From: Planctomycetota bacterium
Lineage (GTDB): Bacteria > Planctomycetota > Phycisphaerae > Phycisphaerales > Phycisphaeraceae
Assembly (NCBI GenBank): GCA_021413865.1
Contig: JAIOPN010000006.1
Coordinates: forward strand, 1-41,408
Reading direction: 5' to 3'
Length of the DNA: 41,408 bases
Shown here in pieces: positions 1-41,408 of the stretch. The notes below the pieces were generated by a model. That model did no database searches. It was not told the DNA's origin and saw nothing but the letters and a program-made list of their open reading frames with translations. The stretch's first letter is position 1; every line of letters begins with the position of its first letter. The position numbers were made by a program, and so were the translations under genes.

Positions 1-71
1 CTGGCGGTGCGTGGAGGAAGGAGCGGATGAACCAGTTCCCATTCCTGATCTGTCAGTTCGTGTCGTCGCAT
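1..71 (-). CDS. IS5-family transposase, N-terminal fragment cut by the window edge
   Basis: The reverse strand encodes 23 residues from an ATG at 71, beginning MRRHELTDQEW and followed by ELVHPLLPP. The pattern LTD-x-x-W followed by PLLP is the hallmark N-terminus of IS5-group transposases (DUF4096). An AAGGAGG ribosome-binding site lies nine bases upstream, inside a GCCGGC-bounded inverted repeat at 75-94. The rest of the gene lies outside the window, so it cannot be said whether the element is intact. The start faces away from the AAA ATPase gene, whose stop is 51 bases to the right. Family assignment rests on a short stretch but the motif is distinctive. Confidence 0.72.
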   Translation of the reverse strand, partial: MRRHELTDQEWELVHPLLPPRTA

Positions 72-122
72 GAGGGCCGGCCTCCTTGCCGGCCTGCTCA
101 ACATCGGCGATTCACAGAGTTT

Positions 123-2297
123 TCAGACAGAGCCTAGGACCGCGTGTGCCTCGCTCATCATCGATAAGTCATGCTCCGGTTCTCCGAAGGCGTCATTGTG
201 CGAATGCGTATGAAGAAATCGGATGACGCGAATCTTCTTCGCATCGTCAAACTGCACCAACCGCATCTTTTGCCACAGGTCACCGGACAGATTCGGGTGT
301 CGGAAGGCCAGGAACGCCTCAAGCAGCCGCCGGGCCAGGTTCGGCAGCACATAATTCTGTTCTAGGTTGGGCTGCGGCGCTCTCATTACCGTACGGTAGA
401 TGCGAGCGAACAAGTAGTGGTATTCCGACTCGTACACCTCAAGCAGTGGGTCTAGCGGTCGGATTTCTGCGTATCTGACGTTGTCTCGATGCAAATGATC
501 CAGCATATAGAATCGCCTGCTTCTCTTATCCGAGCCATAGAGGTGGTGAAACCAGTTACGCACCTGACGGAAGAACGCGAAGCTATGCGTCAGGATGATA
601 AGTTGGGCTGCTGTCTGGGTCCGCTCCCGGATGAAACCAAAGGCGGAATAGAGGGCATTCGCGTCGAGGCTCGATACTGGATCATCGAGGATGACCGTGC
701 CTTTCGTAAGATCGAACCGTCGGTCTTGCAGGGACTTCAGAAAGTAGAGCAGCGCGATGGCCGTCGTCTCGCCTTCGCTTAGCGACACCGCCGGCGCATC
801 GTGTCGCATGATTGTGTACCCGTTCGCTTTGATCTCCAGCCGCAGTTCACTGTGGCCGAGGTAGTTGCGCAAATCGGTGTTCAGTTCTTCGGCGGGCTGG
901 CGATGTTCGACAATCTCGCGTTCCAGTCGGGCAATCTCGTCATCAAGCCGCTTCAGTTCTTTGGCAGCGTTTGTGACAGCGTCGTCTGCCGTCTTGAGTG
1001 CGTCGCGCAGCTTTATGAACTCGTCGAAATTGGATGCAACAGAATCGGCCTCAAGCTGCTTCCTGGCGGCATCGATGCGGGTCTGGAACTCGTCACAAAT
1101 CGTGTTGTGTTTGAGGAGAACCTGATTGAACGCATCGACAACCCTGGCGTTGAGCGTCGGCATGGCCACGTCCAACTTGACCTGCTCGAACGCCTGCGTC
1201 TTCTTGTCTTCGAGCGCCTTGGCCAAGGCATTGAGTACCCGTTTGGCCTCGTCGCGTTCACCACGAAGCGTGGCGGACGCAGCATCGACTTCTGACGACA
1301 GTTCATCGTAGAGTTCAGCAACCTTCGGAAGCACCAGGTCCGCACCAGTTTTGATGGCGGCTTGGATCACGCCCATCTGCTCGTCCAACTTGCGCTGCAA
1401 GTCCTCGTATTCCGTGCTGAAATGCGCCTCCAAAGCGGCCAGGCGTTTCTTCGCCATCGGCTGATCGCAGAAGAGGCATTTATCACCTCCGCGTGCTTGG
1501 TGAAGGCCCAACCCGGTATGAACCCACGACGAGAGTTGGGCATTATCCTTCAATGATTGTAGTGCGGCAGAAACCACCGTCGTCGCCAGTAATTCACTCA
1601 CGGCATCAGCAAGAGATTTGAGAGATGGCAGTCGGTAGGTGAGCGGTGAGATCTTGGCCTTGGGATTTGCGCGTAGCTGGGCGAGCAGTTTGTCCCGCGC
1701 GGTGTCGTTCAGCGCGCGGGCCTTCCGATCATCGTCCACGATCATCGTCTGTGCACGGTGGGTGAAGTCGCCCTTGTTGTAGTTGTTGTACGGATTGGTC
1801 CCGGCCGAACGGAGCGTGTCCTTGATGACTCTGGCTTGATCGATGCAGAACTTGTCGAGATCACTGTCCGCTCGCGACTTGGCGCCCCTGGCCGAGTCGG
1901 CGGCTTCCTGCGCGTTGACGCGCGTGATCCTAAGTTGGTCCACCTGTTTCTGCTTCTCGACATTCTGCTTGCCGATGATGAAGATCGGTGCAACGTCGCC
2001 GCTGGTCGGGAAGACGCTGTCCAAGACGAAGTCTCGGTTGAAGACCCGCACCGGGACGCCCATTTGACCGAAGTCGGTATGGGCCAAGTCCCGACTATTG
2101 ACTCTTACCACTGCCTGTCCAACGGACAGCGGCGTCTTGGCTTCCAGTGCTTGGAACAGTCGGCTAAGGGTGGTCTTTCCGGACCCGTTCCATCCATAGA
2201 TGAGGTTATATCGGGCGAAATCGGGCAAGTTCTGCGGCCAAGCAAAATCGCGGAACACGCCGCAGTCCCGAAGTCGTGATATGCGATTGATCGTCAT
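123..2297 (-). CDS. RloC/PrrC-type AAA ATPase, probable anticodon nuclease
   Basis: A 724-residue protein of the AAA_13 (PrrC/RloC) type. Visible parts: Walker A GWNGSGKT at 35-42; a long central coiled-coil region (about 110-160 and 280-470); a CLFC pair at 274-277 placed like the zinc hook of RloC; ABC signature LSEGE at 506-510; Walker B VILDDP at 535-540; H-loop THS at 570-572. The C-terminal part has Arg656/Glu660 four residues apart, and His696, His698 and His700 about 36-40 residues on. This resembles the Arg-Glu-His triad of PrrC (R320/E324/H356). RloC proteins excise the tRNA wobble base during phage infection or DNA damage. The length suits RloC better than PrrC (396 residues). No restriction-modification genes are visible, but the window ends close by. 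Base composition is visibly less GC-rich than the neighbours, which suggests transfer. GAGG eight bases upstream supports the ATG at 2297. The ATPase family is secure; the nuclease role is inferred. Confidence 0.82.
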   Translation of the reverse strand: MTINRISRLRDCGVFRDFAWPQNLPDFARYNLIYGWNGSGKTTLSRLFQALEAKTPLSVGQAVVRVNSRDLAHTDFGQMGVPVRVFNRDFVLDSVFPTSGDVAPIFIIGKQNVEKQKQVDQLRITRVNAQEAADSARGAKSRADSDLDKFCIDQARVIKDTLRSAGTNPYNNYNKGDFTHRAQTMIVDDDRKARALNDTARDKLLAQLRANPKAKISPLTYRLPSLKSLADAVSELLATTVVSAALQSLKDNAQLSSWVHTGLGLHQARGGDKCLFCDQPMAKKRLAALEAHFSTEYEDLQRKLDEQMGVIQAAIKTGADLVLPKVAELYDELSSEVDAASATLRGERDEAKRVLNALAKALEDKKTQAFEQVKLDVAMPTLNARVVDAFNQVLLKHNTICDEFQTRIDAARKQLEADSVASNFDEFIKLRDALKTADDAVTNAAKELKRLDDEIARLEREIVEHRQPAEELNTDLRNYLGHSELRLEIKANGYTIMRHDAPAVSLSEGETTAIALLYFLKSLQDRRFDLTKGTVILDDPVSSLDANALYSAFGFIRERTQTAAQLIILTHSFAFFRQVRNWFHHLYGSDKRSRRFYMLDHLHRDNVRYAEIRPLDPLLEVYESEYHYLFARIYRTVMRAPQPNLEQNYVLPNLARRLLEAFLAFRHPNLSGDLWQKMRLVQFDDAKKIRVIRFLHTHSHNDAFGEPEHDLSMMSEAHAVLGSV

Positions 2298-2386
2298 GTG
2301 AACACCTCATCACAATTGAACGGCTCAGTGAAGAAGAGGGGGTAAGTATGTTTGTCGGGACGAAGGACCTCGGCATCGTGCTTGGC

Positions 2387-2959
2387 TCAGTCCTTGTGCT
2401 TCTCCCGGAACCGCCCGCTCAGGCGTAGCAGCAGGTGGACGCGTTCGAACTCCAGCAGCATCTCGTCGAGCACCGCACGCACCGGGTCTTCCGGCGGCGT
2501 TGCGTGCACGTTGGCGTCCGGCCCCAGGGCCTTGCGCGCCATCGAGCGGTAGCGGCTGAGCGTGCGGTCCCCGAAGACCGAGACAAACTCGAAATCCTCG
2601 GCGAGGAACCACGTCACCGGCACGCGGAAGCCGGCGTTGATGCGGGCGGGGACGAGCAGGTCGGCGTGGTCGTCGCTCTTGGGGACGAAGCGCAGGTGGA
2701 TGCGCGGGTTGCCCTCGGCGATGCGGGCGATGGCGGAGCCCTGCAGCGCGCAGTCGCCGCACCAGGTGCCGGTGACGCAGAGCACGTTGATGTCACGCGT
2801 GAACCCGCCGACGAGTTTTTGTTGATCGGGCGTCAGCGCCAACCGGCCGTAGCGCTCTTGCCACTGCGCGTGGTGGCCCTCGGGCTCGCCGCTGGCGACG
2901 AGGTCCTTGTAGCTCAGGCCTTTTTCGAACTTGCCGCGGAGCAGGTCGGTGCCGATCAA
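2387..2959 (-). CDS. thioredoxin-like protein (Thioredoxin_9 type)
   Basis: A 190-residue protein with a thioredoxin fold signature. The redox pair is Cys67/Cys70 in TWCGDC after a beta strand (INVLCVTG). A VPVTWF segment around residue 113 supplies the expected cis-proline. There is no signal peptide, so it should be cytoplasmic. The helical N-terminus and C-terminal tail match the group of thioredoxin-family proteins that are annotated only generically; the redox partner is unknown. It is not in an obvious operon: the ATPase start lies 89 bases downstream and a palindromic repeat separates it from the efflux operon upstream. Confidence 0.85.
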   Translation of the reverse strand: MIGTDLLRGKFEKGLSYKDLVASGEPEGHHAQWQERYGRLALTPDQQKLVGGFTRDINVLCVTGTWCGDCALQGSAIARIAEGNPRIHLRFVPKSDDHADLLVPARINAGFRVPVTWFLAEDFEFVSVFGDRTLSRYRSMARKALGPDANVHATPPEDPVRAVLDEMLLEFERVHLLLRLSGRFREKHKD

Positions 2960-3040
2960 AGCGGGTTCCTTTCAGAGGGGGCGGGGCGGAGAACGGTCGG
3001 GTGCAACTATAGCGGGATTGGGAGAGGGGCGCGTTTGGTA

Positions 3041-3174
3041 ATGGGTTGCTTTGAAATTGGGTGCCACTGGTCGCGTCTTCGAGACCAGTATCTTCCGCGT
3101 GAAAACGCACTGGTCTGCCGAAGACGGCCGACCAGTGGCACCCAATAACATCCAAACTTTTCAGAGTCGCCCAC
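3041..3174. repeat. composite palindromic element, copy A (GGGTGCCACTGGTC family)
   Basis: GGGTGCCACTGGTC at 3059-3072 is mirrored by its exact complement at 3130-3143. Each half contains a second inner inverted CACTGGTC/GACCAGT pair, so the strand can fold into a branched hairpin. Outside the core lie matching ends: GGGTTGCTTTGAAATT on the left and the complement of AGTGGGCGACTCTGAAAAG on the right. The same layout, reversed, is found at 11929-12064. It sits in the gap between the thioredoxin gene and the end of the efflux operon and ends ten bases short of the outer-membrane-factor stop codon. Confidence 0.85.
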
Positions 3175-3184
3175 TACCGCGTGT

Positions 3185-4702
3185 TCACGGCCGCGTCGCC
3201 GGGGCTTCCTGCGGCGGGGCGGCGGGGGGCTGCGGGGCGATGGGCGGTGTCGCGGCGGGGCGCACCTCGGCGTCTTCCCACCCGCCGCCCAATGCCTTGT
3301 AGAGCGCGACCAGGTTGATCGCCACGTTGGCGCGGTTCTGCACCGCCGCGTCGTCGGCCACGAGGAGCGACCGCTGCGCGTTGAGCACGTTGAGGAAATC
3401 GGTGAGGCCCTCGGTGTAGAGCCGTGTCGAGAGGTCCAGTGCCTTGGTGCTGGCGAGGACGGCGTCGTTGAGCGGGCGGGTGCGCGACTGTTCACGGCTG
3501 TAGGACTCGAGGGCGGACTCGGTGTCGAGGAAGGCGGTGAGGACGGTCTGCCGGTAGGTGATCAGTGATTGTTCCTGGATCGCCTTTTGGACCTCGATGT
3601 TGGAGCGGACGCGGCCGGCGTTGAAGATGTCCCACGTCGCCGACGGGCCGCCCGACCAGAACCGGCTGCTCCAGTTGCCCAGGGAGGCGAGTTTGTCGCT
3701 CTGCAGGCCGATAGTGCCGGTGAGGGTGAACCGGGGGAAGAGGTCGGCGACGGCGACGCCGATGCGCGCGGTGTCGGCGTGGACCTGCGCCTCGGCGCGG
3801 CGGATGTCGGGCCTGCGGCGGAGCAGCTCGGAGGGCAGGCCCACCGGCACCTCGGGCGGGACGGGCGGGATCGGCTGCGCGTCGGCCAATTCGTCGCGCA
3901 GGGCGCCGGGCTCCCGGCCCAGCAGGACGCCGAGCTGGTAGATCGATAGCTGGGCCTGGGCCTCGAGCGTGGGGAGCTGCGCCTCGGTGAAGGAGGCCTG
4001 GGACTCGGCGTTGGCGACGTCGAGGCTGCTGGCGAAGCCGCCGACCTGGCGCTTACGCGTCAGGTCCACGCTGTGCCGCTGGGCGGCGAGGTTTTTCCGC
4101 GCGATCGCCAGCCGCGCCTGCGTCCCGCGCAGGTCGATGTAGTCCAGCGCGACCTCGGCGGTGAGGCTGACCAGCACGTCGCGTCGGTCTTCGAAGGCGG
4201 CGAGGATGTCGGCGTCGGCGGCCTCGATGGAGCGGCGCGTCCCGCCGAAGATGTCCAGCTCCCACGCGGCGTCCAGGCCGACCCTGAACGAGTCCTGCGA
4301 GCCGGAGCCCGGGCCCGGGATCGGGGTGGAGAGGCGCGAGTATCCAGCGCCGGCCTGCACGTCGGGCCAGAGGCCGCCCACCGCGATGCCGCGCGCCGCG
4401 CGCGCCTGGCGCAGCCGGGCGGCTGCGAGTTTGAGGTCGAGGTTCGAGTCGATCGCGCGGGTGACCAGCGAGGTGAGCAGGGGGTCGTCGAAGGTCGCCC
4501 ACCAGCGCACGAGGCGCGCGGAGTCGGGGGTGACGCGGCTGGCGTTGTCGGCGGGCTGGGTGGTCGGGCCGGCCCAGGCGTCCGGCGCGGTGGTGGGCGT
4601 GGGGTGGTAGTCCGGGCCGACCATGCAGCCGGTGAGCATGAGGGCGGCGGTCAGCAGGGAGGCCCGCGCGGCGGCTGAAGTTATCGTGGATGGTGGGTTC
4701 AT
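3185..4702 (-). CDS. RND/ABC-type efflux outer membrane factor lipoprotein (NodT/TolC family)
   Basis: A 505-residue outer membrane factor. The N-terminus is a lipoprotein signal with lipobox LTGC (Cys26) followed by MVGPDY, the standard start of NodT-type proteins. The body shows the two repeats of long helices and beta segments typical of TolC-like channels, including the LPSELLRRRPDIRRAE motif. It would form the outer-membrane duct of a tripartite pump with the MacA- and MacB-like proteins encoded upstream. An upstream in-frame ATG (4897) would overlap the permease gene deeply and lacks a signal sequence, so the ATG at 4702, 13 bases after the permease stop, is preferred. The C-terminal 30 residues are rich in Ala and Pro. 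Confidence 0.93.
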   Translation of the reverse strand: MNPPSTITSAAARASLLTAALMLTGCMVGPDYHPTPTTAPDAWAGPTTQPADNASRVTPDSARLVRWWATFDDPLLTSLVTRAIDSNLDLKLAAARLRQARAARGIAVGGLWPDVQAGAGYSRLSTPIPGPGSGSQDSFRVGLDAAWELDIFGGTRRSIEAADADILAAFEDRRDVLVSLTAEVALDYIDLRGTQARLAIARKNLAAQRHSVDLTRKRQVGGFASSLDVANAESQASFTEAQLPTLEAQAQLSIYQLGVLLGREPGALRDELADAQPIPPVPPEVPVGLPSELLRRRPDIRRAEAQVHADTARIGVAVADLFPRFTLTGTIGLQSDKLASLGNWSSRFWSGGPSATWDIFNAGRVRSNIEVQKAIQEQSLITYRQTVLTAFLDTESALESYSREQSRTRPLNDAVLASTKALDLSTRLYTEGLTDFLNVLNAQRSLLVADDAAVQNRANVAINLVALYKALGGGWEDAEVRPAATPPIAPQPPAAPPQEAPATRP

Positions 4703-4715
4703 GGGTGTTGCGTGG

Positions 4716-6082
<1,367 letters not shown>

Positions 6083-6086
<4 letters not shown>

Positions 6087-6805
6087 GCGAATGCCCCCTG
6101 CGCCGGTGCGCCGGCGGGGGCCGCCGGGTCCGGGGCGATCAGGCCGTCCACGATGCGGATGGTGCGCTTGGCGTGCTGGGCGACGTTGGCGTCGTGCGTC
6201 ACGAGGATGATGGTGATGCCATCCTTCTCATTCAGTTCCTGGAACATGCGCAGCACCTCCTCGCTGGTGCGCGAGTCGAGGTTGCCGGTCGGTTCGTCGG
6301 CGAAGAGGACGGGGGGCTGGTTGACCAGGGCGCGGGCGATGGCGACGCGCTGCTGCTGGCCGCCCGAGAGTTGGGAGGGCTCGTGGTCGGTCCGCTCGCC
6401 CAGGCCGACGCGGGTGAGCAATTCCCGTGCGCGGTCTTTCGCCTCGCGGTCGGATATCGCCGGGTGGGCGTAGGAGAGCGGCATGATCACGTTCTCCAAC
6501 GCGGTCGTCCGCGCCAGCAGGTTGAAGCTCTGGAACACGAAGCCGATCTTGCTGTTGCGCAGCCGGGCCCGGCCGTCGGAGGAGAGCGATGAAACTTCAT
6601 GCCCGTCGAGGAAATACTGCCCCGAGGTCGGGTGGTCGAGGCAGCCCAGGATGTTCATGAGCGTGCTCTTGCCCGAGCCCGAGGCGCCCATGAGCGCGAC
6701 CAGCTCGCCCCGGCCGATGGAGAGGGAGACACCCTTGAGCACGGGCACGTCGATCTGCCCGAGGTGGTAGGTCTTGTGGATGTTGCGTAGTTCGATGAGG
6801 CTCAT
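6083..6805 (-). CDS. MacB/LolD-type ABC transporter ATP-binding protein
   Basis: A 240-residue ABC ATPase. Walker A is GASGSGKST at 40-48, the signature LSGGQ at 146-150, Walker B VLFADEP at 166-172 and the H-loop in LVTHD. It belongs to the MacB/LolD subgroup, seen in LMNILGCLDHPTSG. The start was placed at the ATG at 6805, which overlaps the stop of the adaptor gene as ATGA. A longer frame continues upstream but runs through the adaptor gene in another frame and has no domain there. The Ala/Pro-rich tail after residue 225 is not conserved in the family. It should dimerise and power the permease encoded next. Confidence 0.95.
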
Positions 6806-8196
6806 GGTCGTGGCGGCGGTGTTGATGTCGATGACCCGGTGGAACTCGTGCCGATGCTCGTGGTCGTGGTCGGACGCCGGCGCATGAACTGCGGGGCGAA
6901 GGGGTTGGTGGTGCCGTCGCTGGCTTCCTGGATGACCTCCTCGCCGAGGATGACCTCCATGCCTTCCTTCACGTCGTCGCCGCTGACCTCGCGCATGACG
7001 CCGTCGGTCATGCCGAGTTTCGCGTGGACGGGCCTGAGGAAATCGCCGTCTTCGATCCAGAAGGTGCCGCGCGGCGGGTCCTTGGCGGCCTGGGATGCGT
7101 CGGCGCCGCGGCGTTTGCGTTTCTCGCCCTGGGCCGGGGCCGGGTCGGGCTTCACGCCCGGGGCGATGCGGTTGGCGGGCGGCGTCCAGCGCAGCGCGGC
7201 GTTGGGGATTTTCAGCACGTCCGACTTGCGGCTCACCTCGAACTGCACGTTGGCCGTGCGGTAGGGCATCAGCTTGCCCGAGGAGTTGTCGGTCAGCACC
7301 TCGACGGTGTAGGTCACGACGTTCTGCGTCATGCTGGCGTTGAGACGGACCTTGCCGACCTGCCCCTTGAAGACGTCGTCCGACGCGTCGATGGTGAAGG
7401 TGACCGGCTGGCCGGCGTGGATCTGCCCGATGTCCGCCTCGTTCACGGCCACCCAGACCTGCATCCGCTGCAAATCCTTGGCGAGCAGGAAGAGGCTCGG
7501 GGCGTTGAGGCTGGCCACCACGGTCTGCCCGATGTTCACGCGCCGGTCGATGACCACGCCCTTGACCGGTGACTTGATCGTGGTGTAGCCCAGGTTGCGT
7601 TTGGCGCGCACCAGCGCCGCGTCCGCCTGGGCGACGGCCGCCTGCGCCTGGGTGATGCTCGCCTCGCCCACGCCCACGTTCGCCGCCGCGCTGTCGTAGG
7701 CGGCGCGGTAGGCGTCGTAGCTGGTCTGCGCCAGCGCCTCGGAGGGCCCGAGCTTCTGGGCGCGCTCCCAGTCGTTCTGCGCCTGCACGCGCTTGGCCTT
7801 GAGCTGCACGAGGTCCGCCTCCGCCCGCACCACGCCCGCCCTGGCCTGCGCGAGCTGCGCGTTGGCGGCGGCCACGTCGGAGAGATAGGTCGAGTCGTCG
7901 ATCTGCGCGAGGATCGTCCCCTCCTCCACCACGGAGTTGTAGTCGATGGTCTTGCCGCTCTTGTCCTTGCCGAAGAAATTGATCTGGCCGGCGACCTGGG
8001 CGCCGACGTCGATCACCTCCTCGGGCTCGACCGTGCCGGTCGCGCCGATGGTCGCCAGCATGTCGCCGCGCTCGACCTTGGTCTTGCGGTAGGTCACGTC
8101 GTCGGCGGCCTCGTGGTGCTGGTACCACCAGTAGCCGCCGGCGGCCGCGCCGCCCAGCAGGATCAACAGGAGGATGATCTTCGCAACGGTTCTCAT
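6802..8196 (-). CDS. MacA-like periplasmic adaptor (membrane fusion protein)
   Basis: A 464-residue membrane fusion protein. An N-terminal anchor (residues 5-25, IILLLILLGGAAAGGYWW) is followed by a barrel-sandwich half (GATGTVEPEEVIDVGAQVAGQI), an alpha-helical hairpin (about 105-195, rich in AQA/RAE heptads), the second barrel half (TTIKSPVKGVVIDRRVNIGQTV), and beta-barrel and membrane-proximal domains. It would bridge the inner-membrane MacB pair and the outer membrane factor. The C-terminus has an unusual Thr/Ser/Pro-rich tail. The gene overlaps the regulator gene upstream and the ATPase downstream by four bases each, so all five genes form one transcript. Confidence 0.93.
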   Translation of the reverse strand: MRTVAKIILLLILLGGAAAGGYWWYQHHEAADDVTYRKTKVERGDMLATIGATGTVEPEEVIDVGAQVAGQINFFGKDKSGKTIDYNSVVEEGTILAQIDDSTYLSDVAAANAQLAQARAGVVRAEADLVQLKAKRVQAQNDWERAQKLGPSEALAQTSYDAYRAAYDSAAANVGVGEASITQAQAAVAQADAALVRAKRNLGYTTIKSPVKGVVIDRRVNIGQTVVASLNAPSLFLLAKDLQRMQVWVAVNEADIGQIHAGQPVTFTIDASDDVFKGQVGKVRLNASMTQNVVTYTVEVLTDNSSGKLMPYRTANVQFEVSRKSDVLKIPNAALRWTPPANRIAPGVKPDPAPAQGEKRKRRGADASQAAKDPPRGTFWIEDGDFLRPVHAKLGMTDGVMREVSGDDVKEGMEVILGEEVIQEASDGTTNPFAPQFMRRRPTTTTSIGTSSTGSSTSTPPPRP

Positions 8197-8765
8197 CGTG
8201 GTTCCTCGCCCCGGGTTCCCGCCGGCCGTCGTCGCCGCACCGGGTCCTGGTTGTCTGTCTTACGTGATTGGGTCTTGCCGGGGTTCGCCAGCGTTTCCAG
8301 ATGGGCCGCCAGTTTTTCGTGCAACCTGCGGAGATTAGCAAGGTCCGCCCCGGTCAGCACCGAGAGCACGACCCGCATCTGCCGCGGGTGGCCGGCGAGC
8401 ACGCGCTCGACGAGCCGCCGGCCCCTGGGCGTCAGGCTCACGCGCTTGACGCGGTGGTCCTCGTCTGAGCCGGAGCGTGTGACTATACCCATGCGCTGCA
8501 GGCGGTCCACCGCGCCTGTGACGCTGGGGGGGCGGATGATGAGGCGGTCGCTCAGGTCCACGAGCCGCAGGGCGGGGAGGCCCTGGGCCTCGGCGCGGTG
8601 GAGGGTGCGGAGCACGCCCCACTGCGACCCGGTCAGGCCGTGCGCCGCGAAGTAGGGGTGCATGACGCGCTGGAGCTGGCCGTAGCTCCGCAGCATGGCG
8701 CGGAAGGCGGGCTCGACGGCGCGGTCGCGCGGGGTGGAGGGAGGTTGGGGTTGCTGCGCGGGCAT
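8193..8765 (-). CDS. MarR-family transcriptional regulator
   Basis: A 190-residue winged-helix regulator. The MarR core spans about residues 20-160: LTGSQWGVLRTLHRAE (helix 2), a DNA-reading region around DRLIIRPPSVTGAVDRLQRMG, and the wing with the DEDHRVKRVSLTPRG signature (Asp/Arg pair). The C-terminal 35 residues are basic and probably disordered. It is the first gene of the efflux operon and its stop overlaps the adaptor start as ATGA. MarR proteins usually repress their own operon and release DNA on binding a small aromatic ligand; the palindrome just upstream is the likely target. The ligand is unknown. Confidence 0.93.
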   Translation of the reverse strand: MPAQQPQPPSTPRDRAVEPAFRAMLRSYGQLQRVMHPYFAAHGLTGSQWGVLRTLHRAEAQGLPALRLVDLSDRLIIRPPSVTGAVDRLQRMGIVTRSGSDEDHRVKRVSLTPRGRRLVERVLAGHPRQMRVVLSVLTGADLANLRRLHEKLAAHLETLANPGKTQSRKTDNQDPVRRRRPAGTRGEEPR

Positions 8766-8788
8766 ACGCGATGATGAGCCGTTCTGAA

Positions 8789-8804
8789 TTAGTTAGCTAA
8801 CTAA
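8789..8804. promoter_or_regulatory. probable MarR operator upstream of the efflux operon
   Basis: TTAGTTAGCTAACTAA is a perfect 16-bp palindrome lying 24 bases upstream of the marR-type start codon. Its size and AT-rich symmetry fit MarR-family operators. On the reverse strand it overlaps a plausible -10 (TAACTA) placed 18 bases after TTGTCC, so binding there would block transcription. The operator role is inferred from position and symmetry. Confidence 0.7.
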
Positions 8805-8875
8805 CATCTTCATGGACAACGCTCCGGACATCAACCCTATTGCCCGACGGTTTGCGTGTCGTTAGCGGGGGGGGG

Positions 8876-9065
8876 TAATTTGAGGGTAGTGGCCCATTTG
8901 AAATATCAGAGCTTCCAGTGGGGCAGGCGTCCCGCCTGTCTCTTGCTTTTATGCATTCTGAATACGGATCCGGCCTCGGAAGGCCGGCGGCAGGCGGGAC
9001 GCCTGCCCCACCAAATTCAAAAGGGACCACTGCCTAATTTGAGATAGTGGGTCGTTTTGAAATCC
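8876..9065. repeat. composite palindromic element, copy D (GGGGCAGGCG core) with repeated end
   Basis: This is the main content of the 369-base gap between the efflux operon and katG; no gene is seen. A perfect 21-bp inverted repeat (8918-8938 against 8991-9011, beginning GTGGGGCAGGCGTCC) forms the core. It is bounded by AGTGGCCCATTTGAAAT at 8888-8904 and by the complement of AGTGGTCCCTTTTGAA at 9016-9031. These ends match those of copies A and B although the core is different. A further end, TAATTTGAGATAGTGGGTCG followed by TTTTGAAAT, lies at 9035-9063. It is a near direct repeat of the left end at 8876-8904. Confidence 0.8.
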
Positions 9066-9134
9066 CTCTCCCGCAAGAGGCGAGGGGAGGAGCACACGTC
9101 CACATTCAAATCGCCCCACGGCCATCCTCTGGGA

Positions 9135-11864
<2,730 letters not shown>

Positions 11865-11879
11865 AGGGTATCAATTGGG

Positions 11880-11908
11880 ATTATGTATCATCCGATATTT
11901 AATATCAA
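11880..11908 (-). promoter_or_regulatory. perR-katG promoter with an internal PerR-box-like palindrome
   Basis: On the reverse strand TTGATA (11903-11908) and CATAAT (11880-11885) are separated by 17 bases, a good sigma-70 type promoter. Between and partly inside the -35 lies the palindrome GATATT-T-AATATC (11894-11906), AT-rich and centred on one base as in Per/Fur boxes. Predicted transcription would start about ten bases before the perR ATG, giving a very short leader. Autorepression by PerR is the natural reading but is inferred. Confidence 0.6.
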
Positions 11909-11928
11909 TCACTCGGCGGGCTCGGGCG

Positions 11929-12064
11929 GTGGGTCGATTTGAAAAGTTTGGCTGAGGCATGGGTGCCACTGGTCGGCCGTCTTCGGCAGACCAGTGCGGT
12001 TTCGCACGCAAGCCACGGGTCTCGAAAACGCGACCAGTGGCACCCAATTTCAAAGCAGCCCACT
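11929..12064. repeat. composite palindromic element, copy B (GGGTGCCACTGGTC family)
   Basis: GGGTGCCACTGGTC at 11961-11974 is mirrored exactly at 12032-12045, with inner pairs as in copy A. The outer ends are GTGGGTCGATTTGAAAAG (from 11930) and the complement of AGTGGGCTGCTTTGAAATT (ending 12064). Relative to copy A the whole element is inverted: the end carrying GAAAAGTTTGG is on the left here and on the right there. It fills the gap between divergent perR and rrf2, ending about 30 bases before the rrf2 promoter. Confidence 0.85.
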
Positions 12065-12093
12065 CCCCCCTGCGGCACGCCGCCATGAGGGGG

Positions 12094-12121
12094 TTGACAA
12101 CCGTAAAACACCTGATATATT
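12094..12121 (+). promoter_or_regulatory. sigma-70 type promoter of the Rrf2 gene
   Basis: A perfect TTGACA (12094-12099) is followed after 16 bases by TATATT (12116-12121). The predicted start lies about 30 bases before the ATG at 12159. CACCTG at 12109-12114 and CAGGTG at 12149-12154 are complementary and flank the expected start site, but their wide spacing makes an operator role uncertain. Confidence 0.7.
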
Positions 12122-12158
12122 ACCCACTCAATCGTGTTATAAATGAAACAGGTGCCCC

Positions 12159-12623
12159 ATGCGTCTCTCGATGAAATCCGACTACGCCCTGCGGGCGCTC
12201 TTCCACTTGGTGGACCACTACGGCCAGGCCCCGGTCTCGATCCGTGAGATCGCCGAGCGGAACGACATCCCCCGCCGGTTCCTCGAACAGATCATGATCG
12301 ACCTGCGGCATTGCGGCTGGGTCCGCAGCACCGCCGGCCGGGACGGCGGCTACGCTCTGGCGCAGAAGCCCGAGGAAATCACGATGGGGCAAGTGGTTAG
12401 GCATTTTGACGGCCAGCTCGCCCCGATCGCTTGCGTGTCGGCTTCGCACTACGAGCGTTGCTCCCAGGAGTCGCGTTGCCGGTTTCGCCGGGTGATGTTG
12501 GAGATCCGCAACTTCACCGCCCGGCTGATGGACAAGGCGACGCTCGCTTCGGTCGCCATCGGCCGCCCGGTGACCGACCGCGAGGTCTTCGCCGAGGACC
12601 TGCTCGAAGGGGCGGGGATCTGA
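12159..12623 (+). CDS. Rrf2-family regulator of sulfur uptake
   Basis: A 154-residue Rrf2 protein. The N-terminal winged helix begins MRLSMKSDYALRALFHL and continues through PVSIREIAERNDIPRRFLEQIM and the wing STAGRDGGYAL. A cysteine motif C-x8-C-x5-C follows (CVSASHYERCSQESRC), a spacing unlike IscR (C-x5-C-x5-C) but similar to Rrf2 proteins found beside sulfate transporters. The motif could hold an iron-sulfur cluster or sense a sulfur metabolite; which cannot be told. The gene lies 60 bases upstream of the Cys-codon leader and sulfate-binding protein gene on the same strand, so control of the sulfur locus is the likely role. Confidence 0.9.
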   Translation: MRLSMKSDYALRALFHLVDHYGQAPVSIREIAERNDIPRRFLEQIMIDLRHCGWVRSTAGRDGGYALAQKPEEITMGQVVRHFDGQLAPIACVSASHYERCSQESRCRFRRVMLEIRNFTARLMDKATLASVAIGRPVTDREVFAEDLLEGAGI

Positions 12624-12653
12624 CCGACTCTTTTTTTTGAAATAAACACCCAC

Positions 12654-12664
12654 CGACTTAGTCG
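12654..12664. promoter_or_regulatory. small palindrome upstream of the leader peptide, possible Rrf2 operator
   Basis: CGACT-T-AGTCG is an 11-base palindrome between the rrf2 stop and the leader peptide start, preceded by a run of eight T and TTGAAA. The position suits an operator for the sulfur locus, but no second copy was found to support it. Confidence 0.3.
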
Positions 12665-12683
12665 TGAATCATTGAGGATCGCC

Positions 12684-12785
12684 ATGAAGAAGTTTGACGC
12701 CCGACAACATGTCCGGCCGTTGCACCGTGTGGAACCCCGGCCCGGGGCTGCGGCGCGGATGCGTGAGCCGTGTTGTTGCTGTTGA
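12684..12785 (+). CDS. Cys-codon leader peptide of the sulfate transport genes
   Basis: A 33-residue reading frame starting at an ATG with GAGG seven bases upstream and ending REPCCCC before TGA. Four consecutive Cys codons (12771-12782, TGT TGT TGC TGT) directly before the stop are extremely unlikely by chance and place cysteine at the end of a leader upstream of a sulfate importer. Runs of codons for the regulated amino acid are the mark of attenuator leaders (trp, his), and Cys-run leader peptides are known before sulfur genes in mycobacteria. An internal ATG at 12759 would give the eight-residue MREPCCCC. The peptide itself probably has no function beyond ribosome stalling. No homologue is recognised. 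Confidence 0.7.
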   Translation: MKKFDARQHVRPLHRVEPRPGAAARMREPCCCC

Positions 12786-12892
12786 CCCGCCGCTGACGGC
12801 CGCACGCACCCGACCCACAACCTGAACTGTTTTGTCTTGCCAACCCCATCCACCGCCGTTGCGCGTGTGGCTGCACCCGCTCTCTCTTTTTT
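12757..12892 (+). promoter_or_regulatory. putative cysteine-responsive transcription attenuator
   Basis: Three alternative pairings can be drawn. Segment 1 (12757-12765, just before the Cys codons) pairs with segment 2 (12803-12811) with one mismatch. Segment 2 (12797-12807) pairs with segment 3 (12863-12873) over 11 bp including two G-U pairs. Segment 3 (12863-12869) pairs with segment 4 (12874-12880) as a seven-position stem with one mismatch, followed at once by TCTCTCTTTTTT (12881-12892), a terminator-like tail. A ribosome stalled on the Cys codons would leave segment 2 free to pair with 3 and prevent termination. A ribosome at the stop codon would reach segment 2 and allow the terminator. 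Folding was done by eye. Confidence 0.6.
12863..12892 (+). terminator. attenuator terminator before the sulfate-binding protein gene
   Basis: GCGTGTG and CACCCGC, which pair except for one T-C mismatch, flank a four-base loop (GGCT region). The U-rich tract TCTCTCTTTTTT follows directly. It lies 38 bases before the ATG of the binding-protein gene, the right place for a conditional terminator. The stem is short, so termination would be moderate. Confidence 0.5.
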
Positions 12893-12929
12893 GTCCGCTA
12901 CGTCCAACCAGAAACAAGGAGTCCAACTC

Positions 12930-13976
12930 ATGCTTTCTCGCCTCACCCATACCGTTGCCCGCACGCTGCTGGGCGTCTCTACCCTTTTCGTCGCCGGCGT
13001 CACGACGCTCGCCCCCGCGCAGCCCGTCCACGCCGACACCGAGCTGCTCAACGTGTCGTACGACCCGACGCGTGAGCTGTACCAGGAGTTCAACAAGGCG
13101 TTCGTCGCGCACTGGAAGGCCAGCGGCGGGGAATCCGTCGTCGTGCGTCAGTCGCACGGCGGCTCGGGCAAGCAGGCCCGCGCGGTGATCGATGGTCTTG
13201 AGGCGGACGTGGTCACGCTCGCCCTCGCCGCCGACATCGACGCCATCGCCAAGAACGCCCGGCTCCTGCCGGATGACTGGCAGTCGCGCCTGCCGGACAA
13301 CAGCTCGCCCTACACCTCGACCATCGTCTTTGTTGTCCGCAAGGGGAACCCCAAGGGCGTCAAGGATTGGAACGACCTGGTCAAGCCCGGCATCTCCATC
13401 ATCACGCCCAACCCCAAGACCTCGGGCGGTGCGCGGTGGAACTACCTGGCGGCGTGGGGCTACGCCCTGAGGAACAACGGCAACGACGAGGGCAAGGCCC
13501 GCGAGTTCGTCGCCGCCCTCTTCAAGAACGTCCCCGTGCTCGACTCGGGCGCCCGCGGCTCGACCACGACCTTCGCCCAGCGTGGGCTGGGCGACGTGCT
13601 CCTCTCCTGGGAGAACGAGGCGCACCTGATCCAGAAGGAGTTCGGCGCGGACAAGTTCGACATCGTCATCCCGTCGGTGAGCATCCTCGCCGAGCCGCCG
13701 GTGGCCATCGTGGACAAGGTCGTGGACAAGCGCGGCACGCGCAAGATCGCCGAGGGCTACCTCAAGTTCCTTTATTCGGAGCAGGGCCAGGAGATCGCCG
13801 CCAGGAACTTCTACCGCCCGCGGCTGGCGTCGGTGGCCACGAAGTACGTGGGCAACTTCCCCAGCATCCCGCTGTTCACGATCGACGAGGTCTTCGGCGG
13901 CTGGAAGAAGGCGCAGGCGACGCACTTCGCCGAGAAGGGCGTGTTCGATCAGATCTACCAGCCCAAGTCTAAGTGA
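12930..13976 (+). CDS. sbp: periplasmic sulfate-binding protein
   Basis: A 348-residue substrate-binding protein of the Sbp/CysP family. A signal peptide of about 35 residues ends PVHA before [16 protein letters not shown], the usual mature start. Family hallmarks are [57 protein letters not shown] and [21 protein letters not shown]. It would bind sulfate (or thiosulfate) in the periplasm and deliver it to CysTW. AAGGAG eight bases before the ATG at 12930 fixes the start; a longer frame begins upstream but lies over the attenuator. It is the first structural gene after the Cys-codon leader. Confidence 0.95.
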
Positions 13977-13989
13977 GGCCACCCTGACC

Positions 13990-14024
13990 CCGGGCCGGTC
14001 CCCCTCCCTGTGGGGCCGGCCCGG
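13990..14024 (+). terminator. strong GC hairpin after the sulfate-binding protein gene
   Basis: CCGGGCCGGTCCCC and GGGGCCGGCCCGG pair with a single bulged T around a seven-base loop. No T-run follows, so it may act as a processing or mRNA-stabilising hairpin that sets a high level of the binding protein relative to downstream genes. Confidence 0.5.
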
Positions 14025-14157
14025 AGGTCGTGCCTCGGGAGAGGGCGGGAAGAACCGGGGGCGTGGGGCGCGTGTCGGGGTGCGTCCCGCGTTTCCCGGC
14101 CCGTCCGGTCGTGAACCATCAAAACAGACGCCGTGTTTTTTTGTCGGAGATAGTCCC

Positions 14158-14358
14158 ATGAAAAGCACACCGATCACGGATGCACAGCAGCAGAAGAACT
14201 GGCTGGACCTGGTCCGGCAGCACGTCGAGGGCCTGCGCTTCGGCACCGTGCAGATCGTGGTGCACGACTCGCGCGTGGTGCAGGTGGACCGCACCGAGCG
14301 CACCCGTTTTGAGCCCGCCGCCAGGAACGACGGCGGCGCAGCCACTGACCGCGACTGA
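14158..14358 (+). CDS. YezD-family small protein (DUF2292)
   Basis: A 66-residue protein whose core, NWLDLVRQHVEGLRFGTVQIVVHDSRVVQVDRTERTRF, is the complete DUF2292/YezD domain. These small proteins are widespread and often lie next to sulfate or sulfonate transport genes; their biochemical role is unknown. Here it sits between the binding protein and the porin, which supports a sulfur link. The ATG at 14158 was chosen because the domain starts soon after it and the upstream in-frame extension is a GC-rich stretch with no conserved sequence. Confidence 0.88.
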   Translation: MKSTPITDAQQQKNWLDLVRQHVEGLRFGTVQIVVHDSRVVQVDRTERTRFEPAARNDGGAATDRD

Positions 14359-14470
14359 GTTTCTCAATGTCCGTCAACCGGACCGCCGGCGACTTTCAAC
14401 CATGAACCCATTGATTGGCGCGATCCCACCGGAGCCCCGGAGGACGACGCCGGAAAGGACAAGGATTACC

Positions 14471-15937
14471 GTGAAGATTCACCGTTCCCTAGGATTGACC
14501 CTCGCCGCCTCGGCGGCGCTGGGCGCTCCGGCCTGGGTCTCCCGGACCCACGCGGAGGCGCCGGCGGACGTCGAGCGGAAGCTCGCGGCCCTCGAGGCCA
14601 CCGTGCAGGCCCAACAGTCGGAGCTGCGTCAGCTCCGCGAGAGCAAGAGCGATCAGTGGCTCGACGAACGCCGCGCCGAAGAGGTCAAGGCGCTCGTGAA
14701 AGAGGTCCTCGCCGATGCCGACACCCGCGCCAGCCTCCAGGGCGGCGGGGCGGTCGCGGGCTACAACCGCGGCTTCTTCATCGCCAGCGAGGACGGCAAC
14801 AACCTGCTGCGCATCGGTCTGACGCTGCAGGCCCGCTACATCTACAACACCCGGCGCGAGGCCCCCTCCAGCGGCGACCGGGACGAGGACGAGAGCGGCT
14901 TTTCCATCCGCCGCACGCAGCTCAACTTCCAGGGCAACGCGTTCGGCCCCGAGTGGACCTACCGCGTCCGCCTGGCCGCCGACGCCGACGGCGGCACGGT
15001 GAAGACCGACTGGACCTACATCGGCTACCAGCTCACCGACTCGGTCAACATCCAGGTCGGCCAGCTCAAGTCGCCCTTCCTGCGTGAGGAGCTCATCGGC
15101 GCCGACAAGCAGCTCACCGTCGAGCGTTCCTACTCGGCCGACTACTTCACCACCGACTTCACGCAGGGCGTGAACGTCAGCTACTGGAACGACCGGCTGC
15201 AGCTCTTGGGCTCGGTCAACGACGGGTCGTACGCCTGGCGTTCCGAGTTCAACACCGACCTGAGCGAGATCGCGCTCACCGGGCGGGCCGAGTACATCCT
15301 CTTCGGCGACGCCGACCTCTACCGCCAGAAGGGCTGGCGGCAGTTGGGCGACTTCACGAGCTGGAGCGACGACAAGTTCGCCGTCCTGCTCGGGGCCGCG
15401 GTCGATTACGAGTTCGGCGAGCACGGCAACGTCACCAACACGCCCGACATCTTCAAGTGGACGGCGGACGTGAGCGTCGAGGGCGGCGGGTGGAACTTCT
15501 TCGCCTCCGCGACGGGCCAGACGTTCTCCGGCACCGACGACAACCCCGTGGTCGCCAACGGCGTGACGGTGGGCAACCTGAGCAACCTGGAGGACGCCGA
15601 CCAGCTCAACTTCGTCGTGCAGGGCGGCCTCTTCGTGATCCCCGACAAGCTCGAGTTCTTCGGGCGCTACGAGTGGATCGACTTCGACGGTGCTTACTAC
15701 CGCAACAACCAGGGGGCCGTGCAGAGCGGCAGCCGCAACCTGGCGGACGACGAGAGCCAGGCCAGCCTGGTCACCGTCGGCGGCAACTACTACTTCAAGA
15801 AGAACAACGCCAAGCTCACGATCGACGTGGTCTATGCGCTCGACCCGCTCCCCGTCGCCAACGCCGGCCAGGGCCTCCTGGCCTCGCCCGGCGACGACCA
15901 GATCGCGGTCCGCTCGCAGGTCACGTTCGCCTTCTGA
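14471..15937 (+). CDS. OprP/OprO-type anion-selective porin
   Basis: A 488-residue porin of the phosphate-selective porin O/P family. GTG at 14471 (AAGG six bases upstream) opens a signal peptide ([22 protein letters not shown]...HAEA). A short trimerisation coiled coil follows ([24 protein letters not shown]), then the beta-barrel with alternating aromatic strands, e.g. [26 protein letters not shown], ending VRSQVTFAF with the C-terminal Phe of outer membrane proteins. In this locus the likely role is sulfate passage across the outer membrane, as inferred from its neighbours; the family is best known for phosphate and polyphosphate. An ATG at 14402 is a possible alternative start. Confidence 0.9.
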
Positions 15938-15962
15938 GCCGGTGAATCGTAACCATCCCTCC

Positions 15963-15996
15963 GGCCCGGGGGCCTTTGTCGGCCCCCGGGCCTTTT
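15963..15996 (+). terminator. intrinsic terminator after the porin gene
   Basis: GGCCCGGGGGCC (15963-15974) and GGCCCCCGGGCC (15981-15992) form a perfect 12-bp stem with loop TTTGTC, followed by TTTT. It separates the binding protein-YezD-porin group from the CysTWA group, implying either partial read-through or a second promoter for cysT. Confidence 0.85.
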
Positions 15997-16038
15997 CAGT
16001 CCGAGTAAACTCTTCCGCACTCCACGCGACAACGCGAG

Positions 16039-16992
16039 ATGAAGAAGATCAGATTCAAGCAACATTCCGTCATGCCCGGCTTCGGGCTCACGATGGGCTA
16101 CACGCTCTTCTACCTGAGCCTCATCGTGCTCATCCCGCTCAGCGCGCTGGTCTTCAAGACCGCCACGCTCACCTGGGCGCGCTTCTGGGAAGTCACCACC
16201 AGCGAGCGCGTCATGGCGTCGTACCGCCTGACCTTCGGCACGGCGCTGCTGGGCGCCGTCGTCAACGCCTTTTTCGGCTTCATCGTCGCCTGGTGCCTCG
16301 TGCGCTACCGCTTCCCAGGCCGGCGCATCATGGACGCGCTGGTGGACCTGCCCTTCGCCCTGCCCACCGCCGTCTCGGGCATCGCGCTGACCGCGATCTA
16401 CGCCCCCAACGGCTGGGTGGGGGAGCACCTCGAAAAGTGGAACGCCTCGGGCCTGCGCGGCTCGCTGGAGGCGTGGTACGCGCCGGTCGCCGGGTGGGTC
16501 AGGGGCGACAACACCGGCTGGTCGAGCTACGCCACCGGGCTGGTCCCCCCGGACCTGGAGATCAAGGCGGCCTACTCGCAGCTGGGCATCATCATCGCGA
16601 TGACGTTCATCGGGCTGCCCTTCGTGGTGCGCACGCTCCAGCCGGCGATCCAGGAGCTCGAGGCCGAGCTCGAGGACGCCGCCGCCAGCCTCGGCGCCGA
16701 CCGCTGGCAGACCTTCCGCCGGGTCATCATGCCGGTGCTGTTCCCGGCGCTGCTGACGGGTTTTGGCCTGTCGTTCGCGCGGGCGGTCGGGGAGTACGGG
16801 TCGATCGTCTTCATCTCCGGCAACATGCCCATGAAGACGGAGGTCACGCCGCTGCTCATCGTCGCCAAGCTCGAGGAGTACGACTACGCCGGCGCCACCG
16901 CGATCGCCGTGGTCATGCTCGTCGCCTCCTTCGTCATCCTGTTCGCGATCAACCTGATCCAGTGGTGGACCGGGGCGCACAAGCGCGCCTAG
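16039..16992 (+). CDS. cysT: sulfate ABC transporter permease CysT (CysU)
   Basis: A 317-residue inner membrane permease with six predicted membrane segments and the EAA loop [27 protein letters not shown]. Family signatures include [27 protein letters not shown] and [17 protein letters not shown]. It is about 40 residues longer than E. coli CysT (277). The extra sequence lies after APNGWVG (about residues 135-175), in the extracytoplasmic loop before [15 protein letters not shown]. It forms the channel with CysW. Its start follows a terminator by about 40 bases. CysW starts 15 bases after its stop. Confidence 0.95.
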
Positions 16993-17007
16993 AGAAGAGA
17001 ACGCCCC

Positions 17008-17907
17008 ATGGCCCAAGCCGTCCCACGCCGCCGCGCGACCACGCCCGGGGGCGCGCGCGCGCGGAACACGCCGGCGTGGGTGCGCTGGCCGCTCATCGGC
17101 GTCTCCTTCGGCTTCGTCGGGCTGTTCCTCGTGATGCCCATGGCCGCCGTCTTCGCCGAGGCCTTCCGCAAGGGGGTGGGCGTCTATATGGACAGCCTGC
17201 GCGACCCCGACGCGCTCTCGGCGATCTGGCTCACCGTCCTCACCGCCGCGATCACGCTCCCGCTGAACATCGTCTTCGGCCTGTCCTCGGCGTGGCTCAT
17301 CGCCAGGTTCCGCTTCGCCGGCCGGGGCCTGCTCATCACCCTCATCGACCTGCCCTTCGCCGTCTCCCCCGTCATCTCCGGCCTCATCTTCGTTCTCATG
17401 TTCGGGCTCCAAGGCTGGATCGGCCCCTGGCTCAAGGGGCACGACATCCAGATCATCTTCGCCGTTCCCGGCGTCATCCTCGCCACGCTCTTCGTCACCT
17501 TCCCCTTCGTCGCGCGCGAGGTGCTCTCGCTCATGCAGGAGCAGGGCGACGACCAGGAACAGGCGGCGCTCATGCTCGGGGCCAGCGGCTGGAAGACGTT
17601 CTGGCGCGTCACGCTCCCCAACGTGAAATGGGCGGTGCTCTACGGCGTGATCCTCTGCAACGCCCGCGCCATGGGCGAGTTCGGGGCCGTCTCCGTCGTC
17701 TCCGGCCACGTGCGAGGCCGGACCAACACCATGCCGCTCCAGGTCGAGATCCTTTACAACGAATACAACTTCGTCGCGGCGTTCGCCGTGGCGTCGCTGC
17801 TCACGCTGCTGGCGCTGGTGACGCTGGTCGTCAAGGGCGTGCTGGAGTGGCGGCTGGCGGGCGAGGCCCAGGACGCGGAGGAATCAACGAAGGGGATCAC
17901 GGCATGA
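17008..17907 (+). CDS. cysW: sulfate ABC transporter permease CysW
   Basis: A 299-residue permease, the CysT partner, with the expected length. The N-terminal 28 residues are basic and probably cytosolic. Motifs include [20 protein letters not shown], the EAA loop [21 protein letters not shown] and [20 protein letters not shown]. The last residues overlap the CysA start codon as ATGA, so translation is coupled. Confidence 0.96.
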
Positions 17908-18983
17908 GCATCGAGATTTCTCGCATAAGCAAGACATTCGGCAAGTTCACCGCGCTGCGCGACGTGAGCCTGCTGGTGCCCGACGGCGAACTGGTGGCGC
18001 TGCTGGGGCCCTCGGGCTCGGGCAAGACGACGCTGCTGCGGATCATCTCCGGCCTGGAGCAGGCCGACGAGGGCAGCGGCGCGATCAAGTTCCACGGCAA
18101 CGACGTGGGCGGCAGCGCCGTGGGCGAGCGCGGCGTGGGCTTCGTCTTCCAGCACTACGCGCTCTTCAAGCACATGACGGTGTTCGAGAACATCGCCTTC
18201 GGCCTGCGGGTGCGGCCGCGCGCCACCCGGCCGACCAACGCGAAGATCGCCGACCGCGTCCGTGAGCTGCTCCGGCTGATCCAGCTCGAAGGTTTGGAGA
18301 AACGCTACCCGACGCAGCTCTCGGGCGGCCAGCGGCAGCGCATCGCGCTGGCGCGGGCGCTGGCGGTCGAGCCGCGCGTCCTCCTCCTCGACGAGCCCTT
18401 CGGCGCGCTGGACGCGCAGGTGCGGCAGGAGCTGCGCCGCTGGCTCCGCCGGCTGCACGACGAGATCCACGTCACCAGTGTCTTCGTCACCCACGACCAG
18501 GAGGAGGCGCTGGAGGTGGCGGACCGCATCGTGGTGATGAACCAGGGCCGCATCGAGCAGCAGGGCACGCCCGACGAGGTGTTCCACCAGCCCGCCAACG
18601 CCTTCGTCATGAACTTCCTGGGGCAGGTCAACCTGTTCCACGGCCGGGTCGAGGAGGGCAAGGCGGACTTCGGCAACGTGGCGCTGAGCCCCGCGGCCAA
18701 CACGGGCGGGACGGGCGGGCAGAAGGCGAGCCTCTTCGTCCGGCCGCACGACCTGGACATCCGCAAGACGCCCGAGGAGGGCAAGCCCGCGATGCCGGCG
18801 ACGGTGCGGCGCGTGCAGTCCGCCGGCCCGGTGGTGCGCGTCGAGCTGGAAGACGCGCTGGGCCGGTCGATCCAGGTCCACCTGCCGCACGAACGCCACC
18901 GCCTGCTCAAGCCCGTGCCCGGCGAAGGCGTGTTCCTGGTCGTCAAGGACGCGCGGATGTTCGTGGACGATTTCTCGATCTGA
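17904..18983 (+). CDS. cysA: sulfate ABC transporter ATP-binding protein CysA
   Basis: A 359-residue ABC ATPase. It starts [15 protein letters not shown] and shows Walker A GPSGSGKT (35-42), Q-loop [16 protein letters not shown], signature LSGGQRQR, Walker [17 protein letters not shown] and H-loop [15 protein letters not shown]. The C-terminal part after about residue 240 is the TOBE-type regulatory domain of CysA (FVRPHDLDI). It energises sulfate or thiosulfate import through CysT/CysW. The ATG at 17904 overlaps the cysW stop. Confidence 0.97.
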
Positions 18984-19165
18984 GACCGGACGGATCGTCC
19001 TCCGCCATATGGGCATGTTCCAACTTTCCCGTGCTCCTTGGCTCAGCCGGGGAGTCGCGGGTGATCAATGATGAGAATATGTTGATCTACGAAGCGGGGT
19101 GCGTGGTGTACTCAGTGGGCGATTCGCTTCTAAACCCCGCCCTCGCGGCGACCGATAAATGCGGT

Positions 19166-19447
19166 ATGCAGACGCGGTCCATGACATTCCGCCAGTGGTA
19201 CGCCTCGCTGCGGGAGCCGGTGCACGCGGACTTCGTGCCGGAAATCCTGGAGATCAGCCGGGAGGAGTTCCTGCGTGCGGTGCGCGACGGCAGGCTGCCG
19301 ATCCGCACCTTCCGCGCCGGGGACGGCCGTGTGTTCCGCTTGATCGAGTCGCCCTACATCCGCCTCTACAACCGCAACCCGCTGCTGACGCACGAGCAGA
19401 TGCTGCGCGGGTTCGCCCGGCTGATGGATCAGCGCAAGGCGGCGTGA
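19166..19447 (+). CDS. small hypothetical protein
   Basis: A 93-residue protein from an ATG at 19166; an in-frame start at 19031 would add 45 residues without conserved character. No family is recognised. The segment SREEFLRAVRDGRLPIRTFRAGDGRVFRLI resembles the helix-turn-helix plus wing of excisionase-like DNA-binding proteins, but this is a weak similarity seen by eye. It ends with a helical, basic tail. It lies downstream of cysA on the same strand, separated by about 180 bases, and convergent with the fucosidase. Confidence 0.5.
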   Translation: MQTRSMTFRQWYASLREPVHADFVPEILEISREEFLRAVRDGRLPIRTFRAGDGRVFRLIESPYIRLYNRNPLLTHEQMLRGFARLMDQRKAA

Positions 19448-19468
19448 CGCGCCGATTCGCGGCGGCGT

Positions 19469-20761
19469 TTACTTCTTCAAAAACAACTCGATCACCGGCA
19501 CGGCGACGCGCGGCTTCTCCTGCGGCAACACCAGCGTCAGGGTCTCCTTGTCCGCCCCGATCTGGTTGGCGTGCCACGAGTCCAGCCCCAGGCCCACCTC
19601 GCTGGCGTCGTTGAGCAACTGGGCGTACTCGACCCGCCCCGCGAAGCCATCCATATGAAGGTGCTTGTAGGGCCACGCCAGGACGTGGACGTACAACCGC
19701 TTCGTGTCGGGGTTGTAGGTCAGCCGGCAATCCTGCGGGGTCTTGAAGCTGTCCGGGGCCTGCGTGCAGCCGTAGATCGACCGGCCGTGGCGGCGCATCC
19801 ACTCGCCGATGCCGCGCAGGCGGTCCATCGCGCGCTCGTCGAACTCGCCGCGCCCGGTCGGGCCCACGTTGAGCAGCAGGTTGCCTCCCTTGCTCACGCA
19901 GTCGATGAGCGTGTGGATCAATTGATCGGTGCTGCGCCAGCTCTGCTCGTCGCGGTGGTAGCCCCACGAGCCGCTGAAGGTCTGGCACGCCTCCCAGACG
20001 ACCGGTTTGCCGTTGTGCATCACCCAGCCGCGCGGCTGCGCCTGCTCGGGGGTCTTGACGTCCCAGCCCTTTTCCAAGTCGAGCCGGTCGTTGAGGATCA
20101 CCTTGGGCTGGAGCGCGCGGATCGTCTTATAGAGGTTCTCGCTGTCCCAATCTTTCTTCCCCTTGCCGCTGCCGTCGGGCTTGGGGTAGGAGAAGTCGCA
20201 CCAGAGGATGTCCACGTCGCCGAAGTCGGTGAGCAGTTCCGTGACCTGTGCGTTGAGGTACTTCGCGTAGTTGGCCTGGCTGCGTTTCTTGTTCATCTTC
20301 TCGCGGTCGGCGTGGGCGCGGTACGGGCCGATGTGCGGGTCGAGGATGAACTGGTCGTGGTGCCAGTCGATGAGCGAGTGGTAGAACCCGGTGCGCAGGC
20401 CGTGGGCGCGGAACGCCTCGACCATCGGCTTGAGCAGGTCGCGCCCGGCGGGCGTGTTGGTCGCCTTGTAATCCGTCACCTTCGAGTCCCAGAGGCAAAA
20501 GCCCTCGTGGTGCTTGGTGGTGACGACGAAATACTTCATCCCCGCGCCGGCGGCGGCGGAGGCCCAGAGGTTGGGGTCGTAAAGATCGGGGTCGAACCGC
20601 TTGAAGTAGCGGCGCTCGTACTCCTTCACCGGTATCTGCTCGTTGTGCATCAGCCACTCGTGCCGCGCCCCCTGGGCGTAGAGCCCCCAGTGGATGAAGA
20701 GGCCAAACCGGTCGTGCACGAACCAAGAGGTGTCGCCGGGGGTCTTGGCGGGCTTGAGCAT
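19469..20761 (-). CDS. alpha-L-fucosidase (glycoside hydrolase family 29)
   Basis: A 430-residue GH29 enzyme. The hallmark regions are RFGLFIHWGLYAQGARHEW (active-site His24), YFVVTTKHHEGFCLWDSKVTDY (His-His pair near residue 84) and VDILWCDF, where Asp189 is the expected nucleophile. It retains the barrel followed by a C-terminal beta domain ending near ALTLVLP-type sequence. It would remove terminal alpha-L-fucose from glycans. There is no signal peptide, so it should act in the cytoplasm on imported oligosaccharides, unlike most secreted bacterial GH29 enzymes. AAGGAG six bases upstream of the ATG at 20761 fixes the start; an ATG 36 bases earlier has no such site. Confidence 0.93.
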   Translation of the reverse strand: MLKPAKTPGDTSWFVHDRFGLFIHWGLYAQGARHEWLMHNEQIPVKEYERRYFKRFDPDLYDPNLWASAAAGAGMKYFVVTTKHHEGFCLWDSKVTDYKATNTPAGRDLLKPMVEAFRAHGLRTGFYHSLIDWHHDQFILDPHIGPYRAHADREKMNKKRSQANYAKYLNAQVTELLTDFGDVDILWCDFSYPKPDGSGKGKKDWDSENLYKTIRALQPKVILNDRLDLEKGWDVKTPEQAQPRGWVMHNGKPVVWEACQTFSGSWGYHRDEQSWRSTDQLIHTLIDCVSKGGNLLLNVGPTGRGEFDERAMDRLRGIGEWMRRHGRSIYGCTQAPDSFKTPQDCRLTYNPDTKRLYVHVLAWPYKHLHMDGFAGRVEYAQLLNDASEVGLGLDSWHANQIGADKETLTLVLPQEKPRVAVPVIELFLKK

Positions 20762-20808
20762 GATGAACTCCTTGCGTTGGGGAAATGACCACTCCATCTT
20801 CGCATAGC

Positions 20809-20893
20809 GGGTGCCACTGGTCGGCTTCTTAGCAGACCAGTGCTCTTGGGCCCTGGAAAGACACTGGTCTCGAAGACGCGACCAGTGGCACCC
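20809..20893. repeat. palindromic element, copy C (GGGTGCCACTGGTC family)
   Basis: GGGTGCCACTGGTC at 20809-20822 is mirrored exactly at 20880-20893, with the inner AGACCAGTG/CACTGGTCT pairs also present. Unlike copies A and B, the outer TTTGAAA ends are not found. It lies between the fucosidase start and the next gene upstream on the same strand. Confidence 0.85.
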
Positions 20894-20916
20894 GCGACAC
20901 CTGAATTAGGAACGCT

Positions 20917-21795
20917 CTACACCGCCTCGAAACCCAATTCATCCACCGCCCTGCGGTACTCGTCCAGCACATCATCCTCCGAGACGAACGGCTTGTACAC
21001 GAGCCGCGTGCGGAAGGTGTACGGCGCGCCGACGCGGTACGCCGACTCGGGGATGAGCCATTCAAAATCCCACGCCGGGCAGGCCATGCCGGGAAGCAGG
21101 CTCCCCCCACCGCCGCTGGGCGAGAGGAAGAAACGCAGCCACCGCGGCGTGTCGAAGATGAGGATGAGGACCATGCGGTCGAGCCGGCCGAAGTAGAACG
21201 GCAGATCGAACCGCTGCCCGATGCGGTCCACGTGGAACGGCTCGGGGTAGCCGCGCGAGTGGTCCTGCTTCGGTGGGATTTCGAGCTGGTCGTCGGGGAT
21301 GTAGGACGGGGCGATGTTCGACCCGTACCCGTGTTTGGGGGAGATGTAATCGAGCCAACGGCCGTTGGAGAGAAAGTTAATGCGCGGGTCCGCCGGCGAG
21401 TTCATGTAACAGCACCAGGAGACCTCGCGGTATCCCTTCCCCGGGCCGGCGTGCCGCAGCAGCCGGTCGGCGTGATCGGTGATGGTGAGCGAATGGTCAA
21501 CGTAGTGCGGCGGCGAGACGCGGTACACCCCGCGCCGCTCGGTGGTGACGCCGTCGGCGAGCGGGCGCACGAGGGCGACGGTGGTGTCGTCCACCACCTC
21601 GACGTGCGGGCGCGTGCCGCGCAGCTCGCCGGCGATGAGCCCCGCGTAGGAATTGCCGAAACAGTTGAAGACGCGGTGCTTCGACGCGAGCGACCAGAGG
21701 CCCGAATACTGCCGCCCGCCCACGCCGTCACGCGAGTCGTCGCCGACGACGGCCTGCAGGTCGCCCGCCTGGATCATGTGGCAATTGGGCCGCAC
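20917..21795 (-). CDS. conserved-looking hypothetical protein
   Basis: A 292-residue protein with no family recognised. It has no signal peptide or membrane segment. It is rich in aromatic residues and beta-prone segments (EVVDDTTVALVRP, RFDLPFYFGRLDRMVLILIFDTPRWLRFFLSP), suggesting a beta-sandwich. The pattern of PSYIPDDQLEIPP and PAWDFEWLIP resembles sugar-active or lectin-like proteins only in general character. GTG at 21795 preceded by GGAGG at six bases is preferred over an upstream ATG at 21840. It lies upstream of the fucosidase on the same strand, with copy C between, so a glycan role is possible but unproven. Confidence 0.7.
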   Translation of the reverse strand: MRPNCHMIQAGDLQAVVGDDSRDGVGGRQYSGLWSLASKHRVFNCFGNSYAGLIAGELRGTRPHVEVVDDTTVALVRPLADGVTTERRGVYRVSPPHYVDHSLTITDHADRLLRHAGPGKGYREVSWCCYMNSPADPRINFLSNGRWLDYISPKHGYGSNIAPSYIPDDQLEIPPKQDHSRGYPEPFHVDRIGQRFDLPFYFGRLDRMVLILIFDTPRWLRFFLSPSGGGGSLLPGMACPAWDFEWLIPESAYRVGAPYTFRTRLVYKPFVSEDDVLDEYRRAVDELGFEAV

Positions 21796-21856
21796 GCGAG
21801 ACCTCCCATGACAGGGCACAGCGGGGAGGAATCGTAACACCGAATGGGTGCGGGGA

Positions 21857-22036
21857 GGTGTTTCCCCCTCTCCCTCCGGGAGAGGGCCGGGGTGAGGGGA
21901 TCACCGGCCGGCTGGTTTTCGCGGCTATGCAAATAATCTCACAGATGATCGGCGTGAACGGTGACTCCATCCGGCCCGAGGTTCCCTCACCCGTCGGCGA
22001 AGACGCCGACACCCTCTCCCGAAGAGAGAGGGAAAA
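21857..22036. repeat. CCCTCTCCC-family inverted repeat pair
   Basis: CCCCCTCTCCCTCCGGGAGA with GGGGTGAGGGG (21860-21899) is answered by a roughly reverse-complementary CCCTCACCC...CCCTCTCCCGAAGAGAGAGGG at 21983-22032. Each half is itself a hairpin. It fills the 245-base gap between two leftward genes. Similar short hairpins occur at 22848-22872. Confidence 0.65.
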
Positions 22037-22040
22037 ACAA

Positions 22041-22676
22041 TCACGGCCCGGCGCTGGGGATCGGCACCTCCGCCTGCGCGGAGGGCACCGGCTGCGGCTC
22101 CAGATCGCTGCGCAGCGTCGGGGCGCGCGGCGCGGGGGCGGCGTCGGCGTGCTGGGTGTCGGGTGCGTCGGCGTTGGGGTTCTGCACCACGGGTCTGCGC
22201 TGCGGATCGACCGAGCGCTGCAGCTTGCTGACCAGCGTGCCGTTCACGCGGTTGTACAGGTCGATGGTGCCCTGCTCGGTGAACTGCGACGGGATGCGGG
22301 CGCGGAAGAGGCCGCGGTTGGGGTTGTACCAGAACGAGGCCTGGTCCGGCCCGTCGATGATCGGGTCGGGCGGCTGGTCGTGCATGTCGCCCTCGGGCGC
22401 GACGTCCAGCCAGGGCTGCGTGGGCGGGGCGAGCGCGTTCAACGGCCGGCCGTCGATGAACCACTTCACCGCGATCACCTTCGGGAAGCCCTGCTCGCCG
22501 GTCTCCGATTCCGACAGCGCGCCGCGGAGCAACGCCTGCTCCTGGAGCTGCGCCAGGGCCGTGTGGACCTGCTGCACCTGGATGAGGCTGCGCTGGTCGT
22601 GGCGGTAGTGGAGGATGATCGCGCCCAACATACAGGCGAGCATCAACGCGATGAGGGTGTCAACGATTAGGCGCAT
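22041..22676 (-). CDS. single-pass membrane protein, hypothetical (pseudopilin-like N-terminus)
   Basis: A 211-residue protein with one N-terminal membrane segment (residues 5-23, [20 protein letters not shown]). A helix rich in Gln and Leu follows ([25 protein letters not shown]), an arrangement like type II secretion pseudopilins, but no clear prepilin peptidase site is visible. The mature part contains [18 protein letters not shown] and a Pro/Ala-rich C-terminal tail. The function is unknown; location on the outer face of the inner membrane is inferred. Confidence 0.7.
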
Positions 22677-22847
22677 GCCAAAGCCCGGGACCCGGGGGTT
22701 TCGCCGATACGCGGACCGATACCGCTGTGAGATCGGCTGTCCGAGGGTCCGGGAATAGCACCGGCGTGGTTATCGCGGCCCACGCGGCGCGATGCGTGAA
22801 CCGGCGGCGGCAAAGACGGCGCAGGCGTTACAGACGGCACGCGTCGG

Positions 22848-22872
22848 CCCCCTCTCCCGGCGGGTGAGGGGG
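22848..22872. repeat. short CCCTCTCCC-family hairpin
   Basis: CCCCCTCTCCC and GGGTGAGGGGG form a compact hairpin in the 250-base gap between divergent genes. It belongs to the same family as the pair at 21857-22036. Nothing else is recognised in this gap apart from GC-rich hairpin-prone sequence. Confidence 0.5.
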
Positions 22873-22925
22873 CGGGACCGGCTCCTCAACGCATTACAAT
22901 CACCCACCACACACCGGAACACGAC

Positions 22926-23273
22926 ATGGCCACCATCCTCCTGCTCGTCATCTCCAACATCTTCATGACCTTCGCGTGGTACGGCCACCTGAAGAACCAC
23001 AAGAGCTCGGCTCTGTGGATCGTCATCCTGGCGAGCTGGGGCATCGCGTTCTTCGAGTACTGCTTCCAGGTGCCCGCCAACCGCATGGGGGCGAAGGCGG
23101 GCTTCGCCACGGCGGAGCTCAAGACTATTCAGGAGGTCATCACGCTCCTGGTCTTCGTGGTCTTCTCGTGGCTGTATATGGGCGAGACGCTCAAATGGAA
23201 CCACGCGGTGGGCTTCGCGCTGATCGCGGCGGGCGCGGCGTTCGTCTTCGCCCCGTGGGCGGCGCGGGTGTGA
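22926..23273 (+). CDS. DUF486 family inner membrane protein
   Basis: A 115-residue protein of the DUF486 family, a small relative of the drug/metabolite transporter superfamily. Four membrane helices are visible (ATILLLVISNIFMTFAWYGHL; ALWIVILASWGIAFFEYCFQ; ELKTIQEVITLLVFVVFSWLYMG; WNHAVGFALIAAGAAFVFAP). The conserved VPANRMGA between helices 2 and 3 is the family signature. Transport substrate, if any, is unknown. It is monocistronic and followed by a large hairpin. Confidence 0.93.
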   Translation: MATILLLVISNIFMTFAWYGHLKNHKSSALWIVILASWGIAFFEYCFQVPANRMGAKAGFATAELKTIQEVITLLVFVVFSWLYMGETLKWNHAVGFALIAAGAAFVFAPWAARV

Positions 23274-23293
23274 GCCCTCTTGAATGATCGGTC

Positions 23294-23401
23294 CTATAGC
23301 CCCCGGCTCCGCTGGGGGGGCCGCGGGCGATCACCGGCAATCGTGAATCGCCGCGAGTAGGTTGACCCAACGAAGAACCCCCCGGCGGAGCCGGGGGCTA
23401 T
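23294..23401. repeat. long inverted repeat of the AGCCCCCGGC family
   Basis: TATAGCCCCCGGCTCCGCTG (from 23295) is answered by the complement at 23378-23401 with one mismatch over about 24 bp and a loop of nearly 60 bases. It lies between the convergent DUF486 and acyltransferase genes and could terminate both. Compact relatives lie at 26892-26924 and 29600-29632. Confidence 0.75.
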
Positions 23402-23419
23402 GGGATCAAACTTAGCGCC

Positions 23420-24718
23420 TCACACCATCAGCACCGCGGGGTTTTCCAGCAGCGACTTGAGCGTCTTGAGGTATTCCGCCGCCATCGCCCCGTCGATCAC
23501 GCGGTGGTCGGCGCTGAGCGTGCAGGTCATCTCCTGGCCGACCACGATCTGCCCGTCGCGCACGATCGGCTTGGTGATCGACGCCCCGACGGCGAGGATC
23601 GCCGCCTGCGGCGGGTTGATGATCGCCTCGAAGTGGTCCACGCCCAGCATCCCCAGGTTGGAGATGGTGAACGTGCCGTCGGACATCTCCTCGACGGTCA
23701 GCCCCTGCGTGCGCGCCTTCTCGGCCAGGTGCTTGACCTCGGCGTTGATGGTCCGCAGAGACTTGTTGTTCACGTCGCGCACGACGGGGACGACCAGGCC
23801 GCCGCCCTTTTCCGCCGGCAGCGCGACCGCCACGCCGATGTTCACCGCACCGTGCATCTGGATGCCCGCGTCGGTCCACGAGGCGTTGCAGCCCGGGTGG
23901 TTCAGCAGCGCCAGCGCCGCGGCGCGGACGACAAAATCGTTCACGCTGAGCTTGATGCCCTGCGACTCGAGCTGCTTCTTGGCCCCGCGCTCGCCCAGCA
24001 GCAGGTCCATGTTGACCGCCACCGTGACGGTGAAGTGCGGGATGGTCGTTTTCGATTCGAGCAGCCGGCGGGCGATGGTCTTGCGCATGTTCGTGACGGG
24101 GACGAGCAAGGACGAGAGCGCGGCGGTGGAGATGGCGGGTGGCGCGGGCTTGGCGGAGGCGGCGGGTTTCGCCCCGCCCGCCGGCGCTGCGGGCGCGGAG
24201 AGGACGTCGCGCTTGATGATCCGGCCATCCGGTCCGGTGCCCTTCACCCGCGCCAGGTCGATGCCCTTGTCGTCGGCGATCCGTTTGGCCAGCGGGCTGA
24301 CGCGCACGCGTGCCCCGCTGGTGGCGACGGCGGCCTCTTCGCCATCGTCTTCGGAGACGGCGGTCGCGGCGGCCGTCGTCGCCGGCGCGGCTTTGGGTGA
24401 AGCCGACGGCGCGGCCTTGGCGGCCGGTGCGGCGGCGGGCCTGCCCTGCACGGATTTGGCGGCGTCCTCCACGCTCTCGCCCTTCTGCGCCAGCACGAGG
24501 ATCAGCGCGCCTACCGCCAGCGTCTGCCCCTCCCCCGCGGCCAGCAGGGCGATCGTGCCGTCGTCGTACACCGGCAGCTCCATCGTCGCCTTGTCGGTCT
24601 CGACGTCGGCGACGACGTCGCCCGCCTTCACCTTGTCGCCGACCTTGACCTTCCACTTGACGAGCGTGCCCTCCTCCATCGTGTCCGACAGGCGGGGCAT
24701 GGTGATTTCGATTGGCAT
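23420..24718 (-). CDS. dihydrolipoamide acyltransferase (E2 of a 2-oxo acid dehydrogenase complex)
   Basis: A 432-residue E2 protein. The N-terminal lipoyl domain (1-78) carries Lys43 in ETDKATMELP, the lipoylation site. An Ala/Pro-rich linker follows, then a peripheral subunit-binding domain (about 137-172, VRVSPLAKRIADDKGIDL...GPDGRIIKRDV), a second linker and the catalytic domain, with His405 and Asp409 in HRVIDG. It transfers acyl groups to CoA; acetyl transfer in pyruvate dehydrogenase is most likely. The E1 and E3 genes are not next to it: flanking genes are a DUF486 protein and a divergent carbohydrate-type enzyme. The E2 role is secure, substrate choice less so. Confidence 0.93.
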   Translation of the reverse strand: MPIEITMPRLSDTMEEGTLVKWKVKVGDKVKAGDVVADVETDKATMELPVYDDGTIALLAAGEGQTLAVGALILVLAQKGESVEDAAKSVQGRPAAAPAAKAAPSASPKAAPATTAAATAVSEDDGEEAAVATSGARVRVSPLAKRIADDKGIDLARVKGTGPDGRIIKRDVLSAPAAPAGGAKPAASAKPAPPAISTAALSSLLVPVTNMRKTIARRLLESKTTIPHFTVTVAVNMDLLLGERGAKKQLESQGIKLSVNDFVVRAAALALLNHPGCNASWTDAGIQMHGAVNIGVAVALPAEKGGGLVVPVVRDVNNKSLRTINAEVKHLAEKARTQGLTVEEMSDGTFTISNLGMLGVDHFEAIINPPQAAILAVGASITKPIVRDGQIVVGQEMTCTLSADHRVIDGAMAAEYLKTLKSLLENPAVLMV

Positions 24719-24848
24719 GGGGGCGGCTCCACGTTCGCCGCCGGCTCCCCGGCGGCAACGCCAATCGTAGCGATCTTTCCGGCGGAGTCACGCGCCGATC
24801 CGCCCGGGTTATGCTGCCAATGTCCGATACCCGCCATAGGACTTCCCG

Positions 24849-26885
24849 ATGACCGTCCGCCTCCATAACGCCCCCTGCGACTACGCGCTCGCCCTCGCCT
24901 ACCGTGCCGACAACACGTGGCGTCCCCTGCCGTTGATACCCCGTGACGAAAGCTTCATCGGCGATGACGGGACCGTCCGCGCCACACTCCGCCTCGAGCC
25001 GCGCGCCGACCACACCGCCTTCGAGCTCTCGTTCACCTCGCGCCTGCGCACGCGGCTGCGTCTCTCGCTCGAGCTGTCCGTCGCGGCCGAGCCGTTCCAC
25101 ATCATCCCCGGCTTCCTCTGGGGCGACGGCAACCTCGCCCACTCGACGCCCGGCCTGATCCCCAACCTCACCACGCAACACGCGGGCAACATCTCCTGCT
25201 CCCCCTACTGGGAGTGCCGCGCCGATCGCGCGACGCACCCCGTCTCGCTGCTCATCACGCCGGGCGTCGTCGCAGCGGTGTCGATCGATCCCTACAGCGA
25301 GGGCAAACCCTATGGTGACGGGGCCGATGATTTCATCCGCAACGGCGTGTTCGCCCAGGTCGCGGCCGACGGCGCGCCCGACGCCTGCGGCGTCACACTG
25401 GGTTACGGCAACCTCCCGAAAACCTTCCGCCTCTCCGAGCAGTTCCTCCCCTCCACCGCTCACTTCATCACCGCCGGCGTTGCGCGGGGCAAGCTCTTCC
25501 TCTTCCCCGCTTCGTCACGCCTCGACGCCCACCGTGTCATCCGCCACCTCTACGACGACCTGCGCGACACCCCGCGCCCGCCGATCTCCCCCGAACGCGC
25601 CGCACGCGACATCGTGGACGCCTTCCTCGACGTGAACTGGCACGGCGCCGACGGGAAGAACGGCGACGGCTCCTCATCCGGCGTCGCGTCGCCCTACTTC
25701 GGCGGCAAGCCGTTCATTGAAAACTTCGCCAACATGCGCTGCATGGACGAGCAGAAGACGCACCTCATCGCCTGGCGCACCGCCCCCGAGATCGGCTGGA
25801 CCGGCGGGGCCGTGCTCGGATATCCCCTGCTCGCCGCGGGCCACCGCTTCAACAATCCGGTGGCCGTTGAGCGTGGGTTGTACAAGCTCGACTGGGTCGC
25901 CAACGCCTACAACCCCGCCTCCGGCCTGCTCTGGGACGTCTCGGGGAAAAACGAGGGCACGCGCCTCAACTGGTGGTGGAGCGGGCCGCTCACCAGCGAC
26001 GCCCACTTCGCCTACACCAACGGCTCGGCGCTCTCCTACCTCCTGCGTGGGGCGCTCTACACCCGCGACACCATGAAGCTCCCCGCGGAGCGCACCACCA
26101 AGTGGATCGACACCTCGGTCAAGGCGCTCGACACGATTATCCAACTGCAACTGCCGAATGGCTCCTTCGGGTGCAGCTACGCCGGTGACCGCCGCGCGAT
26201 CCTCGAGCCGCTGGGCTTCGCCGGGGCGTGGTTCCTCCCCGCCCTCGCGCTGGCGCACCGCATCACTGGCGAGAAGCGGTTCCTCGACGCCGCGCTGCGC
26301 AGCCTGCCCTTCTACCACCACTCGGTGCGCGGGCTGGACTGCTGGGGCACGCCGATGGACGCCTGGCGGGCGCACGATTCCGAGGGCGTCCTTGGGTTCA
26401 TCCGCGGGGTGCTCCTGCTGCACGAGACCACACGCGACCCGGCGTTGCTGAGGCTCGCCTCCGACGGCGCGGAATACGAGTACCTCTGGCGGTACGCCTA
26501 CAACACCCGCCCGCAGTGCCGCCCGCTCAAGGGCTCGCACTGGAACGCCTGCGGCGGCACGATCACCAACGCCAGCGGTGCGAACGTGCACACCATGGGC
26601 GTCTATCTCTCGCGCGAGCTCATCGAACTCGCACGGCTCACCGGCGACGACTACCACGCCAGGCGCGGGATCGATGGCCTGAACTACGGCGTGAACTGCG
26701 CCTCGCTCTACCCCGACGCCGCGGGCTACGGCCGGGCCTGCGTCCTCACCGAACGCTTCTGCGCCAGCGACGGCATGACCGTCGAGACCTACCCCGACGG
26801 CTCGCCGGCGAGTATCTGGTTCAGCTACAACGCCTGGTCCGCCGCCGCCGTCCTCGAGGGCGCACTCGCGTGCCTGGATATGTGA
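24849..26885 (+). CDS. large six-hairpin-glycosidase-like protein, hypothetical
   Basis: A 678-residue protein without signal peptide. The N-terminal third (1-250) is beta-rich. The rest shows helical repeats with conserved aromatic/acidic patches typical of (alpha/alpha)6 barrels: EIGWTGGAVLGYPLLAAGHRF, QLQLPNGSFGCSYAGDRRA, FAGAWFLPALALAHRITGEKRFLDAALRS and NACGGTITNASGANVHTMG. This architecture is common in glycoside hydrolases and polysaccharide-processing enzymes, but I do not recognise a numbered family. Cytoplasmic action on sugars is inferred. ATG at 24849 is the first in-frame start and lies 130 bases from the divergent E2 gene. A hairpin follows the stop. Confidence 0.75.
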   Translation: MTVRLHNAPCDYALALAYRADNTWRPLPLIPRDESFIGDDGTVRATLRLEPRADHTAFELSFTSRLRTRLRLSLELSVAAEPFHIIPGFLWGDGNLAHSTPGLIPNLTTQHAGNISCSPYWECRADRATHPVSLLITPGVVAAVSIDPYSEGKPYGDGADDFIRNGVFAQVAADGAPDACGVTLGYGNLPKTFRLSEQFLPSTAHFITAGVARGKLFLFPASSRLDAHRVIRHLYDDLRDTPRPPISPERAARDIVDAFLDVNWHGADGKNGDGSSSGVASPYFGGKPFIENFANMRCMDEQKTHLIAWRTAPEIGWTGGAVLGYPLLAAGHRFNNPVAVERGLYKLDWVANAYNPASGLLWDVSGKNEGTRLNWWWSGPLTSDAHFAYTNGSALSYLLRGALYTRDTMKLPAERTTKWIDTSVKALDTIIQLQLPNGSFGCSYAGDRRAILEPLGFAGAWFLPALALAHRITGEKRFLDAALRSLPFYHHSVRGLDCWGTPMDAWRAHDSEGVLGFIRGVLLLHETTRDPALLRLASDGAEYEYLWRYAYNTRPQCRPLKGSHWNACGGTITNASGANVHTMGVYLSRELIELARLTGDDYHARRGIDGLNYGVNCASLYPDAAGYGRACVLTERFCASDGMTVETYPDGSPASIWFSYNAWSAAAVLEGALACLDM

Positions 26886-26891
26886 CCTCTT

Positions 26892-26924
26892 CCCATGGCC
26901 CCCGGCCGAGCCGGGGGCTATGGG
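26892..26924 (+). terminator. hairpin of the AGCCCCCGGC family after the six-hairpin-type gene
   Basis: CCCATGGCCCCCGGC and GCCGGGGGCTATGGG pair around CGA with one G-T mismatch, six bases after the stop codon. No T-run follows. It is a compact member of the repeat family at 23294-23401 and may end transcription. Confidence 0.6.
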
Positions 26925-27055
26925 ACGGATTTCACACGACCGGCGGAATCGAAAACGATAATTCCGCTTCCCGCCCCGCGCCCCGCGCATTATGCTCAGG
27001 GATGCCGGATCACGGCTCCCCCCGCATCTCGTCGCTTAACAGGAGGCGGAATCAC

Positions 27056-29563
27056 ATGGCCACGCCACGAACAAAACGCGTCGCGAAGCGGGCACACGCC
27101 CCCATCCTGTTCGAGCCGCTCGAGGGCCGAGCGCTGCTCTCGGGCGGGACGATCAGCGGCGTCGCGTTCAACGACCTCAACTCCAACGGCGCCCAGGGCG
27201 CGGGCGAGCCGGGCGTCGCCGATGTGACCGTCTTTCTCGACATCGACAACAGCGGCGGCCTCAACGCCGGCGACACCTCGACCACCACCGACGGCAACGG
27301 CAACTACACCTTCACCGACCTGACGCCCGGCGACTACACCGTCCGCCAGGTCGCCCCCGCCAACACCACGCCGACCGCGCCGCAGTACAGCGTGTTGCTC
27401 ACCACCGGCAACCAGGTCGGCACCGTCAACGGCGACCACACCGGCTACGGCTTCGGCGCGCTAAGCCTCAACGCCGCCCAGACGCAGCTCACTATCGATA
27501 TCGCCTTCGCCAGCCTCACCAGCGCCACCAACGGCATCCACATCCACCGCGGCGCTGCCGGCGCCAACGGCTCGATCATCTACGACTTCGTCAACCTGCT
27601 GGGTTTGTCCAACGGCTTCCCCTCGCCGGTCACGGGAACCGTCGCCTTCAGCCCCTCCGACGTGACCGACCTGAACTCGCTGAACATGTACGTCAACATC
27701 CACACCACCACCAACGGCAGCGGCGAGGTGCGCGGGCAGATCGTCCAGCAGAACGCCTACACCATCCACATCGCCGGCACCGAGACCGTCAGCGGGCGCG
27801 ACTTCGCCAACGCGGATGTGCCCGCCGGCGAGCCGGAGATCGACGTGTCGGGCAACGACATCGACATCTCCAACGCCGACGCGACGCCCGCCAGCGGGGA
27901 CGGCACGGACTTCGGGACGACCGTCGTGGGGGCGACAAAGATTCAGCACACCTTCAAGGTCGAGAACAGTGGCGCGGTTGATCTGACGCTCAGCGCCCCC
28001 GCGCTGCCAGACGGCTTCATCCTCGACGAGGGATTAGACGCCACGATCGGCCCGGGCCAGTCCGACACGTTCACCGTCGGCCTGCCCACGACAGCGCAGG
28101 GCGCCTTCGCCGGCGACATCAGCATCACCAACAACTCCAGCGACAGCCCCTACACCTTCGCGATCGCCGGCACGGTCGACCCCGCAATCCGCGTCGCCAT
28201 CACCTCGATCGCCGTCCCCAGGGACGCGACGATCCTCGTGCCCGGCGACAGCGTCACCATGACGGTGCAGCTCACAGCCGTGGGCGCGGACGTCAGCGGC
28301 GAGGGCACGCTCGACCTCCTGCTCGTCCCGCAGGGGCAGGAGGACGGCACGGTGGTCGCCAGCAAGACCGGTTCCATCTCGCTCAAGCCCGGCGGCAAGC
28401 CGGTCACGCTCAAGATCAAGCTTCCCGTCACCGCGGGGGTGGACCCGGGCCTCTGGAACCTCCAGGCGCGGGCCACGCTGCCGGACCAGGTGGCGTCGGA
28501 CATCACCGACACGCCGTTCGACATCGAGTACATGGCCGGAGAAGTCGGCGGGCGGAAGAACGTCAAGCTCCAGCTCACCGACGGCGACGGCACGCCCGTC
28601 ACGATCATGCTGCCCGGCGGCGGCACGGCGACGCTCTCGAGCGACGACAGCCCCATCCTCACGGTGGACGGCGCCGACGCCACGCGCACGCTGACCATCT
28701 CCACCAAGAAATCCAAGACCGGCGGGGACGACCGCGCGACGGTCGGCGGCGTTGTCGTGAACTCCGCGCTCAAGACGCTCACGGCGGCGAAGATCGACGT
28801 GGACGGCGACGTGACGTTTCACAGCACCGTTGCGGCCGTCACGCTGGGCGACATCGCCGAGGGTCACGACCTAGCCATCGAAGGGACCACGGGCCAGGCG
28901 TCGCTCACCCTCGGGGCGCTCAGCGGCGTGCGGGTGATTTCCGCGATGGCGTTCAAGCAGGCGACGGTCATCGAGTGGCTCGACGGCGCCGGCAGCGGCT
29001 CGCTCGCCGCGCCGGGCCTGGAAAAACTCACCGTCAAGGGGGACAAGACCCGCGCCAAGATCGGCGACCTCGAGGCCGACATCACGCTGAGCGACCCGGC
29101 GCTCACACTCAAGAGCCTGACCGTCCCCGGCGCATTCCGCGGCACGCTCCGCACGGCGGGGAACCTGGGCACGCTGACCTTCGGCCAGTTGGACACCGCC
29201 AACATCTACGCCGGCCTCGCCGTCGCGCCGGCGGGCGCGCTGCCCACCGCCGGCGAGCTGCTCAACACCACCGGCCAGATCGCCGGCGTGACCGTCAAGG
29301 GGATCAAGAACGTGGCCGACGGCTTCATCGCCAGCGTCATCGCCGCCGACTTCATCAAGTCGGTGGTGGTCAAGGACGTGGTGCTGACCGACGGCGTCGC
29401 CGAGTTCGGCGTGGAGGCGCACAAGATCAAGTCCTACCAGCGCAAGACCACCGGCGCGCCGACCTTCTCGCTGCCCACGCGGCTGGTGAAGCTCGACAAC
29501 ACGATCGGCACGATCGACGACGCCGACACCCCCGGCGACGATTTCGTCGTGCGGATCGTGTGA
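27056..29563 (+). CDS. planctomycete surface protein with SdrD-B-like and CHRD domains
   Basis: An 835-residue secreted-type protein. After a basic N-terminus comes EPLEGRALLSG (20-30), the planctomycete motif usually written LExRxLLS and found at the start of their surface proteins in place of a classical signal. Domains in order: SdrD-B-like repeat (about 32-100, GVAFNDLNSNGAQGAGEPGV with DxDNSG calcium loops); CHRD domain (about 135-230, IHIHRGAAGANG and VNIHTTTNGSGEVRGQI); the SdrD closing strand YTIHIAGTETVSGRDFAN; a choice-of-anchor D/ASH-like domain (about 255-375, DFGTTVVGATKIQHTFKVEN); and beta-rich repeats. It probably sits in the cell envelope. AGGAGG nine bases before the ATG fixes the start. 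A longer frame upstream covers the neighbouring gene and is discarded. Confidence 0.88.
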   Translation: MATPRTKRVAKRAHAPILFEPLEGRALLSGGTISGVAFNDLNSNGAQGAGEPGVADVTVFLDIDNSGGLNAGDTSTTTDGNGNYTFTDLTPGDYTVRQVAPANTTPTAPQYSVLLTTGNQVGTVNGDHTGYGFGALSLNAAQTQLTIDIAFASLTSATNGIHIHRGAAGANGSIIYDFVNLLGLSNGFPSPVTGTVAFSPSDVTDLNSLNMYVNIHTTTNGSGEVRGQIVQQNAYTIHIAGTETVSGRDFANADVPAGEPEIDVSGNDIDISNADATPASGDGTDFGTTVVGATKIQHTFKVENSGAVDLTLSAPALPDGFILDEGLDATIGPGQSDTFTVGLPTTAQGAFAGDISITNNSSDSPYTFAIAGTVDPAIRVAITSIAVPRDATILVPGDSVTMTVQLTAVGADVSGEGTLDLLLVPQGQEDGTVVASKTGSISLKPGGKPVTLKIKLPVTAGVDPGLWNLQARATLPDQVASDITDTPFDIEYMAGEVGGRKNVKLQLTDGDGTPVTIMLPGGGTATLSSDDSPILTVDGADATRTLTISTKKSKTGGDDRATVGGVVVNSALKTLTAAKIDVDGDVTFHSTVAAVTLGDIAEGHDLAIEGTTGQASLTLGALSGVRVISAMAFKQATVIEWLDGAGSGSLAAPGLEKLTVKGDKTRAKIGDLEADITLSDPALTLKSLTVPGAFRGTLRTAGNLGTLTFGQLDTANIYAGLAVAPAGALPTAGELLNTTGQIAGVTVKGIKNVADGFIASVIAADFIKSVVVKDVVLTDGVAEFGVEAHKIKSYQRKTTGAPTFSLPTRLVKLDNTIGTIDDADTPGDDFVVRIV

Positions 29564-29599
29564 GAGCCGTTGTGGTGGGGGGGGGACGTGTGCGTCTTT

Positions 29600-29632
29600 C
29601 CCATAGGCCCCGGCTCGGTCGGGGGCTTATGG
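29600..29632. terminator. hairpin of the AGCCCCCGGC family between convergent genes
   Basis: CCCATAGGCCCCGGC and GTCGGGGGCTTATGG pair imperfectly around TCG. It lies between the surface protein stop (29563) and the histidine kinase stop (29639), the expected place for a two-way terminator. Confidence 0.55.
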
Positions 29633-29638
29633 CATAGC

Positions 29639-30541
29639 TTATGACGCCGGCGCATGCACCGGCAGCGAGATGGTGAAATCCGTGCCGCGGCCCGGGTCGG
29701 TGTGCACGGTGATGGCGCCGCCGTGTTCCTGGATGATGCGTTTGGTGGTGGGCAGGCCCAGGCCGCTGCCGTTTTTTTTCGTCGAGAAATAGGGCTGGAA
29801 GATCTTGTCGAGTCGGTCGGGCGCGATGCCCGGTCCGGTGTCGATGACGTGGATGTGCACCTCGTCCAGGCCGTGGGTCTTACCGCGTTCGGTGCGGAGG
29901 ATGAGGTCGCGTGCCCCGCCGTGGGGCGTGCCGGGCAGGCGTTGTGCCTCCTCCATCGCCTGGGTCGCGTTGATGAGCAGGTTGAGCAGGGCCTGTTTGA
30001 GCAGGCCCGCGTCGGCGTCCGCGGTGAGGGGCTGGGGCGCCGTCTCGACGCGCACGCGCACGCCCGCCGCCGCCGCCTGCGGGCCGAAAAAGTCGGCGAG
30101 CTCCGTCACCAGGCCGTTCAGGTCGGTCGGGGCCCGGTCGAGATTCACCCGCCCGGCGAAGCGGAGGAAGTCCTCGAGAATCTCGCGGAGCCGCTGCACC
30201 TCGCGGGTCAGGGGGTCGAGCCTGCGCCGCACGCGGTCCACCTTTTCACGCGTCTGCGCCGGGGCGATGTCGGTGAGGGCGACGCCGCCCGCGCCCAGGC
30301 CCTCGGCGATCTCATCAACGTCCTCGCGGAGGAGCTGGAGGTTGAGGTTGATGGTGGAGAGCGGGTTCTTGATCTCGTGCGCCAGCCCGCCGGTCATGGT
30401 GCCCATCTCGGCGAGGCGCTCGGCGGCCTGGGCGCGGCGCTCCAGCGCCCGGACGCGCCGCAGCGACCGCCTGCCCGCCACCGCGACCAGCGGCACCGCG
30501 ATGAGGACACCCAGGGATACACCTATCCAGAACCAGAACAT
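29639..30541 (-). CDS. sensor histidine kinase
   Basis: A 300-residue kinase. One N-terminal membrane helix (2-22) is followed directly by a short linker and the HisKA domain with phosphorylated His55 in GGLAHEIKNPLST. The HATPase domain follows: N-box in LKQALLNLLINATQAM, G1 DTGPGIAPDRLDKIF, F-box YFSTKKNGSGLGLPTTK and IIQEHGGAI. It has no sensing domain outside the membrane and no response regulator beside it, so it is an orphan that may rely on another input or partner. The family resembles NtrB/ZraS-type kinases. The signal is unknown. Confidence 0.93.
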   Translation of the reverse strand: MFWFWIGVSLGVLIAVPLVAVAGRRSLRRVRALERRAQAAERLAEMGTMTGGLAHEIKNPLSTINLNLQLLREDVDEIAEGLGAGGVALTDIAPAQTREKVDRVRRRLDPLTREVQRLREILEDFLRFAGRVNLDRAPTDLNGLVTELADFFGPQAAAAGVRVRVETAPQPLTADADAGLLKQALLNLLINATQAMEEAQRLPGTPHGGARDLILRTERGKTHGLDEVHIHVIDTGPGIAPDRLDKIFQPYFSTKKNGSGLGLPTTKRIIQEHGGAITVHTDPGRGTDFTISLPVHAPAS

Positions 30542-30611
30542 GGAGGCCGAGCATAGCCGACCCCACCCGCGCCGTCACCGTGCGGGAAGGGGTTGCGCGA
30601 TTGCGTGGGTA

Positions 30612-30929
30612 TTAGGGGGTTCGACGGGGGCCGCGGGTGTAACCCTGCGACGTGGAACCGGTGGTTCCAGTGCCGGAACCGGCGGGGCCGCCATTGTCCG
30701 GGCCCGCCAAGGGCTTGGTCGGTGCGGCGGTGCGGACGACGTGCTGGGCTTGGTAGCCCTTCTCGCCCTGCACCAGTTCGTACTCGACGTCCTCACCATC
30801 CTTGAGGGAACGGAAGCCGTCGGATTGGATCTGGCTGAAGTGGACAAACACGTCCTGCCCCGAGGGGCCGACAATGAACCCGAAACCCTTTTTCGGGTCG
30901 AACCATTTTACTTTTCCGGCAATCGGCAT
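30612..30929 (-). CDS. cold-shock domain protein with low-complexity tail
   Basis: A 105-residue protein. Residues 1-66 are a complete cold-shock domain: [15 protein letters not shown] (RNP1) and DVFVHFSQI (RNP2), which binds single-stranded RNA or DNA. Residues 67-105 are Gly/Thr/Ser/Pro-rich, longer than in E. coli CspA (70 residues). The ATG at 30929, with GAGG nearby, was chosen because it begins exactly at the domain; the frame extends upstream without conserved sequence. The unusually long intergenic region upstream (about 300 bases to pnp) could hold a cold-responsive leader. Confidence 0.94.
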
Positions 30930-31231
30930 GAACCACCTCGGTAGCAACGGGCGATAAGCCCTCGTTCGGAGCGGCGAGCTCCGCGAGCCGGTCCACTTAA
31001 TCGATGACCCATGCAAACTCAACGGGGCAAAGACTGACGGAACGGGTCGCAGTGACCACCGGTCGTCAATCCCCAAACGCGTCTAGCCGCGGGCTAACGC
31101 GTAGGCCCGGGCTGTCATTGCCGGGCGTCGGCGGGGGACCCGGAACTCCCGGGCCATGTGCATCGTGTCCGATGCGGAATTTTCGACCAACGCATGTTAG
31201 TCGTCTCACCCTTGGGAGGACAAGGGCGAGT
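30930..31231. other. intergenic region between pnp and the cold-shock gene
   Basis: No gene, repeat copy or clear terminator was recognised in these 302 bases. Weak promoter-like words occur on the reverse strand. A long leader for the cold-shock mRNA is possible but no specific structure could be supported by eye. Confidence 0.4.
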
Positions 31232-33370
31232 TTAGTTCTTCTTTTCGGCGGTCGCGCCCTCTTCCTTGAGCACGGCCTTGCGGGAAAGCTTCACGCGGCC
31301 CTGGTCGTCGATGAGCAGGACCTTGACGCGGAGCACGTCGCCGATCTTCACCACGTCGCCCACTTTCTCGACGTAGCCGTCGGAGAGCTCGGAGATGTGG
31401 CACAGGCCGTCCTGGCCCGGGATGACCTCGATGAACGCGCCGAAGTCCTTGACCGAGGAGACGCGGCCGGTGTAGATCTGGCCGACCTTGACCTCGGCGC
31501 AGAGCTTCTCGACCTCTTCGAGGGCGGCCTCGGCCTTGCCGGCGCCGATGGCGGAGATGAAGACCGTTCCGTCTTCTTCGACCTCGATGGTGGCGCCGGT
31601 GGCTTCCTGGATGGCGCGGATGGTCTTGCCACCGGGGCCGATGAGCTTGCCGATTTTCTCGGGGTGGATCTTGGTGGAGAGGATGCGGGGGGCGTAGGGG
31701 CTGATCTGGGCGCGGGGCTCGGGGATGGCGGTCTCGATCATGTCGATGATCTCGAGCCGGTTCTTCTTGGCGAGTTCGAAGGTCTTCCTGATCTGGGCCA
31801 GGGAGAGTCCGCGGATCTTGAGGTCGAGCTGGATGGCGGTGATGCCGTCCTTGGTGCCGCAGACCTTGAAGTCCATGTCGCCGAAGTGGTCTTCCTCGCC
31901 CTGGATGTCGGTGAGGTAAACCTCCTTGCCGTTCTCGCAGATCATGCCGATGGAGATGCCGGCGACGGCGGCGGAGATGGGGACGCCCGCGTCCATGAGG
32001 GCGAGGGTGCCGCCGCAGGCGGAGGCCATGGAGGAGGAGCCGTTAGACTCGAGGATGTCGGAGACGAGGCGGACGGTGTAGGGGAAGACGTCAACGGGGG
32101 GCAGGACGGGCTGGAGGGCTCGCTGGGCGAGCATGCCGTGGCCGATCTCGCGGCGGCCGGGGCCCATGATGCGCTTGGCCTCGCCGACGGAGAAGGGGGG
32201 GAAGTTGTAGTGGAGGTAGAACTTCTCGGAGTATTCCTCGCCCAGGCCGTCGACGATCTGCTCGTCCTTGCCGGTGCCGAGGGTGGCGGTCACAAGCGCC
32301 TGGGTCTCGCCGCGGGTGAAGAGCGCCGAGCCGTGGACGCGGGGGAGGACCGAGACGTCGCACGAGATTGAGCGGAGCTGGTCGAGCGCCCGGCCGTCGG
32401 TGCGTTTGCCGGTGAGGATCACCTCGCGGGTGATCTTCTCTTCGAGGTCGGAGATGGCGAGCTTGGCGTCCTTGACGCGCTTCTCGTAGGCCTTGGCCTG
32501 GGCGTAGGTCGCGGTCTCGCCGGGCTTGGGTAGTTCCTTGGCGAAGAAGTCGGCCTTGGCCTTGTCGATCGCGCCGTAGCGGTCGAGCTTGTTGCCGCCG
32601 GCGGTCTTGGCGGCCTTGAACGGGCCGGTGAGCTTGTCGTTCACGAGCTTGACGATCTCGGCGTCGGGGAGCTGCAGCTCGAACTTCTTGGGCTTGCCGA
32701 CGCTAGCGACCAGGTCGTCGATGATGGCGACGATGTGCTTGATCTGCTCGTAACCGAACTCGATGGCGGAGGCGACGACGTCCTCGGAGAGCTCGTGGGC
32801 GCCGACCTCGATCATGTTCATGCCGTCCTTGTGGCCGCAGAGCAGCAGGTCAAGGTCGCTGAACTCGTTCTGCGCCGCGGTGGGCATGATGACGAAGCGG
32901 CCATCGACGCGGCCGACGCGGACGTTGCCGACGGGGCCCTCGAAGGGGACGGAGGAGATCGCCAGGGCGGCGGAGGCGGCGATGCCCGCGAGGACGTCCG
33001 GCTCATTCTGGCCGTCGGCGGCGAGCACCCAGCACTGGATCTGCACCTCGTCGAAGTAGCCCTTGGGGAACAGCGGCCGGATCGGCCGGTCGATGTTCCT
33101 CATGGTCAGCGTTTCTTTCTGGTTCGGGGCGCCCTCACGCTTGCGGAAGCCGCCTGGGAACTTGCCCGCGGCCGAGAGCTTCTCGCGGTAATCGACGGTG
33201 AGGGGGAAGAAGTCCAGGCCTTCGCGCGGGGCGGCGCGGACGACCGTGCCCAGCACGACGGTCTCGCCGTACTGGACGATGACGGCGCCGTCGGCCTGTT
33301 TGGCGAAGCGACCGGTTTCGATGCTAAGGGTGCGACCGCCCAGTTCGAGTTGTACGCGGGTGACGGGCAT
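31232..33370 (-). CDS. pnp: polyribonucleotide nucleotidyltransferase (PNPase)
   Basis: A 712-residue exoribonuclease of normal length. Domains in order: first RNase PH domain (1-140), all-helical linker (GPFKAAKTAGGNKLDRYG region), second RNase PH domain (about 320-540, with GSALFTRGETQALVTATLG and NGSSSMASACGGTLALMDAG), KH domain (IHPEKIGKLIGPGGKTIRAIQEATG) and S1 domain (GQIYTGRVSSVKDFGAFIEVIPGQDGLCHISEL). It degrades RNA by phosphorolysis. The ATG at 33370 with AAGGA upstream is used; a longer frame adds 47 unconserved residues. It follows rpsO, the same order as in E. coli. Confidence 0.97.
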   Translation of the reverse strand: MPVTRVQLELGGRTLSIETGRFAKQADGAVIVQYGETVVLGTVVRAAPREGLDFFPLTVDYREKLSAAGKFPGGFRKREGAPNQKETLTMRNIDRPIRPLFPKGYFDEVQIQCWVLAADGQNEPDVLAGIAASAALAISSVPFEGPVGNVRVGRVDGRFVIMPTAAQNEFSDLDLLLCGHKDGMNMIEVGAHELSEDVVASAIEFGYEQIKHIVAIIDDLVASVGKPKKFELQLPDAEIVKLVNDKLTGPFKAAKTAGGNKLDRYGAIDKAKADFFAKELPKPGETATYAQAKAYEKRVKDAKLAISDLEEKITREVILTGKRTDGRALDQLRSISCDVSVLPRVHGSALFTRGETQALVTATLGTGKDEQIVDGLGEEYSEKFYLHYNFPPFSVGEAKRIMGPGRREIGHGMLAQRALQPVLPPVDVFPYTVRLVSDILESNGSSSMASACGGTLALMDAGVPISAAVAGISIGMICENGKEVYLTDIQGEEDHFGDMDFKVCGTKDGITAIQLDLKIRGLSLAQIRKTFELAKKNRLEIIDMIETAIPEPRAQISPYAPRILSTKIHPEKIGKLIGPGGKTIRAIQEATGATIEVEEDGTVFISAIGAGKAEAALEEVEKLCAEVKVGQIYTGRVSSVKDFGAFIEVIPGQDGLCHISELSDGYVEKVGDVVKIGDVLRVKVLLIDDQGRVKLSRKAVLKEEGATAEKKN

Positions 33371-33577
33371 GTGGCTTTCCTTCAAAGAGGGTTCGCCCGG
33401 GCCGGCGAAAAAGGGGCCGGGCGGGTGGGAACGTGAACCCGGTTTGGAGGAAGGGAAGCAGAAGACAGAAGGCTCGGGTCGCGGGTCGGGTAACCGGCGC
33501 TCGGAGCCCACTGCCGTCTGCCACCGTCACCCAACCGGAAGAATCCGTGGGGCGTGGCGCAACGGCCAAGCCGCCTG

Positions 33578-33847
33578 TTACTTACGCAGACCGAGCCGAC
33601 CGATCAATTCCTGGTAGCGGGGGCGGTCCGTCTTGGCCAGATACCCCAGCAGGCGGTTGCGCTTGCTGACCATCATGAGCAGGCCGCGCCGGGAGGCGTA
33701 GTCCTGCTTGTGCCCGCGCAGGTGCTCGGTCAGGCCGTTGATCCGCTCGGTGAGCAGGGCGACCTGCACCTCCGGCGACCCCGAATCGGTGTCGGTACGG
33801 CGGAACGTCTGGATGATCTCGGTCTTCTTTTCTGCGGCAATGGTCAT
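33578..33847 (-). CDS. rpsO: 30S ribosomal protein S15
   Basis: An 89-residue protein, full S15 length. The sequence shows the four-helix pattern with the conserved rRNA-binding segment [48 protein letters not shown] and [12 protein letters not shown]. It binds 16S rRNA at the central domain junction. It lies 207 bases upstream of pnp on the same strand, the conserved rpsO-pnp pair. Confidence 0.98.
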
Positions 33848-33945
33848 GATCGCACTCTCAAAATCCGGACCCGCACCGGGTCCAACCTGTTCAACGTTAG
33901 TCCCTTAGTGTACCCCAGCCCTCCCCCCGATGCAATCCGCTCCCC

Positions 33946-34022
33946 GGAGCCCCGGCATGCGAATGCGGGGCTTCTTGGGCGTGGTCGAATACGGAAGCCC
34001 CGCATTGGCATGCCGGGGCTCC
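33946..34022. repeat. REP-like inverted repeat, AGCCCCGnCATGC family, copy 1
   Basis: GGAGCCCCGGCATGCGAATG followed by CGGGGCTTC is answered by its near complement at 33994-34022. The arms are about 28 bp with few mismatches and an inner AGCCCCG/CGGGGCT pair. It lies between divergent rpsO and the sugar nucleotidyltransferase gene, about 40 bases before the latter's ATG. Confidence 0.82.
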
Positions 34023-34060
34023 CACTTTCTTTCTTATACCCCTCGGCTATCCTCACCCCC

Positions 34061-35158
34061 ATGCGACACGCACTCATCATCGCCGGCGGCTCGGGCACCC
34101 GCCTCTGGCCCATGAGCCGCGCGGGCTTGCCCAAGCAGCTCATCCCCTTCATCGGCGGCAAGAGCCTTCTCCAGATCGCCGCCGACCGCCTCGCCGGGCT
34201 GATCCCCGACGAGCGTATCCACATCTGCGCCGCCGAGTCCCACCGCGATTCCATCGTCAAGCTCCTCAAAGGCGGCGAGCCCGCCGGGCGGTTCTACGGC
34301 GAGCCGATGGGGCGCGACACCGTCAACGCCATCGGCCTGGGCGCGGCCATCATCGGCCACAAGGACCCCGAGGCCGTCATCGCAATCTTCACCGCCGACC
34401 ACATCATCGAGCCCGCGGATGAGTTCCGGAAAATCGTCGCGCAGGGGTACGAGCTGGCCGAGTCGCAACCCGACACGCTCGTGACCTTCGGCATCAAGCC
34501 CACGCACGCCGCGACCGCGTATGGCTACCTCGAACTGGGTGACGCGCTGTCTCCCACGGCACGCCTCGTCCGTCAGTTCAAGGAAAAGCCCGACGCCGCC
34601 ACCGCCAAGCGCTACGCCGACGCCGGCCCCGACCATTACCTCTGGAACAGCGGCATGTTCGTCTGGCGGGCTTCAACCTTGATGGACTGCATCCGCCGCT
34701 TCGTGCCGGAGAATTACGACGGCCTGGCAAAACTCGGCAGGGCGTGGCACACCGATGCGCGCAAGACGTTGCTCGCCGAGATATACCCGAAGCTGAAAAA
34801 GATCAGCGTGGATTTCGCCATCATGGAGCCCGCGTCGCGTGACCCGGTGGTGAAGGTCGCGGCCGTGCCCATGCCGCTGACGTGGCTCGACATCGGCTCG
34901 TGGCCCGCCTTCGCCGTCACCCGCCCGACGGACGGGCGGGGCAACGCCATCGCCGCCGAACACCACGCCCTGGTCGATTGCAGCAACACCCTCGTCGCCT
35001 CCAGCGACCCGCAGCACCTCGTCACAGCCATCGGCTGCGACGATCTCATCATCATCCACACCCCCGACGCCACGCTCGTCTGCCGCGCCGACCGCGCGGA
35101 GGAGATCAAGAAGCTGCACGAGCTGGTCGGTAAAAAAGAGGGCGGCCGGTGGCTCTGA
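34061..35158 (+). CDS. mannose-1-phosphate guanylyltransferase
   Basis: A 365-residue nucleotidyltransferase of the ManC/AlgA type without the C-terminal isomerase domain. The nucleotide-binding start is HALIIAGGSGTRLWPMSR with the catalytic Lys in LPKQLIPF. FTADHIIEP is the metal-binding region, FGIKPTHAATAYGYLE and FKEKPD are typical of the family, and YLWNSGMFVWRA follows. It makes GDP-mannose from mannose-1-phosphate and GTP for surface polysaccharide or glycosylation. The ATG at 34061 matches the domain start. A link to the downstream sugar kinase and glycosyltransferase is plausible. Confidence 0.93.
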   Translation: MRHALIIAGGSGTRLWPMSRAGLPKQLIPFIGGKSLLQIAADRLAGLIPDERIHICAAESHRDSIVKLLKGGEPAGRFYGEPMGRDTVNAIGLGAAIIGHKDPEAVIAIFTADHIIEPADEFRKIVAQGYELAESQPDTLVTFGIKPTHAATAYGYLELGDALSPTARLVRQFKEKPDAATAKRYADAGPDHYLWNSGMFVWRASTLMDCIRRFVPENYDGLAKLGRAWHTDARKTLLAEIYPKLKKISVDFAIMEPASRDPVVKVAAVPMPLTWLDIGSWPAFAVTRPTDGRGNAIAAEHHALVDCSNTLVASSDPQHLVTAIGCDDLIIIHTPDATLVCRADRAEEIKKLHELVGKKEGGRWL

Positions 35159-35292
35159 GCAGGCGGGCCCCGGTCCAAGGCGCTTGACGCGCCTGCGGGT
35201 CTGGATTAACTATCAAGCCCGGAGAGGCATCTCGTCTTTCGTCGCGGGCATCGAATGAGGTTGTCGGTCACATTTTACTTGGGGACATTTCC

Positions 35293-35655
35293 ATGAGTGA
35301 GCAGAACATTCCTGTTTTTAAGAACCCGCCGATCCTGGTGCTTGTCCTGGGCTTCTGCACCCTCGGTCTCTACCTGATCTACTGGAACATGAAGACGGCG
35401 GAGGTGCTCAACGCGGTGTCCGGCAAGGAGGTGATCGCGCCCCCTATCGCCGTGATCGCGGGCTGCTGCGTGCCGGTGAACATTTATTTCTATTACCTGG
35501 CGGGGCAGACGCTGGGCGACCTGGGCAAGCGGATCGGCAAGGAAGAAGACCTCAAGAGCAAATCGACCCTCCTGCTCATCCTTGGGTTCCTGTTCCCGAT
35601 GGTCGCGGCCATGATCCTGCAGGGCCACATCAATGAACTGTACGATCAGCATTGA
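35293..35655 (+). CDS. DUF4234-type small membrane protein
   Basis: A 120-residue protein beginning with a polar stretch, then NPPILVLVLGFCTLGLYLIYWNMKTAEVLN, the characteristic opening of DUF4234 proteins. Two more hydrophobic segments follow (IAPPIAVIAGCCVPVNIYFYYLAG and STLLLILGFLFPMVAAMILQGHIN). Location in the inner membrane is expected; the function is unknown. Its 3' end overlaps the start of the next gene by 23 bases, so the two are co-translated. Confidence 0.87.
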   Translation: MSEQNIPVFKNPPILVLVLGFCTLGLYLIYWNMKTAEVLNAVSGKEVIAPPIAVIAGCCVPVNIYFYYLAGQTLGDLGKRIGKEEDLKSKSTLLLILGFLFPMVAAMILQGHINELYDQH

Positions 35656-36124
35656 GCCACGGTCGGTCGATGCGCCGAGCACCCGCAATCGGCTGCTGTC
35701 GGCGGCGGGTCTCACCGCGGTCGTCGTTACCAGCTATCTGTACGCTCCCTGGTCCACGACGGGGCCGGTCCTCTGTCCGCTGCGGGCGTTGACGGGTGTG
35801 GACTGCCCCGGCTGCGGGCTGACACGCTCGTTCTGCGCCATGGCGCACGGCCATCTCGCCCAGGCGGCCTCCTTCCACTGGCTCGGACCGCTCTTCTTCG
35901 CCTGCGCCGTCGCGGCCATCCCGCTCCTGCTCATCGAGGCCGGCCGGAAGCGCCGCATCGAGTGGTTTCACCGCCTGCTCTTCTCGCGGCGCGTGGCCTA
36001 CGCCGTGGCCGCGGTGCTGGTCCTGCACTGGGCGGTGGACATGGTCAGCGACACCCGCTCCGGCGCGCTACTGTCGTCGATCAAGGGTTCGCTGCTCGGG
36101 CAGGTCATTGGCTGGATCGCCTGA
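35633..36124 (+). CDS. DUF2752 membrane protein
   Basis: A 163-residue protein of the DUF2752 family. The family motif CPLRALTGVDCPGCGLTRSF is complete, with the cysteines and the GCGLTR turn. Three hydrophobic segments are visible: residues 22-40, 84-102 and 122-138. The function is unknown; the paired cysteines suggest metal or redox chemistry at the membrane. The start overlaps the preceding DUF4234-type gene, a pairing also seen in other bacteria. Confidence 0.9.
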   Translation: MNCTISIEPRSVDAPSTRNRLLSAAGLTAVVVTSYLYAPWSTTGPVLCPLRALTGVDCPGCGLTRSFCAMAHGHLAQAASFHWLGPLFFACAVAAIPLLLIEAGRKRRIEWFHRLLFSRRVAYAVAAVLVLHWAVDMVSDTRSGALLSSIKGSLLGQVIGWIA

Positions 36125-36203
36125 CCCGCACGCGGCGTTTCTCCCGCGATTCCGGTACGATTGGGCCTCGTCACCACGGCCCTTTCACCCCCGAGAATCA
36201 CGC

Positions 36204-37109
36204 ATGCCCCTGATCGTCACCGGCTCCATCGGCATCGACAGCATCGAGTCCCCCAACGGCAACGCCGACAACGTGCTCGGCGGCTCGGCGATCTACTTCG
36301 CCGCCGCCGCCAGCTTCTTCGGGCCCGTACGGCTCGTCGCGGCCGTGGGTGAGGACTTCCCGCCCGCGTTCCGCAAGTCGTTCGAGCATTTCAAGGTGGA
36401 CATGCAGGGCCTGGAGACGCGGAAGGGGAGCAAGACCTTCCGCTGGCGCGGCAAGTACCACCAGGACATGAACCACCGCGACACGCTCGAGGTGCAGCTC
36501 AACGTGCTGGCCGAGGCGCTCCCGCCCGTGCCCGAGAAGTACAAGGACAGCGAGTACATCTTCCTGGCCAACACGCACCCCGCGGGCCAGCTCGCGCTGC
36601 TCGACCAGTTCCCCAAGCGGAAGCTCGCCATCGCCGACACGATGGACCTCTGGATCGAAACCGAGCGGCCGACGCTGATGAAGCTGCTCAAGAAGGTGGA
36701 TGGCCTGGTGCTCAACAACGACGAGGCCGAGCAGCTCACGGGCGAGTCGAACCTGATCCTCGCCGCCGAGAAGATCACGGAGATGGGCCCGAAGTTCGTC
36801 GTGGTGAAAAAGGGCGAGCACGGCGCGCTGATCGAGCACGACGGGGCCAAGGTCGTGCTCCCCGCCTTCCCCGCGACCAAGGTCGTGGACCCCACCGGCG
36901 CGGGCGACTCCTTCGCCGGCGGCATGATGGGCTGCCTCGCCGCCTCGGGCGATTTCTCCCTCGCCGGCCTCCGCAAGGCGATGGCGTACGGCACCGTCGT
37001 CGCCAGCTTCAACATCGAGTCCTTCAGCCTCGACCGCCTCAAACAACTCTCCCGCGCCGACATCGACAACCGCCTCAAGACCTACCGCGAGATGCTGGCG
37101 ATCGGGTGA
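36204..37109 (+). CDS. PfkB-family carbohydrate kinase
   Basis: A 301-residue sugar kinase of the ribokinase/PfkB family. The N-terminal substrate signature is NVLGGSAIYFAAAASFFG; the C-terminal signature DPTGAGDSFAGG (229-240) includes catalytic Asp235 and the anion hole GAGD. An insertion-like segment RKGSKTFRWRGKYHQDMNHRDTLEVQLN resembles the lid of nucleoside or sugar kinases; the substrate cannot be named. ATG at 36204 starts directly at the first beta strand. The upstream in-frame extension is unconserved. Confidence 0.92.
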   Translation: MPLIVTGSIGIDSIESPNGNADNVLGGSAIYFAAAASFFGPVRLVAAVGEDFPPAFRKSFEHFKVDMQGLETRKGSKTFRWRGKYHQDMNHRDTLEVQLNVLAEALPPVPEKYKDSEYIFLANTHPAGQLALLDQFPKRKLAIADTMDLWIETERPTLMKLLKKVDGLVLNNDEAEQLTGESNLILAAEKITEMGPKFVVVKKGEHGALIEHDGAKVVLPAFPATKVVDPTGAGDSFAGGMMGCLAASGDFSLAGLRKAMAYGTVVASFNIESFSLDRLKQLSRADIDNRLKTYREMLAIG

Positions 37110-37135
37110 GAGTCGTGAGGCCTTCTTACCGACGA

Positions 37136-37255
37136 ATTGAACCACGGAGACGCGGAGAAACACGGAGATAGCGGAGTAACACAAAAAACAACTTCTTGCT
37201 TCGGCCCTTCGCTTCTCCGCTCCCTCATCTTCCCTCCGTGTCTCCGTGGTTCAAT
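37136..37255. repeat. inverted repeat with ATTGAACCACGGAGAC ends
   Basis: ATTGAACCACGGAGACGCGG (37136-37155, continuing AG) is answered by CTCCGTGTCTCCGTGGTTCA (37234-37253, continuing AT), a 22-bp pair with one mismatch. Between lie further CGGAGA-type words in both senses. It fills the gap between the sugar kinase and the glycosyltransferase. This family looks unrelated to the others in the window. Confidence 0.78.
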
Positions 37256-37274
37256 CTAGATAACGGCGTCACCC

Positions 37275-38390
37275 ATGCCCGAACCCGATCGCCCGCTCCG
37301 CATCCTCCACCTCACCGCCGGCTCCGACGCCGGCGGGCTGAGTCGGTACATCTTCGACATGTGCTCGGCCATGAAGGAGCGCGGCCACCAGGTCGCCGTC
37401 GCCGGTGAAAAAGGGGCGTGGCACTGGCTCTTCGAGCGTGCCCCCTGGCCGTGGATCGACGTCCCCCTCAAGGGCAACCCCATCGCCCTCTGGAAGGCCT
37501 CCTCCCGCCTCACCCACTGGATGAGCGCCCACCCCGTGGACCTCATCCACACCCACTACCGACGCGCCTCGCTCGTCGCCCGCCGCCTGCAGCGCGGCTT
37601 CGGCGTCAACATCCTCTACACCCTCCACCTCTCCAACATCTCGCTCTCGGGCGTCAACCGTTTCCTCTCCGACTTCGGCGACCACACCCACGCCGCCAGC
37701 GCCGACGCCGTGAAATGGCTCGTCGAGTCCGCCCGCGTCCCGCAGGAGCGCATCACGCTCATCCCGCACGGCATCGACCCGGCGAGGTTCCCCCGCGCCA
37801 CCGCCCAGGACCAGCTTGCCGCGCGGCACAAGTTCGACGTGCCCGCCGACGCCCTGGTCGCCGCCTTCGTCGGCCGGCTCGACACGCCCAAGAACGAGGA
37901 GTGGCTCCTCGACCTCGCCGCCCGCTCGCACGCCGCGCTGCCTTCGCTTGTCATCCTCATGGCCGGCGAGGGCCCGCACGAGGCCGCGCTCCGCGCCCGC
38001 ATCCAGAAGGAAGGCCTCGCGCAGCGCGTCCGCCTGCTGGGCCACCAGGACCCGCTCCCCGTCTACCAGGCCGCCGACGCCGTGCTGCTCCCCTCGGCCC
38101 GCGAGGGTTTTTCGTTGGTCTGCACCGAGGGCATGTGCGTCGGCCGGCCCGTCCTCCGCACCCAGACCTCCGGCACCAGCGAGCACATCATCGAGTCCGT
38201 CACCGGCCACTCCGTCCCCATCGACCGCACCGCCTTCCTCGACGCCGCCACCGTCTTCCTCTCCGACCGCGCGGCGCTGGAGCGCATGGGCGGAGCCGCC
38301 TCCGAGCACGTCCGCCAAAACCTCACCTTCGACCGACAGTTCGACGACACGCTCGCGCTGTACCGCCGCCTGAGTGAACGCTTCCCGTAG
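37275..38390 (+). CDS. glycosyltransferase family 4
   Basis: A 371-residue GT-B fold enzyme. N-terminal acceptor domain: RILHLTAGSDAGGLSRYIFDMCSAMKERGHQVAV, then VDLIHTHYRRASLVARRLQ. C-terminal donor domain: VAAFVGRLDTPKNEEWLLDLAA, ILMAGEGPHE, VRLLGHQDPLPVYQAADAVLLPSAREGFSLVCTEGM with the E-x7-E motif. It transfers a sugar from a nucleotide donor, perhaps GDP-mannose given the guanylyltransferase nearby, but the donor is not shown by sequence. The stop codon TAG lies at the edge of a repeat. Confidence 0.93.
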   Translation: MPEPDRPLRILHLTAGSDAGGLSRYIFDMCSAMKERGHQVAVAGEKGAWHWLFERAPWPWIDVPLKGNPIALWKASSRLTHWMSAHPVDLIHTHYRRASLVARRLQRGFGVNILYTLHLSNISLSGVNRFLSDFGDHTHAASADAVKWLVESARVPQERITLIPHGIDPARFPRATAQDQLAARHKFDVPADALVAAFVGRLDTPKNEEWLLDLAARSHAALPSLVILMAGEGPHEAALRARIQKEGLAQRVRLLGHQDPLPVYQAADAVLLPSAREGFSLVCTEGMCVGRPVLRTQTSGTSEHIIESVTGHSVPIDRTAFLDAATVFLSDRAALERMGGAASEHVRQNLTFDRQFDDTLALYRRLSERFP

Positions 38391-38461
38391 CCCCGTCATG
38401 CAAATGCGGGGCTTCTGTATTCGACCGCCGCGAAGAAGCCCCGCATTCGCATGACGGGGCT
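38389..38461. repeat. REP-like inverted repeat, AGCCCCGnCATGC family, copy 2
   Basis: AGCCCCGTCATGCAAATGCG with GGGCTTCT is answered by GAAGCCCCGCATTCGCATGA with CGGGGCT. The left arm begins inside the stop codon TAG of the glycosyltransferase, so the repeat supplies the end of the gene and could terminate transcription. Confidence 0.85.
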
Positions 38462-38510
38462 GCAAAAAACGCACATCCACCTTTCGCCGCGCTCCGCCTA
38501 AAATCCCCCC

Positions 38511-38726
38511 ATGCAGCGCCGCAAAAAGAAACGCCGCCGCGCCGCCGATGAGGGCGCCTACACCTGCCCCTCCTGCGGCGAAGAGATCGTGATCCCCCTC
38601 GACCTCTCCGCCGGCAGCGAGCAGGAGTACGGCGAAGACTGCCCGGTCTGCTGCAACCCCAACATCATCCACGTCGAGTTTTTCGAGGAAGGCGACCCGC
38701 CACGCGTCTGGGCGGAGGCGGAGTGA
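38511..38726 (+). CDS. CPXCG motif-containing cysteine-rich protein
   Basis: A 71-residue protein with a basic start (RRKKKRRRAADEG), then YTCPSCGEEIVIPLD and DCPVCCNPNII, the two CPxC pairs of the CPXCG family (PF14255), which should bind one zinc ion. The C-terminus is acidic. The role is unknown. It lies between two copies of a repeat family, each near a stop codon. Confidence 0.93.
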   Translation: MQRRKKKRRRAADEGAYTCPSCGEEIVIPLDLSAGSEQEYGEDCPVCCNPNIIHVEFFEEGDPPRVWAEAE

Positions 38727-38746
38727 TCCATTTCGCTCTCAGCCGT

Positions 38747-38774
38747 AGCCCCGCCATGCCAATGCGGGGCTTTT
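38747..38774. repeat. REP-like arm, AGCCCCGnCATGC family, copy 3 (right arm decayed)
   Basis: AGCCCCGCCATGCCAATGCG followed by GGGCTTTT matches the left arm of copies 1 and 2. The right arm is reduced to CGCATTGGCAT near 38805, so the element looks degraded. Confidence 0.7.
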
Positions 38775-38871
38775 GCGTATGGCCATCAAATCACGTGCAT
38801 CATGCGCATTGGCATCAGCGCGTTACGCTACGCTTCACGTACTCCACCTCCTCGTTTGTCGGAGAATCAAA

Positions 38872-39726
38872 ATGAAAATCCCTCCCTACTGGAGCAAGGC
38901 ACGCTACCCCGACAACGCCGGCGGAAGCCGCGACGGTTTCGTCGCGCATGGCTGGTCGTACACGTCGCTCGAAGACGCCGTGAACCAGGCATCGCTCCGC
39001 GCCAGGCGTGTTTTTGAAATGCTTGCGCGACGCGAGGAACCCGAGAGATACGGCTACCTCGATCGGCCCCTCAGAGAAGAAATCATCCGTGAGATATCCG
39101 ACGGAAAGACGCTGGCCGCGCTGATCACCCGCAACCGCTACGGCGCGCTCGTGCTCAACAGTGCCAACGTTCTTTTCGCCGACGTGGATCATCCGCCCGT
39201 CAAAGCCCATAGGCTCGTCAAGTGGCTCCTATTGGGGCCCTGGCGGCGCGAAGCAAGGCGGCAGGAATTGATCGCCGAGACGACGCAGAAAATCGAGGAG
39301 TGGGCACGGGACAACCCCACGCGTGGCTTCCGCCTCTACCGCACCCTGCGGGGCCTGCGGCTGCTCTTCACCGACAAACTCTACGAACCGACATCCGAAG
39401 AAACGATGACAACCCTCCGCGCGCTGGGCTCCGACCCGATGTACATCAAGTTGACCCGGCAGCAAGAATGCTTCCGCGCCCGCCTCACGGCCAAGCCGTG
39501 GCGCTGTGGCTGCCCCATGCCCCCCAATTCCTACCCATGGGAAACCCCGGCCGACCAAGCCGCATTCCACGAATGGGAACGGGAGTACACCCGCGTGGAA
39601 TCGCAGTTCCGCGCCTGTGAGTTCATCAAGGCCTTCGGAAAAGCCGCCGACATAGCTGCGGTGAAAATCGTGACGGCCACCCACGACCAGCTTTCAAAGC
39701 TCAATTCCGCCGCACCGCTCGCATGA
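38872..39726 (+). CDS. unrecognised 284-residue protein
   Basis: A cytoplasmic-looking protein without signal or membrane segments. No family is named with confidence. A central block VLFADVDHPP, followed about 50 residues later by GFRLYRTLRGLRLLFTDKLYEP and by MYIKLTRQQECFRARLTAKPWRCG, has the look of a conserved core with an acidic D-x-D and basic strands. A remote nucleotidyltransferase or primase-like fold is conceivable but unsupported by more than pattern. GGAG seven bases before the ATG at 38872 sets the start. Its stop overlaps the start of the hydrolase gene as ATGA, so the two are coupled. Confidence 0.72.
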   Translation: MKIPPYWSKARYPDNAGGSRDGFVAHGWSYTSLEDAVNQASLRARRVFEMLARREEPERYGYLDRPLREEIIREISDGKTLAALITRNRYGALVLNSANVLFADVDHPPVKAHRLVKWLLLGPWRREARRQELIAETTQKIEEWARDNPTRGFRLYRTLRGLRLLFTDKLYEPTSEETMTTLRALGSDPMYIKLTRQQECFRARLTAKPWRCGCPMPPNSYPWETPADQAAFHEWEREYTRVESQFRACEFIKAFGKAADIAAVKIVTATHDQLSKLNSAAPLA

Positions 39727-40436
39727 AACAAACGCGACTCATCCTCCTACCCGGCATGGATGGCACGGGCGTGATGTCCGAGCCTTTCACCCGGGTTCTC
39801 CCTCCCGAGTTGCCGCCGGCGGTCCTCTCCTACCCGCCGGACCGGGTTCTTGCTTACGACCAGATCCTCCCCCTCGTGCAAAAATCGCTCCCTTGCTTAG
39901 AACCATTCATCCTCCTTGGCGAATCTTTCTCCGGCCCGCTCGCGCTGATGGCCGCCGCGCAATCTCCGCCGGGGTTGTGCGGCGTTGTGCTCTGCGCGTC
40001 GTTTGTCCGGAGCCCGGCCCGTTGGGTGCCGCGTATGTTTCATCGAGTCGCGGGTGCGTCGGCCTCGCGCCTCGTCCCCCGTTTCATCCAACGAAAAGCT
40101 CTTCTCGGGCGTTACGTCACGCCATACCTCGCGCAGCTCCTTGATCGGGCCCACGCCACGGTCGCCCCTCCCGTCCTCGCGGCCCGCGTGCGCGCCGTGC
40201 TCGCGGTGGACGTGGTCGCGCAACTGAAAGCGTGCCCGGTCCCGATTCTCTACCTGCGGGGAGAGCACGACCGCGTCGTGTCGGAGCGATCACTGCAAAT
40301 CATCCTGCGTGAGCAGCCGTCGGTTCAGGTCGTCACCCTGCCCGCCCCGCATCTTGTATTGCAGACACAGCCAGAGGCGGCGGCGCGGGCCATCCATGCG
40401 TTCGCCAACGCCCAGGGAAGCCCCGCATTGGCATGA
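39723..40436 (+). CDS. alpha/beta hydrolase
   Basis: A 237-residue alpha/beta hydrolase. The strand-turn LILLPGMDGTG carries the oxyanion loop. LLGESFSGPLALMAAA is the nucleophile elbow with Ser in G-E-S-F-S. LYLRGEHDRVVSERS supplies the acid Asp, and the His is likely in LPAPHLVLQTQP. The last residues, GSPALA, are encoded by a REP-like repeat whose TGA ends the gene. Substrate unknown. Coupled by ATGA overlap to the 284-residue protein upstream. Confidence 0.88.
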   Translation: MKQTRLILLPGMDGTGVMSEPFTRVLPPELPPAVLSYPPDRVLAYDQILPLVQKSLPCLEPFILLGESFSGPLALMAAAQSPPGLCGVVLCASFVRSPARWVPRMFHRVAGASASRLVPRFIQRKALLGRYVTPYLAQLLDRAHATVAPPVLAARVRAVLAVDVVAQLKACPVPILYLRGEHDRVVSERSLQIILREQPSVQVVTLPAPHLVLQTQPEAAARAIHAFANAQGSPALA

Positions 40437-40445
40437 CGGGGCTGC
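40417..40445. repeat. REP-like arm, AGCCCCGnCATGC family, copy 4, overlapping a stop codon
   Basis: GAAGCCCCGCATTGGCATGA continuing CGGGGCTGC is the right arm of the family. It encodes the last six residues and the stop TGA of the alpha/beta hydrolase gene. A left arm is not seen. A further fragment, CATGACGGGGCTGC, lies at 40946-40959 and supplies the stop of the next gene. Confidence 0.8.
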
Positions 40446-40593
40446 AAACCGCCGCCTGTGCCATCTGTCCATCGTTGAAGTCTTTCCTGCACACCCTCAA
40501 TCACGAACCCGACACTCCAGCCGTCCGTAAAGACACTGAGTGTTGTTTGGATTTCATATCTCACCGTTCGTCGCGGTACGCGGGGATTGTGTG

Positions 40594-40950
40594 ATGTCAG
40601 AAAACCCCATCGAGAACGAGCCCGAGCCCGCGCCGGAGCCGGTGGAGATCACGCACGATCTCACTTGGGCGCCGATTTTCTCATGGATTTTCGTATTTAT
40701 CGCATGGTTTATCTGGTCAGGACTCAACGCTCGACGTGACGGCGGAAGCGGCACGCCAGAGGGGGAAATCGCTCTTGTCCTCGTGGTGATATGCCTTGCT
40801 TTTGGTGTGGGCTACGGCTTGGTGGGCATACGACGCGGTGGTTGGATCGACCGCGTGGTCTCCATTCTGTCATTGGCGTTGCTGGTGCCCGCGACGATCT
40901 GCCTCGCTTACGAAGGCATTGTCCATCTTTGGCTTAATCACGGACCATGA
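40594..40950 (+). CDS. small membrane protein, hypothetical
   Basis: A 118-residue protein. A Glu/Pro-rich start (ENPIENEPEPAPEPVEITHD) precedes three hydrophobic segments: APIFSWIFVFIAWFIWSGL, IALVLVVICLAFGVGYGLVG and VVSILSLALLVPATICLAYEG. No family is recognised. The ATG at 40594 was chosen over one at 40540 because the latter lacks a ribosome-binding site. The stop TGA belongs to a repeat arm (CATGACGGGGCTGC, 40946-40959). Confidence 0.68.
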   Translation: MSENPIENEPEPAPEPVEITHDLTWAPIFSWIFVFIAWFIWSGLNARRDGGSGTPEGEIALVLVVICLAFGVGYGLVGIRRGGWIDRVVSILSLALLVPATICLAYEGIVHLWLNHGP

Positions 40951-40959
40951 CGGGGCTGC
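40946..40959. repeat. REP-like arm fragment, AGCCCCGnCATGC family, copy 5
   Basis: CATGACGGGGCTGC is identical to the end of copy 4 and again contains the TGA stop of the gene before it. Beyond it, 40960-41176 shows only a short direct repeat (GTGCGGATT twice near 40995) and no gene. Confidence 0.6.
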
Positions 40960-41176
40960 GAAGCAAGTCGCGGTCACGCGATCTTTAATCTGTGCGGATT
41001 GTGCGGATTGGGTCATCCCCAATTTCCCGCTGCATGCTCACAACCGCGAACCCGCCCGTGACCGGGGGCGTTTTACCTTCGGGTCGGCCCTCGCGTGGCC
41101 GGTGAATTGTCGCCGCGGCCGTGCCGATCTGGCCGATGTAGGAACTTGGGCTAATTAAACCCTCGCGGAGCGAGCC

Positions 41177-41408
41177 TTGGATCAGCGCGGGATCACCTGG
41201 AAGCGGAGCGCCGTCGTGGGCGCGGTGGTGGTGGCCGGGGTGTACGCCCTGTTCGTCGCGCTGGCCTCGCCGCTCAACGCGACCCACGCCGCCCCCGGCA
41301 CATCACCCGCCAGCGGCACCGCGGCCACTCAGGCCGCGCCGCCGACCACCCGCGAGATGATCGGCCTTGCGGCACTCGAGGAGCGACTCGGCCGTCAGGC
41401 GCCCACCG
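41177..41408 (+). CDS. membrane-anchored protein, N-terminal part (cut by window edge)
   Basis: Seventy-seven residues are visible from a TTG at 41177, with GGAG six bases upstream; an in-frame stop at 41156-41158 excludes earlier starts. The sequence begins LDQRGITWKRSAV, a membrane anchor follows (VVGAVVVAGVYALFVALA), then an Ala/Pro/Thr-rich linker and REMIGLAALEERLGRQ. The function lies in the missing part. Confidence 0.65.
   Translation, partial: MDQRGITWKRSAVVGAVVVAGVYALFVALASPLNATHAAPGTSPASGTAATQAAPPTTREMIGLAALEERLGRQAPT

Follow-up and report, generated by a model that had tools for sequence, protein, structure and literature searches.

In a 41,408-nucleotide stretch of DNA from a Planctomycetota bacterium (the window), a short ORF whose product ends in four successive Cys residues lies between the gene of a CymR-like Rrf2-family regulator and sbp, the gene of the substrate-binding protein of a sulfate importer. 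Because the Cys run is rare and is placed after the CymR-like Rrf2 gene and before the sulfate importer operon, this ORF (12684-12785) is likely to be a cysteine-sensing leader that controls, in cis, the genes of the sulfate importer. In the output that we favour, premature termination of the Rho type would take place in the C-rich spacer between the leader and sbp.

A four-Cys leader ORF precedes a sulfate importer operon

On the plus strand of the window, the locus is arranged in the order promoter, Rrf2 gene, leader, sbp, Porin_O_P protein gene, cysT, cysW and cysA. Ahead of the Rrf2 gene, a pattern scan found a sigma-70-like promoter with the sequence TTGACA-N16-TATATT (12094..12121; 11 of 12 matches), which is probably the promoter of the operon, and several orthologous Rrf2 genes were seen by eye to have a similar promoter layout. 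The Rrf2-family gene (12159..12623) matched PF02082 (E 9e-37) and the NCBIfam model rrf2_super above cut-off, and scored 81.5 bits against the NCBIfam CymR model, under that model's cut-off of 195. Downstream of the leader, sbp encodes a sulfate ABC transporter substrate-binding protein (12930..13976; NF008022, E 5e-162) and is followed by genes for a Porin_O_P-like porin (14180..15937; PF07396, E 8.5e-12), the sulfate permeases CysT (16039..16992; TIGR02139) and CysW (17008..17907; TIGR02140) and the ATPase CysA (17908..18983). CysA, whose start is not fixed, is the C-terminal part of an open frame of 15690-18983, in which ABC_tran, CysA_C_terminal and TOBE_3 were matched.

The leader ORF (12684..12785) runs from its ATG at 12684 to a TGA, comprises 33 codons and a stop, and encodes MKKFDARQHVRPLHRVEPRPGAAARMREPCCCC. 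As an earlier reading of the sequence alone (the sequence-only reading) had claimed, the 33 residues end with four successive Cys codons, TGT TGT TGC TGT (12771..12782), directly followed by the stop; a Shine-Dalgarno sequence, GAGGA, was also found at 12674..12678. A start signal, a CCCC run and a downstream gene of the same pathway, that of the sulfate importer, are all present, as expected of an amino-acid-run leader. The leader stop is separated from the sbp start by 144 nt.

That four Cys codons in a row are very improbable by chance, as had been supposed, was borne out by 100,000 dinucleotide shuffles of 12624-12929, in which an ATG-initiated ORF with CCCC arose 25 times and one with CCCC-stop once, although the TTG/TGT repeat makes these shuffles understate chance somewhat. 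The looser pattern of at least 3 Cys within 6 residues of an ATG-initiated ORF arose in 3,450 of the shuffles (3.5%). In the 4.37-Mb genome, TGYx4-TRA occurs once, and so does a backward control pattern. When genes were predicted by a simple ORF rule made for this analysis, the leader's was the only one of the 38 TGYx4 sites of the genome to fall outside predicted genes; the other 37 lie inside them and were rejected as further Cys leaders. Among CCCC-stop sites in genomes of the class, taken one per genome (n = 30), two are outside genes, namely the leader's and another whose neighbours are a tRNA and an EF-Tu-like gene; the latter lacks an ATG start and is plainly unrelated. In the window's own genome, loci L137 and L158 were rejected as leaders, their Cys runs being out of frame within longer open frames.

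The Cys run also reads as a TTG/TGT-type trinucleotide repeat. Three of the four leader Cys codons are TGT, whereas 13 CDS of the window use TGC and TGT at 49 to 3, and GC3 is 0.67 in the leader compared with 0.86. This preference for TGT may mean that slow codons serve regulation, or it may simply come from the repeat. The leader peptide matched no family in NCBIfam or Pfam. In searches with the Rfam 15 covariance models, locus L001, which contains the leader region of the window, had no match at E <= 1, and L002 had one sub-threshold snoRNA match.

Several other features of the locus were observed. The gap between the porin gene and cysT contains a very strong, terminator-like hairpin (15963-15992) of 12 G-C pairs followed by TTTTCAGTCC, which may partly cut the permease genes off from the sbp transcript. 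Of the four runs of at least six T on the plus strand of the window, three lie in gaps of the operon (12631-12638, 12887-12892 and 14136-14142), approximately 38-46 nt 5' of start codons, and may belong to promoters or start regions and not be terminators. Furthermore, an 85-bp inverted-repeat element bounded by GGGTGCCACTGGTC occurs at 3059-3143, 11961-12045 and 20809-20893, one copy being directly before the Rrf2 promoter. Across the genome, its end motif was matched 63 times at one mismatch or fewer, against 10 for a backward control, mostly as facing pairs about 85 bp long.

The upstream Rrf2 regulator is associated with sulfur genes

Seventeen other copies of the Rrf2 gene were compared with that of the window. 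Thirteen of them are directly before cysteine-synthase-, sbp- or cystathionine-synthase-like genes (names assigned by eye), one is before a porin-like gene near sbp, and three have no clear neighbour. Upstream of the 18 Rrf2 genes, the best match to ACGAC-N7-GTCGT had at most one mismatch in 6, two in 4, three in 7 and four in 1. The palindrome was noted upstream of Rrf2 in L055, L179, L064, L018, L236 and L017, mostly beside a -10-like box. It is probably an autoregulatory operator across Planctomycetota. The operator in the window is degenerate: the site at the Rrf2 promoter has 3 mismatches, a score that shuffles also reach, and the one before the leader has 2. The latter match belongs to a weak candidate for an internal promoter/operator (12620..12665) made up of CTGACC-N17-TAAACA, assigned by eye, and then CCCAC-N7-GTCGT; its 2 mismatches were equalled by a fraction of 0.07 of 300 shuffles, and the promoter scan called no promoter there.

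Cys-rich leader candidates are found before sbp in two relatives

Including the window's own genome, sbp is present in 9 of 51 genomes of the family and 58 of 397 of the class. DNA upstream of sbp was examined in 59 genomes, comprising 53 of these 58 and six more family members; G102, G159, G165, G180 and G195 were left out, and G182 gave 36 nt only. Cys-rich leader candidates were found before sbp in three of the 59, namely the genome of the window (G000), G017 and G065. A first filter for Cys-rich ORFs was too strict, missing the G065 leader as well as that of a Chlorobiaceae locus (L077, see below), and a looser recheck found the one in G065. The suggested search for Cys-run frames and covarying stems before sbp in related planctomycetes gave Cys-rich candidates in G017 and G065, which with that of the window make three of 59 genomes; the structures of G017 are at chance, G065 has no U-tract, and the leaders are too divergent for covariation to be assessed.

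The candidate in G017, a member of the same family, is MIRFTSTSPVHPFACRACMCSPTDARLSA; it contains CRACMC and lies in the Rrf2-sbp gap, three bases after the Rrf2 gene. The candidate in G065 (locus L175), from another family, is MRLQAMCCSTRMSAEMPMGCC followed by a stop. On one side it is flanked by a divergent gene that looks GroES-like by eye, and on the other by sbp, whose aligned start is about 235-298 nt further on. The candidate is 7 nt downstream of a promoter-like TTGACG-N16-TACACT (by eye) and is perhaps near-leaderless. Between this leader and sbp no T run of at least 5 was seen by eye, and the spacer is C-rich. In 20,000 shuffles of the G065 region, an ATG-initiated ORF with at least 4 Cys arose in 306, and one also ending in CC in 4. 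The G017 and G065 leaders are unlike in sequence, and by eye the peptides of the three candidates share nothing beyond Cys.

Other ORFs before sbp were rejected. The ORF in G006 overlaps the sbp start (by eye), that in G002 has CMCIC inside a 60-residue ORF without a Shine-Dalgarno sequence, the CCC in G417 is in another frame of an Rrf2-like gene, and that in G029 is on the other strand; those in G297 and G343, with TTG starts only, were not accepted either, nor were additional ORFs carrying one CC pair or two. In the gaps between Rrf2 and sulfur genes, Cys ORFs occur just in G000 and G017, besides a 7-residue ORF at the sbp start (L064) and a distant one (L234). A Cys-rich ORF of Oxalobacteraceae was also rejected, as it is not before a sulfur gene. 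A 22-residue ORF, MSLFADRQRFVFxCCNKYCPNC, is conserved in Janthinobacterium and relatives approximately 2.7 kb upstream of sbp (L076, L083, L084, L088 at 1241-1306, L090 and L099-L101, with a variant in L082), where it precedes a D-Ala-D-Ala endopeptidase-like gene (by eye; L076, L084 and L088).

The predicted RNA structures do not form a ribosome-dependent switch at equilibrium

The sequence-only reading had drawn three competing pairings between the leader and sbp and had explained them as the classical trp/his logic applied to cysteine. All three pairings were found, the last followed by UCUCUCUUUUUU. Segment 1 (12757..12765) pairs with 12803-12811 at 8 of 9 positions (1:2; -10.6 kcal/mol as a duplex), segment 2 (12797..12807) forms an 11-bp helix with 12863-12873, in which all 11 positions pair, including two G-U (2:3; -20.1 kcal/mol as a duplex), and 12863-12869 pairs with 12874-12880 at 6 of 7 positions with an inner U-C mismatch (3:4; -5.4 kcal/mol). 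The 2:3 helix is stable and above chance, since an ungapped helix of at least 11 bp was found in 16 of 1000 shuffles of the post-stop DNA and its duplex score was reached in 0 of 300. The 1:2 helix is not above chance in length, being equalled in 375 of 500 shuffles, and by best duplex energy it was equalled in 22 of 300. Segment 3, a weak hairpin (12863-12880) with its tract (12863..12892), has an energy of -6.1 to -6.8 kcal/mol; as a terminator hairpin of -6.8 kcal/mol it is not above chance, with 267 of 1000 shuffles as good and a fraction of 0.33 of 300 in a second test. Moreover, the terminator scan called none on the plus strand at the leader-sbp region, and the U-tract after 3:4 is broken by a C. 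The 2:3 helix, as the antiterminator, uses 12863-12873 and overlaps the left arm of the terminator, making the two mutually exclusive. The region from leader to gene folds no better than its shuffles (z +1.5), its post-stop part gave z -1.7 (7 of 200), and pairing of the sbp Shine-Dalgarno sequence with the U-tract belongs to a weak fold (-6.7 for 70 nt). In G017 the terminator, the antiterminator and 1:2 are all at chance (fractions of 0.30, 0.15 and 0.12 of 300 shuffles); this genome repeats the drawn scheme by eye yet scores at chance, indicating that GC-rich DNA yields such schemes easily.

Constrained equilibrium folding was carried out on a transcript ending at 12886, with the positions occupied by the ribosome masked. 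The ribosome footprint extends 15 nt on each side of the P site. A footprint reaching 12 nt past the stop codon, which is 12797 here, is given in the accessible text of PMC4833913. The probability of 2:3 was 0.99 both in the absence of a ribosome and with one on the stop codon. It was 0.90 when the whole RNA up to 12797 was masked, and stalls at Cys codon 1, 2 or 4 gave 0.94-1.00. A stall at the third Cys codon gave 0.56 for 2:3 and 0.31 for 3:4, and 1.00 and 0.00, respectively, when all upstream RNA was masked too. When masking was extended to 12801 or beyond, 2:3 was lost (0.02 or less) and 3:4 was still at most 0.04; indeed, 3:4 exceeded 0.04 solely for the stall at the third Cys codon, which is the wrong condition. 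At equilibrium 2:3 thus dominates in nearly every ribosome state, also when translation has reached the stop codon, and the off-state of the classical model does not arise. With 1:2 forced, 3:4 formed in the best structure at -63.4, compared with -67.8 when folded freely (4.4 kcal/mol above the optimum), and a kinetic route in which 1:2 forms first may exist. Thus, folding with and without ribosome masking, which had been suggested as a check, gave 2:3 both ways and no switch; the trp/his logic fails on this point, and a terminator at chance level and a G065 region without a U-tract also leave it unsupported.

The spacer between the leader and sbp is C-rich

A C-rich, G-poor stretch follows the leader and is a possible Rho-loading region (12803..12862); in 12808-12862, 24 of 55 bases are C and 8 are G. 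As a measure of C over G we took the highest excess among all 60-nt stretches within the 260 nt preceding sbp, a test conceived after two of the three leader genomes had been seen. By this measure G017, G065 and G000 rank first to third of 58 genomes, with 27, 19 and 19 (next 18, 15 and 15), and they stay the top three when the comparison is restricted to the 40 genomes that have a predicted noncoding gap (next 15). Of the examined DNA of G017, G065 and G000, respectively, 0.02%, 0.07% and 0.76% consists of 60-nt stretches that are equally C-rich. On the plus strand of the window, a C-G excess of 19 is also reached in 4 of 15 other long spacers. A rho gene is present in the genome. Sequence composition of this kind is a hint, and no proof, that the spacer is acted on by Rho.

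Chlorobiales have Cys-rich leaders with strong terminators before sbp

As a positive control we examined the Chlorobiales (green sulfur bacteria), in which a Chlorobiaceae locus (L077) has the leader MSSQTETSTLCCSSCCCQ... before sbp. In its order sbp was found in 44 of 81 genomes, and the set consisted of the 30 best-scoring of 52 places, including that of L077, of which 28 had enough upstream DNA. In 26 of these 28 loci, all but L249 and L254, sbp is preceded by a Cys-rich ORF (3 or more Cys within 7 residues), the first possible start of which is 296-380 nt upstream of the LLNVSYDP motif of Sbp; leader and terminator region together are about 140-380 nt before this motif. A hairpin before a U run, of -9.1 to -18.0 kcal/mol, is present in all 28 loci, and in 24 of the 28 at most 1 of 60 shuffles was as good. 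In the Chlorobiales loci (L241-L270 and L077) the terminator has the form GGCCGGUUCCUGACA..CAG.GAACCGGC with a long U run after it.

Alignments of 26 sequences, which leave out L251 and L270 (near-copies of L248 and L269) and the short L263 and L267, showed that 96.2% of cells pair in the stem. Four pairs change on both sides, which 1 of 500 shuffles reached, and slid versions of the stem had at most 2; the signal from further pair types was weaker (43 of 500). A Chlorobiales antiterminator was not established, since only 4 of 26 reached p < 0.05 against mononucleotide shuffles and 2 of 26 gave no duplex owing to the choice of segments. Rfam had no match for any of the five loci searched (L077 and four further Chlorobiales loci), and a covariance model of the terminator region matched, of 39 sources, only L077 and not the window. 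Taken from its sequence features, the Chlorobiales element looks like a cysteine attenuator. Because these attenuators pass the hairpin test, a terminator-type Cys attenuator before sbp is detectable by our approach, and the window is unlike one.

Comparison with known cysteine leaders

That Cys-run leaders are known in mycobacteria, as the sequence-only reading stated, agrees with the accessible text of PMC1262725 and with Canestrari et al. 2020 as cited elsewhere. The polycysteine leaderless sORFs of mycobacteria, which citations of Canestrari et al. 2020 describe as cysteine-responsive and as acting by translational attenuation, resemble the leader of the window in being short Cys-run ORFs upstream of sulfur genes, and differ, as far as those citations go, in that the window leader has a Shine-Dalgarno sequence and 144 nt to its gene; the G065 candidate, which may be near-leaderless too, is reminiscent of them. 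The cys leaders of Mycobacterium, Propionibacterium and Bifidobacterium, for which the accessible text of PMC1262725 suggests Rho, share with the window a Cys run near the stop and no obvious terminator, whereas the window belongs to another phylum and its leader precedes other genes than the cys operon and cbs. In Rhodobacterales, uORFC-8-2 before cysS is likewise a uORF with tandem Cys codons; ribosome-mediated attenuation has been proposed for it, with a U run that fits an intrinsic terminator, according to the part of PMC8632094 available. Unlike uORFC-8-2, the leader of the window is followed by a terminator that is not above chance, and its target is a sulfate importer. The Chlorobiales attenuator is similar to the window in its Cys-rich leader upstream of sbp and differs in its strong conserved terminator and long U run.

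The best-ranked matches in the open-licence PMC literature included no account of a cysteine leader from either Planctomycetota or Chlorobiota. The earlier statement that no terminator/antiterminator attenuator for cysteine was known in planctomycetes stands for this literature, but one is on record elsewhere, for cysS of Rhodobacterales (available part of PMC8632094). The window leader is a further Cys-run leader, of a known kind, in a phylum for which we found none described.

Interpretation

In the mechanism we propose, a translating ribosome would pause on the four Cys codons when charged Cys-tRNA is short, and more transcript would then either run on into sbp and the downstream genes or be used to translate them. 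The leader would thereby add charging-based control to the CymR-like Rrf2 repressor encoded directly upstream. Given the 144 nt between leader and sbp, attenuation fits better than reinitiation, with reference to the accessible text of PMC4833913. The recurrence of Cys leaders before sbp in Chlorobiales supports a sensor. Counted against it are the lack of a convincing terminator, the lack of a ribosome-dependent switch at equilibrium, the finding of candidates in three of 59 class genomes, and the rare TGT codons and low GC3, as a simple repeat would give. The last point also speaks for an alternative, that a TTG/TGT simple repeat fell in frame by chance in a functionless ORF bearing a Shine-Dalgarno sequence. 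We regard this as an appreciable though minority possibility: TGT is favoured in a TGC-using genome, 38 TGYx4 sites exist there, and one other non-genic CCCC-stop among the 30 class sites is plainly unrelated, whereas the ATG with its Shine-Dalgarno sequence, the place ahead of a sulfate operon, the uniqueness outside genes and the candidates in the corresponding position of G017 and G065 argue for function. It is very improbable that the ORF encodes a small Cys-rich peptide working by itself in metal or thiol binding; the CCCC tail could bind metal, but neither the database searches nor a comparison by eye of the three candidate peptides, which have only Cys in common, points to a conserved product.

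The chances assigned to particular outputs are shares of the likelihood given to the sensor itself. A classical attenuator as drawn would have 1:2 permitting 3:4, and a Cys stall masking segment 1, leading to 2:3 and readthrough. In its favour, the three helices are all present and overlap in the order that such a switch requires, a stall on the Cys codons would cover segment 1, and forcing 1:2 brings 3:4 into the best structure. Nevertheless, its terminator is matched by 267 of 1000 shuffles, absent from the scan and followed by an interrupted U-tract, 2:3 prevails both without a ribosome and with one at the stop, 3:4 stays at or below 0.04 except for the third-Cys stall, G065 has no U-tract, and Chlorobiales attenuators pass the same hairpin test in 24 of 28 loci, making this output unlikely. 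Rho-dependent attenuation, about twice as credible to us and still tentative, would leave the C-rich stretch after the stop free for Rho, while during a stall the ribosome and 2:3 would limit Rho. The top ranks of the three leader genomes for C over G before sbp, the scarcity of equally C-rich stretches, the rho gene and the same idea put forward for mycobacterial cys leaders without terminators (accessible text of PMC1262725) are consistent with it. The post hoc nature of the C-richness test, the four of 15 other window spacers that are as C-rich, and the independence of 2:3 from the ribosome at equilibrium weigh against it. In the favoured Rho-type output, limitation of Rho by the 2:3 helix or the ribosome would work via co-transcriptional kinetics not visible in equilibrium folding.

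We put forward, as a tentative idea, that cysteine-charging sensors before sbp arose separately in Planctomycetota and Chlorobiota, and that the planctomycete form is terminator-less, uses Rho on a C-rich spacer, and in the window is placed within the operon between the gene of an autoregulated CymR-like repressor and the target transporter. If the leader is a cysteine sensor, sulfate uptake in a planctomycete would be tuned by both a repressor and Cys-tRNA charging. The Chlorobiales comparison provides a conserved setting for direct tests of how cysteine attenuates sulfate import.
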